Shown in pieces: positions 1-64,000 of a stretch of 64,000 bases of DNA. A model generated the notes under the pieces. It was not told the DNA's origin. It was given only the letters and a program-made list of their open reading frames with translations, and made no database searches. The stretch is from an uncultured Bacteroidota bacterium (GTDB lineage Bacteria > Bacteroidota > Bacteroidia > Chitinophagales > Chitinophagaceae): assembly GCA_903887415.1 (NCBI GenBank), contig CAISPO010000071.1:1-64000 (forward strand). Direction: 5' to 3'. A program made the position numbers and the translations under genes. Each line of letters begins with the position of its first letter. Within the stretch, counting starts at the first letter, position 1.

Positions 1-1
1 G

Positions 2-481
2 ATGACAGATTTGGGTGGTATCTTAAAGCACAATCCCGTCAACAAAACAGATAATCAAAATAAAGTAAAGTATTTTCAATCGGTGAAGACCCCTGTATTT
101 ACAGGGGCACCAGATATTAGCCGAACGCTTCACTCTACAGTAGCCAAATGTTCTGGTTCAACCAAAGTAAATGATCCATCTGATCGTATTTTCTTAACCC
201 TTTCCCTAGATTATTTTTCTGCAACCCTATGGCAACCACCCTATTCCAGCTATCAGCAGTTTCTCTTTGATACCATTGACCAGATGCATACTGACGGGAA
301 CAGTTACATTAAGATATCACAATGGATGAACGACAATGCTCATCTTACCCCCAGAGGATCGGTATTTAAACCAAATCATGCCTGGAGCATCCATAAGAAG
401 AAACGTAAGAGCATTGAACGGTTCTCCAGGGCTTTTGAGCCTGAGATAACAGCTATAAACATTGATATTACTAAGACGTAG
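2..481 (+). CDS. recombinase-associated protein, possibly cut by the window edge
   Basis: The frame is open from the left edge. An ATG sits at base 2, so the true start may lie outside the window. The C-terminal part (about residues 100-140) reads SYIKISQWMNDN, TPRGSVFK, then a Lys/Arg-rich stretch. This resembles the segment of large serine recombinases in which a 'next-residue' loop (KIAxWLN...TPRGxxF) precedes a basic helix. I infer that it is an accessory protein or relic of a mobile element. It converges on and overlaps the serine recombinase gene by 11 bases. No catalytic residues are visible in this part, so its function stays open. Confidence 0.5.
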   Translation: MTDLGGILKHNPVNKTDNQNKVKYFQSVKTPVFTGAPDISRTLHSTVAKCSGSTKVNDPSDRIFLTLSLDYFSATLWQPPYSSYQQFLFDTIDQMHTDGNSYIKISQWMNDNAHLTPRGSVFKPNHAWSIHKKKRKSIERFSRAFEPEITAINIDITKT

Positions 482-1109
482 CCCCAGCCAGCTCAATCTC
501 TGGCTGTGGGTTATAATGCTTCCTGACCTTTACCACCAGGTTATGTGATACGTCCAGCCTACCAGCTATGTCACGTACCGTTTTGCCCTTATTCAATAAG
601 GAGATGATCTCCTTGGTCTTCGGCTTGTTCAGGAAGTCTTTTATGCTTTCATTGGATCCTCTATCACGTCCGAGCTTGCCACCGTTGTTCAGATATGCCT
701 GTCGTCCCATTGCTGTCCTGATTTTCAAATTTTCTAATTCCATTTGGTATAGGCTGGACATGGTGGCGGTGATAAGTGTCCAGATTTCGTTCCTTTTGCC
801 GTTGGCTCTGGAGCATAGATTCCCCATGCTCCGTATAACCACATTCACATTATGCTTATCCAGGAAGTCAAGGGTATTAATGGTATCAACCATGTTCCTG
901 CCGATATCACGGATCTCTTCAACCACCAGCTCTTTTAAAACACCCTGCTGCACCAGCTCAATTACCTTCTTACCGTTGGTACGGGTATTAAATTCTTTGG
1001 TACCCGATATACCCTGGTCGAAGAGAACCAGGTCATATTTGTTGGTATCGGTATCGAAGCGTTTGCCATGTTGGGCTAAAGTGGAGGTACGTTGGTATTT
1101 TACTCGCAT
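471..1109 (-). CDS. serine recombinase (resolvase/invertase family)
   Basis: This is a protein of about 212 residues beginning MRVKYQRTSTLAQ, which matches the Y-x-R-x-S-T-x-x-Q active-site motif of small serine recombinases, with the nucleophile at Ser9. The resolvase fold follows (VEEIRDIGRN, then the long LENLKIRTAMGR helix). A C-terminal helix-turn-helix (KTVRDIAGRLDVSHNLVVKV) is the likely DNA-binding domain. A longer frame reaches 1148, but the ATG at 1109 puts the catalytic motif at its usual distance from the N-terminus. The family catalyses site-specific DNA inversion or excision. It lies at the left end of the defence-like island, so it may have moved the island or may invert something just outside the window. 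Confidence 0.88.
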   Translation of the reverse strand: MRVKYQRTSTLAQHGKRFDTDTNKYDLVLFDQGISGTKEFNTRTNGKKVIELVQQGVLKELVVEEIRDIGRNMVDTINTLDFLDKHNVNVVIRSMGNLCSRANGKRNEIWTLITATMSSLYQMELENLKIRTAMGRQAYLNNGGKLGRDRGSNESIKDFLNKPKTKEIISLLNKGKTVRDIAGRLDVSHNLVVKVRKHYNPQPEIELAGATS

Positions 1110-1292
1110 AAGTGTTTGGTTTCTTAATTGTGACTTTATTGGGTACAAAGTTGCGACATTATAATGGTAAAACTAGGGACCAGCAAGGGTTTCAGGCGTT
1201 TTCATTTATGTTGTACTTTGTTTTACAACAAACCTTTTCCTATTCAGGATACTTTCTACTCTTAATCGCTATTTATAATAAAGAAAAAGATC

Positions 1293-1553
1293 ATGAAGAA
1301 ACCAACAACACTTACACAGCAAGAGCTATCAACAATGAAACATGCCCTTTGGAAAATGGTTCAATTAGCTGGCTATTGGGATGAAACAAATTATTTGGCA
1401 TTGTCTAAGTCATTGGAGAATTTGAATTTCAAAAATAATTCGTTGGACTCCTATGCTGTTCGCTTGGGAGATATAGTTGATCAAATGATTGACGAAGACG
1501 ATGTTAATTTCGATATTCCACAATTATACCGCTTCCAGGAAAAACTGAAGTAA
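1293..1553 (+). CDS. small hypothetical protein
   Basis: This 86-residue frame is acidic toward its C-terminus (DIVDQMIDEDDVNFDIPQ) and predicted mostly helical, with no membrane segment or signal peptide. It begins MKKPTTLTQQELSTMKHALW. I do not recognise a family. Its good length for the local AT-rich composition and its position beside the recombinase suggest a cargo or accessory gene of the mobile region. It could be a small regulator, but no helix-turn-helix is obvious. Confidence 0.5.
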   Translation: MKKPTTLTQQELSTMKHALWKMVQLAGYWDETNYLALSKSLENLNFKNNSLDSYAVRLGDIVDQMIDEDDVNFDIPQLYRFQEKLK

Positions 1554-2092
1554 AGGTGATCTCAACCTTAAACCTACCAGCTCTAAGCTGATGCACGTCC
1601 CCGTATGTCTTTCTATTTAAATGAAGATGAACACCTCAGTGTAAGACAGAGGGATTCGAATATTTCAGATAATTTTTTACTCCCAGAAATTTTTGAGATT
1701 GGGGTTTGATTTTAAAATGAAGGTCAATATTGGCTGCAAATTTTTTTCGAAAATTTTTTTGAAATTTTCATATTAAAAATATATTCAGATATTTTCCCCG
1801 TTTTTCATTTGGAGGATCAACCCAGAGTATATGGGTGCCTGGGGTGCCTATGGCAAGAAGGGGATCCGCTGGGGGCAGGTGTGGTTCAAATGGATCAAGC
1901 TTCGGTTTATGCTGGCACAAATGAAATTCGCCTCAACGATAATGCCCCAAAATCAACAGGGTAAGGGTTATTATCTAAATAAGTACAGAAATATACCATT
2001 ATCGTTGCGCAATGAATATTTCAATGATACACCCCCCTGTTATATTGTGGGGGATTATTTATGGAAGGGTGGTATATGGAGTATTGGTAGTT
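1554..2092. other. non-coding gap inside the island
   Basis: About 540 bases without a convincing gene. The segment 1670-1800 is very AT-rich, with runs of T and A. A 98-residue frame at 1831-2127 is Trp/Gly-rich at its start and runs into the 3' end of the next gene, so it is not accepted as a gene. No terminator or inverted repeat of note was seen. Confidence 0.5.
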
Positions 2093-3508
2093 CTATTTTA
2101 GAATTATACTGTCTTTTATTAGTCTAATATTATCTCCAGCCTCAAAGACCACAGAATTATCAACGGTATTGCAATCACAGAAAAACCAGGCATATGTTTC
2201 TGTTAATTTGGTGGAACTCCAAAATGATAAGCCGTTCCAAAAATCTCCGTCTGTGCTACGAGAACCTAAATGTCCCCAGCTTTCTTCCCTGTCTAAATTC
2301 AATTTATGACAAAAATCTTTATCTCCACCGCAATGATTTATTGCATATTCAAATTCATATTTTGCGGGAATATGCCAGCCCTTCGGTGCTAATTTTCGGG
2401 AATCATTTATAGCATACCAATTGTATATTAATCCATATTTCTTATCTGAGCTTGAATCATTTCGAAGATAACACCAACATCCAATCTTTTGACTATTATA
2501 ATTTATCCAATCTTCATTTGTTATAGCTTTTGGTATTAAGTCGCCATTTTGGTATTTTTTAACATTTAAATTTAATGTATCCCAAATTTGGCTTCCGATT
2601 TTTATTCCATGATCATTCCTATGTGAATAGACATTTCTGAAATAAACAGAACAAAAAATAATTAAGCATGTAAGGAGTAAAGTAAAAGTCAAAATTCTTA
2701 ATAACCTCTTTTTATTTTCCTTCACCAAATCATACCATGTTTTATATTGAACGGATAAGATTTTCCCATTCCTAACTTCAATGGATTTGATTTTTCCCTT
2801 TCTGACAAATTGAATTATACCATCAGCTTTATTGTTTCCAAAGTATACATCATCGCCTAAAGACATTTCGTAAAGATTATGCTGATGAACACTCAGTATA
2901 CCTTTTAGTGTTTGATACTCTCTTATATAAATAACACTAACAACAATGCCATCCTTAATAATTATTTTTTTACCTTCTCCAAGTCCGATTTGATGATCGC
3001 CCGTAAGCATCCTGAAATCTTCATCATAAATCTTAGTTCCATTATCAATACCTACACCATAATTGTAATCATTGTAATAATAGGTTCTACCATCATTGAG
3101 TTTAAATTCTTTTAACCGCATCTTTTCAATGATCAAACCCCTTAGATAGTTGATGTAGTTTAGATCTGGAACCACCTGTTTATTTACCAATACCCAAGGA
3201 TCTGACTCCGTACCATCTTTCTTTAAGAACATCAACCCATCAAATACCAATGCCTGATTCAATAAGATCTTATCTACATTCCTATCTACAAGTATGCTCT
3301 TAGCCGCTGCCAGAAACTCCCATTTTCCAGTCTGGGCATCACCATTGAGTGACATTATCAATCTACCATCTCTTTTGAATATGTAGGTATGTTGATTCCC
3401 ATTATTATCAATGAAGACCCAATGCCTATCAACGAATACCTCAATCTTATCCAGGCTGGCACTGAATTCCTTTAGCCGAGGCAACAAGTTCTTTAAATAG
3501 TCAATCAT
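2093..3508 (-). CDS. membrane protein with C-terminal FISUMP domain
   Basis: A 471-residue protein in three parts. Residues 1-130 form a domain seen at the start of other Bacteroidota proteins (FKRDGRLIMSLNGD, then a GKWEFL motif). A central region follows, with one membrane helix at about 269-290 (LLRILTFTLLLTCLIIF). Residues 301-470 resemble the Fibrobacter succinogenes major paralogous (FISUMP) domain, with IKIGSQIWDTLNLNV, YGLIYNWYAI and APKGWHIP as landmarks. FISUMP domains are usually in exported surface proteins, but here the orientation suggests an internal N-terminal domain and an external C-terminal one. It is the last gene of the leftward restriction-type operon, 25 bases after the metallopeptidase gene. 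Its role in that operon is unknown. Confidence 0.75.
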   Translation of the reverse strand: MIDYLKNLLPRLKEFSASLDKIEVFVDRHWVFIDNNGNQHTYIFKRDGRLIMSLNGDAQTGKWEFLAAAKSILVDRNVDKILLNQALVFDGLMFLKKDGTESDPWVLVNKQVVPDLNYINYLRGLIIEKMRLKEFKLNDGRTYYYNDYNYGVGIDNGTKIYDEDFRMLTGDHQIGLGEGKKIIIKDGIVVSVIYIREYQTLKGILSVHQHNLYEMSLGDDVYFGNNKADGIIQFVRKGKIKSIEVRNGKILSVQYKTWYDLVKENKKRLLRILTFTLLLTCLIIFCSVYFRNVYSHRNDHGIKIGSQIWDTLNLNVKKYQNGDLIPKAITNEDWINYNSQKIGCWCYLRNDSSSDKKYGLIYNWYAINDSRKLAPKGWHIPAKYEFEYAINHCGGDKDFCHKLNLDREESWGHLGSRSTDGDFWNGLSFWSSTKLTETYAWFFCDCNTVDNSVVFEAGDNIRLIKDSIILK

Positions 3509-3533
3509 AACTTTCTGGTTATGTTAGTGGTTA

Positions 3534-4238
3534 TCAAATCTCCCCAACAGGCAATCTGTTTAATTCATCCCTTATCGACTTCCATTTGGGTATATGCCGA
3601 TCCATATAAGCCTGGAATACATCGTTGTGGTTGCGCTCCAGCAGATGGGTAAGCTCATGTGCTAATACATACTCAATGCAATCAACTGGCTTCTTGATCA
3701 GCTCCAGGTTAAGATTGATATTAGCTGTTTCAATTTTACATGACCCCCACTTAGTAGTCATTGTTTTTATCATGTAGGTACTGGGAGAAACACCTACAAT
3801 GCCTTCCCACTTATCTGTCAGCTCTGGCAACAGTTCCTTGAACCTGGTGCGGTACCATTCCTTAAACAGTTCAGCTTTTTGCTCAACAGAAAAACCAGGC
3901 TTGATATACATGTCGATGTACGTCTTCGTCCTGAGTATGATCTTGGGGTATCGGATAAGGTGATCAGTTTCATGAACCCGAAGCAAGTACCTTTTGCCTA
4001 AATAATAATGGCTTTCTCTATCCACATATTGCCTCGGTGATTGCCTATCCTGGTTAAGGAACAATCTTTGCTGCCTTTTGATCCAACCGATCTTTGAGGT
4101 GGTATATAGTTCAAGGGTTTGCAGATTTACATCTGCTGGTGCAGCAAGCCTAACTCTACCATCGGGTGGATAAACAGCCAAATGGATATTCTTGATGTCC
4201 TTACGGATAACTTCTACTTCAATACCAGCAATATTCAT
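3534..4238 (-). CDS. YgjP-type (DUF45) metallopeptidase
   Basis: A 234-residue protein with the zinc-binding HExxH motif as HELTH at about residues 194-198, and a third likely ligand, His204, in RNHNDVF. The preceding TKWGSCKIETANINLNLEL segment is typical of the YgjP/SprT-like (M48-type) family. Such peptidases are often encoded next to type I restriction genes, but their substrate is not firmly known. Its start follows the hsdR stop with no gap (4239/4238), so the two are probably translated from one mRNA. Confidence 0.9.
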   Translation of the reverse strand: MNIAGIEVEVIRKDIKNIHLAVYPPDGRVRLAAPADVNLQTLELYTTSKIGWIKRQQRLFLNQDRQSPRQYVDRESHYYLGKRYLLRVHETDHLIRYPKIILRTKTYIDMYIKPGFSVEQKAELFKEWYRTRFKELLPELTDKWEGIVGVSPSTYMIKTMTTKWGSCKIETANINLNLELIKKPVDCIEYVLAHELTHLLERNHNDVFQAYMDRHIPKWKSIRDELNRLPVGEI

Positions 4239-4958
4239 TTATCTATACTCCTTCTGATTTTTTATGATCTCAAAAATGGCATCCCTTCTATCCTGATCTA
4301 CAATATACTTTTTGATGATGTTTATGATCATTCGCTCCTTCAATGTATCACCAATCCAGTCATCCTTCTTTTTGGCTATTATCTCATCATTCAAGGCAAT
4401 TACCGTTGGTATATCCTTATTAAGGTTATCATACAAAGACATCTTTGCCTTGGTGTCTATTTCAGATGGATAATTGTGATTTCCCTTCTTCGGTTGTATA
4501 TCCCTGGCATACTCCTCAATCTTCTTCAAAAACTCCTCATAACTGATTGCCCCTAACTTCCTCTGCCTGATCAATTCTTCCAGCAACACACTCATCTTTT
4601 CATAGTATACTGGGTTAATTGGCATTTCCTGGGTAATAACCTTTCGCATATTGGCTTCGAGGGTTTCAGCCATCGCATTTTTGTTTCGTCTAATGGAGTT
4701 CGGCAGTTTACCAGTGGCTGCCTCAATTCCATGTTCCACAATAATCTGCAATAAGGTTGCATCTCCGAAATTAGATATAGTACGGCTTGGGTCTGCGCTC
4801 AGGTACATGTCAAGTAGCTGCCTCATTTCTGGTTCATAGGCTTTCAAGTCTATATAGTCACCACTAGCTATTTTTATGGAGTTTCTAAGTTCAGTGTACT
4901 CATCAACGGTATTCTTTATTCTGTCTGATTCAGCCTGGCTATAACCTGCCTGTATCAT
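4239..4958 (-). CDS. hsdR: HsdR C-terminal part, separated by a frameshift
   Basis: This frame encodes the helical C-terminal domain of the type I restriction subunit (AGYSQAESDRIKNTVDEY, a typical HsdR C-terminal signature), which contacts the methyltransferase core. The frame is open well upstream of the ATG at 4958, back to the G run at 5100-5106. The unlisted codons (for example KYFCGSTEDKAAL) continue the HsdR alignment, so this is not an independent gene. Removing one G from the run joins it to the upstream part and yields about 1009 residues, the usual HsdR length. Whether a separate polypeptide is made from 4958 is unknown. Confidence 0.85.
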   Translation of the reverse strand: MIQAGYSQAESDRIKNTVDEYTELRNSIKIASGDYIDLKAYEPEMRQLLDMYLSADPSRTISNFGDATLLQIIVEHGIEAATGKLPNSIRRNKNAMAETLEANMRKVITQEMPINPVYYEKMSVLLEELIRQRKLGAISYEEFLKKIEEYARDIQPKKGNHNYPSEIDTKAKMSLYDNLNKDIPTVIALNDEIIAKKKDDWIGDTLKERMIINIIKKYIVDQDRRDAIFEIIKNQKEYR

Positions 4959-5049
4959 TTCAGCTGCTATATTATTGTAAGCTCGGATGAGTGAAACAAC
5001 CGCCTTATAGAATGTTAGCCTCCGCTCTTCAGTATCTTTTAATGCAGCT

Positions 5050-7269
5050 TTATCTTCGGTGCTTCCACAGAAATACTTGATGTATTGTTCTATTTGCTTG
5101 GGGGGGTTCTACTGGATCACATAACTGGTGAATGGTTTCCAGAGCTTCTTCCATCCTTTCTCTGGCTTTCGTCAATCGGTCTACCAACAACCCTTTAACA
5201 TCTTCTTGATCGTATTGATCAAAGGCATCTGAGGTATAATCGGATATGGAGGCATTCAAGCTATCGAACAGGTCTTTGTAGTCAACTATGTAACCAAATT
5301 CCTTATCCTCATTCTCTGTACGATTAACTCTGCAAATAGCCTGGAATAAACCGTGATCTCTCATCTCTTTATCTATATATAGGAATGTACAAGCTGGTGC
5401 ATCGAAACCAGTCAACAGCTTATCCACCACTATTAGTAATTGCATATTGGCAGGCTCATCTATGAACTGCTTTTTGGCTTCTTTCTCATAGGTTTCCCTG
5501 TCCTTACCGTTGAGCATTCGATTGTAGATGGCATATTGCTCGATCTTTTCAGTATCACCTTCACCAGTAGTTTCACCTTTGATACTCGTTGTTGTGGGTT
5601 CGTAGGATGTGATGATGGCACAATTCTTAAAATTGAAGTTTTGGAATATCTCATAATACCTGCAAGCCTCGTAAATGCTTTTGCAAACCAATATTGCATT
5701 GCCTTTGCCGTTTCTTAGCCTTGGCTTAATCTTGAAGTCCTTAATGATGTCAAAAGCGACCTTCTGCAATCTATCCTTCGTACTGAGGATCTTTTGCAAA
5801 GTACCCCACTTCTGCTTTAACTCAGCTTTCGGTAGGTCATTCATTCCCATGGTAACAATATCAAACCATTCATCAATTGCTTTTTGATCTTGGACATGCT
5901 GATCCACATTCCTGGCTTCGTAAAGCAGATCCAGTACAACGCCATCCTTAACAGCTTCATCAAACTTGTATGTATGTATATACCTTCCAAAGATTTCTAT
6001 ACTTTTTTTCTTATCGGCTTTTAATAATGGAGTACCAGTGAAACCGATGAATACAGCTCCAGGTAATAACTCCGTCATGGCATCGTGCAGTGTGCCGTTT
6101 TGTGTTCGATGGCACTCATCAATAAACACAAACAGGTTGCCTTTGGGCTTAAAGTCCTTCGGCTTTTTAAGTTCATTTACAAATCCATCAATATCTGGCT
6201 CATCATTTCTTCCGAACTTATGAATTAGTGAACAGAGGAGCCAGGGAGTTGTGTCATTTAGCTTATTGATAAGATCTTGACCGCTTTTGGTGCGATATAT
6301 TTTCTCATCAACCCCAGTGAAGACCTTTTCAATTTGTTCATCAAGTTCTGTTCTATCTGTTATTATCAACAGTCTGGCATCTGTTTGATGTTCCCTTATC
6401 CATTTAGCCAACCACACCATAGTCAGACTTTTCCCACTGCCCTGTGTGTGCCAAATGATACCCCCTTCCTTTCTATTGACATATTGTTGTGCAGCCCTTA
6501 CTCCAAAGTATTGATTGGGGCGGCACAACTTCTTAATCCCTGCATCAAAAACTAAGAAATCATGGATCATTTCCAGCACTCTGGATTTTGCGCAGAATTG
6601 AAGCAGATGTTGATCTAACAGGTTTTTGTCAGGATCATACGTATGGTTGTCTTCTTTCCACTTGAGGTAGTATTTTTCAGTTGTCTTGGTCGTGCCATAA
6701 TATAACCCCTGGGTATCATTCCCAGCAAGCATCAACTGTACGGTGGTAAAGAATGGTTTAATAAATCGGTGTTGTTGATTATCCAGGTTTTGCCTAATAC
6801 CTTCATTTACAAATACGCTGGCTCTCTTTAGTTCCAGAACCCCAAGGGCTATGCCGTTAACGTAAAGTACGACATCTGGTCGCTTTTTATTTACACCTTT
6901 TACGGTTACTTCCTCTGCGATGGCGAAATCATTTAGTGCTGGGTGTCCCCAGTCAATGAGCATTACGGTTTGATCGGCTTCACCAGCAGATTCCTTTTCT
7001 TTGATACCATAGCGCAATTTGGAGTACACATCCTTATTTACTGGGTATAGATCATCATTGGGGCTGATAGAAGCCGCTTTTTTAAAGCTAAATAAGGCTT
7101 TGGCAATGATAGTATCAGAATACTTCCCTGTACCTTTAAGATAGGTTTTCAGGTCTTCTTCACGGATATTGGTATTGTCAAAATCTTCCAGGTTGCCGAT
7201 ATAGCGGTAACCAAGGTCCTCATTTAGTAGCTTTACTACTCGATTTTGGGTGATACGTTCCTTTCTCAT
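5050..7269 (-). CDS. hsdR: type I restriction enzyme subunit HsdR, N-terminal and motor part, frameshifted
   Basis: These 739 residues hold the nuclease and translocase modules of HsdR. The PD-(D/E)xK nuclease is at about 131-149 (RPDVVLYVNG, then LELK). Walker A is TQGSGKS near 276-282, DECH is near 385-388, and FTGTP is near 414. Toward the end the frame leaves the HsdR sequence at EPPQANRT, exactly at the run of seven G (seven C on the coding strand), and stops after 20 foreign residues. This is either a one-base error in a homopolymer or a real phase-off state. The N-terminus overlaps the DUF262 stop as ATGA, which indicates translational coupling. HsdR needs HsdM and HsdS to act; no hsdM lies in the window. 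Confidence 0.92.
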   Translation of the reverse strand: MRKERITQNRVVKLLNEDLGYRYIGNLEDFDNTNIREEDLKTYLKGTGKYSDTIIAKALFSFKKAASISPNDDLYPVNKDVYSKLRYGIKEKESAGEADQTVMLIDWGHPALNDFAIAEEVTVKGVNKKRPDVVLYVNGIALGVLELKRASVFVNEGIRQNLDNQQHRFIKPFFTTVQLMLAGNDTQGLYYGTTKTTEKYYLKWKEDNHTYDPDKNLLDQHLLQFCAKSRVLEMIHDFLVFDAGIKKLCRPNQYFGVRAAQQYVNRKEGGIIWHTQGSGKSLTMVWLAKWIREHQTDARLLIITDRTELDEQIEKVFTGVDEKIYRTKSGQDLINKLNDTTPWLLCSLIHKFGRNDEPDIDGFVNELKKPKDFKPKGNLFVFIDECHRTQNGTLHDAMTELLPGAVFIGFTGTPLLKADKKKSIEIFGRYIHTYKFDEAVKDGVVLDLLYEARNVDQHVQDQKAIDEWFDIVTMGMNDLPKAELKQKWGTLQKILSTKDRLQKVAFDIIKDFKIKPRLRNGKGNAILVCKSIYEACRYYEIFQNFNFKNCAIITSYEPTTTSIKGETTGEGDTEKIEQYAIYNRMLNGKDRETYEKEAKKQFIDEPANMQLLIVVDKLLTGFDAPACTFLYIDKEMRDHGLFQAICRVNRTENEDKEFGYIVDYKDLFDSLNASISDYTSDAFDQYDQEDVKGLLVDRLTKARERMEEALETIHQLCDPVEPPQANRTIHQVFLWKHRR
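5100..5106. repeat. run of seven G that breaks hsdR
   Basis: Seven G on the + strand (seven C in the coding direction) lie exactly where the reading frame leaves the HsdR alignment. With six, the coding strand reads GAA CCC CCC AAG CAA ATA (EPPKQI) and the frame continues without a break to 4239. Confidence 0.9.
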
Positions 7270-9224
7270 AATTCCAGTTCAATTTCTTGTAACAAATTGT
7301 TTTCCGAATCGGTAAGTTCTTCATCCTGGTTTTCCAGTTCAATCTGCACTAAGTCTTGAGTTTCTCCAGGCTTTTCCAATGCAAGTAAACCTCTTAGCTC
7401 CTTTTTCAATAATTCTTTCCTGTTGAAGAAAAAACGCTCAAAATCCGCAAAATGAATGTCTGCATCAGCGGGAATATAATTGATCTGGCAGAAATGCTTC
7501 CTACTGATCTCGTCTTTTTTCATGAGCCAATCATAAAAGCTGGTGTCATTTTTAGACATATTATTGCTTGCTTCCATAAACTGTAAATTTGGAAGCTGAT
7601 CCTTCATCATGACCCACTTTATTCTATCTTCTTCGCCTAAATTTATGCTGTCAAAATTTGCTTTGTCAAAACGAGCGGATGGGTGAATATGATCCTGGTG
7701 GAACTTCGATTGCGAATAGTTCAAATGGGGGTACAATAACGATAATACATAAAACGAGTTAACCCCTTTGGCATAGAACATATAACTCTCAAGTGATACT
7801 TCAGTTATCTTCAATGACTTTTGTGACGGCAATTTTACCGCCAACATATCATTGAAGCTAAATCTTTGATTTTTTAGCTTAAACTCTTTTTTTGCATCAC
7901 TGGTTGTAATCCCTGGCATTCTTAGGCTATTTCTTAATACAGCAATCAAGCTATCCTGAGAACTACCATACACCCCCGTTAAGAAAGAGTGCACCAAATA
8001 TTTTCTTATTTCTTTCTTAGTGTTTACATCAACTATTCCACCTTTTATGATGTAGTAAGCGATAATCAGTATAGAATTTGCAGATGCCAATAACTTGCCG
8101 TTAAGTCCAAATTCCACCAGGATATCAACCGTTATATTCACGGCTCTATCGATTTTAATCCATTGCGATTTGATTGCCTCTACATTAGCAGACTTAAAAG
8201 AGTTTACTTTAAATAAAACAGGTGCGTCTGTTAAAACCAAACAGGCACGCATCAAAAAATCATTGTTGAAATTAAATCCATCACCCTTAGCATTGATCCC
8301 TTTTAGCAAGCCCTCTATTTTATCTCTACCTTCATCCCAGGTTGCAACAATGGTTGAGAACAGCAGGTCGGTTTTACTCAGTATCGTACCTCCGCTGTTA
8401 ACACGAACGAATATCTTGAGAATTGCTTCAAGATCGTTGTTGTTAACTTCAAAATAATTGATGATTTTATCTTCATACAGCCGCTTATACAACAAACCCA
8501 ACCCTTTTTTAACAAATCGCTTCTGTCCAATAATCGCAGTCTTTTGTCTTTCATTTGACGACAATTCGAGGAGCTTATCGAATTTGAAGTCTATATCTGG
8601 GTCTTTACCCCAGTTCATAATATCACCAACTTTCAACCACAACATTTCTTCATTTACTATCGTTTCTATTCCTTCCTCAGTCATTTTTTTAGCATTGCGA
8701 AAAACGAAGTGTTGTGCCTCATGAGAAGTGAGAAATCGAAACTCAAAGTTCCTTTCCTCATCAATATCAATCTGGGCTTCATTTTCGCTTACTTTAAACG
8801 GGAGTGTGAGCAGATTCAGATAAAGGCTTTTCACTTCGTATGCTGAAGGATTGTTTGCGTGTTGGTAAGGTTTTTTCTCGGTATGGGTGCCTTGTAATGC
8901 TATAAAAATAGAGCTTAACCTTTGTTGTCCATCCAGCACACCAATGATCTCTTCATGGGTGAAACTTCCTATTTTCCTTTCGTTATAAGGTGTTCTTTGG
9001 TCATATTTTCTAAGGAAACAATAAAAAACGTAATCCTGAGCTACACGTTGATTTAACCGCCAGAATAGGAACGTGCCAATAGGGTAATTTTTCATTAGTG
9101 AATCAAACAGCAGCGTGATCTGCTGCTTGCCCCAAACGAATTTTCGTTGTATGGCTGGAAGAAAGACCTTATTCTGATCGATCTGATCAACAATATTTTT
9201 AACGGTTAAACTCTGATATGACAT
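7266..9224 (-). CDS. DUF262 and HNH (DUF1524-like) protein, GmrSD-related
   Basis: A 652-residue protein. The N-terminal DUF262 domain shows PAIQRKFVW at about 23-31 and the nucleotide-handling DGQQRLSS at about 98-105. The C-terminal nuclease region has DHIHPSARF at about 511-519 and a downstream NNMSKND that fits a beta-beta-alpha (HNH) site. Proteins of this build include the modification-dependent GmrSD enzymes and phosphorothioate-sensing SspE-like enzymes, which cut modified phage DNA using NTP hydrolysis. Here it sits inside a type I restriction operon, stops four bases into hsdR (ATGA overlap) and starts 17 bases after the glycosylase gene. The substrate specificity cannot be read from the sequence. 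Confidence 0.88.
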   Translation of the reverse strand: MSYQSLTVKNIVDQIDQNKVFLPAIQRKFVWGKQQITLLFDSLMKNYPIGTFLFWRLNQRVAQDYVFYCFLRKYDQRTPYNERKIGSFTHEEIIGVLDGQQRLSSIFIALQGTHTEKKPYQHANNPSAYEVKSLYLNLLTLPFKVSENEAQIDIDEERNFEFRFLTSHEAQHFVFRNAKKMTEEGIETIVNEEMLWLKVGDIMNWGKDPDIDFKFDKLLELSSNERQKTAIIGQKRFVKKGLGLLYKRLYEDKIINYFEVNNNDLEAILKIFVRVNSGGTILSKTDLLFSTIVATWDEGRDKIEGLLKGINAKGDGFNFNNDFLMRACLVLTDAPVLFKVNSFKSANVEAIKSQWIKIDRAVNITVDILVEFGLNGKLLASANSILIIAYYIIKGGIVDVNTKKEIRKYLVHSFLTGVYGSSQDSLIAVLRNSLRMPGITTSDAKKEFKLKNQRFSFNDMLAVKLPSQKSLKITEVSLESYMFYAKGVNSFYVLSLLYPHLNYSQSKFHQDHIHPSARFDKANFDSINLGEEDRIKWVMMKDQLPNLQFMEASNNMSKNDTSFYDWLMKKDEISRKHFCQINYIPADADIHFADFERFFFNRKELLKKELRGLLALEKPGETQDLVQIELENQDEELTDSENNLLQEIELEL

Positions 9225-9241
9225 AAGTGTTAGTGTTTAAT

Positions 9242-9853
9242 CTATAACTGGTGCCACAAGGGTAGCCAACTATTATAAATAAAATCTCTTAAAGATATAC
9301 CAGCATCACCAGGCATCTGAAATCTTGCACTTGCAGACGGTGTTAGCAATGTTTGGTGGGTGATGTTATTTTGGTTGCAATACTCAGTTACTTGCAACCA
9401 TAGGTTATCCCAAAAGGGTACACCAAGTTGCCTTGTCAGGTAAACATGGTTAATAGTTGGGTGATCCCGTAATACTCTCACAATATCAACAGGTGTAAAG
9501 TCATGAAAATTGTTAGCAATATCGGCATCCTGATAACCCATTAGCGCATCTACGTGTGCTGGGTTAACGATGTCAGCATCGTTTATTGTCTGTAAAAGGT
9601 CGGTTACTGCGATACCGTTCCTGGCACAGAACTGCTTCCATTCTAAATGCGTTTGATGCCTGAGATTGATGTCTTCATAAATTCGAGGTAGCACGTCCCA
9701 AAAATAGTTTCTTGCTGTTCTACCATAGAACCATTCAGCGTTATTTCCAAGGTTATCCCATCCAGGATTGAAGGTGCCAATAATTAAAGTGGTAGGCTCA
9801 AAGTCAATCCTAGCCAGATGCAGATAGTCCAAAAATTTGTGGTTGCAGGGCAT
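9242..9853 (-). CDS. uracil-DNA-glycosylase-superfamily protein
   Basis: A 203-residue protein with LIIGTFNPGW at about residues 23-32, in the place of the G-x-x-P-G motif of the UDG fold, and FYGRTARNYFWDVLPRI at about 42-58, which matches the FY..xRNxFW motif of the MUG/deoxyinosine-glycosylase branch. The usual C-terminal H-x-S-P-type motif appears only as TPSASARF. The family removes damaged or non-standard bases from DNA. It is not a usual part of type I restriction loci; its position between two nuclease genes (4 and 17 bases away) makes a role in recognising base-modified DNA a fair inference, but not a proven one. Confidence 0.75.
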   Translation of the reverse strand: MPCNHKFLDYLHLARIDFEPTTLIIGTFNPGWDNLGNNAEWFYGRTARNYFWDVLPRIYEDINLRHQTHLEWKQFCARNGIAVTDLLQTINDADIVNPAHVDALMGYQDADIANNFHDFTPVDIVRVLRDHPTINHVYLTRQLGVPFWDNLWLQVTEYCNQNNITHQTLLTPSASARFQMPGDAGISLRDFIYNSWLPLWHQL

Positions 9854-9857
9854 ACTA

Positions 9858-10784
9858 TTATGCTCTAAATAGTTTGAAACTAACCTGGTAACGGTAAAAA
9901 CTGATGCTCGGTGCTACAACTAACGCTCTTTTAATTCTAAGGTCATCATCAAGGGCTATTATTATTCCTCTGACGGTTTGACCCTTTTCTGCTAATTCTT
10001 CCAACACATAACCCATATATCGCTGGATCTGACCTATCACGCTATCACTTGCTCTACCTTTCTTCAATTCAATAACCAGCAGCTCTTTTCTGTTCTTGCT
10101 TATAGCAAGTAGGTCAATAAAGCCTGTGTCGCATGGATACTGCTTACCTATCATCTCACCATCTTCCTCGTATAGATCGTAAGATTTGCCCAGATCTGTT
10201 TGCTTCCAGTTGGCAACCAGGAAATCTTCGAGGTGTTTCTCCAGAGCAAAAACTGATGGGTCTTCAATGGTTGGATCATTGGATATTATTGATGGTGCTT
10301 TATTATCACCAATCAATGATTCAATCTCTTTGGCATAGCTGGTGATGTTACTCACCGTACCAATTGAACCAGTGCTGTTTTTAAGGGCATCGGTCATATT
10401 AGCTCTGTCAATGGTTTCATCGTTCCATTTAACAGTTCTTCTATGAGGTAATATTTCATTAGGATGGTATTCATAGTCACCCAGCACTTCGCCCACATAA
10501 TAGCTACCCGAACCGTTCGGTGAGAGAACGATATCTCCTTTCTTAATACCTTTTGATACAGTCCAGATGGCACCGCAAGACAGTCCCGCTGCGACTTTGC
10601 TTTTACCTGGGTGATTGCTCAACCAGATTGGAATGTATTGTTTATTGAAATCACGCCAATTATCTGTGAGGTCTTGGGTGAGGTCTTGAAGTATAGAAAA
10701 GCTGACACCAATGAAATTGCCTTTAACGCAATCATCAACATAAACGCTCTTGGCTCCCAGCATTACCCTGTAATAGCTTTTCAT
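9858..10784 (-). CDS. NucS-like PD-(D/E)xK nuclease with N-terminal EVE/PUA-like domain
   Basis: A 308-residue protein. Residues 1-150 resemble the EVE/PUA-like sensor domain found before restriction nucleases (VAAGLSCGAIWTVSKGIKKG, GDIVL, VGEVLGDYEY). Residues 180-280 form a NucS/DUF91-type nuclease core, with Asp224 in FIDLL, Glu239 and Lys241 in IELKKG, and QIQRYMGYV. The domain pair is typical of enzymes that sense a base and cut. The start overlaps the hsdS-fragment stop by ATGA. Its direct neighbours are the HsdS remnant and the glycosylase-like gene. Confidence 0.82.
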   Translation of the reverse strand: MKSYYRVMLGAKSVYVDDCVKGNFIGVSFSILQDLTQDLTDNWRDFNKQYIPIWLSNHPGKSKVAAGLSCGAIWTVSKGIKKGDIVLSPNGSGSYYVGEVLGDYEYHPNEILPHRRTVKWNDETIDRANMTDALKNSTGSIGTVSNITSYAKEIESLIGDNKAPSIISNDPTIEDPSVFALEKHLEDFLVANWKQTDLGKSYDLYEEDGEMIGKQYPCDTGFIDLLAISKNRKELLVIELKKGRASDSVIGQIQRYMGYVLEELAEKGQTVRGIIIALDDDLRIKRALVVAPSISFYRYQVSFKLFRA

Positions 10785-11296
10785 ACCAGCCTTATTTTAC
10801 CAGTTAACAATACCTGCATCATTGCTTGTTTCTGTTGCAATAATTTGAAGAGTTTCATTTCGCACGTTAAAATTTGGCAATCGATATCGTTTAATATGAT
10901 GCCGATTTCTACTTGTTTTTGAATTGAAGGTAATACAATCTCTATCATCTTTACATGAGAAGGTCCGAAATTTAACTGAGCCGATCCTGTAGCCTTTCCA
11001 CCAATTTGATCTTTAAACGACTGAGATCTAAGAAATTGGATAAGAAAAAACTTATCCAATTTTTGTTGATTGGGCTTAAATCTCATTGTACTTGTATTCA
11101 TGCATAATGGCAAATGTTCAGTTTGTGCTACTGTAACTTTTTCATCAAATTTGTCAATCGAAACCCCAGAAGAAGCAATAAGAATATCTCCTTCGTCTAT
11201 TAAAAAATGAGAATACCAACCATTGGCTTCCTTTTGGGATATATATTTATCTGTTTTTTCCAAACATGGGGCATTTTGGGGTATGCAGTGGGGCAT
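10781..11296 (-). pseudogene. hsdS: C-terminal half of HsdS specificity subunit, 5' part lost
   Basis: 171 residues show one target-recognition domain (FLIDEGDILIASSGVSI, GSAQLNFGPSHVKMIEIVLP) and the conserved distal helix ending LLQQKQAMMQVLLTGKIRL, the normal C-terminus of HsdS. Full HsdS has about 400 residues with two recognition domains. Here the first domain and central helix are absent, and a TGA lies just before the first ATG at 11296. Half-size HsdS can work as a dimer in some systems, but together with the missing hsdM this more likely is a remnant left by deletion or integration. Confidence 0.8.
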
Positions 11297-11320
11297 TCAA
11301 TATTTCCTCGTGAACCAGTC

Positions 11321-11354
11321 AATCAGTTAATCTTGAATAATCTGAGGTTCAGAC
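11321..11354. repeat. 34-base AATC...GGTTCAGAC repeat, copy 1
   Basis: It reads AATCAGTTAATCTTGAATAA followed by TCTGAGGTTCAGAC. It differs from the copy at 11657-11690 in 3 of 34 bases and shares the same layout with a third copy at 63249-63280. It lies 25 bases beyond the broken end of hsdS. Confidence 0.8.
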
Positions 11355-11656
11355 ATTGCCCCACACCGTTACCTGATGGGAAATGTCAAAAATAGATAAT
11401 AAATACGCCAAAACCAGCCACCGACTAGGCATACAGCAGAATCGGCACCAAACCAAAATGCCCCATATAGTCCGTGAAAAAATATGAGAAGCATGGGACA
11501 TTCATTCATAGGGGCAATCCCTGGGTGAGCGCATTTTAAGACTTACAAAATGGCAGGTAAGGAAAAATCAGGATTACGAGAAGTGCCAAGCGGAAGTAAA
11601 CCGGAAATTAACCAGAAGCGTTTTAGAAAATGCAATGTTTGTTCAGGCCAATAGTA

Positions 11657-11690
11657 AATCAGTTGATCTTGAATAATCGGAGATTCAGAC
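11657..11690. repeat. 34-base AATC...GGTTCAGAC repeat, copy 2
   Basis: It reads AATCAGTTGATCTTGAATAA followed by TCGGAGATTCAGAC. It is in direct orientation to copy 1, 336 bases away. Confidence 0.8.
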
Positions 11691-11736
11691 CAGCCTGCAA
11701 TGAGCCTCTAACTACCTGCAGTGAGCTTGCCGAACT

Positions 11737-11780
11737 GTGATATTTCTGTGATATTTTTGTGACATTTTTGCGATATTTTC
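11737..11780. repeat. four tandem 11-base units, GTGATATTTTT-like
   Basis: The units start at 11737, 11748, 11759 and 11770: GTGATATTTCT, GTGATATTTTT, GTGACATTTTT and GCGATATTTTC. The 11-base step is close to one helical turn. The same unit recurs, on the other strand, at 24552-24584. Confidence 0.75.
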
Positions 11781-11931
11781 CGGGAAACAATCGCTGAAAA
11801 ACAATGGCTTAGGTGCAGCAATCCACAAAACTTTTTTTTTGCCGAAAATGTGATATTTCAGGCACAGAAACCCCGCTGCGGGATGTTTCACATTCTCGGC
11901 GCTCGCAAACACTAAAAAGTTAAAAAACACG

Positions 11932-11959
11932 TTTGTCTTATATTAACCAACTACTTTTT
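11932..11959 (+). promoter_or_regulatory. possible tonB-folC promoter
   Basis: TTTG (11932-11935), 16 bases, then TACTTTTT (11952-11959) is near the Bacteroidota TTTG/TAnnTTTG pattern, with the last base changed. It ends 35 bases before the tonB start. Confidence 0.4.
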
Positions 11960-11994
11960 TGATCTTTTAATTACTTTTAAGGAAAGTTATCCGA

Positions 11995-12810
11995 ATGATC
12001 GCCCTTCAGCAGCAGGAACCTGCAGTTAATAATAAAGCCCTCGCTTGGACCATCGGCGTTCATGCGTTGCTCCTTTTATTTTTCTTCCTGCTGCGCTACA
12101 CCATCAGCCCCATTCCGCCTGCACCTGTCGAGGGCGGCCTTGAGGTAAACCTCGGCACCAGTGATAACGGCAGCGGCAACGACCAGCCCATGTCCACTAA
12201 AGACCCTGCTGCCTACCAGGCTTCTGTGGTTTATAAAAGCGTAGCCGCAAAAAGCGACATACCAAAAGAAATAGTACGCACTGACCAGGAAGATGCGCCT
12301 GAAGTAAACGAAACAAAAAAAGCAAAGAAGGTAGCTCCTTCTGATGTCAAGCCAATAGAGAAGCCAAAACCTGCGGTACAGGAAAAGCCTAAATATATAA
12401 TGCCAGCAAGCACCGGCCAGGGCGGCAACAGCGCCGCGCAAAACAAGCCCGGCACCAGCGAAGGCAATACCACAGGGCCTGGCGACCGCGGAGTGCCCGG
12501 CGGCACACCCGGAGCGGCTAATTATTCAGGCATTCCCGGCAATGGCAATGGCGGCATACGCCATACTTTGTCCGGCAGACAGATTTCGCCTGATAAGTTT
12601 GAAGCCGAATTCCATGAGAGCGGCAAAGTAGTTATCCATGTCACCGTGGACAGGGACGGAAACATTGTGGACAAGCGTGTAAAAAGCTCTTCAAACCCGG
12701 AATTGACCAGACTGGCATTAGATAAACTCCGGGGTGCTAAGTTCAGCAGGAGCGAAGGAGCCGAGCCACAGCAGTTTGGCGACATCACTATAAACTTCAC
12801 AACGCGCTAA
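11995..12810 (+). CDS. tonB: TonB-family energy transducer
   Basis: A 271-residue protein with one N-terminal membrane helix (about 17-38, ALAWTIGVHALLLLFFFLL), a Pro/Lys-rich periplasmic spacer (VKPIEKPKPAVQEKPKY), a Gly/Asn-rich linker (about 140-190), and a C-terminal TonB-like domain (about 205-270, GKVVIHVTVDRDGNIVDKRV ... FGDITINF). It would pass proton-motive energy from ExbB/ExbD to outer-membrane receptors such as the barrel encoded at 57057. exbBD are not adjacent. It lies seven bases before folC and is likely co-transcribed with it. Confidence 0.85.
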   Translation: MIALQQQEPAVNNKALAWTIGVHALLLLFFFLLRYTISPIPPAPVEGGLEVNLGTSDNGSGNDQPMSTKDPAAYQASVVYKSVAAKSDIPKEIVRTDQEDAPEVNETKKAKKVAPSDVKPIEKPKPAVQEKPKYIMPASTGQGGNSAAQNKPGTSEGNTTGPGDRGVPGGTPGAANYSGIPGNGNGGIRHTLSGRQISPDKFEAEFHESGKVVIHVTVDRDGNIVDKRVKSSSNPELTRLALDKLRGAKFSRSEGAEPQQFGDITINFTTR

Positions 12811-12817
12811 TAGCTAC

Positions 12818-14152
12818 ATGGACGATATTTCCGCTTACCAGCAAACACTTGATTATCTGTATGAGCGCCTGCCTATGTTCTCACGGATAGGCGCTGCGGC
12901 CCTGAAACCAGACCTTACCAACACCATTAAGTTATGCGCAGCCCTGGGTAACCCGCATGAAAAATTCAGGTCGGTTCATATTGCCGGTACAAATGGCAAA
13001 GGCAGTACCAGCCATGCATTGGCAGCCATTTTGCAGGACGCGGAGTATAAAACCGGGCTATATACCTCACCGCACCTTATCGATTTCCGCGAACGCATCC
13101 GGGTAAACGGAATGCCGGTAAGCAAAGATTGGGTCGTTGATTTTGTCAATACCAATAAGGCGCTCATTGAAGAAGTAAACCCTTCTTTTTTTGAGATCAC
13201 GGTAGCCATGGCATTTGCTTTTTTTGCAGAGCAAAACGTCGATATAGCCGTTATCGAAACCGGCCTTGGCGGCCGCCTGGATAGTACGAATGTCATCACT
13301 CCCCTGCTCTCCATCATCACAAACATCAGTTACGACCATAAAGACCTGCTTGGCAATACCCTGGCTGAAATAGCCGGTGAAAAAGCCGGCATCATAAAGC
13401 CGGGCATACCCTTTGTTGTCGGTGAGCAGAACGATGAGACGGAACGGGTGTTCTTTGAGCATTCGGTTCACAAAAAAGCACCGCTGTACTATGCACAGTC
13501 ATTGTGGGGCATGGTACGCATAAACCAGGACGAAAAGTATCAGTATTACAAGGCAGTAAATAATGCCAAACGGGAAATGTATGACCTGCATACCGACCTC
13601 CTCGGCAACTACCAGCACCACAATCTTAAGACCGTATTGACAGCAGTTGAAATATTAATACACAAAGACTTCAACCTGTCTATACCCGCAGCGATAGGCG
13701 CCCTGGCTAATGTAAAAAATACAACCGGCCTCCGCGGCAGGTGGGAATGGCTCCGGGAAAACCCCACCATCATCTGCGATGTAGCCCATAACCCGGCCGG
13801 CCTCAACGAAGTATTACTGCAATGGCAGCAGGTAGCGGCAACTGCAAAACATATAGTGCTTGGCTTCGTAAAAGACAAAGACATTTCAGATGCTCTGGCG
13901 CTCTTCCCGAAAGATGCCACCTACTATTTCTGCAATGCGAACATTCAGCGGGCCCTCCCATCAGCAGAGCTCAAAGAAATGGCAGCTAGGTACGGCCTCG
14001 CAGGAGGTGCCTACCCCACCGTAGCAGCAGCGCTACAGGCAGCAAAAAACAACATGGCAGAGACAGACGCACTGCTCATCACCGGTAGTTTCTTCATTGT
14101 TGGAGAAGCGCTGTCAACGTGGAAATCTGAAGAAATTGGAATTGGGAATTAG
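12818..14152 (+). CDS. folC: bifunctional dihydrofolate/folylpolyglutamate synthase
   Basis: 444 residues, the normal length for FolC. The ATP-binding loop AGTNGKGSTS is at about 56-65, the ETGLGGRLDSTN motif near 147-158, and DVAHNPAGL near 321-329. The enzyme adds glutamate to dihydropteroate/folates in the cytoplasm. The last residues (EEIGIGN) and the stop codon are encoded inside a GGAATT-type inverted repeat that begins at 14136, so the natural C-terminus was probably a little different before the repeat arrived. Confidence 0.95.
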   Translation: MDDISAYQQTLDYLYERLPMFSRIGAAALKPDLTNTIKLCAALGNPHEKFRSVHIAGTNGKGSTSHALAAILQDAEYKTGLYTSPHLIDFRERIRVNGMPVSKDWVVDFVNTNKALIEEVNPSFFEITVAMAFAFFAEQNVDIAVIETGLGGRLDSTNVITPLLSIITNISYDHKDLLGNTLAEIAGEKAGIIKPGIPFVVGEQNDETERVFFEHSVHKKAPLYYAQSLWGMVRINQDEKYQYYKAVNNAKREMYDLHTDLLGNYQHHNLKTVLTAVEILIHKDFNLSIPAAIGALANVKNTTGLRGRWEWLRENPTIICDVAHNPAGLNEVLLQWQQVAATAKHIVLGFVKDKDISDALALFPKDATYYFCNANIQRALPSAELKEMAARYGLAGGAYPTVAAALQAAKNNMAETDALLITGSFFIVGEALSTWKSEEIGIGN

Positions 14153-14220
14153 GAGTTTGTAATTGGGATTGTTTGGAAACGGATAGCACTCCAAATTCCA
14201 CTAACCCAATTCCTAATTCC
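14136..14220. repeat. GGAATT inverted-repeat element, copy 1
   Basis: The left arm reads GGAATTGGGAATTAGGAG and the right arm CTAACCCAATTCCTAATTCC, which pair imperfectly around a centre near 14180. The same family occurs at 53500-53615, and as a single arm at 26573-26611. The left arm supplies the stop codon of folC. Confidence 0.75.
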
Positions 14221-14225
14221 AAAAA

Positions 14226-15650
14226 CTATTTTCCCCTTCCCTGGAATATCACCATAAACGTATAAAGGATGATCTTCACATCCAGCGCCAGTGAGCAGTT
14301 CTCAATATAGAGCAGGTCGTACTTCATGCGCTGCACCATTTCATCCACATTCTCGGCATAGCCAAACTGCACCATGCCCCAGGAGGTTAGCCCCGGCTTC
14401 ACTTTGTGCAAGTACTTGTAGTGCGCGTGCTGGCCGCTGATTATGTCTATGTAATGCTTGCGCTCCGGCCTCGGTCCCACCAGCGACATCTCTCCCTTTA
14501 TGATGTTCACAAACTGAGGCAGCTCATCTATCCGCCATTTGCGCATGAACCGCCCCCATTTGGTTATCCGTGGGTCCATCTTACTGGATAGTGCAGGCCC
14601 CGCCTCTTCTGCATTGGTAAACATGGATCGGAATTTATAAATATTGAATGGCCTGCCGAATATCCCTATGCGCTCTTGCCTGTACAATATGCTTCCCTTC
14701 GATGACAGCTTTACCATTATGGCAGCAAACAATAATAGAGGCGACAGTAATATTAATGCCATTGCAGAGCACGTAATATCGATTGCCCGTTTGCATACCC
14801 GCTGCCAGTCGGGCATCAGGTCGGGATGTATGTGTATCAGCACGGCGTCATACACATTGTTCGTTTTCACCGAGCCCGATATAATGTCGTAATAATCCGG
14901 TAAAACCTTCACTACCACTGGCCTGTAGCTGAGTCGAGTAAGTATGTTTTCCAATAGGTGGTGCTCTGAAGAGTCCACAGCTACTATTACTTCCTCTATG
15001 CTATGCTTGTCTATTATTTCCTCCAGTTGCGATAAGTCGCCCAGTTGCGGCAGGTATTGGGTCATGCCATTGCTGGCTTCTTTGCTGGAGTAGATAAAAC
15101 CGGCAAAAATATTGCCCAGTACTTTGGGATTTTCATGCACTTGCTTGTATATGTTCACTGCCTGCTGGTTGCCTCCTATTATCAGTGTGTTGTATCCCAC
15201 CTTCCCTTTCTTCAGGTTTCTTTTTACACCATAAAGTATAAACAGGCGAAACACCAGGGCGAACAACGTATGGATAAGCAGGTAGTGGCTGAACTCACTG
15301 ATGAAATAAGAATAATCACTGCTGTCGTTTGCGAACACAATAACCGCTACCATGATGCAGCCAATTATGCAGGAGATAAGCGTACGGTTGATCTCGTTAA
15401 GTCGCGATTTCCGGTAGAGGTCAAAGTAGGTGCCGGTAAGCAAGTAAGAGAACAGCCAGCCGCCGGGAATCACGATCAACGTGTTTATATAATCGCGGGT
15501 GTGAAATTTTTGCAGGGTATCCAGGTACTTCAACCCTGTGAGCACATGTTGCCGGTATATCCACAAGGTAAGCCATGCCAATGCAGCAGCTATATAGTCC
15601 AGCACGACCATTTGCCGGATAGCTCTTCTTTTCACAGGGCTTAGTCGCAT
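14226..15650 (-). CDS. undecaprenyl-phosphate sugar phosphotransferase (WcaJ-like)
   Basis: 474 residues: an N-terminal block of about four membrane helices, a central nucleotide-fold-like domain (TLIIGGNQQAVNIY), and the C-terminal bacterial sugar transferase domain (about 280-474: KRAIDITCSAMALILLSPLL, YRQERIGIFGRPFNIYKFRSM, DELPQFVNIIKGEMSLVGPRPE). The family moves a sugar-1-phosphate from a UDP-sugar to the lipid carrier and starts capsule or O-antigen synthesis at the inner membrane. It is followed on the same strand by no further pathway gene in the window. A shorter relative (catalytic part only) lies at 42939. Confidence 0.92.
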   Translation of the reverse strand: MRLSPVKRRAIRQMVVLDYIAAALAWLTLWIYRQHVLTGLKYLDTLQKFHTRDYINTLIVIPGGWLFSYLLTGTYFDLYRKSRLNEINRTLISCIIGCIMVAVIVFANDSSDYSYFISEFSHYLLIHTLFALVFRLFILYGVKRNLKKGKVGYNTLIIGGNQQAVNIYKQVHENPKVLGNIFAGFIYSSKEASNGMTQYLPQLGDLSQLEEIIDKHSIEEVIVAVDSSEHHLLENILTRLSYRPVVVKVLPDYYDIISGSVKTNNVYDAVLIHIHPDLMPDWQRVCKRAIDITCSAMALILLSPLLLFAAIMVKLSSKGSILYRQERIGIFGRPFNIYKFRSMFTNAEEAGPALSSKMDPRITKWGRFMRKWRIDELPQFVNIIKGEMSLVGPRPERKHYIDIISGQHAHYKYLHKVKPGLTSWGMVQFGYAENVDEMVQRMKYDLLYIENCSLALDVKIILYTFMVIFQGRGK

Positions 15651-15655
15651 GAAGA

Positions 15656-16600
15656 TTAAAACGTTACAAGTTGAATATTGTCAATCAATAGCCTGCCGCT
15701 CGTCTGGCCGTCTGCTAATACTGCTTTTATATAAAGATTATACGTGACGCCGGTAATGCCCGATTGTGCCTCTGCGGTAAAGCCATCTACCTCCAGGTAA
15801 AACTTCTGCCAGCTACCTCCCCCATTTGGGTTTACGCCTATCAAATAATTGGGTGTCGATGTGATCTTGCTGCTCAGGTTTGCCTGCAGCCCTATATAAA
15901 ACGGTATAGTGCTCTTATAATCAAACTCAATAAATGCAGTGCCATCGGGAATAGAAAATGAATCGGCGGTACTGTCTATGGTACTATCCCCAACGCCGTT
16001 AAGCGTTATCAGCCCTGACCAATAAGAACCATTCAGGCCCAGCGTATCTCCAGGTACAACTTCTATCGCACGCCCGTCTCCGCCACCACCCCACGGTAAA
16101 AATAACTGGCCGCTACCCGCCTCAAAATTAGCGATAGTGCCCACTTTAACATCTGAGTAAAATCCTGTCTTAGGAACATAATTAACTATGTGCCCAGGAT
16201 TTGCAACCAGTGTCGTTGTATCCAGTGTATAATAAGAATACGCATTGACCATATTATTTTGGCCATTCACGGCTATAGCTGGTGCAAATTGCAGGCCCTG
16301 GGTGCCGCTGGCCATAACCGGGAAGGTAACAGGCAGATCGAAAATACCGATTGGGTTTTCATTATAATACACCCAGATACTGCCTATCGCATGAGTAGTT
16401 GGTGCTAGTACCCCATTACCCGGATGGTGGTTATAAGCATCAAAAGGATGCACACTGTTATTCTGTACAAAATTGAAAGAATCTATGTGAACGTAAGTGG
16501 GCGTTACCTCGTGCGGGTTAATAATGTTGCATGCCTGTGAAAACAATACAGCGCAAAATAAAAAAAGCAAACACCTCCATTGAGTAAAAATTTTCAGCAT
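15656..16600 (-). CDS. probable lipoprotein, exported
   Basis: From the ATG at 16600 the product begins MLKIFTQWRCLLFLFCAVLF and has a Cys at residue 24 (FSQAC) that fits a relaxed lipobox. A start at 16621 is also open, but a GGAGGAGC ribosome-binding-like sequence sits just before the inner ATG, and the signal peptide then has normal length. The mature part (about 290 residues) is rich in Thr/Ser/Asn and beta-type sequence (FIEFDYKSTIPFYIGLQANL), which suggests an extracellular beta-sandwich, but I recognise no family. It lies 5 bases upstream of the sugar transferase, so the two may be one operon. Confidence 0.7.
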   Translation of the reverse strand: MLKIFTQWRCLLFLFCAVLFSQACNIINPHEVTPTYVHIDSFNFVQNNSVHPFDAYNHHPGNGVLAPTTHAIGSIWVYYNENPIGIFDLPVTFPVMASGTQGLQFAPAIAVNGQNNMVNAYSYYTLDTTTLVANPGHIVNYVPKTGFYSDVKVGTIANFEAGSGQLFLPWGGGGDGRAIEVVPGDTLGLNGSYWSGLITLNGVGDSTIDSTADSFSIPDGTAFIEFDYKSTIPFYIGLQANLSSKITSTPNYLIGVNPNGGGSWQKFYLEVDGFTAEAQSGITGVTYNLYIKAVLADGQTSGRLLIDNIQLVTF

Positions 16601-16636
16601 TGTAGCTCCTCCCGGTCTCATTAACGTAAAAAACGG

Positions 16637-17623
16637 TTAAACATTGTGCAATTCATTATGCAAGCTCATTTTTTTCAATATCTGGTGGGCAACGTCCATC
16701 GCCTGGTAGCCATCATATACCGAAACCCTTACCGGCCGGTCATTGATGATCGCACTGGCAAATTCAGACAGTTCCGTTCTTATGGCATTTATTGCGGCTA
16801 TCTCGGGCATTTCTACGGAGATCACTTTCTTTTCCCCATTTCCCGTCTCCAGCGGTATGTCCATCAGCCCCGCAGCGTCGCCCCCGGCCTTCATCCTTAT
16901 TATTTCAGTCTTCTTATCCAAAAAATCTATGCCTATATAAGCATCCCGCTGAAACAGCCGCATCTTGCGCATGTTTTTCAGCGATATCCGGCTGGAGGTA
17001 AGATTGGCTACGCAGCCGTTATCAAATTCTATCCGGGCATTTGCAATGTCCGCCGTTTCGCTCAATACAGATACACCACTTGCAGATATTCGTTTTACCG
17101 GCGATTTTACGAGGCTCAGCACTATATCGATATCGTGTATCATCAGGTCCAGTATCACAGATACATCGGTGCCGCGCGGGTTAAATTGCGCCAGCCGGTG
17201 CGCCTCAATGAACATTGGCTGTATCAGTTGCTCACCAACCGCCAGTAAAGCCGGGTTATATCGCTCTACATGGCCTATCTGGCACTTCACATTCGCTTCT
17301 TTTACCAGTTGCACCAGTTCCATCCCCTCGTCTAGCGTATGCGCCAGCGGTTTTTCAATAAATACATGTTTGCCGCTTAGCAGGCATTTTTTTGCAATAT
17401 CGTAATGGGTTGTGGTTGGGGAAACTATATCTATAGCGTCCGAAGCCGCTATGAGGCTGTCCATATCTGCATATCGCGTTACCTGGTACTTGGCTATTGC
17501 GGCTTCAGCCTGTGTATCATCGGGATCAAAAAAGCCAGTAAGTTGTGCATCTGCCACCTGCTGCCATTGCTGGATATGTATTTTGCCTAAATGGCCGGCC
17601 CCAAAAACTCCTATTTTAACCAT
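16637..17623 (-). CDS. Gfo/Idh/MocA-family oxidoreductase
   Basis: 328 residues. The NAD(P)-binding motif GAGHLGKIH is at residues 7-15, and the EKPLAHTLDEGM motif of the family is at about 95-106, with the catalytic lysine in EKP. The C-terminal domain (HDIDIVLSLVKSPVKRISAS) is the usual beta-sheet substrate domain. Such enzymes oxidise or reduce sugars and inositols, often in nucleotide-sugar pathways for envelope polysaccharide. Its position upstream of the lipoprotein and sugar transferase genes, on the same strand, fits that role. Confidence 0.92.
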   Translation of the reverse strand: MVKIGVFGAGHLGKIHIQQWQQVADAQLTGFFDPDDTQAEAAIAKYQVTRYADMDSLIAASDAIDIVSPTTTHYDIAKKCLLSGKHVFIEKPLAHTLDEGMELVQLVKEANVKCQIGHVERYNPALLAVGEQLIQPMFIEAHRLAQFNPRGTDVSVILDLMIHDIDIVLSLVKSPVKRISASGVSVLSETADIANARIEFDNGCVANLTSSRISLKNMRKMRLFQRDAYIGIDFLDKKTEIIRMKAGGDAAGLMDIPLETGNGEKKVISVEMPEIAAINAIRTELSEFASAIINDRPVRVSVYDGYQAMDVAHQILKKMSLHNELHNV

Positions 17624-18190
17624 GTACAGACAAACAGTTATAACTACTTTCGGTAAAAGGACGCAAGATAAGCATATCCCTTTGCATTCAATAAAATTGC
17701 CGCTAATTTGCGCATTTCATTTCATACCGGTATTCGAGTGATTAATATTTATAATATACATAATCGATTAACCTGGGGCAGGTAAACGCGATAGTTTTTC
17801 ACCAGTGATTTTATCAGATGTAAAGCATTTTATTCTTTCCAAAAACACCCCCGGTTCGATTGCATTTTACCTGCGTTATTTATATGTGGATAACTACATT
17901 TCAAGGTAGAAATATTTTTTGCGTTTACAAGAACTTATTTATCTTTACGCAAATTAGGTGGGGGCTGTTTTGGGGGATAATTATTGCAACTTTAGAGCTT
18001 AGCTATAATGGACGTGATATAGTTTTTGGTGTACTATTGGTTAAGTGAAAATTAATAATTCGTTAATTTCCTTGGCACTGTATTCTTAATTGTGATATTT
18101 CTGACCGATGGTATGCCCTATTGTAAAAAAAATTCTTTAGCTTTATTATTAAGAGGGCAATTCATTAAAAAAAAAGTAAAAATAATTTGT
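17624..18190. other. intergenic region upstream of gldK
   Basis: A divergent region of about 570 bases between the oxidoreductase and gldK. It holds the possible gldK promoter (17918-17947) and one GTGATATTT motif (18092-18100). Short frames at 17860-18048 and from the GTG at 18092 are not supported as genes. Confidence 0.6.
17918..17947 (+). promoter_or_regulatory. possible gldKLMN promoter
   Basis: TTTG (17918-17921), 18 bases, then TATCTTTA (17940-17947) matches the Bacteroidota pattern except for the final base. It would give a leader of about 235 bases before gldK. Confidence 0.4.
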
Positions 18191-19831
18191 ATGTACATAA
18201 AGAGATTTCTCCTGTTTATTGTGGCTTCCTCTTTATCAAGTCTCTGCCTTGCCCAAAAAAGTCATCCAAACGCGCAGGATCCCAGCAAGAATCCTAATGC
18301 TACACAGTCACGCACAAGGCCGGTTATACCGTTCCGGCACACAACACTGGCTGCGCCTCCCGGTATGGTATATATCCCCGGTGGCTCTGTAACTATCCGG
18401 TATAGCCAGTCATCAACGGATACAACCAGTAAAAAAAGAGTGAGCCTTACTTCTTTTTATATTGATAAAACCGAAACTACAAACCAGCAATACCGCTTGT
18501 TTACTGAATGGGTCATTGATTCTGTGGCAGTAAAAGGGTACTTAAAAGACGAAAAATATTTTTATGATGAGCCAGCGCCAAAGTCCAAAGATGATGGCGA
18601 TAAGAAAGTAGCCGGCAAGAGTTCCAGTGACACATCCGGAAAGGACACACTGAATTTTATACAGAAGGACATGGCTGATGCCGCCCCTCCAAAAGACACT
18701 ACTAACTGGGCCAAGAGGCGCATCAACTGGTCGAAGGTAAACCACAAAGAAATTTTCGAAAGCGATGATGAGGAGATAAAGAAAAAGATAGCCCCTATGC
18801 TGGATGCTGATGGAAAGATCCGCCAGGAGCTGTACATGTTCACCTATGCATATGTGCGGTCTTTAGGCACAAACCCGAAAGCAAAAGTAGGAGAGATCGC
18901 GTACGAATCTGTGAACGTTTATCCCGATGAAAGAATTTGGGTAAAAGACCTTACCAACGCGCAGGTAGACATCCTGGTAGAGAATTACTTCACCACTCCG
19001 CCTTTTGATGATTACCCGGTAGTTGGCGTAACCTGGAAGCAGGCCAGGGCTTATGCTTACTGGCGCTCCAAAGCATCTTCAAACTATGAGTGGATCGCAG
19101 ATTACCTGAAGTATTACCGCCTCAATTACAGCCTTCCTTCTGAAGCACAGTGGGTTTATGCTGCCGGCGGCGACATGAATGGAAATCCGTTGCTCGACCA
19201 GACAAATAATGATAACGATGTTCCGCCGCCGCCTGCTGCCGACAGTACCGCTCCAGCACCAATATTGGACAGTACCATAGTAGTACGGGACAGCGTCGCT
19301 CACGATAGCACGTCTGTTAATACACTGGCGGCTGCCAAACCACGTGAAGCGAAAGAAAATAATGGTATTGACCGCGATCGTGATGGCAGGTTCCTCGAAA
19401 ATTTCAAGCAGGAGGAAGGCGAGTATAATGATGATGGAGGTACGTTTACCCTGCCGGTTATGTCTTACTCCCCAAATGAGTTTGGTATCTATAACATGAT
19501 CGGTAATGTTGCCGAATGGACACTTGATGCCTACAGCCCTTCCGCTTTCGCATTTATATCAGACGTTAACCCTGTGTTGCTGTATGATGCAGATACTACT
19601 GAAGCAGACGCCATGAAACGTAAGGTAGTTCGCGGCGGTTCGTTTATGAGCAATGCCCGTGCGCTAAGCCCTTACACCCGTGATAACGAAATCCAGAGTA
19701 ACTCGCACAGTTATATAGGATTCAGATGCGTATTGCCGGCTCCTGAAATACTGAATAAATCTGTGGCAACGCGCAGAAAAAATACCGGCAGTGTAAAAAA
19801 CCAGGCCAAAAAAATTGTTTCTCATAAATAA
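18191..19831 (+). CDS. gldK: gliding motility / type IX secretion protein GldK
   Basis: 546 residues from the ATG at 18191. The upstream frame from 18092 is rejected because it would put about 33 residues before the signal peptide (MYIKRFLLFIVASSLSSLCLAQ). The mature part has the formylglycine-generating-enzyme/sulfatase-modifying fold: PPGMVYIPGGSV, DKTETTNQQYRLF, NMIGNVAEWTLDAY, VVRGGSF, and a C-terminal YIGFRCVLPA. GldK forms the periplasmic ring with GldN under the outer membrane. Family members are usually lipoproteins; here the Cys is in SSLCLAQ, a poor lipobox. A Pro/Ala/Asp-rich insert near residues 360-400 is unusual. Confidence 0.95.
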   Translation: MYIKRFLLFIVASSLSSLCLAQKSHPNAQDPSKNPNATQSRTRPVIPFRHTTLAAPPGMVYIPGGSVTIRYSQSSTDTTSKKRVSLTSFYIDKTETTNQQYRLFTEWVIDSVAVKGYLKDEKYFYDEPAPKSKDDGDKKVAGKSSSDTSGKDTLNFIQKDMADAAPPKDTTNWAKRRINWSKVNHKEIFESDDEEIKKKIAPMLDADGKIRQELYMFTYAYVRSLGTNPKAKVGEIAYESVNVYPDERIWVKDLTNAQVDILVENYFTTPPFDDYPVVGVTWKQARAYAYWRSKASSNYEWIADYLKYYRLNYSLPSEAQWVYAAGGDMNGNPLLDQTNNDNDVPPPPAADSTAPAPILDSTIVVRDSVAHDSTSVNTLAAAKPREAKENNGIDRDRDGRFLENFKQEEGEYNDDGGTFTLPVMSYSPNEFGIYNMIGNVAEWTLDAYSPSAFAFISDVNPVLLYDADTTEADAMKRKVVRGGSFMSNARALSPYTRDNEIQSNSHSYIGFRCVLPAPEILNKSVATRRKNTGSVKNQAKKIVSHK

Positions 19832-19947
19832 ACTATCTAGTTAATCACTAGTCAAACGTAACAAATAATTAACAAATCACTTTTACACCAAAACAATAAT
19901 TTTAACCTGAAAAATTAATCATCACTAATCAAAATTCACAAAAAACT

Positions 19948-20703
19948 ATGAGCAGTAACCAACAGCAAGCAGGAAAAAAGAAAATTGGACTTAATAGTAT
20001 TATCTCCTGGGGCGCCAGCGTCGTAATTGTCGGATTGATGTTCAAGATACTCCACTTTCCGGGTGGTGAGATCATGATTGCAGTCGGACTTGCAACTGAG
20101 GCATTCCTGTTCTTGATCCTTGGTTTTGCAGCAATGTCGGCTGAAGAAGATGAAGCGCCGGCTGCAGCCCCCAGGGCAGCGGCAGCAAGCGGAAAGATCG
20201 ATGAGCTGCTGGCCACTTCTATAACCCCGAAAGTAATAGAGCGCCTGACCTCTGGTTTTGAAAACTTTACAAAGACGGTTGACTCGGTTAACCAGATAGC
20301 CGGTTCTTTTAATGTTACCCAGGGCCTCATTAAGGAAATGGAGACCACCACAAATGATGTAAAGAAGTTCCGCGAAAATATCGCTATGGTGTCCGGCGGC
20401 TTCGACCAGTTCAACAAAGCATTGATGGCTATTGGCCAGATGAGCAACGTGTCAACGGGAATGATAAAAGACCTGCAGGCTGCTGACGAAGGAATAAAGA
20501 TGTTCTCAAAGAATATAGGTGAAATGAACAAGAGCTTTGGCCAGTTCTCCCAGACCCTTGTTTCTATCAACCAGATGTCGCAGACCTCTGCATCCATGTT
20601 GAAGGAATTTGAAACGGCTACATTGGGCATGAGGGCGTACAACAAGAACCTGGCCGACCTGAGCAAGGTTTACCAGGCACAATTGGAAGCCTTCAAAAGA
20701 TAG
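19948..20703 (+). CDS. gldL: gliding motility / type IX secretion motor protein GldL
   Basis: 251 residues with two N-terminal membrane helices (about 14-32 and 42-63) separated by KILHFPGGE. The membrane glutamate of the second helix is Glu51 (ATEAFLF), the residue type implicated in proton-driven rotation of the GldLM motor. The remainder is a long cytoplasmic helical region with near-regular SxM/F repeats (GFDQFNKALMAIGQM, SFGQFSQTLVSINQM). GldL surrounds the GldM dimer in the inner membrane. It lies 116 bases after gldK. Confidence 0.95.
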   Translation: MSSNQQQAGKKKIGLNSIISWGASVVIVGLMFKILHFPGGEIMIAVGLATEAFLFLILGFAAMSAEEDEAPAAAPRAAAASGKIDELLATSITPKVIERLTSGFENFTKTVDSVNQIAGSFNVTQGLIKEMETTTNDVKKFRENIAMVSGGFDQFNKALMAIGQMSNVSTGMIKDLQAADEGIKMFSKNIGEMNKSFGQFSQTLVSINQMSQTSASMLKEFETATLGMRAYNKNLADLSKVYQAQLEAFKR

Positions 20704-20786
20704 GCGGGAATCAATTGCATTTGTTGAGCATAAAATCTATTAAATTCACTTATACGCTTTTCACTAAGCTAAAAATATAATAACGA

Positions 20787-22322
20787 ATGGCAGGTATAAA
20801 AGAAACGCCCCGGCAAAAGATGATGGGAATACTGTACCTGGTACTGCTTGGTATTGCAGCTACAACAGTAACAGACCATGTACTTGATGCCTTTAGAAAT
20901 CTAACCGTCAGCCTCGAAACATCCACAAAGAATGTGCAGAGCACTGTGAGCAATAGCTTTGCTTCTTTTGAAGCTACTAACATGAAAACTGATCCGGTTC
21001 GCGCCCAGCCTTTTCACGACAGGGCCAAAAAAGTACAGACAAGCATTAACGACCTTGACAATTATATCACGCAAATAAAAAATGAACTGATCAAAGAAGG
21101 CGGAGGAATTGAGGAGGCTACAGGAGATGTAAAAGCTCGTGCAGATATTGATATCTCTCCCCGTTTTATGATCACGAACGGAAAAGCAAAGGAGCTGAAG
21201 GCTCGTATAATGGACACCCGCAACAAAATATTTTCAAACCTCCAGACCGATGAAAAATCAGGGCTGAAGCTCGCACTGAATGCGGAAGATCCGCCAAAAA
21301 GGCCGGGAGTGTTGCGGACTACCTGGGAAGATGATAATTTTGGTGAAGGTATCCCGCTGACGGCGGCCATCACCGCGCTCACCAAGATTCAGGCAGACTT
21401 GAAAAATACAGAATCGGAAGTAGTGAGGAAAATACTTGGAGCCGCAAATACAGTCAATGTGGTATTAGACCGTTTTGAAGCCGTAGCTGTTGCCCCATCT
21501 TCTTACATCCTCGTAGGCCAGGAATACAAGGCCAATGTATTTTTAACAGCGTCCAGTACCACCTCAAACCCGGAAATAACCGTAGGTGGCCAAAAGCTAA
21601 ATGTAGTTGATGGCAAAGGGCTATATACTGCAACAGCATCATCCGAAGGAGAGAAAACCTGGAGCGCTGTAATTAAAGTAAAGGAATCCAGCGGCGCTAT
21701 CAAGGAATACAAGCTGCCTGACCAGACCTATACAGTAGCGAGGCCGTCAGCAGTTGTTTCTCCTGATAAGATGAACGTATTCTACGTTGGCATTGCTAAC
21801 CCCGTATCTGTTTCCGCGCCGGGCTTTGCAAAAGACAAGATACGTATAAGCGTTGCGGGCGGTGAAGTTACCGGCAGCAATGGCAGTTATAATATAACCG
21901 TGAGGAATCCGGGTAAAGTAACCGTTAATGTTAGCGGACAAACAGAAGCCGGGAAAACAGTGGCCCTTGGCAGCAATGAATTCCGCACCAAACGCATCCC
22001 TACACCCAGGGTGAAATTCAGCGGCAAGAGCGGCGGAAGGCTGGGCACGGGTGCCATGAAGGCGCAAAACAGGATATTTGCTGTCCTGGAAGATTTTGAG
22101 TTTGACGCCAAATTTGACATCAACCACTTCAGCATGTATATCACAAAGCCCCGTGGCGAACCACAGGTTTTTGAAGCAAACAGCAACGCTTTTACACCGC
22201 AGATGCAGTCGGCAATGGGCAGCATTACGTCGGGTTCACGCGTGTTCTTTGATAATATATTTGCTACAGGCCCTGATGGTATGAAAAGGCAGTTGGATCC
22301 GATTGCGTTTATGGTTGAATAG
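20787..22322 (+). CDS. gldM: gliding motility / type IX secretion motor protein GldM
   Basis: 511 residues. It begins with ETPRQKMMGILYLVLLGIAA, the conserved N-terminal helix that crosses the inner membrane. Four periplasmic domains follow: a helical first domain, then beta-rich modules (YTVARPSAVVSPDKMNVFYV, FRTKRIPTPRVKFSGKSGG). The length matches the family. It spans the periplasm to contact the GldK/GldN ring. The gene is 83 bases after gldL. Confidence 0.95.
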   Translation: MAGIKETPRQKMMGILYLVLLGIAATTVTDHVLDAFRNLTVSLETSTKNVQSTVSNSFASFEATNMKTDPVRAQPFHDRAKKVQTSINDLDNYITQIKNELIKEGGGIEEATGDVKARADIDISPRFMITNGKAKELKARIMDTRNKIFSNLQTDEKSGLKLALNAEDPPKRPGVLRTTWEDDNFGEGIPLTAAITALTKIQADLKNTESEVVRKILGAANTVNVVLDRFEAVAVAPSSYILVGQEYKANVFLTASSTTSNPEITVGGQKLNVVDGKGLYTATASSEGEKTWSAVIKVKESSGAIKEYKLPDQTYTVARPSAVVSPDKMNVFYVGIANPVSVSAPGFAKDKIRISVAGGEVTGSNGSYNITVRNPGKVTVNVSGQTEAGKTVALGSNEFRTKRIPTPRVKFSGKSGGRLGTGAMKAQNRIFAVLEDFEFDAKFDINHFSMYITKPRGEPQVFEANSNAFTPQMQSAMGSITSGSRVFFDNIFATGPDGMKRQLDPIAFMVE

Positions 22323-22349
22323 CAGAAGTTAATCTAATTACAGTTAGTT

Positions 22350-23372
22350 ATGAAAAAGAACATCAGCCTTGTTATTTTGGTTTTACTCTCACTGGGGGTA
22401 TTCACTGCTGTGCAGGCCCAAAACAAAAAGGGGAAAGGGAAGAAAAAGTCAAAAACGGACCAGGTAGCCAAAGACACTACAGCAACTGCGCCGGTGAAGC
22501 CGCAAGTGGTTGCCCCTGCCCCGGCCCCAAACAATGATGATCTGTTAGATTCCAACCACATTCTCCTGGATACACTTATCGCGGATACTACCCTTTCAAA
22601 TGACTATACACTTGAAAACAGCCGCCCCGTGGATGGTTTCTACAAACAAACCATGCTTAAAGGCGCCAAGCCATTTGCATTCCCTAAGGTCAATAAAAAC
22701 AACATCAAGTTCTACAAGCGTATCTGGCGAGATATTGACCTTACCGACTCTGTGAACAGGATATTCGCAACACCGGGAGAAACGCTTATACAGCTGATCA
22801 TGGACGCGATAAAGACAAACAGGCTGATACCTTATGCAGACGAGGGCTTCAAAAGCCAGCTCAATTACAGAAAGGTAATGAGGATATTTACCGATAGCGT
22901 TATTGTGCCTACCTATGACTCTGTGACGGGTGAGCAGATCGGAACAAAGACCGTGTTTAACGAGTTTAATGCGGACTCTGTTACCAAGATGGAGATCAAG
23001 GAAGACATATTCTTCGACAAAACGCGTGGCCGTGTTATTACCCAGATCATTGGCCTGGCGCCCGTGCGTAAGATCAAGTCAAGCACTGGTGAATTCATTG
23101 CTGAACAGCACCCATTCTGGTTGTATTTCCCGCAGTGCCGCAACCTGTTTGCAGCTAAGGAGGTTATCGACCCGCAAAGGGATATCTATAACGAGAGCTA
23201 TGACGACCTTTTCATACAGCGGAATTTTAAAACCACTATCGTTAAGGAATCAAACCCCGCAGACCTGAGGATAAAAGACAAGTACCCTAGTGACGAGGTG
23301 AAGCAGAAGAAAGAGGCCGAGCGTATAGAACGCGAGATCAACAACTACAAGCAGAAGATGTGGAGATACTAA
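22350..23372 (+). CDS. gldN: gliding motility / type IX secretion protein GldN
   Basis: 340 residues, with a signal peptide (MKKNISLVILVLLSLGVFTA) cleaved near AVQAQ. A Lys-rich and Pro/Ala-rich linker follows (about 25-75), then the GldN fold: KRIWRDIDLTDSVNRIFATP, LIQLIMDAIKT, and the C-terminal YDDLFIQRNFKTTIVKESNP. GldN forms the periplasmic ring with GldK and contributes to secretion through SprA. It lies 27 bases after gldM. Confidence 0.95.
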   Translation: MKKNISLVILVLLSLGVFTAVQAQNKKGKGKKKSKTDQVAKDTTATAPVKPQVVAPAPAPNNDDLLDSNHILLDTLIADTTLSNDYTLENSRPVDGFYKQTMLKGAKPFAFPKVNKNNIKFYKRIWRDIDLTDSVNRIFATPGETLIQLIMDAIKTNRLIPYADEGFKSQLNYRKVMRIFTDSVIVPTYDSVTGEQIGTKTVFNEFNADSVTKMEIKEDIFFDKTRGRVITQIIGLAPVRKIKSSTGEFIAEQHPFWLYFPQCRNLFAAKEVIDPQRDIYNESYDDLFIQRNFKTTIVKESNPADLRIKDKYPSDEVKQKKEAERIEREINNYKQKMWRY

Positions 23373-23404
23373 AAAAAGTCGTAACTTAGGTATAACTGTG
23401 CTGT

Positions 23405-24190
23405 ATGAAACGTAAAATTATTACTCTTGTTGCTGTTAGCGTCCTGGCATATCTTCCTTCGATAGCGCAGGTGCGGACAGAGATCAATGTACACGAGAGG
23501 AGTAATAGCTCGGATGATGAAAAAGACCGGGACCGGAACCATGGCACCGATTATAGCATGGGTTTTGGTATCGGTTCTACGAAGATGTATGGCGACCTGA
23601 AGTATTCCAACCCCCAGCCGGCTTACATTGGTTATTTTGAAAAAAACATCACCCAGAGCATCAGTATGGGTGAAGAAATAATGATTGGTGACCTCTCCAG
23701 CAGGGATATAGGTACAGCCGGCCATTGGCGCAGTTTAAATCATTACACTTCCATAGACCAGCATTTATCTGTAGAGCTGGGTACGCTGTTCACTATTTTC
23801 AACAAGAACTATAACGACAATGTGCTCCTGCGAATTGCGGGTGGTATATATGCGGGTGTAGGCATTGGCATTATTAATAATGATGTGAAAAAGATAGTGA
23901 GCACAGGCGATGTGGTGGGCAGTGATGACACTTCGCCTCCGATCTTAAAAAATTCAACCGCTATTTTTTTCCCTTTAAATGCGGGGTATAATTTACATGT
24001 GCCGAGCTTTTTGTTTTTCAAGAGCGGCTTCCTGCTGAATGCAAACTTCCAGTACGAAGACTGCCAGAGTGACTATATAGATGGTTACAGCCCACCGCTG
24101 ACAAAGGTTAACAAAAAGAACGATGTGTTTACGGTAATGTCCCTTGGCTTCCGGTTTTATCTGACACACCACCACAAACAAGAAGACTAG
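23405..24190 (+). CDS. probable outer-membrane beta-barrel protein
   Basis: 261 residues, with a signal peptide (MKRKIITLVAVSVLAYLPS, cleaved near SIAQ), a short acidic/Asn/Arg-rich spacer (SSDDEKDRDRNHG), and alternating hydrophobic strands with Gly/aromatic pairs (LLRIAGGIYAGVGIGI, NAGYNLHVPSFLFFKSGFLL) ending in a C-terminal aromatic strand (FRFYLTHHH). No family is recognised. It is 32 bases after gldN and before the terminator, so it may be the last gene of the gld transcript. Confidence 0.65.
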   Translation: MKRKIITLVAVSVLAYLPSIAQVRTEINVHERSNSSDDEKDRDRNHGTDYSMGFGIGSTKMYGDLKYSNPQPAYIGYFEKNITQSISMGEEIMIGDLSSRDIGTAGHWRSLNHYTSIDQHLSVELGTLFTIFNKNYNDNVLLRIAGGIYAGVGIGIINNDVKKIVSTGDVVGSDDTSPPILKNSTAIFFPLNAGYNLHVPSFLFFKSGFLLNANFQYEDCQSDYIDGYSPPLTKVNKKNDVFTVMSLGFRFYLTHHHKQED

Positions 24191-24213
24191 GAACGTTTTA
24201 AAACTTTATTGAG

Positions 24214-24240
24214 GCTCCCGGTTTTCCGGGAGCTTTTTTT
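24214..24240 (+). terminator. rho-independent terminator after the gld operon
   Basis: The stem GCTCCCGG/CCGGGAGC (24214-24221 with 24226-24233) has a TTTT loop and is followed by seven T (24234-24240). Confidence 0.92.
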
Positions 24241-24551
24241 GTGCCCTCCTGTTTGCAGCAGCAAGACCGGTGATATTGAAACGGAAACCTTTCGTTTGAT
24301 AATCGATAGATCGCAAAATAACTGCTTCGGCCTACGGCAGATAAATCCGATTTGCTTCTGGTTTACTTCTGGTTTACAGCGTGTATTATTCCGGTTTTCT
24401 TCCGGGGAATTATCCAACGCCGAAGGGCGGTATGAGTGCGCGTATTTGCGTGTTATATATTGCGGTGTTTCTGCTGCGATGAAAATGTCACAGTTTTCCA
24501 GAAAAAAAAAGTTTGCACAGGTTTTTAATGGTTATCAATGATTTGCGCTCA

Positions 24552-24584
24552 AAAAATATCACAAAAATATCACGTTTATATCAC
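24552..24584. repeat. three tandem 11-base units, AAAAATATCAC-like
   Basis: The units AAAAATATCAC (24552-24562), AAAAATATCAC (24563-24573) and GTTTATATCAC (24574-24584) are the reverse complement of the family at 11737-11780, again with an exact 11-base step. Confidence 0.75.
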
Positions 24585-24827
24585 ACGTTTTTCGGTGTTT
24601 TCGGCTGCTTCTGATTTAATTTGCGTTTTTGTTATTTATAATGCTAATTCGCTGCTAGATACGTTCCCGCCCCAAATGCGGGCCAAGCTTCAACGCCGCT
24701 AAGAAATAACTAGAAGGGGGCAAAGCCAAGAGCAAAATATCGCTTTTGTAGGACAAAGGTAGTAAGCAAAATAATACGACCCAAGACGTTTTAACTATGG
24801 GGTGGAAGGGTTTTGGTTATAATAGAA

Positions 24828-24852
24828 CTCTCCCGGCCTCTCCAAGGGAGAG
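24828..24852. repeat. CTCTCCC/GGGAGAG hairpin repeat
   Basis: Stem CTCTCCC (24828-24834) and GGGAGAG (24846-24852). It is related to the hairpins at 27284-27302 and 43676-43694. Confidence 0.55.
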
Positions 24853-24914
24853 GAGGTATTGCGTGTTTAGAAGTTATGCTTAGATGTAGCACACTTTTGA
24901 GATATGGCACACCT

Positions 24915-25604
24915 TTAGTTCTCCGGGGTTTTGATGTAGATGGTGTTTGCTTCGTAATCGAAGCCGTTTAGCTCAAAGGAGCCTTCGAGTTCGCGGAAGC
25001 CACGGGCGAGGAGGAACTTGTCTATGTCGGGCTTGAGGGTGTGACCCTCGTAGTAGGGTTTGAGGCCTACCTCGGTCATGATGATGCGGGTGTGCTTCAG
25101 TATCTCTGCTGCGCCCTCGAACACCAGCAGTTCAGCGCCTTGTACGTCTATCCACATGATGTCTATGGCAGTAATGTTGTGGGTAGCACACCAGTTGTCG
25201 AGGGTGTCGGCCTGCACTTTTATTTCTTTCTGCACGAGCGATTGGCCATAGTATGCATTGCTTTTCAGGGTGTTGCTGAAGCGGAACATGGAGGAAAAGC
25301 CAGCATCTATCTTCTGCTCTATGTTGGGGTCGGTCATAAAAAAGGGTATTTCTCCTTGTCGATTGCTCAGTGCGAGGTTGTGTATGTGTATCCTGTCTTT
25401 TTGCGCAGCCGGAAGCTGCGCATGGTTTTGCAGGCATAGTTGGTAAGAGTCCGGTACCGGCTCGAAGGCATCTATGCGGGCATGGGGAAAGATATTGGCA
25501 AACTCAATGGCCTGGTGGAGGTGCCAACTGCCGATGTCCATCACCTGGCGCACTTCGCCCAGCTCCTGCCTGCCCAGCATGGTAGCCAGGCGGCGGGCCA
25601 CCAT
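24915..25604 (-). CDS. FkbM-family methyltransferase
   Basis: 229 residues with the SAM-binding signature VMDIGSWHLHQAIEFAN and EPVPDSYQLC, then IDIMWIDVQGAELLVFEGA, the acidic motif of the FkbM family, and a C-terminal TNVIYIK-like strand (TIYIKTPEN). It would methylate a sugar or glycan hydroxyl. The frame is open beyond the Met at 25604 (for example KIVAETNRKS), but without an ATG, GTG or TTG, so 25604 is used. It follows the GT9-like gene by 40 bases and probably acts on the same surface glycan. Confidence 0.85.
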   Translation of the reverse strand: MVARRLATMLGRQELGEVRQVMDIGSWHLHQAIEFANIFPHARIDAFEPVPDSYQLCLQNHAQLPAAQKDRIHIHNLALSNRQGEIPFFMTDPNIEQKIDAGFSSMFRFSNTLKSNAYYGQSLVQKEIKVQADTLDNWCATHNITAIDIMWIDVQGAELLVFEGAAEILKHTRIIMTEVGLKPYYEGHTLKPDIDKFLLARGFRELEGSFELNGFDYEANTIYIKTPEN

Positions 25605-25644
25605 GCTTTTGCGGTTTGTTTCTGCTACTATCTTTTCCCTTACA

Positions 25645-26565
25645 CTAATTCCTTCGCTTTTTTTTACTTTCTTCCTCTGCCTGTTTTTTATCGCCGCGCA
25701 GGGCTTCTATGATGCGGTCGGCATCGAAAATCTCCGCATCATTGTTGTATGGAAATTCGGAGGCCTGGCCGGCAATGTTGTATTTGCTGAAACCGGAGTT
25801 GCGGTAGTCGGGCGCGAGCGTGGGGGTGTTGGCCATGATATTGGTGTGCATATCGTAGCCGAACTGCGTGGGTACGTTGGCTACCCAGCATACTACCGAT
25901 GGCAGGCGCAGGGCGGCAGCGGCATGTTGTGCAAAACTGTCAATAAGCAACCGCTTTTCGCTCATCATCAGGAGGACTACGAGGGGGCGAAAATCGGCCT
26001 GCACGGGATATACGTTCTGCAGGGGCATCTGGTCTTGCCTGCGGATGTGGATTACGTTGTAGTCTGCGGCGAAGGTGTTCACCACTTTCTGGGCAACTGC
26101 ATGTGGCATATCGCGGGGCCAGGAATAGGGGCTGCCATCTTTGTTGGGTGTGCCACCGCTGGGCTGGATCACCAGCAGGGGCTTGGGTGATTGAAACCAG
26201 ACGCCATACACAGCCTGCTCCTGGCCGGTGATGTAGAGCTCCGGCATCTCGCCATTGTACTTGATGCCAAACATCTCGCACCACACTTTTATAAGGTGGC
26301 CGCGCTGGTATATAAAATCGGTTTCGTTGTAGGGATCGTGCAGGAACAGCTTTGCATCCTTGCCCTCTATGTGCTGGGGGTAGAAATAGCTGATGTTGTT
26401 GAACCCATAGATGTAGTTGATGTAGGGATTGCGCTCAAAAACCGCGGGATAGCCGGTGAGGACTACGAGCTCTGATTTGGGGTATTGAGTTTTTATGGCC
26501 TTGCATACGGCAGTTGCCGCTACGCTTTTACCAATGCCGCCGGAAACGAGGAAGATTATTTTCAT
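25645..26565 (-). CDS. GT9-like glycosyltransferase
   Basis: 306 residues beginning MKIIFLVSGGIGKSVAATAV, the N-terminal strand-loop-helix of GT9 heptosyltransferase-like enzymes. The C-terminal half shows LLVIQPSGGTPNKDGSPYSW and LIDSFAQHAAAALRLPSVVCW, the nucleotide-sugar side of the GT-B fold. A basic tail (KKQAEEESKKKRRN) ends it. The acceptor is unknown. It lies in the leftward block with the SFIGGG-repeat proteins, so surface-protein glycosylation or a surface glycan are reasonable guesses. Confidence 0.8.
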   Translation of the reverse strand: MKIIFLVSGGIGKSVAATAVCKAIKTQYPKSELVVLTGYPAVFERNPYINYIYGFNNISYFYPQHIEGKDAKLFLHDPYNETDFIYQRGHLIKVWCEMFGIKYNGEMPELYITGQEQAVYGVWFQSPKPLLVIQPSGGTPNKDGSPYSWPRDMPHAVAQKVVNTFAADYNVIHIRRQDQMPLQNVYPVQADFRPLVVLLMMSEKRLLIDSFAQHAAAALRLPSVVCWVANVPTQFGYDMHTNIMANTPTLAPDYRNSGFSKYNIAGQASEFPYNNDAEIFDADRIIEALRGDKKQAEEESKKKRRN

Positions 26566-26572
26566 TTTTTTG

Positions 26573-26611
26573 TGGAATTAGGAATTTGGGATTTAGGAAT
26601 TTGGATTGTTT
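26573..26611. repeat. single arm of the GGAATT repeat family
   Basis: It reads GGAATTAGGAATTTGGGATT, then TAGGAATTTGGATTGTTTC. It matches the left arms at 14136 and 53500, but no partner arm is found close by. Confidence 0.65.
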
Positions 26612-26769
26612 CGTGTTGTTGTAGTAGCCCTTGTGTTGTGTTGCGCGAGTCAACCACCCCAGACCGTTGCCAGCAACGGTCATAGACCTCCGGTCGTGCC
26701 TTTGCAGGCACCTAAAAAAGGAGGGGAGGTGTTGCGTACCCATGTTACGCGCTTATGTTGCGCAGGCAC

Positions 26770-27030
26770 TTAATTTTCTTTTGTTTTATCATCAGGGGGG
26801 AAATCATTGAAGGAAATGCCTCCGGTTATAACGTTGCTAATGCCGCCGCCAATAAAGCTATTCATAGGGTCGGGGACTTCTCCTTCTGCCAATTCTTTAT
26901 AAACGGGCTCGCCGGTCTCGTCTTGTGTTTTCTTAATGTGCTCCAATATTAATTCGTTCGTTTTCTGCACTTTTTGCATAACGGCGGCCTGCTCTTCCAT
27001 CATTTTTATTATCATAGCTCGTGTCATCAT
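26770..27030 (-). CDS. small coiled-coil protein with one SFIGGG motif
   Basis: 86 residues. The first 45 are a heptad-rich, Met/Glu/Lys helix (IKMMEEQAAVMQKVQKTNEL), a likely coiled coil. The C-terminal part contains MNSFIGGGISNVITGG, which matches the repeat unit (SFIGGGxxNxI) of the 866-residue protein encoded at 28925-31525 on the same strand. It has no signal peptide. It starts 23 bases after the NHL-protein stop, so it probably belongs to the same transcript. Coiled coil plus one solenoid-type unit would suit a cap or oligomerisation partner of the large protein; this is inference. Confidence 0.65.
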   Translation of the reverse strand: MMTRAMIIKMMEEQAAVMQKVQKTNELILEHIKKTQDETGEPVYKELAEGEVPDPMNSFIGGGISNVITGGISFNDFPPDDKTKEN

Positions 27031-27053
27031 CTGATCGTTTTAAATAGTAAAGG

Positions 27054-28925
27054 TCATTGTTTAATGATTTTATTCGTTACTCTATCTCCATCAGCATACA
27101 CCACCTCCAGCATATACACCCCTGCGGGCAGGCCTTTTACATTAATGGTATTGCTGCCTTGCTGCAATATTCCTTGCAGAATCGCAGAACCAATCACACT
27201 TCTTATTTTATACTCCGCCTGCGTACTTGCATCATCCACATAAAGCAAATCCTTTAAAGGATTTGGATAAGTACGCAACACCTCCTTCCCCTCGGGGGAA
27301 GGCCGGGATGGGGCTCCTGTTGTGCTGGCGCTCACCGTTGCGATATTTGACCCTGTACTATCATAGCAGCCCTCTGTGGGCGGCAGTACGGTGGCGGTGA
27401 TGTGGTCTGTGCCGGGGGCTTTGGTGTAGGTGGTTGTGGGTGCGGTGGTAGTGCTGAAAAGCGTGCTGTTGTTGTACCAGTTGATGCTATACCCGCTGCC
27501 CGCGCCTGCTACTGTAGCACTGACCGTGACTGTGGTGCCTACCGCTGCTGCTGCCGAGGCGGTAACGGTGATGGTGGGGGTGGTGATGGGCAAGACTACC
27601 ATGTATATCGTATTACTGACGGGCGTATTGCATAGGCCGGTTACGGACAATGCACAACTTACAGAATCACCATTTACAGGGGTGTATGTGTAAGTGTTGT
27701 TTGTGGCACCTGCAATGAAAATGGCGTCTACGTACCATTGATAAGTGGACGATATAGTAGTGCCAACTACTGTTGATGTGAAAGTTACAGAATTACCGGA
27801 ACATGATGTATCTCCAGGGGTTGCTGTAATCGTAATAGTAGGTGTAATAACGGGATTAAAGGCAACTTTGCGGATACGGTAATTACTTCTATCAGGTATA
27901 TATAAATTGGCATAAACATCAATTGAAATACCATATGGAACATTCAATTCGGCAGAGTCAGCAATACCTCCATCTCCACTATAACCAGAAACGCCTTTTC
28001 CTGCGACTGTATATATTATACCTGAATCATTGATTTTCCGAACATCATTCATAATATACCCAGATATGTATAAATTTCCTCGTCTATCATGAGCTAACCC
28101 AAAAGGATTTAAACCTGCATCTATTGCAGGTCCACCATCTCCTGAAGGCGTTGCTGAACCATTACCAGCGATTGTCGTAATAATACCAAATGTATCTATT
28201 TTTCTTACTCTGGCATCCAATCCTTGTTGCTCAAAATAGATATCACCTAATGTATCAGAGCATATCCCATACAAATCCTCAATTTTTGCAGTGTCCGCTA
28301 GCCCTCCATCACCTGAATAGCCGCCAAGCCCAGTGCCAGCAAATGTACTAATAATTCCTAATGTATTTACCTTACGTATTCGTTCGTTGCCATCTGTTAT
28401 ATACAAATTGCCATGCAGATCAAAGCAAATATTATTAGGATTATTTAACATTGCACTTGTTGCAACCAGACCATCACCGCCATATGCAGCCGTGCCATTG
28501 CCGACAACAGTAGTGATAATGCCAGTACTTGCATCTACTTTTCGTACCCTATTATTACCTAGTTCAGCAATATACAAATTGTCAAATGAGTCAAATGCAA
28601 TACCTGAGGGCACATTTAGTTTTGCCGTTGTAGCAGGAATGTTATCCCCATTATATCCAGAGCTCCCATTTCCAGCAACAGTGGTAATAATACCACATGA
28701 AGTCACTTTTCGAACTACATTTCCTAAAACATCACCAAAATAAAGATTACCGTGTGAGTCAAAAGCACATTCATCAGGTTCGCCAATACTTGCTGCAGTT
28801 GCAAGCCCACCATCACCTGTATGCGTAGAACTACCATTCCCTGCAATGGTTGTTATTATCTGAGCATGAGCCCCAAATAAACGGATAAAAAAAATAATGT
28901 CAACGATATTTTTTTCATGATGCAT
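27054..28925 (-). CDS. NHL-repeat protein with type IX sorting domain
   Basis: About 623 residues from the ATG at 28925. It has an N-terminal hydrophobic segment (IIFFIRLFGAHAQ) and about six NHL-type blades (ITTIAGNGSSGYNGD, then IAFDSFDNLYIAELGNNRVRKV). Ig/PKD-like Thr-rich modules follow (TITVTASAAAAVGTTV), then a C-terminal type A sorting domain (TYPNPLKDLLYVDDAS ... GLPAGVYMLEVVYADG). It should be exported to the surface by the type IX machinery encoded at 18191-23372. The start overlaps the previous stop as TAATG. A second ATG at 28918 opens a better signal peptide in the wrong frame (see findings). A GC hairpin (27284-27302) is translated within the linker before the sorting domain. 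Confidence 0.9.
   Translation of the reverse strand: MHHEKNIVDIIFFIRLFGAHAQIITTIAGNGSSTHTGDGGLATAASIGEPDECAFDSHGNLYFGDVLGNVVRKVTSCGIITTVAGNGSSGYNGDNIPATTAKLNVPSGIAFDSFDNLYIAELGNNRVRKVDASTGIITTVVGNGTAAYGGDGLVATSAMLNNPNNICFDLHGNLYITDGNERIRKVNTLGIISTFAGTGLGGYSGDGGLADTAKIEDLYGICSDTLGDIYFEQQGLDARVRKIDTFGIITTIAGNGSATPSGDGGPAIDAGLNPFGLAHDRRGNLYISGYIMNDVRKINDSGIIYTVAGKGVSGYSGDGGIADSAELNVPYGISIDVYANLYIPDRSNYRIRKVAFNPVITPTITITATPGDTSCSGNSVTFTSTVVGTTISSTYQWYVDAIFIAGATNNTYTYTPVNGDSVSCALSVTGLCNTPVSNTIYMVVLPITTPTITVTASAAAAVGTTVTVSATVAGAGSGYSINWYNNSTLFSTTTAPTTTYTKAPGTDHITATVLPPTEGCYDSTGSNIATVSASTTGAPSRPSPEGKEVLRTYPNPLKDLLYVDDASTQAEYKIRSVIGSAILQGILQQGSNTINVKGLPAGVYMLEVVYADGDRVTNKIIKQ
27284..27302. repeat. 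CCTTCCCC/GGGGAAGG hairpin inside the NHL gene
   Basis: Arms at 27284-27291 and 27295-27302 around TCG. It encodes the RPSPEGKE linker before the sorting domain and belongs to the same GC-rich hairpin type seen at 24828 and 43676. Confidence 0.6.
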
Positions 28926-31525
28926 TAATTGATCGCCACAACACAAACTGTGCCAATGAGAGTTTTATAAAAACTACCGGACGGCCCACCAGGCGTTGTA
29001 GGCATATTCTGAGCTACGAAGTTATTTGCATGGAATGCACTACAAACTCCAGTAATGCCCTGGCCAAATATCCCCACATAATCAAAGCCGCCATCACAGT
29101 TGCCACTGCCACCAAGAACGGAAGAGCAACTACCCCAAACGCAATTGCCATTACCACTAAAAATAGAGGAGTGGTTAGTGCCTGCGCAGATGCAGTTTTC
29201 AAAACCGCCGCCTATCACGCCATAGGCAGTAGCTGCCGTACTATCATCAATGCAGTTTTGGGAGCCCCCACTTATGCCGCTAAAAGTAGCGCCTGATCCG
29301 CCTGCCGAGCCAATAGTGTTAAGTGTACCAGAATTAATGAAACTGTAATCAGAGCCGTAATTTATTTTGTTAGATACGCCACCTCCTATAAATGAGCTGC
29401 TGCCTCCGCCCACATTTTCACTGCCACTGAATATTCCGGCGCCATTAGTACCAGCGCATATCCAATTAAAACCACCGCCTAAAAAGGCATTTCCTGTGGC
29501 TGCACCCGTATCATCGATACAATTACCGCCACCGCCCATTATCGCACTGCTAGCAACACCTAAACCACCTGCGCTGCCAATAGTGTTACCAGTGCCACCG
29601 GATATTAAGCTCCAATTCGATTCTAAAAAAATACTGTTGCAGGTACCTCCACCTATAAAAGCATTTTGACTCCCAATGAAATGAGAATCGCCACCTACAA
29701 TGGAGGACGATTGCTGGGAAATACAGTTTGAACTACCACTCCCAATAAAAGATGTAGCCCCATAATCACATATTATATTTAGAATCCCTCCGCCAATCAC
29801 TGAATCTTCTATAGGGCCAACAGTGCTAACCATGCAATTACATGCCCCCGCACCAATGAATGATGAAAGACCATAAATACAGTTATTTTGGCCGCCGCCA
29901 ATGAATGAATATCCCTGGACAGATGGAGGGCGTACACCAATAAGGTTACCGAATATGCAATTATTGATTCCGCCGGCAATAGAGGCCCCCACACTGAGAA
30001 TTTGATTTAAACACCCGCCGCCTATAAAAGACAGACTGGAAGGTGTGGTGCCACCCATACTAATATCATCACTGATCAGGTTGTTCCATCCCCCTACTAT
30101 CGATGAACATAATACAGGGCCTGCTGCACTGCATATAAAATTGGTATAGCCGCCGCCAACAAATAAATTATTGCCTTGCGCACAATGATTAGCGCCACCA
30201 AAAATTCCGGAGTAAGCAGATGCAAAAGCGGTATCATCAATAAAGTTGTTTTGTCCTCCGCCTATGCTGCTAAATATAGAACCATTAGTACCCGTGCCAA
30301 CCTTGTTACCTTGTCCTCCATTGACAAAACTGCAATCTGAAAGGAGATTAATGACGTTATCCGTGCCGCTGCCGATAAAGCTGAAATTGCTGAATATGCT
30401 GTTGCCATGCAGCAATGTAATAGGGTCGCAGCAACCGCCGCCACCAATAACGCTGCCTACGCCACTTACACTATTAAAACTACCGCCGCCAATAAAACTG
30501 CAATCTGCGTTTACGTCCACTAACTGACTTGCCCCGTTGCCAATAAATGAACCGCAGGCGCACGCTTTATTTTCAAATCCATTAATAATAGATGCCCCAA
30601 AGCCCCAGGCCTGGTTACCGCCGCCGCCTACCACAATGGATCCACAGCCCTGGGCAAAATTACCAAAGCCTGCACCTATAAAAGAATAGTCGGCGGTAGC
30701 AGTACCATTATCACATATTGTATTGTTTTGCCCGCCTGCAATCACGGCACAGTTTACCGGGCAACAGTTCAGGAGGCCTATGATGCTGGAAATGTTATTC
30801 GTATCGCCACCGCCGACGAATGAGTTATTACCGGCTACCGTATTAAGACAGCCACCGCTAATAGCGGAGGCAATAATAACACCTGCGGCTGGTGCATACT
30901 CTATGCAATTCTCAGCACCGCCTCCAATAAAATGGAATTCTCCCTGGGTATAGATTCGATTGCGAAGCCCACCTACGATCGCGGACTGAGGGGCGTGGGC
31001 ACATATATTGTTACAGTCTCCGGATAATATTCCGCTGGATTGCGCATCATTGATACAATTGCAACTGCCGGCGCCAATAATACTGCAAAGTCCGGCTTGT
31101 ATTGTATTACAAAAACCGTTAACTACGCTGTTGCTGTTTGAACCACTTTCAATGCAATTACACGCGCCATTAAAAATATTATTATAACTACCGAAAACAT
31201 TATTGCAGCAGCCATTAACAACAGTGCTGAAGCAGCCCGCAGCGGTATTGCAAAAGCCATTGCCAATGAGATTAAAGATACCGTTATCAGGAGGTGTGCC
31301 GGCGGCGAATATATTAATAGTGTTGCACTGGCCCATTAAGATTACGGAAAGGTCTCCGCAATTAGTATGGATGCCCGCAGATGTTGCTGGCAGCAGCGGA
31401 CCGCCAAGAATGGCAGAGCAATTCCCGCCTGTGCCGAATAGACCAGCGACATTAGGCGTTGCGGAATGGTCTCGCCTTAATGACTGGCTAATAGTACCTG
31501 GGTCGCAAAATATATTACCGTACAT
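28925..31525 (-). CDS. Cys-rich SFIGGG-repeat protein, beta-solenoid-like
   Basis: 866 residues made almost wholly of about 40 short units of the type SFIGGGxxNxI, spaced about 18-24 residues apart, in which Cys often stands beside the Asn (NCI, CNTI). Similar GGG-x-x-N repeats occur in trimeric adhesin heads and tail-fibre-like proteins, and imply a beta-solenoid. A block of about 55 residues is repeated near the C-terminus (NTIGSAGGLGVASSAI and NTIGSAGGSGATFSGI). It begins MYGNIFCDPGTISQSLRRDH with no signal peptide and ends without a sorting domain, so how it leaves the cell, if it does, is unknown. The stop overlaps the NHL-gene start. Cys content is very high for a Bacteroidota surface protein. 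Confidence 0.85.
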   Translation of the reverse strand: MYGNIFCDPGTISQSLRRDHSATPNVAGLFGTGGNCSAILGGPLLPATSAGIHTNCGDLSVILMGQCNTINIFAAGTPPDNGIFNLIGNGFCNTAAGCFSTVVNGCCNNVFGSYNNIFNGACNCIESGSNSNSVVNGFCNTIQAGLCSIIGAGSCNCINDAQSSGILSGDCNNICAHAPQSAIVGGLRNRIYTQGEFHFIGGGAENCIEYAPAAGVIIASAISGGCLNTVAGNNSFVGGGDTNNISSIIGLLNCCPVNCAVIAGGQNNTICDNGTATADYSFIGAGFGNFAQGCGSIVVGGGGNQAWGFGASIINGFENKACACGSFIGNGASQLVDVNADCSFIGGGSFNSVSGVGSVIGGGGCCDPITLLHGNSIFSNFSFIGSGTDNVINLLSDCSFVNGGQGNKVGTGTNGSIFSSIGGGQNNFIDDTAFASAYSGIFGGANHCAQGNNLFVGGGYTNFICSAAGPVLCSSIVGGWNNLISDDISMGGTTPSSLSFIGGGCLNQILSVGASIAGGINNCIFGNLIGVRPPSVQGYSFIGGGQNNCIYGLSSFIGAGACNCMVSTVGPIEDSVIGGGILNIICDYGATSFIGSGSSNCISQQSSSIVGGDSHFIGSQNAFIGGGTCNSIFLESNWSLISGGTGNTIGSAGGLGVASSAIMGGGGNCIDDTGAATGNAFLGGGFNWICAGTNGAGIFSGSENVGGGSSSFIGGGVSNKINYGSDYSFINSGTLNTIGSAGGSGATFSGISGGSQNCIDDSTAATAYGVIGGGFENCICAGTNHSSIFSGNGNCVWGSCSSVLGGSGNCDGGFDYVGIFGQGITGVCSAFHANNFVAQNMPTTPGGPSGSFYKTLIGTVCVVAIN

Positions 31526-31880
31526 AGAAAAAAGTTTTAAAGGGGTGTTTGCTTCATACTTCGCAATGACCTATTTTATTGCGATAGTAATTTCATTATT
31601 ACATTTATTAAATTTAAAAAATAATTTTTGAAAAAACGAAAATTTTAAGATAAAAACGAAAAAATAATATTGGAAGGTTTGGGAGAATAATGAACCGGAC
31701 GTACAAGCGAGCGTGGCAACAATGCTTAATAGTAGTTCCTAGCCCGGACAACAATTTTAAAATCAATTCTTATTTTGCTTCCGGCACCTCCTAATCCACA
31801 GAGTGTTATTAAAAAAAATTGCTGCGGTTGGCTAGCTTATCTATTTTGTACCAATCTTTAGAAAAAGGCTGCTTTATAAA
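31526..31880. other. intergenic region
   Basis: About 355 bases between two divergent genes, AT-rich. No clear promoter pair, terminator or RNA gene was recognised. Confidence 0.5.
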
Positions 31881-32783
31881 ATGAAGAAAAACATCGTTTT
31901 CGCGGTACTGATCGTACTGAGTGCCAGCCTATATGCGCAACCTACCTTCAAGGCTGGCTGGAACACTTACCAGGTAGGGACGGTGGTGCATGAATATACC
32001 TACACGTACGCTTATGCTGACAGCTTCCGGCTGTATCTTACAGACAGCGCTGTGGTGTATATAACGCCAGACAGCCTGGTTACTGAAACTGTAAACTCGC
32101 ACATAAAAGACAATGCGGTGTATAAAACAGTGAACTACTTCACTATAAAAAAGCAGCTAGCCAAAACCGAAGACTATAAGGACGATAACCTGCAGGAAGT
32201 GCGCGAATGGAAATATGACGACAAGGGCCGCAAAATCTATTCCCTGGACGACAACAAGGTCAATGGCAACAGCTACAAGAAAAATTATGAGTACGCTTCT
32301 GACAAAAAAACCGGTGAGGGTGTTGTGACGGAGAGCTCTTACTTCAATGGCAAGATAGAGTTTTACACAAAATCGTACTACGACAAGAACTTTGTAAAGA
32401 CCAAGGAAGTGCGGCTCAATGACAACAACAAGGATGTGATACACATAGAGAGCTACACCTATGGCGATAACGGAAAGGTGAAGGAGCGCTCTGTGTATTT
32501 CCCGGAATTTAAGGTGACCAAAAAATTTGAGGAACAGGAAGGGCTACAGCTCCCAAAGTGTTTCCAGGTGCTACCTATGGGTGTCAAAGAGCGGATAAAT
32601 ATACATACGCGGGTTTCGTTTATGAAGAAGTTTATGGCTACCAAATCATCGGTGATCTTTGATAAGGACTGCAGCGATTTTGAATACAAATTCGTGAGCG
32701 GCAACTACTGTGAGATCATTGTGGCCAGCACGAGGGTGAACAATGCCAAAAAGGTGACCTTCCGGTATAAAGAAAAGGTATAA
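31881..32783 (+). CDS. exported hypothetical protein
   Basis: 300 residues with a signal peptide (MKKNIVFAVLIVLSASLYAQ). The middle contains charged YDDKGRKIYS and YTYGDNGKVKERSVYF segments that resemble YD/RHS-type or antirepeat beta hairpins, and the C-terminus is Lys/Thr-rich. No family is recognised. It is monocistronic in the window. Confidence 0.65.
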   Translation: MKKNIVFAVLIVLSASLYAQPTFKAGWNTYQVGTVVHEYTYTYAYADSFRLYLTDSAVVYITPDSLVTETVNSHIKDNAVYKTVNYFTIKKQLAKTEDYKDDNLQEVREWKYDDKGRKIYSLDDNKVNGNSYKKNYEYASDKKTGEGVVTESSYFNGKIEFYTKSYYDKNFVKTKEVRLNDNNKDVIHIESYTYGDNGKVKERSVYFPEFKVTKKFEEQEGLQLPKCFQVLPMGVKERINIHTRVSFMKKFMATKSSVIFDKDCSDFEYKFVSGNYCEIIVASTRVNNAKKVTFRYKEKV

Positions 32784-32965
32784 TGCTGCCGGCCATCGAA
32801 ATTATTATTTAGCTAAATGCTATTTTCAGCATGTCATAGTTCGGCGGGGCTCAACATGAGCATCCCAATTTACCTTTTTAATAAAATTGAGAGCAGTTCA
32901 TTGTAAGCAGCCTGTGGCTAATTGAAGAAAAATGCCGAAATTCAATTTTCAAAAAACGCACCCGA

Positions 32966-33415
32966 ATGGATAATCACAACGCGAGTACAGAGCTCTTCTC
33001 ACTGGAAATAGATGAGACGGCAAAAAGCACGTTCCTGGAAATGGCCCGCTGGACAAAGTTCCTGTCCATAATGGGTTTTATTTTTCTCGGTTTGTTCGTG
33101 ATTGCCGGCATTGTTCTTGCTATGGTAGCCGATAACATGCCCGGCAACAGCCCATTCGCTGTTTTTGGAGCCGTGGGCACTATGGTCTATTTTATAGGCA
33201 TTGCAGCAGTTACCTTCTACCCGGTATATGCTTTGCTGCGATTTTCAACAGGTATAAAACCAGCCATCAAGAACCACGATAAGTTCCAGTTCAACAGAGC
33301 GCTTAGATCACTCAAAAACACTTTCAAATACTACGGCATAATGATGATCGTATTCCTGGGTATCTATGGTGTTGTAATCGTAGTGGTGGCTTTTACCGGT
33401 GTGATGAACAAGTAG
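32966..33415 (+). CDS. DUF5362-family membrane protein
   Basis: 149 residues with four likely membrane helices, including FLSIMGFIFLGLFVIAGIVL, VGTMVYFIGIAAVTFYPVYA and MMIVFLGIYGVVIVVVAF. The soluble loop between the second pair has the conserved FNRALRSLKNTFKYYG stretch of the family. The function of the family is not known. It is followed by two palindromes that may end transcription. Confidence 0.8.
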   Translation: MDNHNASTELFSLEIDETAKSTFLEMARWTKFLSIMGFIFLGLFVIAGIVLAMVADNMPGNSPFAVFGAVGTMVYFIGIAAVTFYPVYALLRFSTGIKPAIKNHDKFQFNRALRSLKNTFKYYGIMMIVFLGIYGVVIVVVAFTGVMNK

Positions 33416-33430
33416 GGCCTGTATGTGTGT

Positions 33431-33464
33431 GTTGTAGAGACGCAATGCATTGCGTCTCTACAAC
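33431..33464. repeat. perfect 34-base palindrome, TAGAGACGCAAT type
   Basis: The left half reads GTTGTAGAGACGCAATG and its reverse complement follows directly, so the palindrome is perfect. It lies between convergent genes and could act as a two-way terminator. Confidence 0.85.
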
Positions 33465-33517
33465 CTGAGGCGTGAATGCGGTTAGTGCCGCAACTCATTG
33501 TTACCTGCCCATGTTAC

Positions 33518-33545
33518 GTAGAGACGCAAGATTTTGCGTCTCTAC
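33518..33545. repeat. second copy of the TAGAGACGCAA palindrome
   Basis: Arms GTAGAGACGCAA and TTGCGTCTCTAC around a GATT loop, 53 bases after the first copy. Confidence 0.8.
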
Positions 33546-33601
33546 AAGATATAATCTTGAAAAAGAAAATTGCGCGAAACTTAGGCGCTAACGAGACTCC
33601 C

Positions 33602-35380
33602 CTACTCTGCATACAGCGCATCTATTTCCTTAGCATATTTCTGCTCTATTATCTTGCGCTTTATCTTCAGCGATGGGGTTAGTTCGCCGGTGTCTATGGT
33701 CCATTCATCTGCCAGGAGGGCTATCTTCTTTACCTGCTCGGGGTGGCCGAAGAGCGGGTTGTATTTGTCTATGGCTTTCTGGATCTGGGCTACTACTTCA
33801 GGCATTTTTATCAATGCGCTGTTGCTGTCCGGGAATGTAACATCAGGAAATTTATCGCGAAGGTATTTGCGCAGCGGCATAAAGTTGGGGATCACCAGCG
33901 CGCTCACAAACTTGCGGTTTGCGCCTATCACCATCATTTGCGCTATAAACGGGCTTTCCTTCATTTTGTTTTCCATCACCTGCGGCGCTACATACTTGCC
34001 GCCCGATGTTTTGAATATTTCTTTCTTGCGGTCCGTTATTTTAAGGAAGCGGTTTTCCTGCCATATGCCAATATCCCCGGTCATGAACCATCCATCTTTA
34101 AAGGCTGCGGCCGTAAGCTCGGGATGCTTGAAGTAGCCGATCGTAATGTTCGGGCCCTTCACCAGTATCTCCCCGTCATCGGCCAGCATCACTTCTACAT
34201 GGTCTATCAGCGGGCCTACCGTCCCTACCCTTCTGTTCTCACTTTCGTAGCGGTTCACGGTTACTACCGGTGATGTTTCGGTAAGCCCGTAACCTTCCAT
34301 TATAGTCACCCCTGCCGCGCTGAAAATGCGTACCAGCCGCTCCTGGCAGGCCGCAGAGCCCACCACTATGGCTTTTACATTGTCGCCCAGCGCCTCACGC
34401 CACTTGTTGAAGATTATCTTGTTGGCCATTCTCAACTGGAACCGGTACCAGGGATTGCCGGGTATGGCATTATCATAGCGCTTGCCGAGGTCCAGCGCCC
34501 AGAAGAACAACAGGCGTTTGATGCCCTTGAGGTCCATACCCGTGTTCATGATGCGCTCATATACTTTCTCCAGTACGCGCGGCACGGTAGTAAATACCAG
34601 CGGCTTCACCTCTCTCAGGTTCAGGCCTATGCTGTCCATGTTCTCTGCATAGTATATAGATACCTGCGCATAGAGGTAGATATAAGTAACCATGCGCTCA
34701 AAAATATGATTGAGCGGCAGGAAGCTAAGTGCCTTGCTTTGCTTCCCGGCAAACGTAAAGGCGGGCATGGAGTCATTGATATTGCTCACAATGTTATTGT
34801 GGGTGAGCATCACACCCTTGGGATTTCCCGTAGTGCCGGATGTGTAGATGATGGTGGCCAGTGTCTCGGGCTTTATACGCGCCATTACGGAGGCATCGGG
34901 CTGGAGGTTTTTATCAATGAGCACTTTCCAGTTTTGCACACCTGGTATCACATCAAATGACCAGATCGTTTTCAGTGTAGGTATCTGTGTAAAGGACTCT
35001 TTGAACCGCTCATAGATCTCCGCATTGGCCACGAATACTACTTTCACTTCTGCCTCACTCAATACGAATGTCATCTCTTCCGGGCTGATAGTGGGATAGA
35101 TGGGGGTAAGCACAGCACCCGTAAGCTGCACACCGAGGTCAGTGATTATCCATTCCGGCCTGTTAGGGCTGATGATGGCTATTTTCTCCTGCTGCTCCGG
35201 CTCCAGCACCTGGTTGGCAATACCCTGCGCAAGCAAGCCACCAGCCAGCTTCTGCGCGGCCTGCCATACATCGATGCAGCTATAAGTGCGCCATTGGCCA
35301 TTTTCTTTTGCGGCCAGCATCACCTCTGTGGGCGTCTCTTCGCTGCGCTGCTGTACTATATCATAAAGACGCTCGATCAT
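33602..35380 (-). CDS. long-chain fatty acid-CoA ligase (AMP-forming)
   Basis: 592 residues. The AMP-binding P-loop YTSGTTGNPKGVM is at about 179-191, YGLTETSPVV near 365, and the adenylation core GWFMTGDIG and KITDRKKEIFKTSGGKYVAP near 460-490. The enzyme makes acyl-CoA from fatty acid, ATP and CoA at the inner membrane. This length and motif set match the FAA1/AMP-dependent long-chain group. The substrate chain length cannot be told from the sequence. Confidence 0.93.
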   Translation of the reverse strand: MIERLYDIVQQRSEETPTEVMLAAKENGQWRTYSCIDVWQAAQKLAGGLLAQGIANQVLEPEQQEKIAIISPNRPEWIITDLGVQLTGAVLTPIYPTISPEEMTFVLSEAEVKVVFVANAEIYERFKESFTQIPTLKTIWSFDVIPGVQNWKVLIDKNLQPDASVMARIKPETLATIIYTSGTTGNPKGVMLTHNNIVSNINDSMPAFTFAGKQSKALSFLPLNHIFERMVTYIYLYAQVSIYYAENMDSIGLNLREVKPLVFTTVPRVLEKVYERIMNTGMDLKGIKRLLFFWALDLGKRYDNAIPGNPWYRFQLRMANKIIFNKWREALGDNVKAIVVGSAACQERLVRIFSAAGVTIMEGYGLTETSPVVTVNRYESENRRVGTVGPLIDHVEVMLADDGEILVKGPNITIGYFKHPELTAAAFKDGWFMTGDIGIWQENRFLKITDRKKEIFKTSGGKYVAPQVMENKMKESPFIAQMMVIGANRKFVSALVIPNFMPLRKYLRDKFPDVTFPDSNSALIKMPEVVAQIQKAIDKYNPLFGHPEQVKKIALLADEWTIDTGELTPSLKIKRKIIEQKYAKEIDALYAE

Positions 35381-35522
35381 AATTGCTCTCGAATCTTTTT
35401 AACGATTCGGCGTAGTATAAATATAGTAAAATGTTTGTCTGAACTGAGATTTTTAGGATAAAAGGATTTTAGGATTGCATTTAACGCTGAAACCAAGTTG
35501 GTTTATTAAATGTCTTAATGCG

Positions 35523-37955
35523 CTACGACCTTCTAAACGCCTTCTTAATATCAAGGTAGTCAAGATAATAAACAACCTTCACCGATAGGCTGTTGCTCTG
35601 GGGAGATTGGAACATGTAGTTAACATCATTGGAGTAGTCATTGATGATGTTAGCGCCGCTGGTGTATATCGCATTTTGATACACAACGTCCATCTCACTG
35701 CCGGGGCGGAACTGCCACGCAAAACTGAGATAAACGTTGAAGGAGTTGTAGTTAATGTCGTGATTGGTGTTATATGGTGTAGCAGCAAGCGATCCATCGT
35801 TGCTCAGAAAACTATAAGACGAATAATTGGCCTGCGACCAGTAATGGCGCTCATTGAGGGATAGCGACATCACATTGGTGAAGATGTAAGATGCGGTGAG
35901 TGTGTTGGTAAGTGTATTGATATTCCTTGTGCCAAAGTAGATGGAGTCGTTCGCATTGTCCACGTAACCCACATCATTTTTTTGATTGGTGTAGGCAAAG
36001 CTGTAGATCATAGAGAACTTATCGTTGAAGCGATAGTGCGGCGTAAGCGACCAGTAAAATGTAGTGCGGCCTGCAGTGCCGAATGAGCGGTAGTTAGTCT
36101 CCCCATCGAGCGCGAATTTCTTACGGTAGTCGGAGGAGAAGAAGCCGCCGCCCATGTAGGTGGTGGGATAAACATAGTAGCGGCCTGCGGTGCGCGGTTC
36201 CAGGTAGTCGTATGATTTTTCAGGTTGTGCAACCCAATACACGCCCAGGGTAAGGTAGTTTTTCAGGGTAACATTGTGCGACCCGTTGAAACCATAGCTC
36301 TGAAAAACAGCGGGATTAAAAACGCGGTTGTAATAGATATTGATATGGTTATTCATGTTGATGAAATACCAGAAGGGCTTATAGATATTATAATACTGAT
36401 CGGCATTGTAATAGATAATATTATTGCGGTCGAGGTAGCCCATATCGTTGGGGTTGAAGTGGTCGCTGACAGAGCGAGTGCTGAACAGCCAGGTATAGTT
36501 GCCGCTTACCTTACCGGCATCGAGGTAATACCGGTAACCAACATCCGTGTTATGGTTATAGAATAGCTGGCTCACATCAAGCGAACCATCCGTAGCATAT
36601 TTGTTGGCCTTGTCTGCCAGGCGGAAAAGGATGGCGCTTGCATCGGCATTGTGGGTAGTGTCATAGCGGGTCACATTGGTGTTTACAAAGCTGATGTAGG
36701 AGCTGTTTTTAAAAGCCTGGTCCATCACGATCTCGTTATAGTTGGTGGTGGGTGCCGTCTGTATCTCCCGCTCAGCACCCGTGACCATATTCTTTATCGT
36801 TGCTTCCTGCGGGGCGGTGATGGCATTGAAGATGCCTATACCCAGGTTGCCGCTGGTGCGCCCGGAAATCTTGGTGGCATTGTATATCCTGGTGGTTTGC
36901 GGATTGGTAATAACAGAGTCATTTGCACCAAGAGCAGTTGCGGGGATATTAAAGTTGACCGGTGTGCCCCCTACCCTTCGTGAATAAAAGAGGTCATCTT
37001 TGTTGAAGAGATCGAAGCCTTCGAGGAAAAAATACCGGAGATCGTTGTAACGTACTTCTATGGGCGATAGGTTAAGCACACGAGGGTCGTAGAGGGTCTG
37101 GCCGAAATCGGGCACAAGGGTCATGTCGAGTGTAAAGGCATCGTTGATGCCGTATTTGATGTCCATGCCGCCGTCCACGGTGTGGGCATTCACGCCCGCA
37201 TAGTTCTCGGCATAAGCAGACAGGTATGGGAGCAGTTGCAGCCTCACCGGCGATACGATGTCGTGAATACCTGTGAGGACACCTGCCTGGTTCACAAAGT
37301 TGGACTGCGTGGGCAGCACAGGGTTCCAGAAAGACTGCTCCCTGCACCGCCTGATGATGCGGGCAAAGTTGACGCCCCACTTCTGGATATCGGTCTTTGG
37401 GAAGCGGATGGCCGAATAAGGTATCTTCATTTCGATACACCACCCTTTTTCGTTAATGGTCACTTTAGAGAACCATGCAGCATTCCAGGTGAGGTCGCTG
37501 TTATCAAATTTCTGCTTGGCATCGGCCTGCACGCCTGCTGCGGTAACGATGAAGAAAAAGCCGTTCTGGTTATCGGAGTAAGTATCGAAGAAAACACCGA
37601 AGGCATCATTATTATTATCCCAGACATCGCGTGGGGAGAGCTGCTTGAGGATACTGTCGGGATGCTCATCGTATAGCATAGCGCCCACATAGACTGCTTC
37701 ATTATCATAGAGTATGCTTACCTCCGCCCGCTGTGAGGAAGGCTGGCCGGGATAGGGATCATGCTGGATGAAGCTGGTGGCTTTTTCGGCATGTTGCCAG
37801 GCGGGCTCTGAGAGATTGCCATCAAGGATTATTTTCTCGGTGATGAGGCTGGAGGTCAGTGTTTTCTTTTGTGCAGATGCCGTGAGTTGCACACCTGTTA
37901 TTGCCAGCAAAACAAGTAAGCAGTTATGAACGACAAACGCAAAATGACGAAGCAT
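35523..37955 (-). CDS. DUF5916 outer-membrane protein with CBM9-like domain
   Basis: 810 residues. A signal peptide (about 1-28, ending in ASAQ) precedes a CBM9-like domain (LITEKIILDGNLSEPAWQHA, SILYDNEAVYVGAMLYDEHP, MKIPYSAIRFPK). After about residue 250 comes DUF5916, a membrane-barrel-like region with alternating aromatic strands (YNHNTDVGYRYYLDAGKVSG) ending in VVYYLDYLD. The family is common in Bacteroidota and sometimes called a membrane-associated hydrolase, but its activity is not established. An AAATATCAC motif lies 19-27 bases upstream of the start. Confidence 0.88.
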   Translation of the reverse strand: MLRHFAFVVHNCLLVLLAITGVQLTASAQKKTLTSSLITEKIILDGNLSEPAWQHAEKATSFIQHDPYPGQPSSQRAEVSILYDNEAVYVGAMLYDEHPDSILKQLSPRDVWDNNNDAFGVFFDTYSDNQNGFFFIVTAAGVQADAKQKFDNSDLTWNAAWFSKVTINEKGWCIEMKIPYSAIRFPKTDIQKWGVNFARIIRRCREQSFWNPVLPTQSNFVNQAGVLTGIHDIVSPVRLQLLPYLSAYAENYAGVNAHTVDGGMDIKYGINDAFTLDMTLVPDFGQTLYDPRVLNLSPIEVRYNDLRYFFLEGFDLFNKDDLFYSRRVGGTPVNFNIPATALGANDSVITNPQTTRIYNATKISGRTSGNLGIGIFNAITAPQEATIKNMVTGAEREIQTAPTTNYNEIVMDQAFKNSSYISFVNTNVTRYDTTHNADASAILFRLADKANKYATDGSLDVSQLFYNHNTDVGYRYYLDAGKVSGNYTWLFSTRSVSDHFNPNDMGYLDRNNIIYYNADQYYNIYKPFWYFINMNNHINIYYNRVFNPAVFQSYGFNGSHNVTLKNYLTLGVYWVAQPEKSYDYLEPRTAGRYYVYPTTYMGGGFFSSDYRKKFALDGETNYRSFGTAGRTTFYWSLTPHYRFNDKFSMIYSFAYTNQKNDVGYVDNANDSIYFGTRNINTLTNTLTASYIFTNVMSLSLNERHYWSQANYSSYSFLSNDGSLAATPYNTNHDINYNSFNVYLSFAWQFRPGSEMDVVYQNAIYTSGANIINDYSNDVNYMFQSPQSNSLSVKVVYYLDYLDIKKAFRRS

Positions 37956-38064
37956 AGGAAAGAATAATCAGTCAAATATCACGCATCTTTTTCAATTTGA
38001 AATCACCCGATTAATCACCCTAAAATGGCGATTGCTGAGGTATATCTATTTACCCATTAGTATT

Positions 38065-38145
38065 ACGCCCTTTCGGGGCTCTAATATTGTTTGTTTATTA
38101 TCCCAGGGCTTCACCTGGGCTATATTATCACACCCTTTCAGGGCT
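38065..38145. repeat. intergenic repeat with several GC hairpins
   Basis: It contains CGCCCTTTCGGGGCT, then CCCAGG-gcttca-CCTGGG (38102-38119) and CACCCTTTCAGGGCT. This layout (CGCCCTTTCAGGGC ... CCCAGGGCT) resembles REP-like intergenic repeats common in Bacteroidota. Confidence 0.65.
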
Positions 38146-38186
38146 ATTTATTTTTCAACTATCATCGAGCCGCAATGAACATGGAG

Positions 38187-39860
38187 TTAGAAACTCGAAG
38201 TCAGGGTAGCTTTCACTCCGCTGAAAGCGGGCTCATAACGGCATACACCGCCTGCGCAGTTGATTCCATCCACCTGCTTCACATATGCAAGGGAGAACCT
38301 GTGAGGCCCTTTGGTATAGGAAGTATAAATGCTGGGGTAATGATTGCCGGAAGTAGCGAGATGTTTGTTGTCGTCATTGTAGTTCACCACGGTATTATAC
38401 ATAACCGATACAGATACAGACCACCTTGGCGCCATATCATACTCCAGCAGCGCAAAGACCCATGACCCGTAATCCTGCTTCGTATCCATGTATTGCATTT
38501 CAGCTCTTATAGAGTTCTTTTCATTGAGGCGGTAGGTGACCTCAGCAAAAGGAGTGACAGAATACACAATAGGATGCGCTGTTGACCCTTCAGATTGGTA
38601 TGCGGTGATATTGTACTCCATATACTGCACCCCTCCCTGGAATATCCATGATTTCAAACCCTGGTAAAAGCCATCCACATAAGCCTCACGGTACAGTTCT
38701 TTGTCATCGAGGGTATTAATATGTGTGTATGTAACCGTGAAATTTGTAACGTCATTGGGCGAAAGCGCAAGATTGGCCGTACCCGCCATTTCTGATATAT
38801 CCTGCGATGCAGGGGTATAGCGCGCCATCAGGCGCTCCGGCCTGAGTACAGCTACTACAGGCTGCCAGTTGAGCATACCATTCAGCAAGGTTTCGTTTGG
38901 CGATGTGCGCATCACAAAATCCTGGGTGCGCTTGCCGGTGAGGCTCAGGGCTATTCCTTTCTTACCATAGTTCAGTGACGTGTATTCTACATTTCCCGGT
39001 TTATCAATTAGTAATGCCGGCTGCGCAGAATCTAGTGCATTTGCGTGAGGCACATCATAGCCCGGAACACTTATAGCCTCATGGGTTTTGTAGGCACCCT
39101 CGGCATACCATGAGAAGTTTTTGTAGGTGAGCGTATTGTACACAGAGAATGCGTACATATTGTACTTGGGGTAAAACTGGATACCTTCCGTGGCCTGCGC
39201 ATCAATAGTATTTACCACTCCTGCCATGGAAGCCTGGTCGAGTGTGCGGTTGAGGACACCGATGCCGGGAATTATATGCACCTTACCTGCACTGAAATCA
39301 CCTTCAATATTAAGCCCCTTTATTACCGGGCCATAAGGAGGAGTGTGCAGCGCTTTGTCCACATCAACAAGGCTGTTGTCTTTTTGCTGTCCGCCGAATG
39401 CTTTTGCCGTTATGTTATTGGTGATCTTGTACTTCAATTCAAGGCCCATCAGTGCATTATCTATCAACAGCCCCCTGTCTTCGTAGGAACGAAAAAGGAT
39501 ACCACTACCGATCTGATCATATATAGAGCCAATGGTGATGGTGAGGTCGTTCACATCTTTGCTTATGCTCCAGGCGCCAATTCCAAAATCAGTGCTGGGC
39601 GATGTTGGATTTTTTAGATTGGAATTATTAAAGGCATCGGCACGGAGGAAAAATGTGAACCCGCTGATGCTATACCGCAGGTCGAGCCAGGCTTCACTGC
39701 CACTGAGGGCATTGTCATACAGGGGATTATTAGACGCACCTATGCTTGGGTCACTCTGAAAAAAATTCACGTTCATCATGAGGTCGCCTGAAAAAGTACC
39801 CTGTGCCCATAAACTGCCGGAGCAGCAAACCAATAAAAATAAAAAAACAGATTTTTTCAT
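38187..39860 (-). CDS. DUF6029-family outer-membrane protein
   Basis: 557 residues with a signal peptide (MKKSVFLFLLVCCSGSLWAQ). It starts with the family hallmark GTFSGDLMMNVNFFQSDP and a long series of beta strands (GSEAWLDLRYSISGFTFFLRA, YGSWVFALLEYDMAPRWSVSVSV). It is a probable barrel or surface-exposed beta protein. It is transcribed from a good promoter at 39889-39920, divergently from the thioredoxin gene; DUF6029 genes commonly have a TlpA-like gene beside them. Confidence 0.85.
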   Translation of the reverse strand: MKKSVFLFLLVCCSGSLWAQGTFSGDLMMNVNFFQSDPSIGASNNPLYDNALSGSEAWLDLRYSISGFTFFLRADAFNNSNLKNPTSPSTDFGIGAWSISKDVNDLTITIGSIYDQIGSGILFRSYEDRGLLIDNALMGLELKYKITNNITAKAFGGQQKDNSLVDVDKALHTPPYGPVIKGLNIEGDFSAGKVHIIPGIGVLNRTLDQASMAGVVNTIDAQATEGIQFYPKYNMYAFSVYNTLTYKNFSWYAEGAYKTHEAISVPGYDVPHANALDSAQPALLIDKPGNVEYTSLNYGKKGIALSLTGKRTQDFVMRTSPNETLLNGMLNWQPVVAVLRPERLMARYTPASQDISEMAGTANLALSPNDVTNFTVTYTHINTLDDKELYREAYVDGFYQGLKSWIFQGGVQYMEYNITAYQSEGSTAHPIVYSVTPFAEVTYRLNEKNSIRAEMQYMDTKQDYGSWVFALLEYDMAPRWSVSVSVMYNTVVNYNDDNKHLATSGNHYPSIYTSYTKGPHRFSLAYVKQVDGINCAGGVCRYEPAFSGVKATLTSSF

Positions 39861-39888
39861 TTAGAAGTGTATATTGTTAAAGTTTTTC

Positions 39889-39920
39889 CGAAATTAGCTT
39901 CTTTATTCAATTCCGGCAAA
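39889..39920 (-). promoter_or_regulatory. promoter of the DUF6029 gene
   Basis: Reading on the minus strand: TTTG (39920-39917), 20 bases, then TAATTTCG (39896-39889), a one-base variant of TAnnTTTG. The start codon lies 28 bases downstream. Confidence 0.6.
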
Positions 39921-39953
39921 GTTTTGGCTTATTATTGTTAAAAACAAGGACTT

Positions 39954-40442
39954 ATGAAAAAAATTATTGCGGCCGTTGTATGCATTTTAGCTGCGGCTAC
40001 CCTGCAGGCTCAAGGGCTACCGAACACGCAGATAAAGGATGTTAGTTCCGGTAAAAAAATTGCGTTCAACGAAACCGTTGAAAAAGGCAAAGTTACCCTT
40101 ATCAGTTTTTGGGCTACCTGGTGCGTACCCTGCAAGAAAGAGATAAAAAACATATCCCTTAAACTGCCAGAATGGAAAAAAGAAGCGGATTTTAACTATG
40201 AGACCATATCTATAGATGAAGCGCGCGCGGAGGGACTTGTACGCACATACGCCATATCGCAGGGCTGGAATTTTCCATTTTATATAGATGCCAATTCCGA
40301 CCTGAAGCGTTCGCTGAGCTTTCAGAATGTGCCTTATACCATGATCATTGATAAGAATGGTAAAGTTGCATTTACGCATACCGGCTATGAGGAAGGCGGC
40401 GAAGCGGAAGTGTTTGCGAAGATAAAGGAACTGGCAAAGTAA
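39954..40442 (+). CDS. TlpA-like thioredoxin, periplasmic
   Basis: 162 residues with a signal peptide (MKKIIAAVVCILAAATLQAQ) and a thioredoxin fold. The redox motif is WCVPC (Cys57 and Cys60), and the cis-Pro loop is PYTMIIDKNGKVAF. The family reduces periplasmic or outer-membrane disulfides. It is divergent from the DUF6029 gene, which is the usual arrangement and suggests it helps that protein mature. Confidence 0.88.
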   Translation: MKKIIAAVVCILAAATLQAQGLPNTQIKDVSSGKKIAFNETVEKGKVTLISFWATWCVPCKKEIKNISLKLPEWKKEADFNYETISIDEARAEGLVRTYAISQGWNFPFYIDANSDLKRSLSFQNVPYTMIIDKNGKVAFTHTGYEEGGEAEVFAKIKELAK

Positions 40443-40564
40443 GTTGTTTGCGTGTTAGCATTTGCGAAAAAAGTGTCGCGCGGAAAATATCTCTGTCAGG
40501 AGGCGCAAAGGCGCAGTTCCCACGTTTTGTTCCAAGACCGCGAAGCGCTCGTACGACTGAAACA

Positions 40565-42721
40565 TTATGCACGTTCAATTATGTTTTTGAAAACTGCCTT
40601 CATGTTTTCTTTATTGAAATTGTCGCGGACATAGGTTTTGCCAAAGGCAGATAGTTTTTCCCAGGCATCTTTATGCGAATAGATGCGAAGTATTTCTGCA
40701 ATCATTTCCTGAACAGAGTTTGCACCCTTATAGGCAAAACTATCATCTTTGGGCATGCCCTCAAATGCGGTATCTGTACCCACGACCGGTATCCCTTTTG
40801 CCATTGCCTCTATTACTTTGCCCTTCACCCCCGCACCAGACAATAGGGGCACTACAGCGATCCTTGACTTTGCATAAAGGCGCTCCAATTCATCAACTGG
40901 TATTTCAGATTGTATGTTTATATTCTTAAACTGCTCTTTATATTTAAAGATAAAATCAGGCACCAACGAACCAACGATGGTGAGCCCAATATTGTGAACG
41001 GATAATTGCGGGTAGATGTCATCCAGGAACCACTTCATAGCATCTTTGTTGGGAGGATGGTTGAACCCACCTACAAATAAAAGCCCTTCGCGCTCTTCAT
41101 AGCCTGGCGTACGGGCTGCTACTTCAAAAAAGTAGCCGGGAATATAGCTTAATGGTTTTGTGATGTATTGCTTCAGATAATCCAATTCATCAACACTAAT
41201 TACCAATGAATTATCCGCATTAGCATACATAAAATCTTCTACCGCCTTTATGTTCTTTGCCTGTTTTGCAAGGGCCGTATTTTTTTTATCTGCTGCTTCA
41301 CGCTCCAATCTCCGATAGCCAAGATCATGGCCAAAATAAATCACTTTCCCTGAATAGGCTATGCTCCTGATAAATTTGAGTACCGGCAAGCATACTGATG
41401 CCCTGCTTAGCAATATTGCATCAAAATTGGCGCTGTTTTTTTCCAGGTAACTCTTCCAGCTTTCATCGTCAAAATCAAATGCATGGCCATATAATACCTC
41501 TACGCCTTTTTCCTGTAGCGCCCTCATATATTTTTTCGGCACATTCTGATTTTCGCCAAGGAACTTGACATGATAGCCAAGCTCCAGCATGGAATCGATA
41601 AAATTGCTGATGCACCTGGAACCCGCATCCCTATCCACCTGCGGCAAATAATGATCCACAATCAGAATATGCTTCTCGCCTGTAGTACGATCCCGCTCAG
41701 AAAAAACATTTTCTCCATTTGGGGATTTTTGCTGCAAAACCTGCTGCCATTTATGCAGGAATTTCTTTTGGTTTACAACCTGGTACTTTTTTACTCCTTT
41801 GTTTACATCAGTGCCGTGTGTGACACCTTCGAAATGGACCACTGCCGAAAACGGTTGATACATAACCTTGTAATCTTCTTTCCTGACCTGGAAACATAAG
41901 TCGGTATCTTCATAATAAGCCGGTGCAAAATGCTCATCGAAGCCACCTATTTTTTTCCATAAGTTGTTGATGATCATTATTGATGCGCCAGATATATAAT
42001 CCACTTCTTTTACATAGTTGTATTCCGGCCTTTTAGGATTATCATCATTTCCATAATTCCATCCGCTACCATCCTGCCAGATAATGCCGCCCGCCTCCTG
42101 CAACCGCCCATTTTCGTACAACAGCTTGGAGCCCACCAGCCCAACATTGTCAAACCGGTCAAAACAACTCAACAACTCTTCCAGCCAGCCCTTTTGTACC
42201 TGTGTATCATTGTTCAAAAAAACCAGGTATTTGCCTTTTGCTTTTGATGCAGCATTATTGCAGTTTTTCAAGAAGCCGAGATTGCTTTCATTCTTAATTA
42301 AAACGAGGTTCTGAAAATTTTCGAGGAGGAGATCAATACTTTCAGTAGAATTATCATCGGCAACAATAATCTCATAGCCATTATACCTACAGTTGTGATA
42401 TATGGAGCATATGCAGTTATAGGTATATTCCACCTGGTTGTACATGGGTATAATAATGGATACACCAGGATCTGTATTATCAGGCAGGACTATATTCTGT
42501 TTCTTATTATAGTTCCTTATCGAGAGGTCGAGCGTTAAATTTGATTCGTCATCGAAATCAGTAATATTGCCAAAAGCCTTTTTATGTAATAAACTCTTAG
42601 TGCCTGTTATTATTCCCTTTCTCTTAATTTCCTTAGCCAATTCCTTTGCTACTTTCTTCTTATTGTCACTTTTGGCGAATCGTTTAAAATAATAAAAATA
42701 TTTCCCTACTTTACTTTTCAT
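40565..42721 (-). CDS. bifunctional glycosyltransferase (GT2 plus GT4-like)
   Basis: 718 residues. An N-terminal GT2 domain (about 80-330) has VSIIIPMYNQVEYTYNC, IIVADDNSTESID and LVFLNNDTQVQKGW. A C-terminal GT1/GT4-like domain (about 380-718) has LFVGGFNHPPNKDAMKWFLD, RIAVVPLLSGAGVKGK and EAMAKGIPVVGTD. Such fusions build the repeat unit of surface polysaccharides in the cytoplasm. A sugar transferase gene is divergent upstream (42939), so the two probably serve the same polymer. Confidence 0.9.
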   Translation of the reverse strand: MKSKVGKYFYYFKRFAKSDNKKKVAKELAKEIKRKGIITGTKSLLHKKAFGNITDFDDESNLTLDLSIRNYNKKQNIVLPDNTDPGVSIIIPMYNQVEYTYNCICSIYHNCRYNGYEIIVADDNSTESIDLLLENFQNLVLIKNESNLGFLKNCNNAASKAKGKYLVFLNNDTQVQKGWLEELLSCFDRFDNVGLVGSKLLYENGRLQEAGGIIWQDGSGWNYGNDDNPKRPEYNYVKEVDYISGASIMIINNLWKKIGGFDEHFAPAYYEDTDLCFQVRKEDYKVMYQPFSAVVHFEGVTHGTDVNKGVKKYQVVNQKKFLHKWQQVLQQKSPNGENVFSERDRTTGEKHILIVDHYLPQVDRDAGSRCISNFIDSMLELGYHVKFLGENQNVPKKYMRALQEKGVEVLYGHAFDFDDESWKSYLEKNSANFDAILLSRASVCLPVLKFIRSIAYSGKVIYFGHDLGYRRLEREAADKKNTALAKQAKNIKAVEDFMYANADNSLVISVDELDYLKQYITKPLSYIPGYFFEVAARTPGYEEREGLLFVGGFNHPPNKDAMKWFLDDIYPQLSVHNIGLTIVGSLVPDFIFKYKEQFKNINIQSEIPVDELERLYAKSRIAVVPLLSGAGVKGKVIEAMAKGIPVVGTDTAFEGMPKDDSFAYKGANSVQEMIAEILRIYSHKDAWEKLSAFGKTYVRDNFNKENMKAVFKNIIERA

Positions 42722-42741
42722 TTTTGGAATATAGTGCAGCG

Positions 42742-42770
42742 CAAAATTAGAATAACTTTTCGGCTTTAAA
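42742..42770 (-). promoter_or_regulatory. possible promoter of the bifunctional glycosyltransferase
   Basis: On the minus strand TTTA (42770-42767), 17 bases, then TAATTTTG (42749-42742), an exact TAnnTTTG box, 21 bases before the start codon. Confidence 0.45.
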
Positions 42771-42938
42771 GGGGTGAAAAATAAATGGAAAAATAAAGAG
42801 TATGATCAATTACGATACTACCGCAAATAAACCAATTGATTATTTAACAGTCTGTAAGTAATAATGATTGGCAAATATTCTTTTTTTCGGAAAATTAGCA
42901 CGATTTTTGCCACCCGGTAGCTAGCTACTCAGTAATAA

Positions 42939-43697
42939 ATGAAAGAACAAGCAACTTTAGATATAACTTTTGAACGATCGCCTGTGCAGATAATGCCGCA
43001 ATCGGACATGGCAAGCATCCGCTATTTGTTTCACGAAATGAACCAGCAGTATCTTGATCATGAGCCTGCTAGCTATTATTATACAGTAAAACGCGTGATG
43101 GATGTCGTTATATCGGGCTTATTTATCGTCTGTGTCATGTCGTGGCTGATGCCCATTATTGCACTGCTGATAAAAATTTCTTCAAAAGGGCCCGTGTTTT
43201 TTGTTCAAAAACGCACCGGATATATGGGAGTGGAGTTCAATTGCTTCAAATTCCGCACGATGTACCTGAATGATGAAGCCGACATAAAGCAGGTTTCTAT
43301 TAATGATAAACGTATTACGGCAATAGGGAAATTTCTGAGGATCACCCACCTGGATGAAACGCCGCAGTTCTTTAATGTTATCATTGGTGATATGAGCGTA
43401 ATAGGGCCGCGGCCGCATATGCTTTTCCATACACGCAATTATTCGGAATGGATACCTTATTACAACCTGCGCCATGAGGTAAAACCGGGCATGACGGGTA
43501 TGGCGCAAATAAAGGATTATATAGGCGAGATCAGTGTGGAGCGAGAATTGCGCAAGCGCATACAATGGGATATATACTATATGAAACACCGCAGCATAAG
43601 GCTGGATATTAATATATTGCTTAGCACAGCGGGTTGTGTATTTAAGAAGATAGCACAGTTGGCGCGGCCGTCGGGCCCTCTCCAAAGGAGAGGGTGA
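42939..43697 (+). CDS. sugar transferase, catalytic domain only
   Basis: 252 residues with one membrane helix (about 45-70) and the bacterial sugar-transferase core: YYTVKRVMDVVISGLFIVC, FVQKRTGYMGVEFNCFKFRTM, DETPQFFNVIIGDMSVIGPR, then EVKPGMTGMAQIKDYIG. It is shorter than the WcaJ-like relative at 14226, as in the LpsB/PglC-like forms that have only the catalytic part. The last residues (ARPSGPLQRRG) and stop codon are encoded by a GC hairpin repeat (43676-43694), so the C-terminus was extended or altered by repeat insertion. Confidence 0.9.
   Translation: MKEQATLDITFERSPVQIMPQSDMASIRYLFHEMNQQYLDHEPASYYYTVKRVMDVVISGLFIVCVMSWLMPIIALLIKISSKGPVFFVQKRTGYMGVEFNCFKFRTMYLNDEADIKQVSINDKRITAIGKFLRITHLDETPQFFNVIIGDMSVIGPRPHMLFHTRNYSEWIPYYNLRHEVKPGMTGMAQIKDYIGEISVERELRKRIQWDIYYMKHRSIRLDINILLSTAGCVFKKIAQLARPSGPLQRRG
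43676..43694. repeat. CCCTCTCC/GGAGAGGG hairpin repeat
   Basis: Arms at 43676-43683 and 43687-43694 around AAA. It sits in the last codons of the sugar transferase and adjoins its stop. Confidence 0.7.
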
Positions 43698-43747
43698 GGT
43701 GGAATGAGTTGCATACCAGCCCATCGGCATTTCAAACTAGCCAGCCA

Positions 43748-43831
43748 CTACAATCCTATTTCCAAAAACACCGGGCAATGATCGGAGTGTTTTAGTGCGC
43801 CATGATCTCGGCATGTTTCAGCTTTTTGCTG
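43748..43831 (-). pseudogene. diverged duplicate of the exoA 3' end
   Basis: 84 bases matching 44428-44512 of exoA at about 90 percent or better, in the same orientation, including the stop codon (copy ends ...FLEIGL, original ...FLEVGV). One base is missing in the middle, so the copy reads KLKHAEIMAH then stops. It flanks the toxin-antitoxin pair on the side away from exoA. Confidence 0.85.
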
Positions 43832-43840
43832 TCTCCTAAA

Positions 43841-44139
43841 TCACCTCAGCCGCTTCCTGATTTCTTTTGGGTTTCTGCTCGTATGAAAAACTGAGTAAAC
43901 AAACACTGTAGAACCAATAATTTCAAAAGCCACGATGTAAGGGAAACGATCTAATAAAACTTTACGCAAACTCTTTCCCATTTTACTGTAGTATTCAGGA
44001 TGTTCTTTGACTTGAGCACAACAGACAGCTAGTTCGGTAAAAAAACGTTCTCCCAGCCCCCCTGTTTGCCCTCATACCATTGATAAGCATCTTCAATGTC
44101 GGCCTCAACTTTGTCGTGAAATATCAAGGAATAATTCAA
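43841..44139 (-). pseudogene. ParE/RelE-type toxin, frameshifted
   Basis: The first part translates as LNYSLIFHDKVEADIEDAYQ and WYEGKQGG from a TTG that overlaps the antitoxin stop (ATTGA). After a run of six C on the + strand (44057-44062), the next frame continues GLGERFFTELAVCCAQVKEH ... LLDRFPYIVAFEIIGSTVFV, HTSRNPKEIRKRLR, which is a typical ParE/RelE toxin. One more base in the run (seven) restores a single frame of about 100 residues. In this sequence the toxin is off. Confidence 0.85.
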
Positions 44140-44378
44140 TTGGCTGTTTTTCTCCTTTTTCTAATATTGTCAAACATGTCCTGCAAGCCTACGCCCTTAA
44201 CTTTCCCACTTAACAACTCAGTCCGGCGCTCATTAATTATCTCAAGCTGCTGTTCCGTGAAAAACGGCTCCAGATCGTTAAGCTCTTTTTCAAGTATAGC
44301 GTAAAGCGCATTGACCTTTTTTTCATTTACTTCAGCCAAATAAGTAATAAGGCGATCCCTTTTCATTGCTGCATTCAT
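44136..44378 (-). CDS. antitoxin of a type II addiction module
   Basis: 80 residues from the ATG at 44378 (an upstream TTG at 44414 is less likely). It begins MNAAMKRDRLITYLAEVNEK and ends FFTEQQLEIINERRTELLSG, followed by a short basic tail, which matches small addiction-module antitoxins in front of ParE/RelE toxins. It would bind the toxin and its own promoter. The toxin gene follows with a one-codon overlap and is frameshifted. exoA lies 49 bases upstream. Confidence 0.85.
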   Translation of the reverse strand: MNAAMKRDRLITYLAEVNEKKVNALYAILEKELNDLEPFFTEQQLEIINERRTELLSGKVKGVGLQDMFDNIRKRRKTAN

Positions 44379-44427
44379 AACACTGTCTTTATGCACAATT
44401 AAGAAAATAGTCAAACCAGATATACTA

Positions 44428-45192
44428 CTACACTCCCACCTCCAAAAACACCGGGCAATGATCGGAGTGTTTTATGTGCGGCATGATCTCGGCATGTTTT
44501 AGTTTTTTGCTGAGTGGTTCGGTGACGTTTATGTAATCTATACGCCAGCCCTTGTTATTGGCCCTTGCCCCGGCAAACTGGCTCCACCAGGTATATTGGT
44601 GCGGCTCTTTATTGAAGTGGCGGAAGGTATCCACAAATCCGTTTTCAAAGAGTTTATCCATCCACGCGCGCTCTTCGGGCAGGAAGCCGGTATAATTCTT
44701 GTTTCGCACCGGGTCGTGGATATCTATGGCTTTGTGACAGATATTGTAGTCGCCGCAAATAATGAGCTTCGGGCGTGCTTTTCTTAGCCCACCTATGTAA
44801 TCAAAGAACTCATCGAGCCACTGATACTTATACACTTGCCGTTCATCGCCGCTGGTGCCGCTGGGGAAGTATGCATTTACCAGGGTCACATCGCCAAAGT
44901 CGGCGCGTATCACGCGGCCTTCGGCATCGCTTTGCATAATGCCATTGCCATAAGAAACATTATCCGGCTTTATCTTAGTAAGAATAGCTACGCCGCTATA
45001 CCCTTTCTTTTCGGCAGAGTAGGAATACACCTCATACCCGGCGGCTTTGATCTCCGCTTCGGGCACATCTTCTTTATTTGCTTTTATTTCCTGCAGGCAG
45101 ATCACATCTGCAGGGTCTGTTTTCAGCCAATCTATAAAGCCTTTCTTTACTGCGGCGCGGATGCCGTTTACGTTGTATGTTACGATTCTCAT
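44428..45192 (-). CDS. exoA: exodeoxyribonuclease III
   Basis: 254 residues, the usual length. The motifs are YNVNGIRAA near the start, LQEIKANKED (metal ligand Glu), LIICGDYNICH, and the C-terminal HSDHCPVFLEV with the catalytic histidine. The enzyme removes nucleotides from 3' ends and cleaves abasic sites in base excision repair. The 3' end is duplicated, in diverged form, at 43748-43831, with a toxin-antitoxin module between the copies. Confidence 0.95.
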   Translation of the reverse strand: MRIVTYNVNGIRAAVKKGFIDWLKTDPADVICLQEIKANKEDVPEAEIKAAGYEVYSYSAEKKGYSGVAILTKIKPDNVSYGNGIMQSDAEGRVIRADFGDVTLVNAYFPSGTSGDERQVYKYQWLDEFFDYIGGLRKARPKLIICGDYNICHKAIDIHDPVRNKNYTGFLPEERAWMDKLFENGFVDTFRHFNKEPHQYTWWSQFAGARANNKGWRIDYINVTEPLSKKLKHAEIMPHIKHSDHCPVFLEVGV

Positions 45193-45271
45193 TTAATGAG
45201 CAGATTTGTAAATGTGAAAATATGAAAATTGCCCTTAGAACTCCAACTCTTTAACCTTTTAACCTGTTAAC

Positions 45272-45961
45272 CTACACCAGCCCTTCATCGCTCATACTCA
45301 GGAAGTCATTGCCGGCAATGATGATGTGGTCCCGCAGCTTTATATCCATGATCTCTGCTGCCTCACGCAGTTTCAAGGTCATTGACTTATCTGCATCGCT
45401 CGGTTTTTTACTGCCAGATGGGTGGTTGTGGGCAATGATGATCTGGTTCGAATTATACAGCAGGCAGTTTTTCAGTATCATGCGGATGTCCACCACAGTA
45501 GCGGTCATGCCGCCACTGCTCAGGTATTCGTGCTTTATGAGCCTGCTGGCCTGGTTGAGGTACATCACACAAAACATTTCATGGTTCAGGTCTTGTAAAA
45601 GGGGCATGAAAAAACGGGCTGCATCTTTGCTGTTATTAATGGCTGCGCGGTCCGGCCCTTCGCTTAACTGGCGCCGGCGGCCCAGCTCCATTGCCGCGCA
45701 TATGGTTATGGCCCTCGCCTCCCCTATTCCTTTTATCTTTTGCAGTTCCGGTACGCTCAGCCTGCCTGCCTCGCGCAGGTTGTTGTGTGCCAGCTCCAAC
45801 ACCTCTTTCGCCAGGTCCAACGCAGATTTTTCCCTGGTTCCACTAGATATAAGTATGGCCAGCAACTCAGCATCAGTAAGCGCAGCAGCGCCCCGCTGCT
45901 GCATCTTCTCCCGCGGCCGGTCGTCTTCCACCCAGTTCTTTATACTTTTTGATTCATTCAT
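45272..45961 (-). CDS. radC: RadC-family (JAMM/MPN) protein
   Basis: 229 residues. The N-terminal UPF0758 segment (about 1-60, RPREKMQQRGAAALTDAELL) and the helix-hairpin-helix (LQKIKGIGEARAITI) precede the JAMM motif HNHPSGSKKPSDAD, with the metal-binding His and Asp. The name RadC is historical and a DNA-repair role is not proven. It is likely a single-gene unit. Confidence 0.93.
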   Translation of the reverse strand: MNESKSIKNWVEDDRPREKMQQRGAAALTDAELLAILISSGTREKSALDLAKEVLELAHNNLREAGRLSVPELQKIKGIGEARAITICAAMELGRRRQLSEGPDRAAINNSKDAARFFMPLLQDLNHEMFCVMYLNQASRLIKHEYLSSGGMTATVVDIRMILKNCLLYNSNQIIIAHNHPSGSKKPSDADKSMTLKLREAAEIMDIKLRDHIIIAGNDFLSMSDEGLV

Positions 45962-46045
45962 CAGGATTTGAAAATACAGATAATTATGGCTTCGCGAAAA
46001 AGTTCGCGATAAAAATTATCAATCAGCACTTATCGTTTATAACTT

Positions 46046-46075
46046 TTTGATTTCGGGATAACCCCCGTACCTTCG
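46046..46075 (+). promoter_or_regulatory. possible bshC promoter
   Basis: TTTG (46046-46049), 18 bases, TACCTTCG (46068-46075), a one-base variant of TAnnTTTG. It is 19 bases before the GTG start. Confidence 0.5.
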
Positions 46076-46094
46076 CTGTTCAAAATAATTATCT

Positions 46095-47690
46095 GTGGAT
46101 AATGTTTTTACGCATGTACCCTACGAAGAAACCGGGTACTTCTCCAAGTTGGTAACTGACTATATCAGTGATGATCCCGGTATAAAATCTTTTTACAACT
46201 TTCCGCCTACTGCCGAGGGGCTTACAGAAGCCATCAGTGAACGCTCTAAATATCCTGTTGACCGGAAAGCGCTTGTAACTGCGCTCACCAAACAATATGA
46301 ACAGCTACCTAAACACCCCAAAGCAGCGGCGAACATACTGGGGCTGCTTAATGAAAATACGTTTACCGTCTGCACGGCCCATCAACCAAACCTCCTTACC
46401 GGATACCTGTATTTTGTGCATAAAATACTACATGCTATAAAACTTGCGGAAGAGCTGAGCACCTTGCATCCCGGTAAATACTTTGTTCCGGTTTACTACA
46501 TGGGCAGCGAAGACAATGACCTTGAAGAACTGGGGACTTTTAAATTTCGCGGCGAAAAGTATGTGTGGGACGGCGGCGGACAAACAGGGGCTGTAGGCCG
46601 TATGGATACTGCCAGCCTGAAACTATTGCTAAATAGGTTGTTCAAGACCTTCGGACCGCCGGGCGCTGATTGCGAGGAATTGCAAGGCATTATTACAAGA
46701 GCTTACCTGGAACATAAGACTGTGGGCTCGGCTACTCAATATCTCGTGAATGAACTGTTTGGCAGGTATGGGCTGGTGGTTATCGACCCGGATGATGCCA
46801 TGCTAAAGGCCGTGTTCATACCGGTAATGGAAGATGAATTGCTGCACCAGACAGCAAACCCCATCATCACAAAGCAGATAGATGCGTTGGGGGGCCGTTA
46901 TAAAATACAGGCACATCCCCGCGAAATAAATTTGTTTTACCTGGCAGACCATATCCGCGAGCGGATAGTGAAAGATGGCGATAAATGGACCGTACTTAAT
47001 ACCGATATGCATTTCACAGAGCCGGAGATACGGAGCGAACTGAAACAACACCCGGAGCGGTTCAGTCCGAATGTGATGCTGCGTGGCCTGTTCCAGGAAA
47101 CTATTTTGCCAAATGTTGCGTTTATAGGCGGCGGGGCCGAGGTGGCTTACTGGCTGCAACTGAATTCGCTGTTCCGCCATTACAACGTGTTCTACCCTTC
47201 CATTTTCCTTCGCCAGTCTGTATTATGGATAACCGAAGCTGCTACGAAAATGAGGAAACAAGCAGAGCTAAGCATCCCGGCAATTTTCAAGCCGGCAACA
47301 GAACTGGAGCGGGATTATGTGGCAAGACACAGTGGCGCCGAATGGCAAACCCGGAACGAGACGGCCGCGATAGAGGACATTTTCAGCAGCCTGAAACAAA
47401 AAGCAACTGCAATAGACCCTACCCTGGGACCAGCAGCAGCTGCTGCCCTGACAAAGATGGCCAGCCAGCTAACGGGGCTAGAGAAAAAGATGCTACGGGC
47501 TGAAAAAAAGAAACTGCAAATTGAGATGGCCCGGATCGAAAAGGTGAAAAACATCCTTTTCCCGGCCAGCAGCCTGCAGGAAAGGGTAGAAAATTTTATG
47601 GAGTATTATTTACAATATGGCGCTACTTTTTTTGATACGATAAAGGATGGTATCAAACCTTTAACATTACAGTTTCTGATTATTGAGTAA
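46095..47690 (+). CDS. bshC: bacillithiol biosynthesis cysteine-adding enzyme BshC
   Basis: 531 residues, as expected. The start is GTG at 46095; the frame has a TAA nine bases before, and no ATG lies near the N-terminus. The family signature runs from HVPYEETGYFSKLVTDYIS through TVCTAHQPNLLTGYLYFVHK and VPVYYMGSEDNDLEELGTF to the helical C-terminus (EKKMLRAEKKKLQIEMARIE). BshC joins cysteine to glucosaminyl-malate in the cytoplasm, the last step of bacillithiol synthesis. The gene after it begins 11 bases downstream. Confidence 0.95.
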   Translation: MDNVFTHVPYEETGYFSKLVTDYISDDPGIKSFYNFPPTAEGLTEAISERSKYPVDRKALVTALTKQYEQLPKHPKAAANILGLLNENTFTVCTAHQPNLLTGYLYFVHKILHAIKLAEELSTLHPGKYFVPVYYMGSEDNDLEELGTFKFRGEKYVWDGGGQTGAVGRMDTASLKLLLNRLFKTFGPPGADCEELQGIITRAYLEHKTVGSATQYLVNELFGRYGLVVIDPDDAMLKAVFIPVMEDELLHQTANPIITKQIDALGGRYKIQAHPREINLFYLADHIRERIVKDGDKWTVLNTDMHFTEPEIRSELKQHPERFSPNVMLRGLFQETILPNVAFIGGGAEVAYWLQLNSLFRHYNVFYPSIFLRQSVLWITEAATKMRKQAELSIPAIFKPATELERDYVARHSGAEWQTRNETAAIEDIFSSLKQKATAIDPTLGPAAAAALTKMASQLTGLEKKMLRAEKKKLQIEMARIEKVKNILFPASSLQERVENFMEYYLQYGATFFDTIKDGIKPLTLQFLIIE

Positions 47691-47701
47691 TTTTCGCCAT
47701 A

Positions 47702-48667
47702 ATGAAACCCGTAATCATAAAGCGCCACCCGCTGAAATTTTATTTCTTTATCTTTTTTCTTGCGCTTTTTTGCTGCGCACTAGGGGCACTTATCCTTTGG
47801 GCGGGGCTTAGATCGGCTGAAAGAAGAGAGAGCGGAGCCTTTACCATGTCGGCGTTCAGCCTGTTCTTTATTGTGCTTGGCTTATTCTCACTTTATAAGT
47901 ATTACCGCAATGCACCGATCGCGAAAGCCGACCAGTACCAGATCACGTTCAACGATACCGAGGCGTATGTGTGGGCGGACCTTGAAAAGGCAACGCTTAC
48001 CGGCAAGCAGCCGTTCAAGTACCTATTTTCTTACCAGATGGAAGGAATGATGCTCCTTTTCAAAAACGGGAAGGTGAAATACCTATTCGATGATTTTTAT
48101 GTGAACCTTGGCGAAATGAAATCTTTCATCCAGCAGGTAGTGATCGAAAAAAATGGCACGTTTGATTATGCAGCGGAAACTGTAAATAAAAAAGAGACAA
48201 TACCGGAGACTTTTGCTGTATATAAAAGCAACCAGCTTACCAGCTTAAGAGGGGCTATGCTTTGGGGGCTATATGCGGTCATCATCATCATGTTCGTATT
48301 GAGGCCGGGATACCTGGATCATATAAACGTACCTAAATTCGTTTTGTTCTTTGGCCTATTTTGCTTTGGGTGGTTCTATCTTCATTCGCTGCTTATGAAT
48401 TACTTCCTGGCATCTGAGCATTACCTCGAGGTAAAAAACCACAACCTCTTCTGGAGAAAAAGGCTATACCTGCTTGAAGACATCAAAGAGGTAGCGGTGG
48501 AAACACAGGGCAAAATGCCAAACAGCCTGCGGATCATTACTAAAGATTTCAGGAGTACCGTGTTCCCCGCTGGTACGCTGAATGACCGCAACTGGCGCGC
48601 GCTTAAAGAAAAGCTGGAAAGCAAGAGGATACCTGTGCGGATCGATAGCCCGTTTCTATCGATATAG
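47702..48667 (+). CDS. membrane protein of unknown function
   Basis: 321 residues with four likely membrane helices: two near the start (FYFFIFFLALFCCALGALIL and FSLFFIVLGLFSLYKYYR) and two in the middle (GAMLWGLYAVIIIMFVL and FVLFFGLFCFGWFYL). The intervening parts look like PH-type beta domains (YQITFNDTEAYVWADLEKA). No family name is recognised. It follows bshC by 11 bases, but a functional link is not evident. Confidence 0.7.
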   Translation: MKPVIIKRHPLKFYFFIFFLALFCCALGALILWAGLRSAERRESGAFTMSAFSLFFIVLGLFSLYKYYRNAPIAKADQYQITFNDTEAYVWADLEKATLTGKQPFKYLFSYQMEGMMLLFKNGKVKYLFDDFYVNLGEMKSFIQQVVIEKNGTFDYAAETVNKKETIPETFAVYKSNQLTSLRGAMLWGLYAVIIIMFVLRPGYLDHINVPKFVLFFGLFCFGWFYLHSLLMNYFLASEHYLEVKNHNLFWRKRLYLLEDIKEVAVETQGKMPNSLRIITKDFRSTVFPAGTLNDRNWRALKEKLESKRIPVRIDSPFLSI

Positions 48668-48673
48668 CGCGGG

Positions 48674-50122
48674 TTATTCCATCAGATCGGGATACGTCAT
48701 CACTTTATATGCAGAAGATGTGTCTATAGCAGTGTAACGGCTGTTGATGTTTACAATAGCCTGCTTTTCCGATGATTCAAGCAGCGTATCTTTAGATGCT
48801 GTGCAAAAAACTTTTATAGTCGTGCTGTCAAGAAAAATGAATGTTCGCTGCGGCTGTTCGCCTTTTAGTGCCGAAAGGAAAATGCTTTCTACGGGCGCAC
48901 CCCAATTATAGATCAGCGTACTGTCTATGCCCGGTGGTAAAGGAGTGGTAATGATGACCTTTGTAAGGTTCTTTTGTTTCATCTTTTCATTCATTTTATC
49001 CATCAACACTATCCTGGCAGTAAAAGGCGGTGCGGCCATAATGATGAATATCAGGCGAAACAGGTAAACAAGCACAAGTATGGCTAATGCAGGCTTCGGT
49101 TTCATTTTCGGCAGCACATAATAGACAAACGGCGCGGAGCAAATAATGACGAGCGGCATGTACTCGCTTTCCATGAAGCTCCTTAGTGTAAAATCCCAGT
49201 AGGTGACACACATCAGGAATAAATAGCCCCCGGCAAATAATACGGTCCAAGCAAATAACAGGTATTTTTTGTCTGCCAGCAGCACGGTAAGCCCTGCCAG
49301 GAACAAGCCCGAAAAGAGCAAGTAACGAGTAATACAGCCTTTGATGAAAAAATGGAATTGCGGCGACGAAAAGATATTTTTTAAGCGGTGAATGTCAAAG
49401 CTCGTCAGTATTTCTATCTTGCTGCTGTCGTAGCCGTGATGCATGCCCTGGTAAAATTTTATAAAAGAGAGCGCAGTTAATACTATTGAGAAAAGTATTA
49501 CCTGCATTTTTGTAAAAGGCAGATCGTCATTACCAATAACATTAAAGAACCACAGATATATGGCAGCCAGCATCACGAGCGGATGCGTCCAGATGGCCAG
49601 GAAGAACAGCCCGGAGAACAATGATAGCCGCACCAGCAAATGCCAATTTCGTACTGTAGCAGACCAACAAACGGCAAAAGCAAGTAGCAGCCACGCTATG
49701 CCCTGATGCACTTCGTTGTTGGGCCAGTAAAAGGTATCACTTACAAAAAGAGTAAGATACAGCCCCAGCAATATTGCAAGCCCGTAATTTCTGTACTGGT
49801 AAACAAGCAACAGCCCCACTGCCAGATAAAACAGATAGAACCCTGCTGAATAAGCTATCATTAACCCTTTAAGCGGTAAATGCAAACGCACTCCCAGCCA
49901 CGGAAAAAACTGTGAAATAAATGAGCCGTACCTATGCTCTTCTATATGCAGGTTACCGTCATTAATGATCCGGAACAACATATGGGGCGCATCAATATAA
50001 AGCATCCGCTCTTTGAAAAATACTATGGCCATCACCAGCAATGCCAGTATGACGAGCGGCGTTACCCGGGCAGCCAGTTTCAGTGAGCGGTTTTCTCCAG
50101 GGATTTTATCGTTGCGGGGCAT
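48674..50122 (-). CDS. polytopic membrane protein of unknown function
   Basis: 482 residues with about ten to twelve membrane helices (for example LVILALLVMAIVFFKERMLY, GLLLVYQYRNYGLAILLGLY, LAILVLVYLFRLIFIIM), and a soluble C-terminal tail. An EEHRYGSF loop after the first helix and a helix-rich core resemble glycosyltransferase-like GT-C proteins, but no catalytic acidic motif is clear, so only a membrane protein is claimed. It converges on the gene before it and runs away from the beta-barrel pair. Confidence 0.7.
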   Translation of the reverse strand: MPRNDKIPGENRSLKLAARVTPLVILALLVMAIVFFKERMLYIDAPHMLFRIINDGNLHIEEHRYGSFISQFFPWLGVRLHLPLKGLMIAYSAGFYLFYLAVGLLLVYQYRNYGLAILLGLYLTLFVSDTFYWPNNEVHQGIAWLLLAFAVCWSATVRNWHLLVRLSLFSGLFFLAIWTHPLVMLAAIYLWFFNVIGNDDLPFTKMQVILFSIVLTALSFIKFYQGMHHGYDSSKIEILTSFDIHRLKNIFSSPQFHFFIKGCITRYLLFSGLFLAGLTVLLADKKYLLFAWTVLFAGGYLFLMCVTYWDFTLRSFMESEYMPLVIICSAPFVYYVLPKMKPKPALAILVLVYLFRLIFIIMAAPPFTARIVLMDKMNEKMKQKNLTKVIITTPLPPGIDSTLIYNWGAPVESIFLSALKGEQPQRTFIFLDSTTIKVFCTASKDTLLESSEKQAIVNINSRYTAIDTSSAYKVMTYPDLME

Positions 50123-50193
50123 TGTGTAAATATAAAAAGTTAATCGCGCATTGGCGATTTCGCAGGAGCTGCGAAATTTATCCTATCAAAACC

Positions 50194-50224
50194 TTTGTAT
50201 CCTATACATTTACCAGTAAATTTG
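50194..50224 (+). promoter_or_regulatory. promoter of the beta-barrel gene at 50274
   Basis: TTTG (50194-50197), 19 bases, then TAAATTTG (50217-50224): an exact match in both boxes and in spacing to the Bacteroidota consensus. It is 49 bases before the start. Confidence 0.72.
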
Positions 50225-50273
50225 TAACCGTTGCATTGCTTAACTTGAGGCAATGTGTAAGTAAGAAAAAACC

Positions 50274-51098
50274 ATGGGCCGGATACCTTTTTTAGCGATA
50301 CTGTTGTGTTTCCTGTTATTTTCTGCCGCAGCCAGCGCGCAGGAACGCGGCGATGGCAGTGCTGAAGGCGGAAAAAGGGAAAAAAGAGTGGTACATGACA
50401 AGAATAAGGATAAGTACAGCGACAAAAGCCGTGAGGAAAGGAAGCGTGAAAGGCGTGAGAACAGGCGCAAGTTCAAACTTACCTGGAACACCCCGGAGAA
50501 AACCGATGCGGTGTCTTACAAGCCTTCTCCCCATGGCGAGACCGACCTGGGTGCAAAGCTGGGCTTTAATTTCCAGGAAATAGTAAAGTCCCCGTTCTCC
50601 CCTTCGTTCAATCCAGGTGTAGTGGCAGGTGGTTATTTCAGGAGGTTTTGGGGAAGGTCGGGGATCCGGGCTGAGCTGCTGGTAAATACCGCCAGCTATA
50701 CTTCGCAGAATCCTGCCGCCTATTATGTACAGCATACAACGAGTACCGATACCGTAACCAAAAGCGCTTTTAAAACCGCTTATCTTTCCATCCCGGCGAT
50801 GTTTGAGCAGCGTTGCTCACAGAAGGTTTACCTGCTCTTCGGCCCGCAATATTCGCTCCTTGTCTCATCATCGGATAAGAACGGTGAATTCACTAAAATC
50901 TACAGCAAAAACAATGTGTTCTTTAAATCAGAGTTCTCACTGGTTGCGGGCTTTGAAGTGCAGCTTCCTCACGCCATCAGGATCGGTGCGCGGTATATAA
51001 AGGGCCTTACTGATGTGAACAACAACGTGTATCCTAAAGCCTATGAAGCCTGGACAATAAACGCGATACAGGTTGCTTTTTCGTACCGGTTTTATTGA
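50274..51098 (+). CDS. beta-barrel porin-like protein with basic N-terminal insert
   Basis: 274 residues with a signal peptide (MGRIPFLAILLCFLLFSAAA, cleaved near ASAQ). A strikingly charged Arg/Lys/Glu segment (about 24-68, KDKYSDKSREERKRERRE) precedes the barrel domain (LGAKLGFNFQEIVKSPFSPS, VAGFEVQLPHAIRIGARYIK) ending in FSYRFY. The barrel resembles PorT-type outer-membrane proteins and its downstream neighbour. The function is unknown. Confidence 0.72.
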   Translation: MGRIPFLAILLCFLLFSAAASAQERGDGSAEGGKREKRVVHDKNKDKYSDKSREERKRERRENRRKFKLTWNTPEKTDAVSYKPSPHGETDLGAKLGFNFQEIVKSPFSPSFNPGVVAGGYFRRFWGRSGIRAELLVNTASYTSQNPAAYYVQHTTSTDTVTKSAFKTAYLSIPAMFEQRCSQKVYLLFGPQYSLLVSSSDKNGEFTKIYSKNNVFFKSEFSLVAGFEVQLPHAIRIGARYIKGLTDVNNNVYPKAYEAWTINAIQVAFSYRFY

Positions 51099-51126
51099 TT
51101 AGGCATAATTTTTGTTATTAAATTTG
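51095..51126 (+). promoter_or_regulatory. possible promoter of the gene at 51146
   Basis: TTG (51095-51097), 21 bases, TAAATTTG (51119-51126), an exact second box, 19 bases before the start. Confidence 0.5.
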
Positions 51127-51145
51127 CTTAAAAAAACACACTCAT

Positions 51146-51775
51146 ATGAAACGAATATTTTTGCTAACCACATTATCATTGTTTCTTTTTGCCACCCATT
51201 CCGAAGCCCAGATACCAGTAGTATCTAAGGTTACAAAAGCATTACCGAAAGTGGACCTCGGCCTTAAGGTGGGTGCAAATTTTCAAGAACTGAGCGGAAA
51301 TTTGTCATCGCAATATCGTGGAGGCGTTGTTGGCGGACTCTTTGTTGGACTACACAAAAACAGGATGGGTGTGCAGGTGGAAGGGTTGGTTAAAACCGTC
51401 GATTACCAAGTAAAGGTTCCGATGGTTACTATGCCTCCGTTCGCCACATACACCAGCGTGTCTGTAAATGCGATTTCACTTGAAGTGCCTGTGCTGTTTG
51501 AATACAAGATATTCTGGCACATCTGGGCACAGGCGGGGCCCGAATTTTCGTCAATAATTACTGCTAAAAATGGCAGCACAGATTATAAAAACAATTTCGA
51601 CTCGCATGACTTCGGCGCAGTCATCGGACTTGAGGCACATCTACCAATGAAACTGAACATTGGCGCGAGGTACATTTATGGCCTTACCAATATCAATAAT
51701 GAATCTGTATCCGGTGTGGCAGGGTCTATGAAAAACCGCACAGCGCAGATCTATGTTGGTTTTAGGTTTATTTAA
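51146..51775 (+). CDS. beta-barrel porin-like protein, paralogue of the previous gene
   Basis: 209 residues with a signal peptide (MKRIFLLTTLSLFLFATHSEA) and barrel strands VDLGLKVGANFQELSG, GVVGGLFVGLHKNRMGVQVE, LNIGARYIYGLTNINN and a terminal IYVGFRFI. The opening LGLKVGANFQEL closely follows LGAKLGFNFQEI of the 50274 protein, which points to gene duplication. It has its own promoter and terminator. The function is unknown. Confidence 0.75.
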   Translation: MKRIFLLTTLSLFLFATHSEAQIPVVSKVTKALPKVDLGLKVGANFQELSGNLSSQYRGGVVGGLFVGLHKNRMGVQVEGLVKTVDYQVKVPMVTMPPFATYTSVSVNAISLEVPVLFEYKIFWHIWAQAGPEFSSIITAKNGSTDYKNNFDSHDFGAVIGLEAHLPMKLNIGARYIYGLTNINNESVSGVAGSMKNRTAQIYVGFRFI

Positions 51776-51800
51776 ATAATAATTCACTTAAAGAAATTAA

Positions 51801-51829
51801 AATAGCCCACGTACAGCGGGCTATTTTTG
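51801..51829 (+). terminator. terminator after the beta-barrel pair
   Basis: Stem AATAGCCC (51801-51808) and GGGCTATT (51818-51825), followed by a T-rich run. Confidence 0.85.
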
Positions 51830-52082
51830 TTTCTTAGTATTGGCGACAATAACAGAAGCGAGGACTATTCGCCCGCATTAGCTCCAGATTATTTGTTTTA
51901 GAACTGTGCGGCAATAACCGGAGGCGTAAAAAGGTGGTTAGGGCAACCATACTTTTTTGATCCACCGCAGGAAGATAAAAATAAAGTAATTAAGACTAAC
52001 CCCATGGCCAGTGGCAACAGCATACGCCGTTTGTTTGAAAATAGCTGCATACGTTATGATTATGAATAGTAAAAAGCTCGTT
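51830..52082. other. intergenic region
   Basis: About 250 bases between the terminator and the mpl promoter box, with no gene or clear motif. Confidence 0.5.
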
Positions 52083-52090
52083 TAACTTTG
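52083..52090 (+). promoter_or_regulatory. likely -7 box of the mpl promoter
   Basis: TAACTTTG, an exact TAnnTTTG box, 19 bases before the start codon. No good TTTG was found at the proper distance upstream. Confidence 0.45.
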
Positions 52091-52109
52091 TACGAAGATA
52101 CGAAAAAAT

Positions 52110-53495
52110 ATGAAACACATACATTTTATAGCCATTGGCGGAGCTATTATGCACCAGTTGGCTTTAGCGCTTCAAAGGCAGGGGTATTTGGTTACCGGCA
52201 GCGATGATGAGATCACAGACCCAGCCAAAAGCAACCTTAAAGCTGCCGGCTTGCTACCAGAACAATTTGGGTGGTTTCCGGAGAAGATAGAGACCTCCCC
52301 GCGGCCCGATGCCATCGTCCTTGGTATGCACGCTAAGGCCGATAACCCGGAATTACTGGCAGCGAAAAATGCGGGGATCCCTGTTTATTCGTTCCCGCAG
52401 TATGTATATGAGGTGAGCAAAGATAAAAAAAGGGTTGTAGTGGCCGGCAGCCATGGCAAAACAACGATAACCTCCATGATCATGCATATCCTGAAACACC
52501 AGGGTATCAATTTCGACTACCTGGTAGGCGCGCGTGTGGCAGGTTTTGAGCAATCGGTGCAGCTAACCGATGCCCCACTCATCATACTGGAAGGAGATGA
52601 GTACCCGGCATCTGTAGAAGAAAAACGGCCAAAAATATTTTTCTACCATCCGCACATCAGTGTGTTGAGTGGTATAGCCTGGGACCATATTAATGTGTTC
52701 CCTACCTATGAAATATACTTTAAGCAGTTTGAGCAATACCTCCAGGGGCTGGATAGCGGTGTAAAGGTGTTTTATAACAGCGAGGACAGCGAGGTAAAAA
52801 GAGTAATAGCAGGCAACAGTGAAAAACTGGCGGCGCTACCCTACCAAACACCACCATTCCATTATGAAGATGGGTTCCCGGTCATGGACACCCATAACGG
52901 CCCTGTGAAGGTTTCTGTGTTCGGCCGGCACAACCTGCTGAATATGCAGGCAGCCATAGACGTGTGTATGGAGCTGGGAGTAGCTGAAAAGGATTGCTAT
53001 ACGGCTATTGCCTCTTTTACCGGCGCAGCCCGCAGGCTGGAAAAAGTGAAAGAAGAAGAGGGCTTGCTGGTTTACCGCGACTTTGCCCATGCGCCAAGCA
53101 AACTAAAAGCGACCCTTACCGCGGTGCGTGAAGCCTATCCCGGCCATCACCTCGTAGCCTGTTTTGAGCTGCATACTTTTAGCAGCCTCAATGAGCAGTT
53201 CCTATCGGAATACGCACACAGCATGGATGCTGCCGATGATGCAATTGTATATTTCAGCCACCATGCATTGGGGATGAAAGGCCTGCCGCCGCTTGACCCG
53301 GAAACTGTGAGAAAATATTTTGCGCGAAATGACGTTAATGTGATTGATGAACGGCAAAAACTGGAAGAAACCGTGAAGAAACTGATTGCCAGCCAACAAA
53401 AACCTACCTATCCTGCGGGAAAACCCGTCTTTTTATTACTGATGAGCTCAGGAACTTTCGATGGAATTGATTGGAATACTGTAAGTTCGCATTAA
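52110..53495 (+). CDS. mpl: Mpl-type peptidoglycan peptide ligase (Mur ligase family)
   Basis: 461 residues. It begins MKHIHFIAIGGAIMHQLALA (nucleotide-fold N-terminus), with the ATP loop VVAGSHGKTTITSMIMH near 112-128 and LEGDEYPASVEEKRPK. The Mur-ligase C-terminal domain has RDFAHAPSKLKATLTAVREA. It resembles MurC and Mpl; Mpl joins a cell-wall tripeptide directly to UDP-N-acetylmuramate during recycling. MurC is the other possibility, but the IGGAIMHQLA start and the lack of mur neighbours favour Mpl. Confidence 0.88.
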   Translation: MKHIHFIAIGGAIMHQLALALQRQGYLVTGSDDEITDPAKSNLKAAGLLPEQFGWFPEKIETSPRPDAIVLGMHAKADNPELLAAKNAGIPVYSFPQYVYEVSKDKKRVVVAGSHGKTTITSMIMHILKHQGINFDYLVGARVAGFEQSVQLTDAPLIILEGDEYPASVEEKRPKIFFYHPHISVLSGIAWDHINVFPTYEIYFKQFEQYLQGLDSGVKVFYNSEDSEVKRVIAGNSEKLAALPYQTPPFHYEDGFPVMDTHNGPVKVSVFGRHNLLNMQAAIDVCMELGVAEKDCYTAIASFTGAARRLEKVKEEEGLLVYRDFAHAPSKLKATLTAVREAYPGHHLVACFELHTFSSLNEQFLSEYAHSMDAADDAIVYFSHHALGMKGLPPLDPETVRKYFARNDVNVIDERQKLEETVKKLIASQQKPTYPAGKPVFLLLMSSGTFDGIDWNTVSSH

Positions 53496-53499
53496 GTTG

Positions 53500-53615
53500 T
53501 GGAATTAGGAATTGGGGATTTGTAATGGGGATTGTTTTGTAAAACTAAAAATCGTTTTAACAACAATACACCGCCAATAACAATCCAAATTCCCAACTCC
53601 AAATTACCAATTCCA
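53500..53615. repeat. GGAATT inverted-repeat element, copy 2
   Basis: The left arm begins GGAATTAGGAATTGGGGATT and the right arm ends ACTCCAAATTACCAATTCC. The two arms pair over about 38 bases with some mismatches around a centre near 53557. It starts four bases after the mpl stop and fills most of the gap to the exonuclease gene. Confidence 0.8.
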
Positions 53616-53627
53616 TAAAAATAAAAA

Positions 53628-54413
53628 ATGCCCAAACTTACTTTAAAAAGGCCCATCGTTTTTTTCGACCTGGAGACTACTGGCACTGACAACGCCAAGG
53701 ACCGCATAGTGGAACTTGCATTTGTAAAACTGTCGCCGGACGGCAAGCGCGAAAAATACACGAAACGCATTAACCCAGGTATCCCTATTCCGCCAGAGGT
53801 GACACTTATTCATGGCATATCCGACGAAGACGTAAAGAACTGCCCCTCGTTCAAACAGATCGCTACCACATTGTATGACTGGATGAGGGGGTGCGACCTG
53901 GGCGGATATAACTCCAGTAAGTTTGACCTGCCGCTGCTGGCAGAGGAATTTTTGCGGGCGGGGATAAACGTAGATTTTACCGAGCGGCATATGGTGGATG
54001 TGCAGCAGATATTTTTCAAGATGGAAGCGCGGACGCTAAGCGCCGCATATAACTTTTACTGCAACAAAACGCTGGAAAACGCGCATAGCGCCGAGGCAGA
54101 TATACTGGCGACAATGGATGTACTGGAAGCCCAACTGGATCGGTATCCTGATATTGGCAGCGATGTCCCTACCCTGCACCAGTTTACCCATACCGATGAA
54201 TATGTGGACTATGCCCGCCGCATTATTATGAAAGACGGACAACCGGTATTCAATTTCGGAAAGCACAAAGGCCGCAAGGTGGAAGATATTTTCAACAGCG
54301 AACCGCAATATTATGACTGGATGATGCAAGCCGATTTCGCTTTACATACGAAACAAAAAATATCTGAGATATTGAATAGGATGAAGCTGAAAAAAGCCGG
54401 CCTGAAGAGTTGA
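53628..54413 (+). CDS. DnaQ-like 3'-5' exonuclease
   Basis: 261 residues. The first acidic motif is FFDLETTGTD (residues 10-19). GGYNSSKFDLPLLAEEF near 91-107 and SAEADILATMDVLEAQL near 149-165 are the second and third motifs of the DEDD fold. The C-terminal region (about 195-261, FNFGKHKGRKVEDI) is a module seen after such nucleases. It may proofread or process DNA ends. The GGAATT element separates it from mpl. Confidence 0.9.
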   Translation: MPKLTLKRPIVFFDLETTGTDNAKDRIVELAFVKLSPDGKREKYTKRINPGIPIPPEVTLIHGISDEDVKNCPSFKQIATTLYDWMRGCDLGGYNSSKFDLPLLAEEFLRAGINVDFTERHMVDVQQIFFKMEARTLSAAYNFYCNKTLENAHSAEADILATMDVLEAQLDRYPDIGSDVPTLHQFTHTDEYVDYARRIIMKDGQPVFNFGKHKGRKVEDIFNSEPQYYDWMMQADFALHTKQKISEILNRMKLKKAGLKS

Positions 54414-54486
54414 TACCAAGTTTTTCAAATAATTCACATTAATTCATCACATTATCGTTATTTTGCCGCCTAATTTTTTCGCCTGA

Positions 54487-55200
54487 TTGGACAAACTTGT
54501 AATTATACCGACCTATAACGAGAAGGAGAATATCGAGAAGATCATCCGTAAGGTTTTTTCTTTGCCTGGCGGCTTTCATTTGCTGATCGTAGATGACGGC
54601 TCACCCGATGGCACTGGCGCTATCATTGAAAAACTGCAAGAAGAATTCCCACAGCAACTTTACCTGATAGAGCGTTCGGGCAAGCTGGGCCTGGGCACTG
54701 CCTACATCACGGGGTTCAAGTGGGCGCTGCAACGGGAGTATGAATATATCTTTGAAATGGATGCCGACTTCTCTCACGATCCGGAAGACCTCATCAGGCT
54801 ATATGACGCCTGCCACAAGGGTAAGGATGTAGTGGTAGGCTCCCGATATACTAAAGGCGGCAAGGTGGTGAACTGGCCTTGGGACAGGATATTTATCTCC
54901 AAAGGCGGAGCGCTCTACACGAAAATGATCACCTGGATGCCCGTGAACGACCCCACTGCCGGCTTCGTATGCTACAACAGAAAAGTGCTCGGAGCTATTC
55001 CGCTGGATAAGGTTCACTTCGTTGGTTATGCTTTTCAAATAGAAATGAAGTACCGCGCCTGGAAGTTGGGCTTTAAGATAGGCGAAGTGCCTATTACCTT
55101 TAAAGACCGCAAGGAAGGCGTCTCCAAAATGTCGGGCAGCATCATTAAGGAAGCCATGTATGGCGTATGGAAGATGAGGGGTTTTTCGAACCATCATTAG
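54487..55200 (+). CDS. dolichol-phosphate-mannose-synthase-like glycosyltransferase
   Basis: 237 residues. The start is TTG (MDKLVIIPTYNEKENI); a TGA lies directly before it in frame, so no longer start exists. GT2 motifs are IIPTYNEKENIEKII, LIVDDGSPDGTGAII, and EMDADFSHDPEDLI. Such enzymes move mannose or similar sugars to a polyprenyl phosphate for later glycosylation. The product here is not known. Confidence 0.9.
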   Translation: MDKLVIIPTYNEKENIEKIIRKVFSLPGGFHLLIVDDGSPDGTGAIIEKLQEEFPQQLYLIERSGKLGLGTAYITGFKWALQREYEYIFEMDADFSHDPEDLIRLYDACHKGKDVVVGSRYTKGGKVVNWPWDRIFISKGGALYTKMITWMPVNDPTAGFVCYNRKVLGAIPLDKVHFVGYAFQIEMKYRAWKLGFKIGEVPITFKDRKEGVSKMSGSIIKEAMYGVWKMRGFSNHH

Positions 55201-55220
55201 CTTCACATAATTATTTACTT

Positions 55221-56081
55221 ATGAAGAAACTGATCATTGGCTTATCCTTATTGACCATTTTTGGCTGCATTGCGTTGTCTTGCCACAAAACAAAACACAC
55301 TGCTGCCGTGCCGGTAGTTGTATCGTCTCCGATTAGCGGGATAACTGCTGTGAGGCATATGACGTATGTGGATACAGGATCGTCTAATTTCACAACTCAA
55401 ATAACCTGGAATTTCAGTGGTACCGGCCCTGTGATTGCTGCGCCAGGCGCAGACACTGCTTATCTGGGCCATGAGCTGGTATCTTTTACCGGATCCAATG
55501 TGACGCAAATAAGTTATTATAACAGCGGCGCACACACGGGTGAATACGGGCCACTGACAACAAATATATCCTACACCGCCGCGAACCTGCCAGACACGAT
55601 CACGTTTGTGGAGCCTTATGCCTGGCTGGGACAGAAGAAACTCGTGTTCCAATATGCAGGAGACCATATAACAGAAATCATTGCGGCATCAACTGATAAT
55701 ACCACAGATACTTTTCATTGGTCAACTGCGGACTTTTACTACTTTACCTATACCGGAAGCAACATCTCTCAAATGATAATTTCCAGATGGCCTGGAACGA
55801 CAGGTACAGTTAGAGATTCTGAGACACACAACTACGTGACAGGCAGCAGAATCAATAATTTTGGAGGATCCCTGCCTACATTTTTATCGTTATATTTTCC
55901 ACTGGCATCAACGGCCGGACTGGATGAATTTTTATATTATTTCCCGTACTACATGAACGCCAATATTATTGAATCAGATAATGGTGGGGCTATTACAACC
56001 ATAACAGACACAGCAGGCCGAATAACTGAACGTGTAATGTATTCGGTTACATCATCCGACACTACCCTTTATTACTACTGA
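55221..56081 (+). CDS. probable lipoprotein
   Basis: 287 residues from the ATG at 55221; the frame opens earlier (55167) inside the previous gene, but the signal peptide MKKLIIGLSLLTIFGCIALS begins here. The Cys at residue 21 is in ALSCHK, a relaxed lipobox. The mature part is Thr/Ser/Tyr-rich and strand-like (FTTQITWNFSGTGPVIAAP), without a known family. It is convergent with the methyltransferase gene. Confidence 0.72.
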   Translation: MKKLIIGLSLLTIFGCIALSCHKTKHTAAVPVVVSSPISGITAVRHMTYVDTGSSNFTTQITWNFSGTGPVIAAPGADTAYLGHELVSFTGSNVTQISYYNSGAHTGEYGPLTTNISYTAANLPDTITFVEPYAWLGQKKLVFQYAGDHITEIIAASTDNTTDTFHWSTADFYYFTYTGSNISQMIISRWPGTTGTVRDSETHNYVTGSRINNFGGSLPTFLSLYFPLASTAGLDEFLYYFPYYMNANIIESDNGGAITTITDTAGRITERVMYSVTSSDTTLYYY

Positions 56082-56093
56082 TAAAATATCTAA

Positions 56094-56933
56094 TTATTTT
56101 TTCTCCGCAATAAAATTCAAACCAAAAAAGAAATACTCCCGTCGAACGCCTTTTCCAGTTTGTATCTGCCGCTCTTTTTCCAATAGTTTCTCGGGATCCG
56201 AAAACTGGTAGGTGACCGGAAGATAGTAGCGCACATATTGCACACTATCCTTATTGATGTGAAATTTATTTTTTTCAAACAGCCACTCCCAACTATCAAG
56301 GCTGCGGATGTTCTCATTGCCTATAAGTATATCCTTTTGCAGCTTTTCATCCCAGATGGTGATGATCCGCTTATTGCCCCTGTATTTATAGAGCTTTATG
56401 CTCTGGATGATATTATTCCCGTTCTCTTCTATTGAGAGCACTTTACCGCCCGGTTTCAGGCTGTCGTGAAATATCTGCAGAGCATCATCTATAGGTTCCA
56501 AATGATGCAGCGTATCCTGCACTATTATCCAATCGTAACTGGCAGGGGCTGGACGGTTATCGAACAGGTTTTCATAGCTGCATGTGAATAACGAAGTATC
56601 ACCATACTGGCTCCAGTATGCCACCCGCTTTTGTATAGTGTCGTAATAAAATTCAAGGGTGGTGCCGTGTGTGCTGATCCCATTCATTGCAAGGTACAGG
56701 CAAGTAGTGCCGTAGCCGCAGCCGCAGTCCCAAATGGAGGGTTGGCCAGAGCTGGTCACTTTATCACGGGCATCCACAAGATGCTTCTGAATATAACGGA
56801 GCCGTTCTAAAAAATAATTTCTCCGGAAATGCCACGAAGACTTTTTCCCGAGAAACTTATAGTAGGGCTGCATTTCAGTATGTACTTCAAGCTCTTTAAG
56901 CATCAGCTCAAAGAACTGCTCTGGCGACATCAT
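56094..56933 (-). CDS. SAM-dependent methyltransferase
   Basis: 279 residues with IWDCGCGYGTTCLYLAMNGI (motif I) at about 67-86, TLEFYYDTIQKRVAYW (post-I), YDWIIVQDTLHHLEPIDDAL (motif II/III) and LKPGGKVLSIEENG. It is a class I methyltransferase; the substrate is unknown. A TACTTTTG box (56948-56941) lies just before the start. Confidence 0.85.
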   Translation of the reverse strand: MMSPEQFFELMLKELEVHTEMQPYYKFLGKKSSWHFRRNYFLERLRYIQKHLVDARDKVTSSGQPSIWDCGCGYGTTCLYLAMNGISTHGTTLEFYYDTIQKRVAYWSQYGDTSLFTCSYENLFDNRPAPASYDWIIVQDTLHHLEPIDDALQIFHDSLKPGGKVLSIEENGNNIIQSIKLYKYRGNKRIITIWDEKLQKDILIGNENIRSLDSWEWLFEKNKFHINKDSVQYVRYYLPVTYQFSDPEKLLEKERQIQTGKGVRREYFFFGLNFIAEKK

Positions 56934-57056
56934 GTGGGGTCAAAAGTAACAATAAAAGTAGAAAGTCTAAACCTGCCTGCCAGTATAGTAGAAAGTCTAA
57001 AGTAGAAAAGTTCGGGAGTCTTGTTTTTTGTTCTTGCAGCATTTTTTTGCATGGAT

Positions 57057-59453
57057 TCATTTTATCCTGCCCGCTTCTTCCTGGTTACCAGCCTGATGTG
57101 CTGTTGGTTTTAGCTGGTCGTTCCCGAATTTGTATTTAATGGTGAGCCTAAGCACGCGGCTGTCAAAGTAGTTGTGCGCTACCTGGCTGATGCCATTTAC
57201 AGATGTATAATAGGTGCCTGTACTCCTCCTGAAAATATCGCCGCCTGCTGCACTTATTTCCATTTTCTTGTGCAGTGTCTTTAATTTTAGTCCTATATCT
57301 AAATTATAAAACCTGCTGCTCTTGTCAACGCCGTCGATCCCGGCAAATTGATACCAGAAATTAACTTCGCCCGAGATTGTTTTTTGCATATTCAGCATTA
57401 TGGAATTTGACGATGATAAATATTCGCTCATGCCATGCAGTATATGTATCGTCTCCGGAAGATCTGAAACGGACTGAGTATAAAATAGCTGGAACTGGTT
57501 GTTGCTCTCCAGCCATTTGAGCTTATTGAAAATATACGTAAAGTTTAAGCCGTAGCTGTTGGTAGTCAGAAAATTCCGGATGATATTTGTTTGCGTGTCC
57601 GAACTATTGCTCACAACCAATATGCGATCCTGCAGGTTGGTGCCAAGCGAGTAATACACACCCACAGTTAAGAAGTCTTTATAATTATAATCCAACTCCA
57701 GGTTGTTATTATAGGAGGGCTGCAGGTATGGGTTTCCCTGTGCAGTGGAATACTGGTTAAAGTACCATTTGAACGGGTTAAGGTCCCAATAAGACGGCCT
57801 GTCTATGCGCCTACCGTAATTCAGCGAAAAGGTATTGTTGTCATCATTTTTAAAATTGATATTGAACGTTGGGAATACCTTAAAATATTGGCTGGTGCTC
57901 GTAAAGTCAAGCGTAGGCGAGTATGCCTTTGTTTCTGTCAGCTCTCCCCTTAGGCCTGCCTGTATTTCCCATTTCTCTATTGTTTTATCAATGCTTGCAT
58001 ATAGTGCCTGCACCTGCTCGGTGTAGAAAAAATTATTGCTCTGTGTGGTATCAGGTATATAATAGCCATTTACTGAATTGTAAAAGCTATATCCACTTGT
58101 GTTATTGATCACGGTCATTTTGCCGCCAAAAGACAGGGCATAATTCTTCATCGGTATATCGGCATCTGCCTTAAGTGTAAAAATATCGCCCTGCTGCGTA
58201 CCGTCACTTTTATATTGCTTGTAAGACGCTGCCACGGGCGAATTCGCATCATCAAAAGTCTGGCTGGTGTAGGCTTTATCACGGCTGTCGAAAAAAACAG
58301 AGTAGTTAGCATCAACACTGATCTTTTTCCCGGCTGTATCCAGTTTGCATTGGTAGTAGGCATCAACAGACTGATAAGCCGTTTTCCGGTTAGTAAATGC
58401 TGAAGTGCGCAATGAAGAATCAAGAATATTGCCCGCGTTGTATATCGGTGTGTTTATACCCTCTTTCATATCCGGACGGCCGCTGCTACCTGAATACGAT
58501 ATACCCGCGACCGAATTTTTAGAGAGCTGATAATCTATGCCTGCCTGCCCCGACATATTCTTTGCATAATCTTTTCGCTGGTCGGTCTGATACCACGACT
58601 GCTGCGGATAGAACACAAACAATTGCGATAAAGGAGCCGTTGCCCCTTCATTCCCGCTGAGGTTCGAATGCAGAGTTAGCTTGTTTTTTTTGTAATCAAA
58701 AGTCGCGCCTCCTGCTGCATTTGGGTAAGTAGCCTGTATATAAGACGCGCGAAATCCTATTGTCCAGCCCTCTTTACTATTCTTCTTAAGCCTTAGATTG
58801 ATTATACCACTATTCCCCTCGGCATCATATTTTGCAGATGGGTTAGTGATAACCTCAATAGCCGAAATATCGTCAGCCGAAAGTGTTTTAAGATAATTTA
58901 CAAGGTCGCCGCCTGACAGCTCCAATAGCCGGTCATTGACCATTATCCTAACGCTACTTTTGCCCACAATAGAGATATTCTCATTGTTCACACGCACACC
59001 CGGTGTTTTGCTTAAGGCGTCAAGTGCATCACCACCCACGCTGGCAATGCTATTCTCCAAATTGAAAACCAGGCGGTCTCCTTTTCTCTCTATGAGCGGC
59101 TTCTTGTAAGTCACCGATACTTCTTTCAGCTCCACTTCACTTTTTTGCGCAAGATTTATACTCAGCGGCAAATGCCCTGATAAAAATTCAGAAGAAATAT
59201 TTATCACCGTATCCCGGTAGCGGGCATGATATGTTTTCAGAAAATAGCGACCTATAGACACATCCTCAAATCCAAACCTACCCACAGAATCTGTGATCGT
59301 GCTTTTTAACATTACAGAATCGGCACCCCGGTACAACAAAACAGCCACATCGCTGATTGGTGCCTGCTTGTCAGAAATATTTCCGGATAGCTTATTTTGG
59401 GCGCTTAAGCAATTGTAAAAAAACAGAAAGGGTATAAACAGGATTTGCCTCAT
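57057..59453 (-). CDS. outer-membrane receptor-like barrel (TonB-receptor type)
   Basis: 798 residues with a signal peptide (about 1-18, LSAQ). A carboxypeptidase-regulatory-like domain (about 20-100, LSGNISDKQAPISDVAVLLY) is followed by a plug-like region (KTPGVRVNNENISIVGKSSV, LLELSGGDLVNYLKTLSADD, EVITNPSAKYDAEGN) and a large barrel (SLNYGRRIDRPSYWDLNPFK). The family includes CarboxypepD-reg outer-membrane proteins that may import ligands in a TonB-dependent way. It overlaps the stop of the DUF4097 gene by one base, so it is the last gene of the sigma-factor operon. Confidence 0.9.
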   Translation of the reverse strand: MRQILFIPFLFFYNCLSAQNKLSGNISDKQAPISDVAVLLYRGADSVMLKSTITDSVGRFGFEDVSIGRYFLKTYHARYRDTVINISSEFLSGHLPLSINLAQKSEVELKEVSVTYKKPLIERKGDRLVFNLENSIASVGGDALDALSKTPGVRVNNENISIVGKSSVRIMVNDRLLELSGGDLVNYLKTLSADDISAIEVITNPSAKYDAEGNSGIINLRLKKNSKEGWTIGFRASYIQATYPNAAGGATFDYKKNKLTLHSNLSGNEGATAPLSQLFVFYPQQSWYQTDQRKDYAKNMSGQAGIDYQLSKNSVAGISYSGSSGRPDMKEGINTPIYNAGNILDSSLRTSAFTNRKTAYQSVDAYYQCKLDTAGKKISVDANYSVFFDSRDKAYTSQTFDDANSPVAASYKQYKSDGTQQGDIFTLKADADIPMKNYALSFGGKMTVINNTSGYSFYNSVNGYYIPDTTQSNNFFYTEQVQALYASIDKTIEKWEIQAGLRGELTETKAYSPTLDFTSTSQYFKVFPTFNINFKNDDNNTFSLNYGRRIDRPSYWDLNPFKWYFNQYSTAQGNPYLQPSYNNNLELDYNYKDFLTVGVYYSLGTNLQDRILVVSNSSDTQTNIIRNFLTTNSYGLNFTYIFNKLKWLESNNQFQLFYTQSVSDLPETIHILHGMSEYLSSSNSIMLNMQKTISGEVNFWYQFAGIDGVDKSSRFYNLDIGLKLKTLHKKMEISAAGGDIFRRSTGTYYTSVNGISQVAHNYFDSRVLRLTIKYKFGNDQLKPTAHQAGNQEEAGRIK

Positions 59454-60523
59454 TATTTAAAATTTATATTGCTGTAGTGCGCATTGATGACCATATTGCC
59501 TGCCCCTGCACCTGCCTTACCCCGGTAATGCTCAGAGTTCATGCTGTTTGGGGTAATATTTGTCAGCTCTACAGCTTTTAGGGTAGCACTTTTTTTTACA
59601 GAGCTGTAGGATGTAGCGATTTCCATTGACAAGTTTGCTGCATCTGCCAGGTGCAATGACACGTTACTGTAATAGGCCTCCGTAACAAATTGATCAACAC
59701 CCTGCCTTATCAGCTTGAAATCTGCTTTCCCACAATATTTCAAGGCGAGGTTCGCGCTTGTTTGCAGCTCGGCAATCTCAAGATTGGCATAATCGATAGT
59801 CCCTGTTATATGGCCTACTGTACCCGTTTCAACGTTGCCGTATTTCTGATCTATGCTCAAATTTTGCACTGATGTAATATTTGAGTTGCCAAACTTATTG
59901 GTAACGTCTATTTTTCCGGCGCTTTCTATGGTAAGATTGGTGTAAGAAATATCAAACGAACCTGACTCTATGGAGCTCACCATTGCGCTGCCGTAAGCTA
60001 CTTTAATATTTTTATCACCCCCGGTTATCGTTTGCATATCGAGCCCACCATAAGATACATGCATATTTAATTTGCCCGAAAAGTCAGCCAGGAAAACATC
60101 GCCGTATTTGTTGATGATGTCAAGTGCATTCTTCTTCGGGGCATTGATCACGTAATCGATCTGCATACTACTCTGCTCTATATTATGCTTTTGCGTCGCC
60201 AAGACAGTTTTACAAAAAACATTCCGCCCACCTTCTTCCCCTGATGCAGAGAAGCTTATACGGTCCAGTATCTCCTGCGCCTGCTCGTCATTTTTGGCTT
60301 TGGCAGTAACGGTTATGTCTATCGTGATCTCATTCTTATCCCAGGTGTTGATGTGTACTTTGCCATACGTATTGTCGATGAATAGCTTCCCGCCATCAGG
60401 CACTGTATATTGCTTGTGTTCCTTTTTTTCCTTTTCCACACGTTTGTCTGTCCACGCAAATGTCTCAATGGTTTGCAGCAGTATGCAAACAGATATGATC
60501 GCAATCGTCAGTAATTTTTTCAT
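59453..60523 (-). CDS. DUF4097-like exported protein
   Basis: 356 residues with a signal peptide (MKKLLTIAIISVCILLQTI). The mature part shows repeated beta-strand turns of about 20 residues (KLFIDNTYGKVHINTWDKNE, NMHVSYGGLDMQTITGG, ANLEIAELQTSANLALKYC), the layout of DUF4097/adhesin-like beta-helix proteins. In Bacteroidota these genes often follow anti-sigma genes. The stop codon overlaps the start of the barrel gene by one base. Confidence 0.82.
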   Translation of the reverse strand: MKKLLTIAIISVCILLQTIETFAWTDKRVEKEKKEHKQYTVPDGGKLFIDNTYGKVHINTWDKNEITIDITVTAKAKNDEQAQEILDRISFSASGEEGGRNVFCKTVLATQKHNIEQSSMQIDYVINAPKKNALDIINKYGDVFLADFSGKLNMHVSYGGLDMQTITGGDKNIKVAYGSAMVSSIESGSFDISYTNLTIESAGKIDVTNKFGNSNITSVQNLSIDQKYGNVETGTVGHITGTIDYANLEIAELQTSANLALKYCGKADFKLIRQGVDQFVTEAYYSNVSLHLADAANLSMEIATSYSSVKKSATLKAVELTNITPNSMNSEHYRGKAGAGAGNMVINAHYSNINFK

Positions 60524-60533
60524 AAAATCGTTT

Positions 60534-61079
60534 TTACATTAAAGATGAATTCCCGCCTGTCTTGTTTTTGTGTTTTCTAATATCCTGTATGATCTGTATC
60601 TGGCGGTTCAGCAGTTCCACCTGTAGCTGCATATTCTGCATCAACGCCTGCATCACCGCCTCATTGCCATTCGTAACTCTGTATTCCGTTTCAAGATTGG
60701 CAAACGCCACATTCAGGGTATCCAGCTCTCCGTTAAAATCCCTGAACAGATCGGGATAATCATTACCAAATTGCTTCAGCTCGGCGCGCTTCGTTTCTAC
60801 TACAGAGGCATAGTAGGCCTGGGCTTCCTTTATTTCCGTGGCTACAGCGATCGTATCTGCAGGGGTTTCAATCGGCTTCTTAACGTGACGCTGCATAACC
60901 AATATGGCAGCACCGATGATGATGAAAAGAGATGCTGCAATACGATAATAGATGCCGTACTTTCCGCGCTGTTTATGGTGCAATCGTTTCTCTACGCGCT
61001 TCCACAAGCCTCCTGGCGGCTCATGCCGGTCGAACTCCTCGCGGTGCTCCTGCACAAATTTTTCTAAGCTGTCTCTCAT
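60534..61079 (-). CDS. anti-sigma factor, membrane-bound
   Basis: 181 residues with a short cytoplasmic part (DSLEKFVQEHREEFDRHEPP, then GGLWKRVEKRLHHKQ), one membrane helix (about 44-62, GIYYRIAASLFIIIGAAILV), and a periplasmic helical tail (EAQAYYASVVETKRAELKQF). The layout fits an anti-sigma factor. It overlaps the sigma gene by four bases, which supports regulatory coupling. Confidence 0.82.
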   Translation of the reverse strand: MRDSLEKFVQEHREEFDRHEPPGGLWKRVEKRLHHKQRGKYGIYYRIAASLFIIIGAAILVMQRHVKKPIETPADTIAVATEIKEAQAYYASVVETKRAELKQFGNDYPDLFRDFNGELDTLNVAFANLETEYRVTNGNEAVMQALMQNMQLQVELLNRQIQIIQDIRKHKNKTGGNSSLM

Positions 61080-61654
61080 AATGTTATCCCTAATTGTTCT
61101 CTTAATTTAGCTTTTGCCCTGTTGTACTGTGATTTAGATGTTGATTCAGTGATGTTCAGTATCTGCGCGATCTCAGCATGGTCGTAGCCTTCAAGCAGGT
61201 AAAGGCTCAATACCAGGCGGTATCCCGGCGGTAATGCCAGCATTGCACTGTGTACTTTCTGTACTTCATACTGAATTTCATTGCCGTTGTCCACATCCTC
61301 GTAAATAGGCTCAGTATCTGGCACTTGTTCAAACAGCGTCAGTCTTCGTTTTTTCAAGTTATTAATGGACCGGTTCACCACTATTTTTTTTAGCCAGGCG
61401 CCAAACGAAGAGTCCCCGCGAAACTCATGAATAAGCCGGAATGCCTCAACAAATGACTCCTGCAGTATATCTTCCGCATCGGCAGAATTGTTTACGATGC
61501 GCATACAGACATTGAACATTTGCTTTGCATACAAATGATACAATTCCTGCTGGGCTTTCCCATCACTGTTCCGGCAGCGATCAGTAAGCGCCTTATTTAT
61601 ATCAATGTACTGGGCAGCCAAGGGGGTTTTAGTGTGTGGTTTTATTAATGACAA
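61076..61654 (-). CDS. ECF-type RNA polymerase sigma factor
   Basis: 192 residues. Region 2 includes AKQMFNVCMRIVNNSADAED and LQESFVEAFRLIHEFRGDSS; region 4 includes LPPGYRLVLSLYLLEGYDHA and IAQILNITESTSKSQYNRAK. It would direct polymerase to the promoters of its own operon (anti-sigma, DUF4097 and barrel genes) when released by the anti-sigma factor. Confidence 0.93.
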   Translation of the reverse strand: MSLIKPHTKTPLAAQYIDINKALTDRCRNSDGKAQQELYHLYAKQMFNVCMRIVNNSADAEDILQESFVEAFRLIHEFRGDSSFGAWLKKIVVNRSINNLKKRRLTLFEQVPDTEPIYEDVDNGNEIQYEVQKVHSAMLALPPGYRLVLSLYLLEGYDHAEIAQILNITESTSKSQYNRAKAKLREQLGITL

Positions 61655-61763
61655 GTGATTTTAAAAAAGGTTGCATCAAGCAGTTTAATAAAAATAAAAT
61701 GATTTACAGCACAAAAAGAGTAATTAGCAAAATAGGCTAACTTTATAATCGAAGCACATTGTA

Positions 61764-62270
61764 ATGCCTTTTACCGAGACACAAACACACAGCCTGTTAT
61801 TTCTGCTGCTGGCTCCCTGCGCCTTGCTTTCTGTAATTTTTATGTTTTGGCGGTATGGCAACTGGAATGTATTTAAAAGGTCCATCGGCAACCGGGGTTC
61901 ACTTGAAGGAACGCCTCTTGACCGGATGAACAAGAAATTGCTGTTTGCCATCTGTCTGTCCCCGTTTGCTTTTATCATGCTCTATTTTATGCTGACAAAA
62001 CTAGATACCCGCATCGATGAAGCAGGAATACACTACCGGCTTTTCCCCGCCCAGTGGCACGAAAACGTTATCCCCTGGAGCGATATATATAAGACAGAGC
62101 TGCGCGACGTGATCATATACCCGCGGTACGTTACGACCTATGAGACATACGCAGTGTCAGATAAATATGGGCTTTACCTGTTTCTCACAGATGGCCGGAG
62201 GCTGATTATAGGTACAAAGAAACCGGATGAGATCGAGCAGGCAATAGCACAATATCGCTGGCAACGTTAA
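61764..62270 (+). CDS. small membrane protein with PH-like domain
   Basis: 168 residues with two membrane helices (LLFLLLAPCALLSVIFMFW and LLFAICLSPFAFIMLYFML) and a C-terminal domain (about 82-160, ARIDEAGIHYRLFP-like start, then KYGLYLFLTDGRRLIIGTKK) resembling bacterial PH domains. No family name is recognised. It starts divergently from the sigma factor and lies 10 bases before the PqqB-like gene. Confidence 0.68.
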   Translation: MPFTETQTHSLLFLLLAPCALLSVIFMFWRYGNWNVFKRSIGNRGSLEGTPLDRMNKKLLFAICLSPFAFIMLYFMLTKLDTRIDEAGIHYRLFPAQWHENVIPWSDIYKTELRDVIIYPRYVTTYETYAVSDKYGLYLFLTDGRRLIIGTKKPDEIEQAIAQYRWQR

Positions 62271-62280
62271 AAACAAAAAG

Positions 62281-63204
62281 ATGATGAAATATTTTTTTTG
62301 CATACTGTTACTGGCCTCATCACTTGGGCTTCATGCCCAGGATGATGGCCAACCATTTATCCTCACCCTCGGTATAGCGCAAGACGGCGGCTACCCGCAC
62401 ATGGGCTGCACAAAACCATGCTGCACAATGGCATGGGCCAACGACTCTATGAAAAGATGGGTAGTATGCCTGGCGCTGGTGGACCCTGCGACCAAAAAGT
62501 GGTGGCTGTTTGAAGCCACTCCGGACATTAAGGAGCAACTCCATTTCTTTCAAACGCTCACGCATGGGCAATATCACTTCCTGCCGGATGGCATATTTGT
62601 GACCCATGCACACATAGGCCACTATACCGGCCTTATGGAACTGGGACGCGAAGTAATGAGCACAAATAACCTTCCGGTATATGCGCTGCCCAAAATGAAA
62701 ACATACCTGGAAACAAATGGCCCCTGGAGCCAGTTGGTGAGCCTGCATAATATTGCGCTGCAGCCGTTGCAGGCAGACTCACCCATTCGTCTTACTGATA
62801 AGATCACTGTCACGGCATTTACCGTCCCCCACCGCGATGAATATTCAGAAACAGCCGGATTCAGGATAAACACCGGTAATAAAAAATACCTCTTCATCCC
62901 CGACATCAACAAATGGGATAAGTGGGACCGGAGTATAGTAAATGAAGTAAAAAACGTGGACATTGCATTCCTTGATGCCACCTTTTATGATAGTAACGAG
63001 CTTCCCGGCCGGAACATGAGTACGGTCCCCCACCCCTTCGTCAATGAAACAATGCAGTTATTCGACAAGGAATCTGCCGCTACAAAGGCAAAAGTCTGCT
63101 TCATTCATTTCAATCACACCAACCCGTTACTATGGGATACAACAAAACAACAAGAAGTAGAGAAAGCAGGTTTTAAATTTGCAAAGCAAGGAAAGGAATA
63201 CTAG
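62281..63204 (+). CDS. PqqB-like MBL-fold hydrolase, exported
   Basis: 307 residues with a signal peptide (about 1-19, MKYFFCILLLASSLGLHAQ). The fold has LTLGIAQDGGYPHMGCTKPC, FVTHAHIGHYTGLMELG with the HxHxGH metal site, and TVPHRDEYSETAGFRI. It matches PqqB-like proteins more closely than ordinary beta-lactamases. Since no other pqq genes occur here, a role in PQQ synthesis is not implied. A possible hydrolase of a lactone or nucleotide outside the cytoplasm. Confidence 0.85.
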   Translation: MMKYFFCILLLASSLGLHAQDDGQPFILTLGIAQDGGYPHMGCTKPCCTMAWANDSMKRWVVCLALVDPATKKWWLFEATPDIKEQLHFFQTLTHGQYHFLPDGIFVTHAHIGHYTGLMELGREVMSTNNLPVYALPKMKTYLETNGPWSQLVSLHNIALQPLQADSPIRLTDKITVTAFTVPHRDEYSETAGFRINTGNKKYLFIPDINKWDKWDRSIVNEVKNVDIAFLDATFYDSNELPGRNMSTVPHPFVNETMQLFDKESAATKAKVCFIHFNHTNPLLWDTTKQQEVEKAGFKFAKQGKEY

Positions 63205-63248
63205 CTAAGCGTGTAAAGTTGCCGGGCCTCGCAGGGGGAAATCAGAAA

Positions 63249-63280
63249 AATCCTTTAATCCAGAAAATCAAGGTTCAGAC
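63249..63280. repeat. AATC...GGTTCAGAC repeat, copy 3
   Basis: It reads AATCCTTTAATCCAGAAAAT then CAAGGTTCAGAC. It has the same layout as the two copies at 11321 and 11657. The GNAT stop codon lies inside it. Confidence 0.75.
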
Positions 63281-63781
63281 TAGTGTCTTCAGCATCCACA
63301 GATCACATCCAAAATGCCCGGAGTCACCAAGCGGTCCATTGAGGTAAGTAAACCCGCATCGTTCATACAATCGCATTGCGTTCTTGAGCTCAGGCATAGT
63401 TTCCAGATAGACTTGTCTAAACCGAAATTTAGCAGCTGATTCAAAGCATTTTTCAATGAGCATTTTACCATAACCCTTGCCCCTGGCTTCTGGCAGCAGG
63501 TAGAGTTTTACCAATTCACAACAACCCGCCGGCAAGCCGCTGGTAGGATATATACCCAAACCTCCAACGATCACGCCTTCCAATTCCAGTATCCAATACT
63601 CAGAATGCGGTGCGGAGAATAGTGTATGTAGGTCATCGGTAGTAGGATCATAATACACAGTGCCCGGCTTGTTCGCTTTGAACTCTGCAAGCACAGCCCT
63701 TATAATCCTCGCTATTTCGGGATTATCTGCCTTTTGTATTAAGCGTAACACTGCCGTTTGCATATTGCAAATAAAACCCAA
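63275..63781 (-). CDS. GNAT-family N-acetyltransferase
   Basis: 168 residues with the acetyl-CoA motif LYLLPEARGKGYGKMLIEKC (about 91-110), and IVGGLGIYPTSGLPAGCCEL before it. The start may instead be the Met seven codons in (63763). The stop codon and last codons are encoded by the AATC...GGTTCAGAC repeat. The substrate is unknown. Confidence 0.88.
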   Translation of the reverse strand: MGFICNMQTAVLRLIQKADNPEIARIIRAVLAEFKANKPGTVYYDPTTDDLHTLFSAPHSEYWILELEGVIVGGLGIYPTSGLPAGCCELVKLYLLPEARGKGYGKMLIEKCFESAAKFRFRQVYLETMPELKNAMRLYERCGFTYLNGPLGDSGHFGCDLWMLKTLV

Positions 63782-63797
63782 TTTTGGGTATTTGTCG

Positions 63798-63805
63798 TAA
63801 TTTTG
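63798..63805 (+). promoter_or_regulatory. possible -7 box before the last gene
   Basis: TAATTTTG is an exact TAnnTTTG box, 20 bases before the ATG at 63826. No TTTG was found at the usual distance upstream. Confidence 0.4.
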
Positions 63806-63825
63806 CGCTCTTTAAAGCGAGTACC

Positions 63826-64000
63826 ATGAAGCTATTCACAATTATTATTATCGCCGCACTAGCCATATGTTTTGATGCACGTGCGCAATCAAATACCACC
63901 AGTACAGATACGCTTGCCGCCAAGATAATGCTGGGAAATTATGACCCGACAGCTTACTTACCCACCACAATTATCAACAACCACGACAGCATAAGCCATG
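63826..64000 (+). CDS. exported protein, cut by the right edge
   Basis: 58 codons are visible before the window ends. It begins with a signal peptide (MKLFTIIIIAALAICFDARA, cleaved before QSNTT), followed by DTLAAKIMLGNYDPTAYLPT. The family cannot be set from this part. The start is placed at the only ATG that precedes the signal peptide. Confidence 0.75.
   Translation, partial: MKLFTIIIIAALAICFDARAQSNTTSTDTLAAKIMLGNYDPTAYLPTTIINNHDSISH

Follow-up and report, generated by a model that had tools for sequence, protein, structure and literature searches.

How should a run of type I restriction genes without hsdM be read when other DNA-acting genes are packed in among them? The run in question lies in a 64,000-nucleotide stretch (the window) of a draft genome (G000; 74 contigs, 99.3% complete), and the original prediction took it either for a system whose methylase lies elsewhere or for an operon rebuilt around its DUF262 and UDG-fold proteins. 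We think it probable that it is instead a type I locus of the order hsdM-hsdS-[cargo]-hsdR-ygjP in which the core broke not long ago and the cargo stayed in place. No hsdM was found, hsdS is a C-terminal fragment, hsdR is split in the assembly, and three full-length cargo genes lie between the two.

All of the genes run leftward on the reverse strand with tight spacing, as first described, and the open reading frames (ORFs) number eight rather than seven, the additional one being the C-terminal part of HsdR. The hsdS fragment of 171 codons (10781 to 11296; PF01420, E = 2.8e-8) holds part of the last target-recognition domain and the C-terminal helix. It overlaps by 4 bases an apparently intact gene for a 308-residue EVE/YTH-like plus NucS-like nuclease (9858 to 10784; PADLOC PDC-S02). 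A 203-residue UDG-superfamily protein (9242 to 9853) follows after 4 bases and a 652-residue BrxU-like GmrSD-family protein, with DUF262 and HNH domains (7266 to 9224), after a further 17 bases; both are apparently intact. The latter gene overlaps by 4 bases the N-terminal part of hsdR (nuclease and SWI2/SNF2 motor, 5050 to 7269; PF04313 HSDR_N and PF18766 SWI2_SNF2; REase_I 6-750), which ends prematurely by a change of frame; the C-terminal part follows in a different frame (4239 to 4958; PADLOC REase_I 797-1031, E = 1.1e-64). Next comes a YgjP/SprT-like metallopeptidase gene (3534 to 4238; PF01863, E = 1.2e-56), the regular last gene of such type I operons, and then, after 25 bases, a gene for a FISUMP-domain membrane protein (2093 to 3508; PF09603). 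The family assignments made originally all held. The FISUMP gene is probably an unrelated neighbor: none stands 3' of ygjP in the relatives read, on which ground we judged operon membership unlikely, and a blastp search of the ORFs collected found a single similar protein, whose gene lies in L188 at a distance of about 5 kb from hsdR. One candidate promoter of Bacteroidota type, from which the cargo might be expressed now that the upstream genes are lost, lies near 11413 to 11387; the window contains 47 copies of its -7 motif.

The absence of hsdM, correctly noted at the outset, extends to the whole genome, in which no HsdM N6-adenine methylase was found. The entire HsdM of a sister locus (L020) returned no match as a query, and the two ORFs with PF02384 matches both have Eco57I-type matches and lack an HsdM_N match. 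Nor is there a second HSDR_N match or a second HsdS anywhere else in the genome, the fragment being its sole Methylase_S match. On these grounds a methylase acting in trans was rejected; HsdM could lie in sequence absent from the draft assembly. Instead of an HsdS with two target-recognition domains there is only the fragment, whose homology to full HsdS runs from near 11263 through roughly the final 155 codons. The breakpoint region (11263 to 11342) adjoins one copy of a 22-base repeat (second copy at 11657 to 11678), and the chance control there used a pattern drawn from the same sequence, so that its surprise is overstated. Together with the split hsdR, the fragment and the missing HsdM argue for a type I core that was broken, not rebuilt. 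Without HsdM and a whole HsdS, we infer, the enzyme would neither methylate nor restrict.

Relatives of the locus indicate what it once was. Intact hsdM is present in 11 of the 14 related loci read, along with hsdS, hsdR, and the YgjP gene, and this marks the window copy as a damaged ordinary type I locus, contrary to the notion of an operon rebuilt around the DUF262 and UDG-fold proteins. Its order, hsdS-[cargo]-hsdR-ygjP, is that of the intact operons and makes it a type I locus by descent. The ygjP gene is 3' of hsdR in 13 of the 14 (the remaining locus, L086, ends inside hsdR); hsdS and hsdR abut in 8 (overlap of at most 11 bases or gap of at most 5), and cargo lies between them in 6. The closest relative, L077, has no cargo, only a remnant of hsdM, and whole hsdS and hsdR genes. 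Its intact HsdR is 90% identical to the N part in the window, the DNA is collinear at 81.6% over 3537 to 7270, and the 3' end of hsdS matches over 57 bases at 96.5%. Relative to L077, the window cargo occupies exactly the interval from the hsdS stop to the hsdR start.

The same slot holds such genes elsewhere. An EVE-NucS gene follows hsdS in the hsdM-bearing operons L152, L147 (with one gene between), L151, and L144, an Acinetobacter plasmid with the order hsdM-hsdS-NucS-Abi-hsdR-SprT, and a UDG gene lies between hsdS and hsdR in L020, L029, and L187. With extra genes in the slot in 6 of the 14 loci and none in L077, the three middle genes of the window are read as cargo. The prediction was to fall if close relatives had intact, adjacent hsdM and hsdS and the extra genes were scattered; the former proved true and the latter did not, since the extra genes are, judging from sequence, exchangeable cargo of the hsdS-hsdR slot. 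Evidence against cargo bound to the slot is that no hsd genes were seen in the flanking DNA read at 15 of the 18 other UDG loci and around all five BrxU-like relatives sampled from the family; 6 of those 15 (L021, L023, L026, L027, L032, and L033) sit close to the edge of a contig or on one shorter than 7 kb, so their neighbors may have gone unseen. Similarly, L153 starts at a contig end.

The expectation that the extra genes come from families acting on modified DNA was borne out as to the kinds of family, and from these the cargo may still be active as modification-dependent restriction. The EVE-NucS protein matches the PDC-S02 model over its whole length (531 bits over 1-306) and NucS_C (PF01939) with E = 6.6e-9. 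It is 59 to 65% identical to seven full-length homologues, in which D224, E239, K241, and Q252 are invariant, and Foldseek matches its predicted structure to EndoMS/NucS; among PDB sequences, NucS 2vld is matched weakly (E = 2e-4). Its N-terminal domain has no Pfam EVE match and only Foldseek matches to YTH domains (E of about 0.01 to 0.08; model pTM 0.49). A search against phages gave no match. The overlap with hsdS is likewise found, at 1 to 4 bases, for the EVE-NucS genes of L144, L149, and L151.

For the second protein, an AlphaFold2 model (pLDDT 92.8) supports a UDG fold: the best Foldseek match is 2l3f, a putative UDG (E = 2.7e-5, TM 0.56/0.68), followed by TDG (E = 8.2e-4), and a GTFNP motif is present. 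The TIGR04274 match falls far under the family cut-off, the fold being backed by Foldseek. No match was found among plasmids, and the two weak matches among PDB sequences include no glycosylase. Like Brig1 and Brig3, it is a UDG-superfamily protein in a defense setting, and Brig1 homologues are reported near BREX/Pgl genes and also near restriction endonucleases (PMC11078745, PMC13160076). The likeness is one of superfamily and setting: neither Brig protein is named among the 50 Foldseek matches listed, and relatives of the window protein sit in type I loci at only 3 of the 18 other loci.

The third protein matches PDB 7p9k ('DUF262 domain-containing protein', which we take to be BrxU) almost end to end (E = 6.8e-77 over 6-614), and PADLOC assigns it to HEC-05 with 578 bits. 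DUF262 (PF03235) and a DUF1524-like HNH domain thus share one chain, with DGQQR and DHIHP motifs kept, while Pfam gives no separate C-terminal domain match. HEC-05 is equated with BrxU in PMC11411939, and BrxU lies with BREX in a plasmid defense island according to PMC12707154, whereas the gene here lies in a type I slot and its cleavage of modified DNA is only predicted.

GmrSD genes stand beside the slot UDG gene in three of the four type I loci, the window included, and it is conceivable that the two proteins are a functional pair, coupling base excision to cleavage, that was recruited into type I loci as a unit. A DUF262 gene lies between UDG and hsdR in two of the three other UDG-bearing type I loci (L020 and L187) and in none of 25 without UDG (Fisher p = 0.008), as sought in the 25 with a custom profile and, on some cargo genes only, Pfam; nor was one seen in the flanking DNA read at any of the 15 loci where UDG is not part of a type I locus. 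The sample is, however, small and biased, as UDG was the route by which L020, L029, and L187 came to light, and the 25 include a pair of near-copies (L144 and L145, the latter reading as many broken ORFs) with several protein accessions in common. L149 (hsdS without an adjoining hsdR), L151 (hsdM and hsdS, likewise), and L188 (hsdR alone) are outside both the 25 and the 14. Moreover, the profile was built partly from the loci compared, the DUF262 proteins belong to different subfamilies, and L029 has UDG without DUF262. The UDG trees are poorly resolved and the slot copies do not form one clade; the later tree, which omits four distant rows (L032 to L035), has only two starred branches, and L036 was never included. 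We regard such a pair as unlikely. More doubtful is its extension, a recurrent two-step module of the slot in Bacteroidota type I loci, in which the glycosylase would strip a modified phage base, the nuclease would cut at or near the abasic site, and the module would outlive the type I enzyme, dead here.

It is also possible that an intact system only seems broken through an error of assembly or sequencing. The frame break in hsdR (5100 to 5108) adjoins the only G/C run of at least 7 bases in the 64 kb, it is the site of the single one-base length difference from L077 in a 3,734-column alignment, and the assembly is a draft in many contigs. The codon comparison with L077 gives a pN of 0.048 in the N part (the first 720 codons) and the C part alike, against a pS of 0.737, with synonymous sites near saturation; as the C part shows no relaxed constraint, the break is either very recent or not real. 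The two-frame hsdR could thus be a sequencing error, in which case HsdR would be whole and still without HsdM. The genome-wide lack of HsdM and of a further HsdS, and the ending of hsdS within unbroken sequence, some 11 kb short of where the contig ends, make an artefact at the level of the whole system quite improbable.

A further reading holds that the window and L077 share an old loss of HsdM, with HsdR kept for an HsdM-independent role. In the HsdR tree, where the window row was cut to 5107 to 7269, the tightest clade holding the window (100/100) has two members, both without hsdM; L077 retains whole hsdS and hsdR, and purifying selection on hsdR is strong. Against this, L077 keeps a 34-residue HsdM tail that is 39 to 65% identical (mean 53%) to 11 intact HsdM tails (L151 in, L147 out), which average 49% among themselves (55 pairs). 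The tail thus persists at near-saturated synonymous divergence from the window, whereas an ancient loss common to both would be expected to have wiped it out. L077 therefore seems to have lost hsdM not long ago and independently of the window, although the tail overlaps the hsdS start and may be partly constrained. On this comparison we judged an old HsdM-free lineage very unlikely. That unrelated genes simply dropped beside a dead hsd locus, as the many UDG and BrxU-like relatives lacking visible hsd genes might suggest, is scarcely credible, as the cargo fits exactly between hsdS and hsdR and the predicted lack of recurrence is already contradicted by EVE-NucS and UDG homologues and other DUF262 genes in the same slot elsewhere.

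If the locus is a type I operon with a broken core and spared cargo, each cargo gene would act as a modification-dependent defense of its own. The BrxU-like protein would use its DUF262 domain to sense modified cytosine and its HNH domain to cut, and the EVE-like/NucS-like protein would read a modified base and cut through its PD-(D/E)XK domain. The UDG-fold protein may remove a modified base and so create an abasic site, in the manner of Brig1 and Brig3. Phages that escape the type I enzyme through modification of their DNA would, in intact relatives, fall to such cargo; in the window it may be the sole part still working.

GmrSD genes in the hsdS-hsdR slot are already known, as RloF and TgvAB. 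PMC4619093 reports type I genes enriched beside GmrSD genes, and both it and PMC11411939 cite the R-linked ORFs found in type I loci of Campylobacter, among them RloF, a DUF262 gene between hsdS and hsdR; the other cargo genes and the broken core set the present locus apart. GmrSD-type TgvAB, embedded in the Vibrio type I cluster of VPI-2, protects in a modification-dependent manner without HsdR activity, as PMC11411939 describes. In that cluster the type I core works and neither of two DUF262 proteins is dispensable, whereas here one fused BrxU-like protein accompanies UDG and EVE-NucS cargo and the core is broken. The literature searched gave no report of a UDG-fold gene in this slot with GmrSD genes alongside.

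The UDG-fold gene enlarges the known cargo of the hsdS-hsdR slot, and it comes from a type I locus caught decaying with its cargo spared. The locus is also a caution that hsdR and hsdS matches in a genome need not mean a working type I system. Joint action of the UDG-fold and GmrSD genes, if real, would link base-excision defense with type IV restriction.

The leftward run of genes described in the original prediction was borne out by the open reading frames (ORFs), with one exception: the single hsdR listed there is in two pieces, which had been overlooked. The N-terminal piece (5050-7269) matches positions 6-750 of the REase_I model, and the second piece (4239-4958) matches positions 797-1031 of the same model. 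Aligned with its closest relative, locus L077 (HsdR 90% identical), the window shows one single-base length difference across 3,734 alignment columns, and this difference adjoins a G/C run of at least 7, the only one in the window. The hsdS gene (10781-11296) is also a fragment, whose homology starts near 11263, close to one copy of a two-copy 22-base repeat. Both copies (11321-11342 and 11657-11678) are in non-coding DNA upstream of this truncated gene, and about 25 bases separate one of them from the start of the hsdS ORF.

No HsdM was found in the source genome (74 contigs, 99.3% complete, with the window spanning contig C71 from its start to 64 kb) when the whole HsdM of L020, a type I locus with a UDG-fold gene, served as the query. 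This genome probably belongs to Chitinophagaceae, judging by a Taibaiella hit and by the relatedness labels of the sampled genomes. PF02384 has three matches in this genome, in two ORFs, both of which carry Eco57I-type methylase matches and neither of which matched HsdM_N. The hsdS fragment is the genome's sole Methylase_S match, and the window hsdR its sole HSDR_N match.

HsdR matches at E ≤ 1e-50 occur in 58 of the 294 same-family genomes sampled (source genome included), and in the HsdR tree the window and L077 together have L020 as their sister, with 100/100 support. We compared 14 related loci, namely the 10 closest outside the window (L077 to L086) plus L020, L147, L152, and L187. The hsdM gene is intact in 11 of them. 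In L077 it is a short tail, in L086 about 110 residues are missing from its start, and in L083 it is split over two ORFs. The L083 ORFs (198 and 613 aa) lie nearly end to end at 9913-12353, possibly representing another damaged methylase. The metallopeptidase gene ygjP (3534-4238 in the window) follows hsdR in 13 of the 14, and L086 stops within hsdR. Cargo separates hsdS from hsdR in six loci. In the other eight the two genes abut: they overlap by 4 bases in five and by 11 in L085, and lie 3 bases apart in L081 and 5 in L084. L085 carries its extra genes between hsdM and hsdS instead. Across other type I loci, gene order and Pfam matches identify further cargo that appears defence-like: a CD-NTase accompanied by patatin and a GGDEF-like gene (L092, 7407-10143), DarT with a macro-domain gene (L096, 7746-9407), a Schlafen/AlbA-type gene (L088, 8788-10470), and AbiEii with DUF6088 (L085, 10419-12045).

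The DNA of L077 aligns to window positions 3537-7270 and again to the last 57 bases of hsdS (10778-10834). The 3.5 kb between these blocks consists of the EVE-NucS (9858-10784), UDG-fold (9242-9853), and BrxU-like (7266-9224) genes. This cargo was either gained in the window lineage or lost in L077, loss being possible because L020 also has the UDG gene. Synonymous differences between the two hsdR genes are near saturation (pS 0.737; pN 0.048). The L077 HsdM tail has a mean identity of 53% (range, 39 to 65%) to 11 intact tails, making it as similar to them as they are to each other (mean of 49% over 55 pairs). From these sequence comparisons, hsdM loss in L077 looks recent and separate from that in the window, because a remnant predating the split should have decayed; the tail overlaps the hsdS start and may be partly constrained.

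The hsd locus abuts what we take to be TonB-like and folC-like genes (11995-14152). All four genus genomes searched keep these two genes next to different neighbours, so the site is a variable one. Near the contig start lies a serine recombinase gene (471-1148; PF00239, E = 7.3e-13) with a weak, below-cutoff match to Mpi-type DNA invertases, and a gene 34% identical to it lies near the L077 hsd locus (10533-11162).

Homologues of EVE-NucS and of the UDG-fold gene, and other DUF262 genes, recur in the hsdS-hsdR slot of relatives. Full-length EVE-NucS homologues occur in one other genome (G263) of the 294 in the family sample, where six more have partial matches, and the phylum sample of 395 adds six others. 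The gene lies behind hsdS at four of these seven homologue loci (L149, L151, L152, and, with one intervening gene, L147), behind hsdR of a different type I family at L089, and apart from hsd genes at L148 and L150. No hsdR follows it in the flanking DNA read at L149 and L151. One contig of the L151 genome (L151, 5967-12515) has hsdM-hsdS-EVE-NucS and then a deaminase-domain gene; a second contig (L188, 1897-4986) carries an hsdR of the same subfamily. Of 21 matching records in the plasmid collection, seven span 80% or more of the query; these seven are from Acinetobacter, and six of them share one identity and score. Of two of the seven that were inspected, the plasmid with unbroken annotation reads hsdS-type gene, then hsdM-hsdS-NucS-Abi-hsdR-SprT. 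In the PD-(D/E)XK region, D224, E239, K241, and Q252 are invariant among eight aligned proteins. The predicted structure, of middling quality (pLDDT 77, pTM 0.49), matches EndoMS/NucS and, weakly, YTH; Pfam gave no EVE domain match in this protein.

The UDG-fold protein has a good predicted structure (pLDDT 92.8), whose sole structural matches at E ≤ 0.001 are to two proteins, one a putative UDG and the other a thymine DNA glycosylase. UDG matches at E ≤ 0.001 occur in 13 of 147 family genomes, including the source genome; with the L020 copy as phylum query (E ≤ 1e-20), two of 395 genomes matched, the source genome being one. The source genome holds two further copies, at C3:83343-83963 (52% identical) and C37:221661-222125 (31% identical), neither with hsd genes in the flanking DNA read. 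Among the 18 UDG loci besides the window (L020 to L036 and L187), three lie within type I loci (L020, L029, and L187), and flanking DNA read at the other 15 contained no HsdM, HsdS, or HsdR relatives.

The BrxU-like protein matches PDB 7p9k across residues 6-614 of 652 and also PADLOC HEC-05, which is equated with BrxU in PMC11411939. Five others of the 294 family genomes have matches at E ≤ 1e-20 (30 to 37% identity), and none of the five has hsd genes in the flanking DNA read, which speaks against a fixed partnership between this enzyme and the type I operon. Using a custom DUF262 profile, with Pfam run on both positives, we found DUF262 genes in two of the three type I loci with UDG (L020 and L187) versus none of 25 without it (L077 to L089, L091 to L096, L144, L145, L147, L152, L158, and L159), excluding the window (Fisher P = 0.008). 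The three UDG-bearing loci were themselves located by way of their UDG genes, and the DUF262 genes fall into different subfamilies, so this apparent co-occurrence is a lead only.

Three related findings have already been published: GmrSD genes inside type I loci, EVE/DCD domains close to such loci, and defence glycosylases of the UDG type, some of them with restriction genes nearby (literature consulted includes PMC11411939, PMC13160076, PMC11078745, PMC4619093, PMC7641849, and PMC12707154). Our literature search, limited to open-licence papers and to the portions available, found no description of a UDG-fold gene lodged between hsdS and hsdR. The locus is of a known kind, a type I system in which type IV-like genes are embedded as cargo. 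Its state is unusual, the core being broken and the cargo whole, and the UDG-fold gene is an unusual cargo gene. We infer that type I function has been lost here and that the cargo may still be active, presumably against modified DNA.
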